Below are positions 1 through 6,488 of a DNA stretch of 6,488 nt, one piece after another. The stretch spans positions 1 to 6,488 of the forward strand of contig VXRS01000064.1 of assembly GCA_009838385.1 (NCBI GenBank), read 5' to 3'. The notes beneath the pieces are model-generated. The model saw only the letters and a list, made by a program, of their open reading frames with translations. It had not been told where the DNA came from and searched no databases. The stretch comes from Dehalococcoidia bacterium. GTDB taxonomy: Bacteria > Chloroflexota > Dehalococcoidia > Tepidiformales > Tepidiformaceae. Made by a program: the position numbers and the translations under genes. Every line of letters begins with the position of its first letter. Within the stretch, counting starts at the first letter, position 1.

Positions 1-200
1 ATGCCTGGGTGCGCCGCTTCGGCCAGATGGTGAGCGAGGAGGAGGAGCGCGAGGCGCTCGAGCTGGAGATCGAAGCGCAGCATTACTTCAAGAAGGTGTT
101 CGACCGGCTGCGGGAGGAGCCCGACGACACACTCCTCTCGGACCTCGTGAACACCGAGATCCCCGAGTGGGGGCGGACGCTCACGGACGGCGAGCTGCAG
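1..200 (+). pseudogene. Cytochrome P450, upstream half (5'-partial, interrupted)
   Basis: This is the middle of a bacterial cytochrome P450, a heme monooxygenase. The frame is open from base 3 at the left edge and gives about 66 residues. It holds an acidic amphipathic helix (a run of Glu, then EAQHYFKKVFDRLREEP), the segment DDTLLSDLVNTEIPEW, and then LTDGELQ. This is the usual P450 order of G/H helices, the 'D-L-(I/L)-S-x-L-V' segment and 'LTDEEL' just before the I-helix. The I-helix does not follow. It is found in the right frame at 3712, so the gene is split by the inserted block. P450-like coding stops at CTGCAG (195-200); the next bases belong to a zinc-binding phage gene in another frame. 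Glu codons here are almost all GAG, as in the downstream P450 half and unlike the insert. The GTG at 9 is only an internal codon. Family assignment is strong because the other half carries all diagnostic motifs. Confidence 0.85.
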
Positions 201-206
201 TTGTTC
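195..206. other. Left junction, P450 to phage block
   Basis: P450 reading ends with Glu-Leu-Gln (or Glu-Leu-His if only CA of the last codon is original). The phage zinc-binding gene is in frame from base 202 (TGT TCG GGG TGC = C-S-G-C). One or two bases (200-201) are not clearly assigned to either parent. No repeat of more than one or two bases is shared with the right junction at 3706-3714. Confidence 0.7.
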
Positions 207-324
207 GGGGTGCTACCTCCGCGTGGGCGCCCGCCACGGGCCCTACGTCGAGGACATCGACGACAAGGGGCGGCAGCGGGCGGCGTATTGCCCGCCATGC
301 TTCCGCCAGGCGGTCGGGCGATGA
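202..324 (+). pseudogene. Small CxxC...CxxC zinc-binding phage protein, C-terminal 40 codons
   Basis: Frame starting at 202 reads C-S-G-C, then about 25 residues with an acidic VEDIDDKG stretch, then C-P-P-C and a short basic tail, ending at TGA 322-324. The stop overlaps the ATG of the resolvase gene as ATGA, a normal phage gene boundary, so this is a genuine gene end and not a chance frame. It has no start codon of its own here because the block begins in the middle of the gene. The missing start is at the other end of the block (3678-3710). Joined, they give a 51-residue protein with Cys at 12, 15, 41 and 44, a minimal zinc-ribbon or treble-clef pattern. The function is unknown; such small proteins are common in phage early regions. 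Zinc binding is inferred from the Cys spacing only. Confidence 0.7.
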
Positions 325-827
325 CGGCGGTGTACGTCGGCATCGACGTGGGACTCACCGGCGCCGTGGCGGTCGTCGACGAGGCCGGTGACCTGGTCGA
401 GGTCCACGACACCCCGACCGCGAAGGTCGGCAAGCGCAACGAATACCTCGCGGCGGACATGGGCGACCTACTGGATGGCGTCGATGCCATCGGCGACATC
501 GCCCTCGCCGCTGTCGAGCACCAACAAACGATGGGGCCGCGCGACCGTAGCGGGCCCGTGGGGATCTTCCGCCTCGGCTACGGGTTCGGGTTGTGGAAGG
601 GCATCCTCGCGGGGATGCGGATCCCCCAAACGACCGTGCGCCCCCAGAAGTGGAAGCGCGCGGCGAACATCCCGTCCGGGGCGCCCAAGGGCGCGTCGCG
701 GGTGGCGGCGATGGAGCGGTGGCCCCACCGGGCCGCGTGGTTCCAACGCCAGCGGGACGACGGGCGGGCGGACGCGGCGTTCATCGCCGCCTACGCCCGC
801 TCACAAGCGATGGAGGCGAAACCGTAG
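321..827 (+). CDS. RuvC-like Holliday-junction resolvase (phage type)
   Basis: 168 residues, start ATG 321 overlapping the stop of the zinc-binding gene (ATGA). The N-terminus VGIDVGLTGAVAVVD is the first strand pair of the RNase H/RuvC fold with catalytic Asp9. ALAAVEHQ supplies Glu66, and the C-terminal RDDGRADAAFIAAYAR gives the last acidic residues (Asp147 and Asp151), matching the D-E-(D/H)xxD layout of RuvC. Length is near that of RuvC (about 170 aa), and the central segment with W-K-G-I and RPQKWKR resembles phage RuvC-like proteins, which cut branched recombination or replication intermediates before packaging. It likely works with the RecT-like protein in the same block. The frame is also open upstream through the junction into the P450 fragment, so a longer reading frame exists, but that extension mixes three unrelated readings. 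Start choice is supported by the ATGA overlap and the motif position. Confidence 0.85.
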   Translation: MTAVYVGIDVGLTGAVAVVDEAGDLVEVHDTPTAKVGKRNEYLAADMGDLLDGVDAIGDIALAAVEHQQTMGPRDRSGPVGIFRLGYGFGLWKGILAGMRIPQTTVRPQKWKRAANIPSGAPKGASRVAAMERWPHRAAWFQRQRDDGRADAAFIAAYARSQAMEAKP

Positions 828-1333
828 TGGCACATCCGGGATTCAACACCGCATGGGCGCAGACCGAGGACGAACTCGGTGAGACGTTCCGCAAATGGGG
901 CGTCGACACGTGGAACATCGAACGCGGATACCGGGGTCAGAAGGTGTACGGGCTGACCCCGGAACAACGCCGGGTCACCGTGAAGTGGCAGTCGCCCGAC
1001 GGTCGCCCCGCGGCCCTGTCGTGCGACGAACACGACACCCCGAAGGAGAACCTACGCGCCCTGTACCTCGGCATCGAAAGCTACCGGCTGAACGAATACC
1101 GGGGCGTGGGGAACATCGTGGCGGCGGCGTACGCGCAGCTCGCGGCGCCGGCGTCCGCCGACCCGTTCTCGGTGTTGGGCGTCGGGCGCGACGCGTCCAA
1201 TGACGACGTGCGGGCGAAGTGGCGCGAGCTCGCCCAGGAACACCACCCGGACCACGGGGGCGACCCCGCGCGGTTCCGGGAAATCACCGCGGCGCGCGAC
1301 GACATCCTGAGCGAGCGGGAGGCCGCGTCGTGA
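827..1333 (+). CDS. J-domain (DnaJ-like) phage protein
   Basis: 168 residues, GTG start at 827 sharing one base with the resolvase stop (TAGTG). The C-terminal part, from about residue 112, is a compact J domain: DPFSVLGVGRDAS, a helix with VRAKWRELAQEH, the invariant His-Pro-Asp at 140-142 followed by HGG, then FREITAARDDIL. The HPD loop is the residue set by which J proteins stimulate the Hsp70 ATPase. The N-terminal 110 residues (FNTAWAQTEDELGETFRKWG; QRRVTVKWQSPDGR; LYLGIESYRLNEYRG) are not a known chaperone module. They look like a separate beta/alpha domain, so the J domain is C-terminal rather than N-terminal as in DnaJ. The likely role is recruiting host DnaK to a phage replication or assembly complex; this is inferred. 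It is translationally coupled to both neighbours. Confidence 0.8.
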   Translation: MAHPGFNTAWAQTEDELGETFRKWGVDTWNIERGYRGQKVYGLTPEQRRVTVKWQSPDGRPAALSCDEHDTPKENLRALYLGIESYRLNEYRGVGNIVAAAYAQLAAPASADPFSVLGVGRDASNDDVRAKWRELAQEHHPDHGGDPARFREITAARDDILSEREAAS

Positions 1334-1581
1334 GCGACGCCCAACACCGCGCCGCCGTCCGGTACGCGAAGCTCACCAAACAGGCGGCGGGCCTCGCGTA
1401 CCAGGCGTCGTTGGGGAACGTCACCCCCGACGACTACCGCAAGCGCATGGACAAACTGACCCCGCGCATCGAACGCGCCCGCGTCCTCGCCGGCATCAAC
1501 TACGAACCGGTCGAACTCCCCCCGGAAGGGGACCGCCGCCTGGCGGCCGCGTTGTTCGGCGCACCACCCGAGGAGGGGTAG
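1330..1581 (+). CDS. Small helical phage protein, unknown function
   Basis: 83 residues. GTG 1330 overlaps the stop of the J-domain gene in GTGA, the same coupling used twice more in this block. The protein is mainly helical: AQHRAAVRYAKLTKQAAGLAYQAS, then TPDDYRKRMDKLTPRIERARVLAG, then a Pro-rich tail ending GAPPEEG. It has no Cys, no TM segment and no recognised motif. I do not recognise the family. The basic, helix-turn-helix-like balance of the first 55 residues could suit a nucleic-acid or protein adaptor, but nothing specific supports it. A longer frame runs upstream to 1219 but lies inside the J domain, so the overlap start is preferred. Reality as a gene rests on its exact fit between two genes. 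Confidence 0.65.
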   Translation: MSDAQHRAAVRYAKLTKQAAGLAYQASLGNVTPDDYRKRMDKLTPRIERARVLAGINYEPVELPPEGDRRLAAALFGAPPEEG

Positions 1582-1583
1582 CC

Positions 1584-1787
1584 ATGGACACCACGACCGT
1601 TTGGGTCGTCACCATGATCGTGTCGACGGCGCTGTTGGCGTTCGTCGCCTACGAACGGGGGCGGTCGCCCGCCTGGGGCGCGCTGGGCCTCGTGTTCGGC
1701 GTGTTCGGGTTGGTGCTCGGGATCATCATCCTGGTCGTCGTCCCGTCCCTGCCACGGCGCCGCCGCGACGACGGGGGCGACCAGTGA
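1584..1787 (+). CDS. Small two-TM membrane protein
   Basis: 67 residues, ATG at 1584 preceded by GAGGAGGGG, a strong ribosome-binding site located in the end of the previous gene. Two hydrophobic segments are visible: about residues 5-22 (TVWVVTMIVSTALLAFVA) and 31-54 (WGALGLVFGVFGLVLGIIIL and onward), joined by a short loop with ERGRSP. The C-terminus is a basic Arg cluster followed by DDGGDQ and should face the cytoplasm by the positive-inside rule. Small two-TM proteins in phage genomes can be holins, superinfection-exclusion proteins or uncharacterised membrane proteins. Its place among replication genes with no endolysin nearby argues against calling it a holin. Function is therefore left open. 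Confidence 0.7.
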   Translation: MDTTTVWVVTMIVSTALLAFVAYERGRSPAWGALGLVFGVFGLVLGIIILVVVPSLPRRRRDDGGDQ

Positions 1788-2185
1788 AGGCCATCACGCT
1801 ATGGCAACCGTGGGCGTCGTTGATCGCCGCCGGAATCAAGACCGCCGAAACCCGGTCGTGGCAGCCGCCGGCGACGCTCGTGGGTCAGCGCATCGCCATT
1901 CACGCGGGCAAGGAAATGGTGCTCACCCACGACCACCGCGTCGAGGCGACGCTCCAGGCGGAGTTCGGGGACAACTGGCCCTATGACCTGCCGCGCGGGT
2001 TCGTCGTTTGCACGGCGGTTCTGACGCGCGTGTGGGCGACGACCGACCGACCGGCGCGGTACGGGGTCGATGTCTATGGCGACTACAGCCCGGGCCGCTA
2101 CGTGTGGGAGCTCGACGCCATCGACGCGCTCGACGACCCCGCCCCCGCGGTCGGGCATCAACGCATTTGGGAGTGGGCGGCGTGA
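1784..2185 (+). CDS. ASCH-domain protein
   Basis: 133 residues, GTG 1784 overlapping the previous stop in GTGA. The N-terminus MKAITLWQPWASLIAAGIKT followed by AETRSW is the classic ASCH opening, with the signature G-x-K-x-x-E-x-R at residues 17-24. The central segment GQRIAIHAGKE and RGFVVCTAVLTRVW form beta strands of the PUA-like barrel, and the end has YVWELDAI...RIWEW, as in other phage ASCH proteins. ASCH domains are PUA-related and bind RNA or modified nucleosides; a few are nucleases or deaminase-type amidohydrolases. In phages they occur often in early regions with no proven job. Length is typical for a single-domain member. Exact function here is unknown. Confidence 0.85.
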   Translation: MKAITLWQPWASLIAAGIKTAETRSWQPPATLVGQRIAIHAGKEMVLTHDHRVEATLQAEFGDNWPYDLPRGFVVCTAVLTRVWATTDRPARYGVDVYGDYSPGRYVWELDAIDALDDPAPAVGHQRIWEWAA

Positions 2186-2343
2186 GCCACTTCCCGCAAC
2201 ACCGCCACCTATGGACCTGCAACCTCATCGTCGACGGCGTCACGTGCGGCAAGGTCAGTCGGAGGAATCGGTCACGGGGGAGGCACGCCGGGGCGAGCGA
2301 CACCAAACGCTCACCCTCACCCGGGCGCAGTTCTCCCACCTGA
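2182..2343 (+). pseudogene. His/Cys-rich small protein, 5' part only; hybrid tail after scar
   Basis: GTG 2182 overlaps the ASCH stop in GTGA, so this is a genuine gene start. The first 24 residues, MSHFPQHRHLWTC then NLIVDGVTCGK, show His3, His7, His9, Cys13 and Cys22, plausible metal ligands. After about 2254 this frame turns into a low-complexity Arg/Ser/Pro reading (SRRNRSRGRHAG...) ending at 2343. At the same place another frame becomes clear RecT-like protein. The simplest reading is that the 3' part of this gene was lost at a breakpoint and only the first 70 or so bases are original. A complete 53-residue gene of its own is possible but would overlap the RecT-like coding by about 90 bases, unlike the other boundaries here. 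Confidence 0.55.
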
Positions 2344-3068
2344 AGACCCCGACGTGGGCCGACTACCCGATGGACATGCTCGTGGCGAAGGTGCAGAGCC
2401 GCCTCGCCGCGCAGTTGTTCCCGGACATCCTCGGGGGGATGCAGGCGGTTATGGCCCACGGGCAACGCCTCGACATCACGCGTGACGTGGCGCCGGACGC
2501 CGACCCGGTGACTGGTGAGATCGTGGAGGGCGAGGTTGTCGAGGGGCTGCCAGAAGCGGCGCCCGCGCCGCCGCCGGAGCCACCGCCCGACGACGCGCGC
2601 CTTTGTGTCGCGTGCGACGAACCGCTCGCCCACAACGAACAGGAAGTGTGCGCCCGTTGCGGCGCGGACCCCGACGACGACCTCCGCGTGGGCGACGACC
2701 TGCCCCCGGGTTACGACGAAGGCGACCCGGTCGACGACGAACCCGCCGCCGAAGTAGACGAACCGGCCGCGTCGAACGACACCGGCGACACGACCGTCCC
2801 CGCGCTCCGCAAGCGCCACAAGGGGGACAAGCACGCCGCGCTGACGGCCGCCGACTTCATGGCGGTGTCGCGCATGGTGCAGGCGTTCGACTTCCCCGAG
2901 GGGATGGGCGCGGTCCGGTTGATCCGCGGCTGGCCCACGACCGACGACGGGCGACCCAAACCCATCAACAAGGAGGCGGTGACCGAATGGTGCGTGACGT
3001 ACGCCGCCCCGGGTCAGGGCCTCGACATGATCGCGCACGAACTCACCATCCTGCAGGCGAACCGGTAG
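2244..3068 (+). pseudogene. RecT-like ssDNA-annealing protein, C-terminal part, with zinc-ribbon tail
   Basis: From GTG 2244 this frame gives 274 residues. Residues 12-66 (GEARRGERHQTLTLTRAQF, then PTWADYPMDMLVAKVQSRLA, then LFPDILGGM) match the C-terminal part of the RecT annealase core: the W-x-x-Y-P-x-x-M-L motif, the following helix and F-P-D-(V/I)-(L/I)-G-G. RecT proteins anneal single strands in phage recombination. The first 120 or more residues of the family are missing, replaced by the end of another gene, so the product should be inactive as an annealase. The tail starts with a VTGEIVEGEVVEG linker common in RecT proteins, a Pro-rich stretch, a four-Cys zinc ribbon (C121, C124, C136, C139), a long acidic linker (residues 142-182), and a folded C-terminal domain (about 196-274). 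GTG 2244 has no good ribosome-binding site. The family call rests on one motif block, hence moderate certainty. Confidence 0.6.
2245..2285. other. Internal scar joining His/Cys-rich gene to RecT-like gene
   Basis: Coding character switches from frame 1 (His/Cys protein) to frame 3 (RecT-like protein) inside this stretch, with no start codon plus ribosome-binding site for the second gene. A RecT-family protein should have well over 100 further residues upstream of the homologous part. The position of the breakpoint is inferred from protein content and is uncertain by about 20 bases. Confidence 0.55.
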
Positions 3069-3099
3069 GCGCGCGACCCGCGCCGGAAAGGACCAACCC

Positions 3100-3432
3100 A
3101 TGCCGAACGACGACCAGGCGGGCATGTGGGACGTGGACATCACCACGCCCGAACTCGCCGCCCACATCGACACGATGGAGGAACACCGCGAAGCGCGCAC
3201 GGCGTACGACCGCGCGTACAAGGCGGTCAAGGAGGCCATCGGACTCGCCCACGAACGCATCCGGGACACGGTCGGCGCTGACGCCTACGAGGCCGGCGGC
3301 GCGCGCGTCCGCATCGGCGGGTTCGTGTACCGCGTCGGCGTCCGCGAGGGCGGGGACATCGCCATCGAACCGTGGAAGCGGGACGCGGCGATCCTCGGCA
3401 AACCCAAACCCATCGCCGAGGACGGGGACTAG
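3100..3432 (+). CDS. Unidentified phage protein, 110 aa
   Basis: 110 residues, ATG 3100 preceded by GGAAAGGA at 3086-3093, a good ribosome-binding site in the only real intergenic gap of the block (31 bases). Visible parts: an acidic N-terminus ending in WDVDITTPEL, a long charged helix (residues 18-60, including MEEHREARTAYDRAYKAVKE and AHERIRDTVG), then a small beta unit VRIGGFVYRVGVREGGDIAIEPW and a basic/Pro tail. I do not recognise the family. The layout, a helical pair followed by a beta hairpin, recalls small proteins often found next to RecT/RecE-type recombination genes, but this is context only. Glu codons are split evenly between GAA and GAG (5:5), as in the rest of the block. Confidence 0.7.
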   Translation: MPNDDQAGMWDVDITTPELAAHIDTMEEHREARTAYDRAYKAVKEAIGLAHERIRDTVGADAYEAGGARVRIGGFVYRVGVREGGDIAIEPWKRDAAILGKPKPIAEDGD

Positions 3433-3435
3433 CCG

Positions 3436-3675
3436 ATGATGAAAGCAATCGCCTACGGACCTATCGGGCACACGATCTGGCGCCAGGAGACGAACGGGGG
3501 CGAGGGGGTGCGGTACTGGATTGGCGAAAGCCACGGCGAGGCCCACGAAGCGGTGTCGCGGACGGCATTCCTCGCCACGCGCGCCGACCTTATCAACCAC
3601 CTTCTCGAAGCGCACGCCGACGAAGTCACCGAGCTTTTGGATGGTCAGATCATCCACCACGAGTTGGAGGGTTAG
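3436..3675 (+). CDS. Unidentified small phage protein, 79 aa
   Basis: 79 residues starting at ATG 3436 (ATG 3439 is an alternative, since the protein begins Met-Met). GGGGACT just upstream lies in the end of the previous gene and serves as a weak ribosome-binding site, giving a 3-base gap and probable coupling. The sequence has a beta-rich first half (AIAYGPIGHTIWRQETNGG, then VRYWIGESHGEAHEAVS) and a helical second half (RADLINHLLEAHADEVTELL) ending IIHHELEG. It has several His but no clear metal motif, no TM segment and no Cys. Family not recognised. It directly precedes the zinc-binding gene start, with two bases between its stop and that ATG. Confidence 0.65.
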   Translation: MMKAIAYGPIGHTIWRQETNGGEGVRYWIGESHGEAHEAVSRTAFLATRADLINHLLEAHADEVTELLDGQIIHHELEG

Positions 3676-3677
3676 TG

Positions 3678-3710
3678 ATGTCGTGGCGCGTCGGGACCGA
3701 CACGTCCACG
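3678..3710 (+). pseudogene. Small CxxC...CxxC zinc-binding phage protein, first 11 codons
   Basis: ATG 3678 follows GGAGG at 3666-3670 and comes two bases after the stop of the previous gene, the normal spacing in this block. It reads M-S-W-R-V-G-T-D-T-S-T up to base 3710 and is then cut by P450 sequence. Adding the codons from 202 continues it as C-S-G-C and on to a proper stop at 324. Staying in frame across the junction instead would run to 3914 as an Arg-rich shadow of the P450 gene. That fusion is very unlikely to be a real protein. Confidence 0.65.
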
Positions 3711-3714
3711 TGCC
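3706..3714. other. Right junction, phage block to P450
   Basis: The phage gene is in frame to 3710 (TCC ACG). The P450 frame resumes at GCC 3712 (Ala-Glu-Met-Met). T3711 fits either side: as the first base of the TGT Cys codon of the zinc gene, or as the last base of a CAT His codon in the P450. Thus at most a one- or two-base overlap is shared with the left junction. Confidence 0.7.
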
Positions 3715-4242
3715 GAGATGATGTCGGACACCTTCGTGGGCGGCTCCGAGACGAGCACGAACGCGATCGGCGAGGGCGTCAAGATCCTGATCGAGCAGCC
3801 AGAGATCTGGGAGCAGCTCAAATCGGACCCGGACCAGTACCTGCGTACGTTCGTGGAGGAGGTGCTGCGGCTGGAGTCACCGGTGCAGATGCTGGGGCGG
3901 GTCGCGCTGAATGACGTCGAGATGCACGGCGTCACGATTCCGGCGGGGGCATCGATCGGGACGCGCTACGCCGCCGCCAACCGCGACGAGCGGCGCTTCG
4001 AGTGTCCGGCGGACGTGGATCTGGAGCGCAAGAACCCGATGGCGCACCTCACGTTCGGGGCGGGGATCCACTACTGCCTCGGGGCGCCGCTCGCCCGTCG
4101 CGAGCTGTACTACAGCTTCAAGACGCTCGTGGAGCGGGTCGACGAGATGTGGTTCGCGCCCGGCAAAAACGACTTCAAGCACCACCCACACATGTTCCTG
4201 AGGGCGCTCAAGGAGCTCCACATCGAGTTCAAGGCGAAGTAG
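3712..4242 (+). pseudogene. Cytochrome P450, downstream half with heme-binding loop
   Basis: 176 residues from Ala (3712) to the TAG at 4242. All hallmark P450 elements of the C-terminal half are present in order. AEMMSDTF is followed by the I-helix oxygen-activating motif GGSETST. EVLR is the K-helix ExxR (Glu 3859-3861, Arg 3868-3870). AANRDERRFECPADVDLER is the meander region, and HLTFGAGIHYCLGAPLARREL is the heme loop FGxGxHxCxG with the thiolate Cys at 4075-4077. The gene ends with HPHMFLRALKELHIEF, as in many bacterial soluble P450s. The N-terminal half is at 1-200. The join falls between the LTDGEL turn and the I-helix, so neither piece can make a working enzyme. ATG 3718 or 3721 could in principle start a fragment, but no ribosome-binding site precedes them. 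All 17 Glu codons are GAG. The stop lies 9 bases before the next gene. Confidence 0.9.
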
Positions 4243-4251
4243 GGAGCGGCC

Positions 4252-5481
4252 ATGTACCCGAAACGAAGGAGTTGGAGCCCCTGGCTGGCCGTGGTCGCCG
4301 CCCTCGCCCTTGTCGCGGGGACGCTCGCGGCCTGCGGCGACGAAGAGCAGCCGCCCCTCAGGATCGGCGTGATGCTGGTCAACAGTGAGACGCAAACCGA
4401 CACGGCTCTCGACCGGCTGCGCGCCTTCAAGCTCGCCATCAAGCACGTGAACGAGGCAGGGGGCGTCTTCGGCCAGCCGGTGGAAGTTGTGGAAGGCGAC
4501 ACCCTCAACCCCCAGGAGGAAGCGCGACGCTTGATCGAGGAGGAGGGCGTCCATGCCATCGTCGGACCCAACTCCAGCGCGGACTCGCTTCTGGCGATCG
4601 AGGTCGCGGCGCCGGCGGGGGTGCTGGTGATCAGCCCTTCCGCTTCTTCTCCCCTCCTCACCGCCAACGAGGACGGCGACCTCTTCTTCCGCACGGTCCT
4701 CTCCGACGTCGCCCAGGGGCCCGCGCTGGCTCAGCTCACGCGCGAGCGGGGTTTCGACAACGTGGGCGTGATCTACCGCGACGACGCCTGGGGCCAGGGT
4801 CTGGCTGAGGCCTTCCGGGGAGCGTGGACGGGCGGCATCGTCGCTGTCAGCTCTCCCGCCGAGTTGCAGGAGAGCTACCTCGACCTCATCGAGGAGAGCG
4901 CGCGCGAGGGAGCCCAGGCGCTCGTCCTGCTCACCTTCTGGCCCGAGGGCGAGACCATCCTCAGGGAGGCGCTCGATAGCGGCCTGTACGAACAATTTCT
5001 CTTCGGCGACGCGTTGCGGGTGGCCGATGTCGCCGAGGCCGTCGGTGGGGGAAGGCTGGCCGGCATGTACGGCACCGTCAGCAGCCCCTCCCACGAGAAT
5101 CCGTCCACCGCGATCTGGGAAGAAGCCTTCCGTGACGAGTACGGGAGGGGGACAGAGGCCACCTACGTCAGGGAAACCTACGACGCCACCATTGCGATCG
5201 CCCTCGCGGCGGAGGAAGCGGGCGAGGCCGAGGGAACGGCCATCCGTGACGCGCTCCGCGGCATCGGCGCCGCACCTGGCGAGCACGTCCGGCCCGGGGT
5301 GGAAGGCATCGCCCGCGCCCTGAGCGTCATCCGGGACGGAGACGAAGTGGACTACGCGGGAGCCTCTGTCTCCATGGACTGGGACGAACACGGCGACCTC
5401 CGGCGGGGCTACATCGGCATCTGGCGGTTCACGGCAGATGCCGCGATCGAAGACGTAGACGTCATCGCCTACGAGCGCTGA
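4252..5481 (+). CDS. ABC transporter substrate-binding lipoprotein (LivJ-like, Peripla_BP_6 type)
   Basis: 409 residues, ATG 4252 after GGGAGC, 9 bases behind the P450 stop. The N-terminus has a basic start (YPKRRSW), a hydrophobic stretch (WLAVVAALALVAGT) and the lipobox L-A-A-C at residues 25-28, so Cys28 should be lipidated and the protein held outside the membrane. The mature part begins PLRIGVMLV and contains lobe-type elements of branched-chain amino-acid-type receptors: a helix after AFKLAIKHVNEAGGVFGQPVE, the GVHAIVGPNSSADSLLA segment, VLVISPSASSPLL, and GFDNVGVIYRDDAWGQGLAE. Length is typical. The ligand cannot be read from sequence: the family binds amino acids, amides, aromatic acids and other small molecules. 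No permease or ATPase gene is in the window. Between a P450 and a flavin monooxygenase-like gene it may bring in, or sense, their substrate (inference). Confidence 0.88.
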   Translation: MYPKRRSWSPWLAVVAALALVAGTLAACGDEEQPPLRIGVMLVNSETQTDTALDRLRAFKLAIKHVNEAGGVFGQPVEVVEGDTLNPQEEARRLIEEEGVHAIVGPNSSADSLLAIEVAAPAGVLVISPSASSPLLTANEDGDLFFRTVLSDVAQGPALAQLTRERGFDNVGVIYRDDAWGQGLAEAFRGAWTGGIVAVSSPAELQESYLDLIEESAREGAQALVLLTFWPEGETILREALDSGLYEQFLFGDALRVADVAEAVGGGRLAGMYGTVSSPSHENPSTAIWEEAFRDEYGRGTEATYVRETYDATIAIALAAEEAGEAEGTAIRDALRGIGAAPGEHVRPGVEGIARALSVIRDGDEVDYAGASVSMDWDEHGDLRRGYIGIWRFTADAAIEDVDVIAYER

Positions 5482-5497
5482 CGCAAGGAGACTGACG

Positions 5498-6409
5498 ATG
5501 CGTATCGGGATCTCGATGACGACGGCGTTGCGGGCGCCAGATGCGCGCACGGGCGGCCGGTGGCTCGTCGAGCGGGCGGCGGCGGCGCGCGAGGCGGGGC
5601 TCGACAGCCTCTTCGTGGGCGACCATCACAGCACCGCGCCGATGAGCTACTACCAGAACGTCCCGGTGCTCGGCCGGGTGCTAGCGGAGTGGAACGACCG
5701 GCCGGCGGGAGCGCTCTTCCTGCTGCCACTCTGGCACCCGGTGCTGCTGGCGGAGCAGATCGGGACGCTGGCGGCGCTGCACACGGGCCCGTTCGTGATG
5801 CAGTGCGCCATCGGGCCGGACGACAACCAGTTCCCGGCCTTCGGCGTGAACGTGAAGCACCGGCCCTCGCGCTTCGAGGAATCACTCGACATCATGCGGC
5901 GGCTGTGGGCGGGCGAGACGGTAAGCTCGGAGGGGCGCTGGCAGATCCAGGACGCGCGCATCAGCCCCGTACCGCCGGACGGGGTGGAGGTGTGGATCGG
6001 GGCGGTGGCGAGGCGCGCGATCGACCGCGCGGCGCGGCTCGGGGACGGCTGGCTGGCTTCGCCGGGACTGACGGCGAAGCAGGCAGCGGCGCAGTCGGCG
6101 GAGTACCACGAACGGCGACAGATCCACGGCCACCAGGAGACGGGTCCGGTCGCCATCAGGCGCGACATCTACGTCGGCGAGAGCGACGAGGAAGCGCAGG
6201 AAGCGGCGCGGGCGGTGGTGGAGTCGGGCTACCGCGGTTTCGACAGCGAGGCGCTGGCGATCGGCAGTCCTGAGACGGTCGCGGGGCAGTTCAGGGCGCT
6301 GGAGGACTCCGGATACACGGACGTCATCGTGCGCAACCTGATGCCGACGCAGGAGCACGCAGTGGGGTCGATCCGGCGACTGGCGGAGGTGCGGGCCAGC
6401 CTGGCGTAA
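5498..6409 (+). CDS. LLM-class flavin-dependent oxidoreductase (luciferase-like)
   Basis: 303 residues, ATG 5498 after AAGGAG, 16 bases behind the binding-protein stop. It has the TIM-barrel pattern of luciferase-like F420- or FMN-dependent enzymes: MRIGISM as strand 1, AREAGLDSLFVGDHHS as the second strand with its acidic and His residues, LAEQIGTLAALHTGPFVMQCAIG, FAAFG-like segment FPAFGVNVKHRPSRFEESLDIMRRLWAGE, then VEVWIGA...AIDRAARLGDGWLASPG near the cofactor phosphate region, and a C-terminal IGSPETVAGQFRALEDSGYTDVIVR. The RFEESLDIMRRLW helix and W-I-G-A...R-A-A-R-L-G-D-G-W are strong family marks. Length is usual (about 300-340). Sequence alone does not tell FMN from F420 or give the substrate. 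With the P450 and uptake protein it suggests oxidative breakdown or modification of a small organic compound. By hand count 18 of 22 Glu codons are GAG. Confidence 0.9.
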   Translation: MRIGISMTTALRAPDARTGGRWLVERAAAAREAGLDSLFVGDHHSTAPMSYYQNVPVLGRVLAEWNDRPAGALFLLPLWHPVLLAEQIGTLAALHTGPFVMQCAIGPDDNQFPAFGVNVKHRPSRFEESLDIMRRLWAGETVSSEGRWQIQDARISPVPPDGVEVWIGAVARRAIDRAARLGDGWLASPGLTAKQAAAQSAEYHERRQIHGHQETGPVAIRRDIYVGESDEEAQEAARAVVESGYRGFDSEALAIGSPETVAGQFRALEDSGYTDVIVRNLMPTQEHAVGSIRRLAEVRASLA

Positions 6410-6488
6410 GCACGGCCAGCGCCCGGTTCTGCGCTACTGGCCCGCGGGGGCGGGATCGCGTAGCGTGCGCGGGCACTCTGAACGCACG
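6410..6488. other. 3' non-coding end with weak inverted repeat
   Basis: No gene is visible after the oxidoreductase stop. A 7-base inverted repeat (GCCCGCG at 6440-6446 and CGCGGGC at 6468-6474, 21-base loop) is present without a T tract. It could be part of a terminator or a chance result of high GC, and I do not call it a terminator. Confidence 0.3.

What the first reader, a model, noticed from the sequence alone, without database searches (positions are those of the whole stretch)
202..3710. The block is circularly permuted: its two ends rebuild one intact gene
The right end holds a start codon with ribosome-binding site and 11 codons (M-S-W-R-V-G-T-D-T-S-T). The left end begins in frame with C-S-G-C and continues to a stop with the usual ATGA overlap. 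Joined, they give a 51-residue protein with two CxxC pairs 26 residues apart, flanked by correctly spaced neighbours on both sides. An ordinary linear insertion or a random phage piece would not place the two parts of one gene at its outer ends. This points to a circular DNA of about 3,509 bp, or a circular phage genome, opened at that point. It has no recognisable integrase.
Basis: partly seen in the sequence, partly recalled or inferred. Interest (0 to 1): 0.85.

Follow-up and report, generated by a model that had tools for sequence, protein, structure and literature searches.

The report
Permuted phage fragment splitting a gene
A 3.5-kb piece of phage DNA, apparently with its genes in a rotated order, sits cleanly inside a cytochrome P450 gene of a Chloroflexota bacterium; it looks like a break-repair accident rather than a working mobile element.

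Summary
The block is real as sequence, and its borders can be fixed. Intact P450 genes in related Dehalococcoidia MAGs show the empty site. The insert is window 202-3712 (3511 bp, not 3509), with no target base lost or duplicated and no junction microhomology. Any one-directional phage piece carries a 3' gene remnant on the left and a 5' remnant on the right. Random cut pairs join in frame 34% of the time, 48% if 1-4 shared bases may be merged. The true ends join out of frame unless a shared TG is counted once. No homologue of the left piece was found.

The rotation has better, independent support. The RecT-like gene at 2244-3068 lacks the first part of its core and lies after ASCH. In five of six phage records with a RecT/Bet gene plus RuvC, DnaJ or ASCH, RecT/Bet lies upstream on the same strand. 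So an inner junction lies near 2256.

Best reading: phage DNA circularised, or broken and rejoined in swapped order, then captured at a chromosomal break by Ku/LigD, which 8 of 9 relatives encode. A chimeric contig is not excluded.

The parts
1..201 (+). 5' part of a cytochrome P450 gene (host flank), ending at the insertion point; the window begins here
   Evidence: 198 of 199 positions (3-201) identical to intact P450 in L001 (alignment)
202..3712 (+). inserted phage-derived block, 3511 bp, TG at both ends
   Evidence: empty site contiguous in L001; left junction 201|202, right junction 3712|3713; no microhomology
202..324 (+). 3' part (40 codons plus stop) of a small two-CxxC protein gene, ATGA overlap with the next gene
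   Evidence: sequence; codon score; no homologue found and no PHROG
321..827 (+). RuvC-like Holliday junction resolvase, phage type
   Evidence: phrog_1770 E=1.8e-30; best other relatives 46-49% identical
827..1333 (+). DnaJ-domain phage protein
   Evidence: PF00226 E=3.5e-9; phrog_9210 E=1.5e-26
1333..1581 (+). small phage ORF, no family
1584..1787 (+). small hydrophobic ORF, no firm family
   Evidence: weak matches only
1784..2185 (+). ASCH-domain protein
   Evidence: PF04266 E=1.3e-7; phrog_3193 E=1.4e-30
2182..2256 (+). 5' remnant of an unidentified gene, cut at the inner junction (end approximate)
   Evidence: codon score falls in this frame from the 60-nt windows starting at 2212 on
2244..2274 (.). 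zone of the inner junction between the remnant gene and the RecT-like gene; exact base unknown
   Evidence: frame switch; confident similarity to P0002 begins near window 2274
2244..3068 (+). 3' part of a RecT-like single-strand annealing protein gene, N-terminal part missing
   Evidence: 61% identical to P0002 (460 aa), aligned from P0002 residue 194 onward; phrog_4171 positions 175-288, weak E=0.019; P0002 matches 8 Gordonia phage records, 6 of them annotated RecT-like, E 7e-5 to 5e-3
3100..3432 (+). phage ORF, no family
3436..3675 (+). phage ORF, no firm family
3678..3712 (+). 5' part of a gene: start codon and 11 codons in all, then TG, cut at the right border
   Evidence: sequence; codon score +3.1 in frame
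3713..4242 (+). 3' part of the cytochrome P450 gene (host flank)
   Evidence: PF00067 E=1.2e-20; 509 of 530 positions identical to L001

Best explanation
A stretch of a tailed-phage recombination module, running in the phage from the middle of a RecT-like gene through the two-CxxC gene, RuvC, DnaJ and ASCH into the next gene, was broken out of a phage genome. Its two far ends were joined to each other (inner junction near 2256), most simply as a 3.5-kb circle. It was opened inside the two-CxxC gene and ligated without homology into a double-strand break in a chromosomal P450 gene of a Dehalococcoidia-like bacterium. Host Ku and LigD end joining is the most likely agent. Shown: clean insertion against the empty site, no homology at the borders, RecT-like gene truncated against its one close relative. 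Supported by comparison with distant phages: rotated gene order. Inferred: the circle, the break, Ku/LigD as the agent, and that the block is a dead passenger that inactivated the P450 gene.
For: Empty site uninterrupted in all 13 loci printed, L001-L008 the closest; no target loss or duplication against L001. Zero contiguous microhomology at both junctions. RecT-like gene truncated against its 460-aa relative. Coding frame changes near 2256. RecT/Bet lies upstream of RuvC, DnaJ or ASCH on the same strand in 5 of 6 records with both kinds of gene (L041, L112, L126, L131, L143); opposite strand in the sixth, L044. In the window it follows ASCH. In L041 about 570 bp separate RecT and RuvC. L104 has a 48-aa two-CxxC gene overlapping a RuvC start by ATGA, with 10 residues before the first Cys. 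Ku in 8 of 9 and LigD polymerase in 8 of 9 relatives, the matched stretches 2.0-2.8 kb apart in 7 of those 8. No integrase in the ORFs scanned.
Against: No reads, no sequence of a free circle and no phage parent were available, so the rotation rests on distant relatives: three at under 2 kb (L041, L112, L143) and two at about 5 kb (L126, L131). No single relative carries all the genes. The RecT-like genes of L112 and L044 were not found by PF03837; they rest on tblastn and, for L112, PHROGs. In L143 the only RuvC-like match lies far away on the other strand. In L111 a weak DnaJ match (E=0.005) follows ASCH, contrary to the window's order, though the PF00226 search did not confirm it. An internal deletion in a linear phage would also truncate RecT, and then no circle is needed. 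The end-piece join is out of frame unless TG is counted once. With that TG removed, 9 of 20 bases left of the cut agree between donor and target, somewhat above chance. L104's small protein shows no significant similarity to the left piece (E=0.085). Ku/LigD was found in relatives, not in the window's own genome; L006's genome lacks both.
Confidence: 0.5

Rival explanations
1. The contig is a chimera made during library preparation or assembly; the P450 gene is intact in the organism.
For: The left flank is only 201 bp and runs to the end of the window, so one junction rests on little sequence. The identical RuvC protein is listed with one contig, longest 2012 bp, and P0001 with two contigs, so the phage DNA may also exist apart from this contig.
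Against: Both flanks belong to the same P450 gene with not one base lost or gained against L001, which random ligation would not be expected to give. No shared word at either junction that an assembler could cross on.
Confidence: 0.22
2. A linear phage piece in native order inserted; its phage lineage simply carries a shortened RecT-like gene after ASCH, and the two end remnants come from two different genes.
For: Any co-directional piece leaves such end remnants; the in-frame chance is 34-48%. The same shortened 274-aa protein is listed on two contigs, so the inner arrangement may be a stable feature. No homologue joins the end pieces (both searches have limited reach).
Against: RecT/Bet upstream of RuvC, DnaJ or ASCH in 5 of 6 records. 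The shortened gene lacks the start of the annealing core. The L104 arrangement parallels about 10 residues ahead of the first CxxC.
Confidence: 0.15
3. Two phage fragments sharing one break were ligated into the P450 break in swapped order; no circle ever existed.
For: Would give the same three junctions and the same TG at both outer ends as an opened circle (inference; borders, inner junction).
Against: Needs both fragments to land in the same orientation and in one particular order, which a circle gives for free (inference, not calculated from data).
Confidence: 0.1
4. A small circular satellite element that is integrated at a specific site by a recombinase supplied in trans.
For: Clean target; TG at both ends resembles a 2-bp core; 9 of 20 bases agree left of the cut if that TG is set aside.
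Against: With the ends as they stand, target and donor arms share only 4 of 25 and 5 of 25 bases, and the target has no TG at the cut. No integrase and no replication gene recognised in the ORFs scanned.
Confidence: 0.03

Closest known systems
Bacterial non-homologous end joining (Ku plus LigD)
   Same: Joins ends without homology (established knowledge). Mycobacterial LigD polymerase is described as adding templated and nontemplated nucleotides (PMC8068969, passages seen). A 2006 review suggests that bacteria with Gam and other Ku homologues take up and integrate foreign DNA (PMC1378119, passages seen).
   Different: Capture of a rotated phage piece was not in the passages seen; here the agent is inferred from relatives only.
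Synechococcus phage Ssp-JY39 (PP438429)
   Same: Bet upstream of a DnaJ protein of the same family, phrog_9210, same strand.
   Different: A NinB-like and an unknown gene lie between; the RuvC-like match is elsewhere on the other strand; the block had no DNA match in the phages collection.
IMG/VR contig behind L112
   Same: RecT-like, CxxC-rich protein, DnaJ-domain protein, ASCH in that order on one strand.
   Different: No RuvC match; RecT-like 27% and ASCH 43% identical, DnaJ alike only at family level.
IMG/VR contig behind L041
   Same: RecT upstream of a phrog_1770 RuvC by under 1 kb.
   Different: No DnaJ match in the record and no ASCH match in the 10.8-kb locus.

Membership tests
Integrated prophage or integrative element | integrase or transposase gene in the element | tested here: not met
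   none in Pfam or PHROGs scans of the block ORFs
Integrative element (site-specific) | core sequence shared by target and element | tested here: not met
   no contiguous shared bases at the junctions
DDE transposon or IS | target-site duplication | tested here: not met
   window flanks abut exactly as in L001
End-joining capture of foreign DNA | junctions without homology | tested here: met
   0 bp at both outer junctions; the inner junction could not be tested without its parents
End-joining capture of foreign DNA | host encodes Ku and LigD | tested here: inconclusive
   Ku in 8 of 9 and LigD polymerase in 8 of 9 relatives, one of the latter over the curated cut-off; the window's own genome is not held
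Circular DNA opened and inserted | outer ends continuous in the donor | tested here: inconclusive
   no homologue of the left piece; rotated gene order fits distant phages
Circular DNA opened and inserted | free circle exists | not testable with these tools
   no reads; metagenome contig scans are capped at zero
Complete circular phage genome | full replication and structural gene set | tested here: not met
   only recombination-type, ASCH, DnaJ and unknown small genes recognised; RecT-like gene truncated

The most novel reading that the evidence does not exclude
Phage fragments are circularised inside uncultured Chloroflexota and persist as small circles that enter chromosomes by Ku/LigD end joining, a homology-free and integrase-free route of phage gene capture.
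Probability: 0.2. Interest if true: 0.6.

Novelty: new member of a known kind. Interest (0 to 1): 0.33.

Why it matters
If real, it is a base-resolution natural record of homology-free capture of phage DNA in an uncultured bacterial lineage whose relatives carry Ku and LigD, together with a rotation that hints at a circular intermediate. It also warns against reading the 274-residue open frame across the left border as a P450-RuvC fusion protein.

Tried and rejected
Transposon or IS: no target duplication, no transposase recognised. Serine or tyrosine recombinase site: no shared core at the cut. Complete mini-phage: truncated RecT-like gene, no structural or replication gene recognised. In-frame rejoining as proof of a circle: rejected as weak by simulation. 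Tetranucleotide signature of the block against host pieces: correlations 0.25-0.48; non-overlapping host pieces correlate 0.21-0.62 with each other (the 0.62 pair is partly the same genes), so not informative.

Led nowhere: DNA search of the block in phages (no match). Single-protein IMG/VR scans with RuvC, the RecT-like protein, P0002 and the 3100-3432 ORF (none confirmed) and with DnaJ (4 distant loci). The left piece: protein database (none; the method needs three shared 5-residue words), tblastn in phages (only tape-measure matches at E 0.6-2), PHROGs (none), and local tblastn against the loci held (none). The right piece is too short to search. RuvC in 393 class genomes (4 matches, best-scoring 41% identity) and in 400 phylum genomes (4 weak matches); P0002 in 5 close genomes (0) and in 400 phylum genomes (2 matches, zinc-ribbon part only): no prophage copy seen there. 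DnaJ in 393 class genomes matched 378, in the capped list mostly over the J-domain alone, so uninformative. RuvC in plasmids: 4 records, 30-37% identity, not pursued. Two-CxxC gene next to RuvC: of 79 loci tested, 5 were flagged by pattern and only L104 looks like a real gene by my own reading.

Literature: seven searches listed no title on rotated phage fragments captured by end joining; most subscription papers are not held, so this is no proof of absence. PMC3102665 was looked at in passages and gave nothing on this point.
Full report
What was checked. The window is a 6488-bp sequence; the protein database lists the longest contig with its RecT-like protein as 6488 bp, so it is probably a whole contig. 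No genome is held for it.

Borders. The 174-residue P450 part at 3718-4242 was used to find relatives in genome contigs: 18 loci, the closest from MAGs titled Dehalococcoidia or Chloroflexi. In L001 window 1-201 aligns to 3795-3995 and window 3713 onward to 3996 onward, with nothing between. The site is uninterrupted in all 13 loci printed. Left flank identity to L001 is 198 of 199, right P450 part 509 of 530. The insert is therefore 202-3712, 3511 bp. No target bases are missing or doubled, and neither outer junction shows contiguous microhomology.

Contents. RuvC-like resolvase (phrog_1770, 1.8e-30), DnaJ-domain protein (phrog_9210, 1.5e-26), ASCH protein (phrog_3193, 1.4e-30) and a RecT-like protein, all on one strand, with small unassigned ORFs. 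The RecT-like assignment of the window's piece alone is weak (phrog_4171, E=0.019). It is firmer through P0002, a 460-aa relative with 61% identity and the only other protein found. P0002 matches 8 Gordonia phage records, 6 annotated RecT-like and 2 hypothetical, at E 7e-5 to 5e-3 within residues 104-298, and a RecT-like gene of L112 at E 1e-9. The window's protein is alike only from P0002 residue 194 onward, so the first part of the core is missing.

Inner junction. By the block's own codon usage the coding frame is that of the gene starting at 2182 in the windows up to about 2197 and that of the RecT-like gene from about 2257 on (60-nt windows). Confident similarity to P0002 starts near 2274. 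A gene remnant and a headless RecT-like gene thus seem to meet near 2256. The database lists the 274-aa protein, whose start at 2244 lies at or before this zone, on two contigs. If the second contig is independent, the inner junction exists outside this one.

Outer ends. In 200,000 random cut pairs within this block, 33.6% rejoin in frame, 48.2% if 1-4 shared end bases may be merged. With the true borders, the ends agree in frame only if the TG present at both ends is counted once. A 2-nt staggered cut with fill-in, or added nucleotides, would explain the TG (inference). No homologue of the left piece was found. Its sequence is not significantly similar (E=0.085), and it is one of 79 loci tested.

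Gene order in other phages. Evidence comes from tblastn against the loci held and from PF03837, PF00226 and phrog_1770 searches. The first two families were run on 50 of the 126 viral and phage loci held, mostly long ones, the third on 9. PF03837 was met in 5 of 50, PF00226 in 3 of 50. Six records have a RecT or Bet gene plus at least one of RuvC, DnaJ and ASCH. It lies upstream on the same strand in five: L041 (RuvC about 570 bp after RecT), L112 (DnaJ, then ASCH), L143 (Bet, then DnaJ about 1.5 kb on), L126 and L131 (ASCH about 5 kb on). In L044 it is on the other strand. The RecT-like genes of L112 and L044 rest on tblastn, not PF03837. L148, L149 and L150 have RecT-like genes but no second marker in their 12-kb loci and no RuvC in their records. 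Against this, L111 has a weak DnaJ match after ASCH (E=0.005), not confirmed by PF00226; in L143 the RuvC-like match is elsewhere; in the record of L135 a weak DnaJ match (below the cut-off) and ASCH are on opposite strands. In the window the RecT-like gene comes after ASCH. Reading the block as a circle gives the commoner order.

Mechanism. Shown: foreign phage-type DNA and a clean homology-free insertion; by comparison, a rotated order. Inferred: a circle, a chromosomal break, ligation by Ku and LigD. Ku was found in 8 of 9 relatives, LigD polymerase in 8 of 9 (one over the curated cut-off, seven below it with E of 3.5e-33 or better). The genomes are those of loci L001-L008 and L012; L006's lacks both. 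Mycobacterial LigD adds templated and nontemplated nucleotides (PMC8068969, passages). A 2006 review suggests a Ku-like role in integrating foreign DNA (PMC1378119, passages).

Verdict. Ordinary in kind, unusual in detail. An artefact remains possible because the left flank is 201 bp and no reads were available; the loss-free target argues against it.

Noticed in passing
window 3-827: The P450 5' part reads in frame through the left border into RuvC as one 274-residue open frame; an automatic gene caller could report a false P450-RuvC fusion.
   Followed up: yes
P0002 (longest contig 5675 bp, source jgi): A 460-aa RecT-like protein listed with a SWIM zinc finger (PF04434) and, by similarity to the window's protein, a zinc ribbon after the annealing core (sub-cut-off DZR matches in the window's protein); an unusual domain order.
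   Followed up: partly
L107, L108: Two of 400 genomes of the phylum encode proteins similar only to the zinc-ribbon part of P0002 (residues 300-352).
   Followed up: no
   Followed up: partly
window 4252-6409: Two ORFs of 409 and 303 aa follow the P450 gene; they look like a solute-binding lipoprotein and a flavin-dependent oxidoreductase (recalled resemblance, not searched). The DNA across both aligns in L001, L002, L004 and L005.
   Followed up: no
P0001 and P0003: Identical block proteins are listed with other contigs (two contigs for P0001; one contig, 2012 bp, for P0003), so the phage DNA may occur elsewhere in the sampled data.
   Followed up: partly
L001, L002, L004, L005, L008: The bin names of the closest MAGs look like marine sponge samples (recalled, from no call), which would make the host a sponge symbiont.
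   Followed up: no
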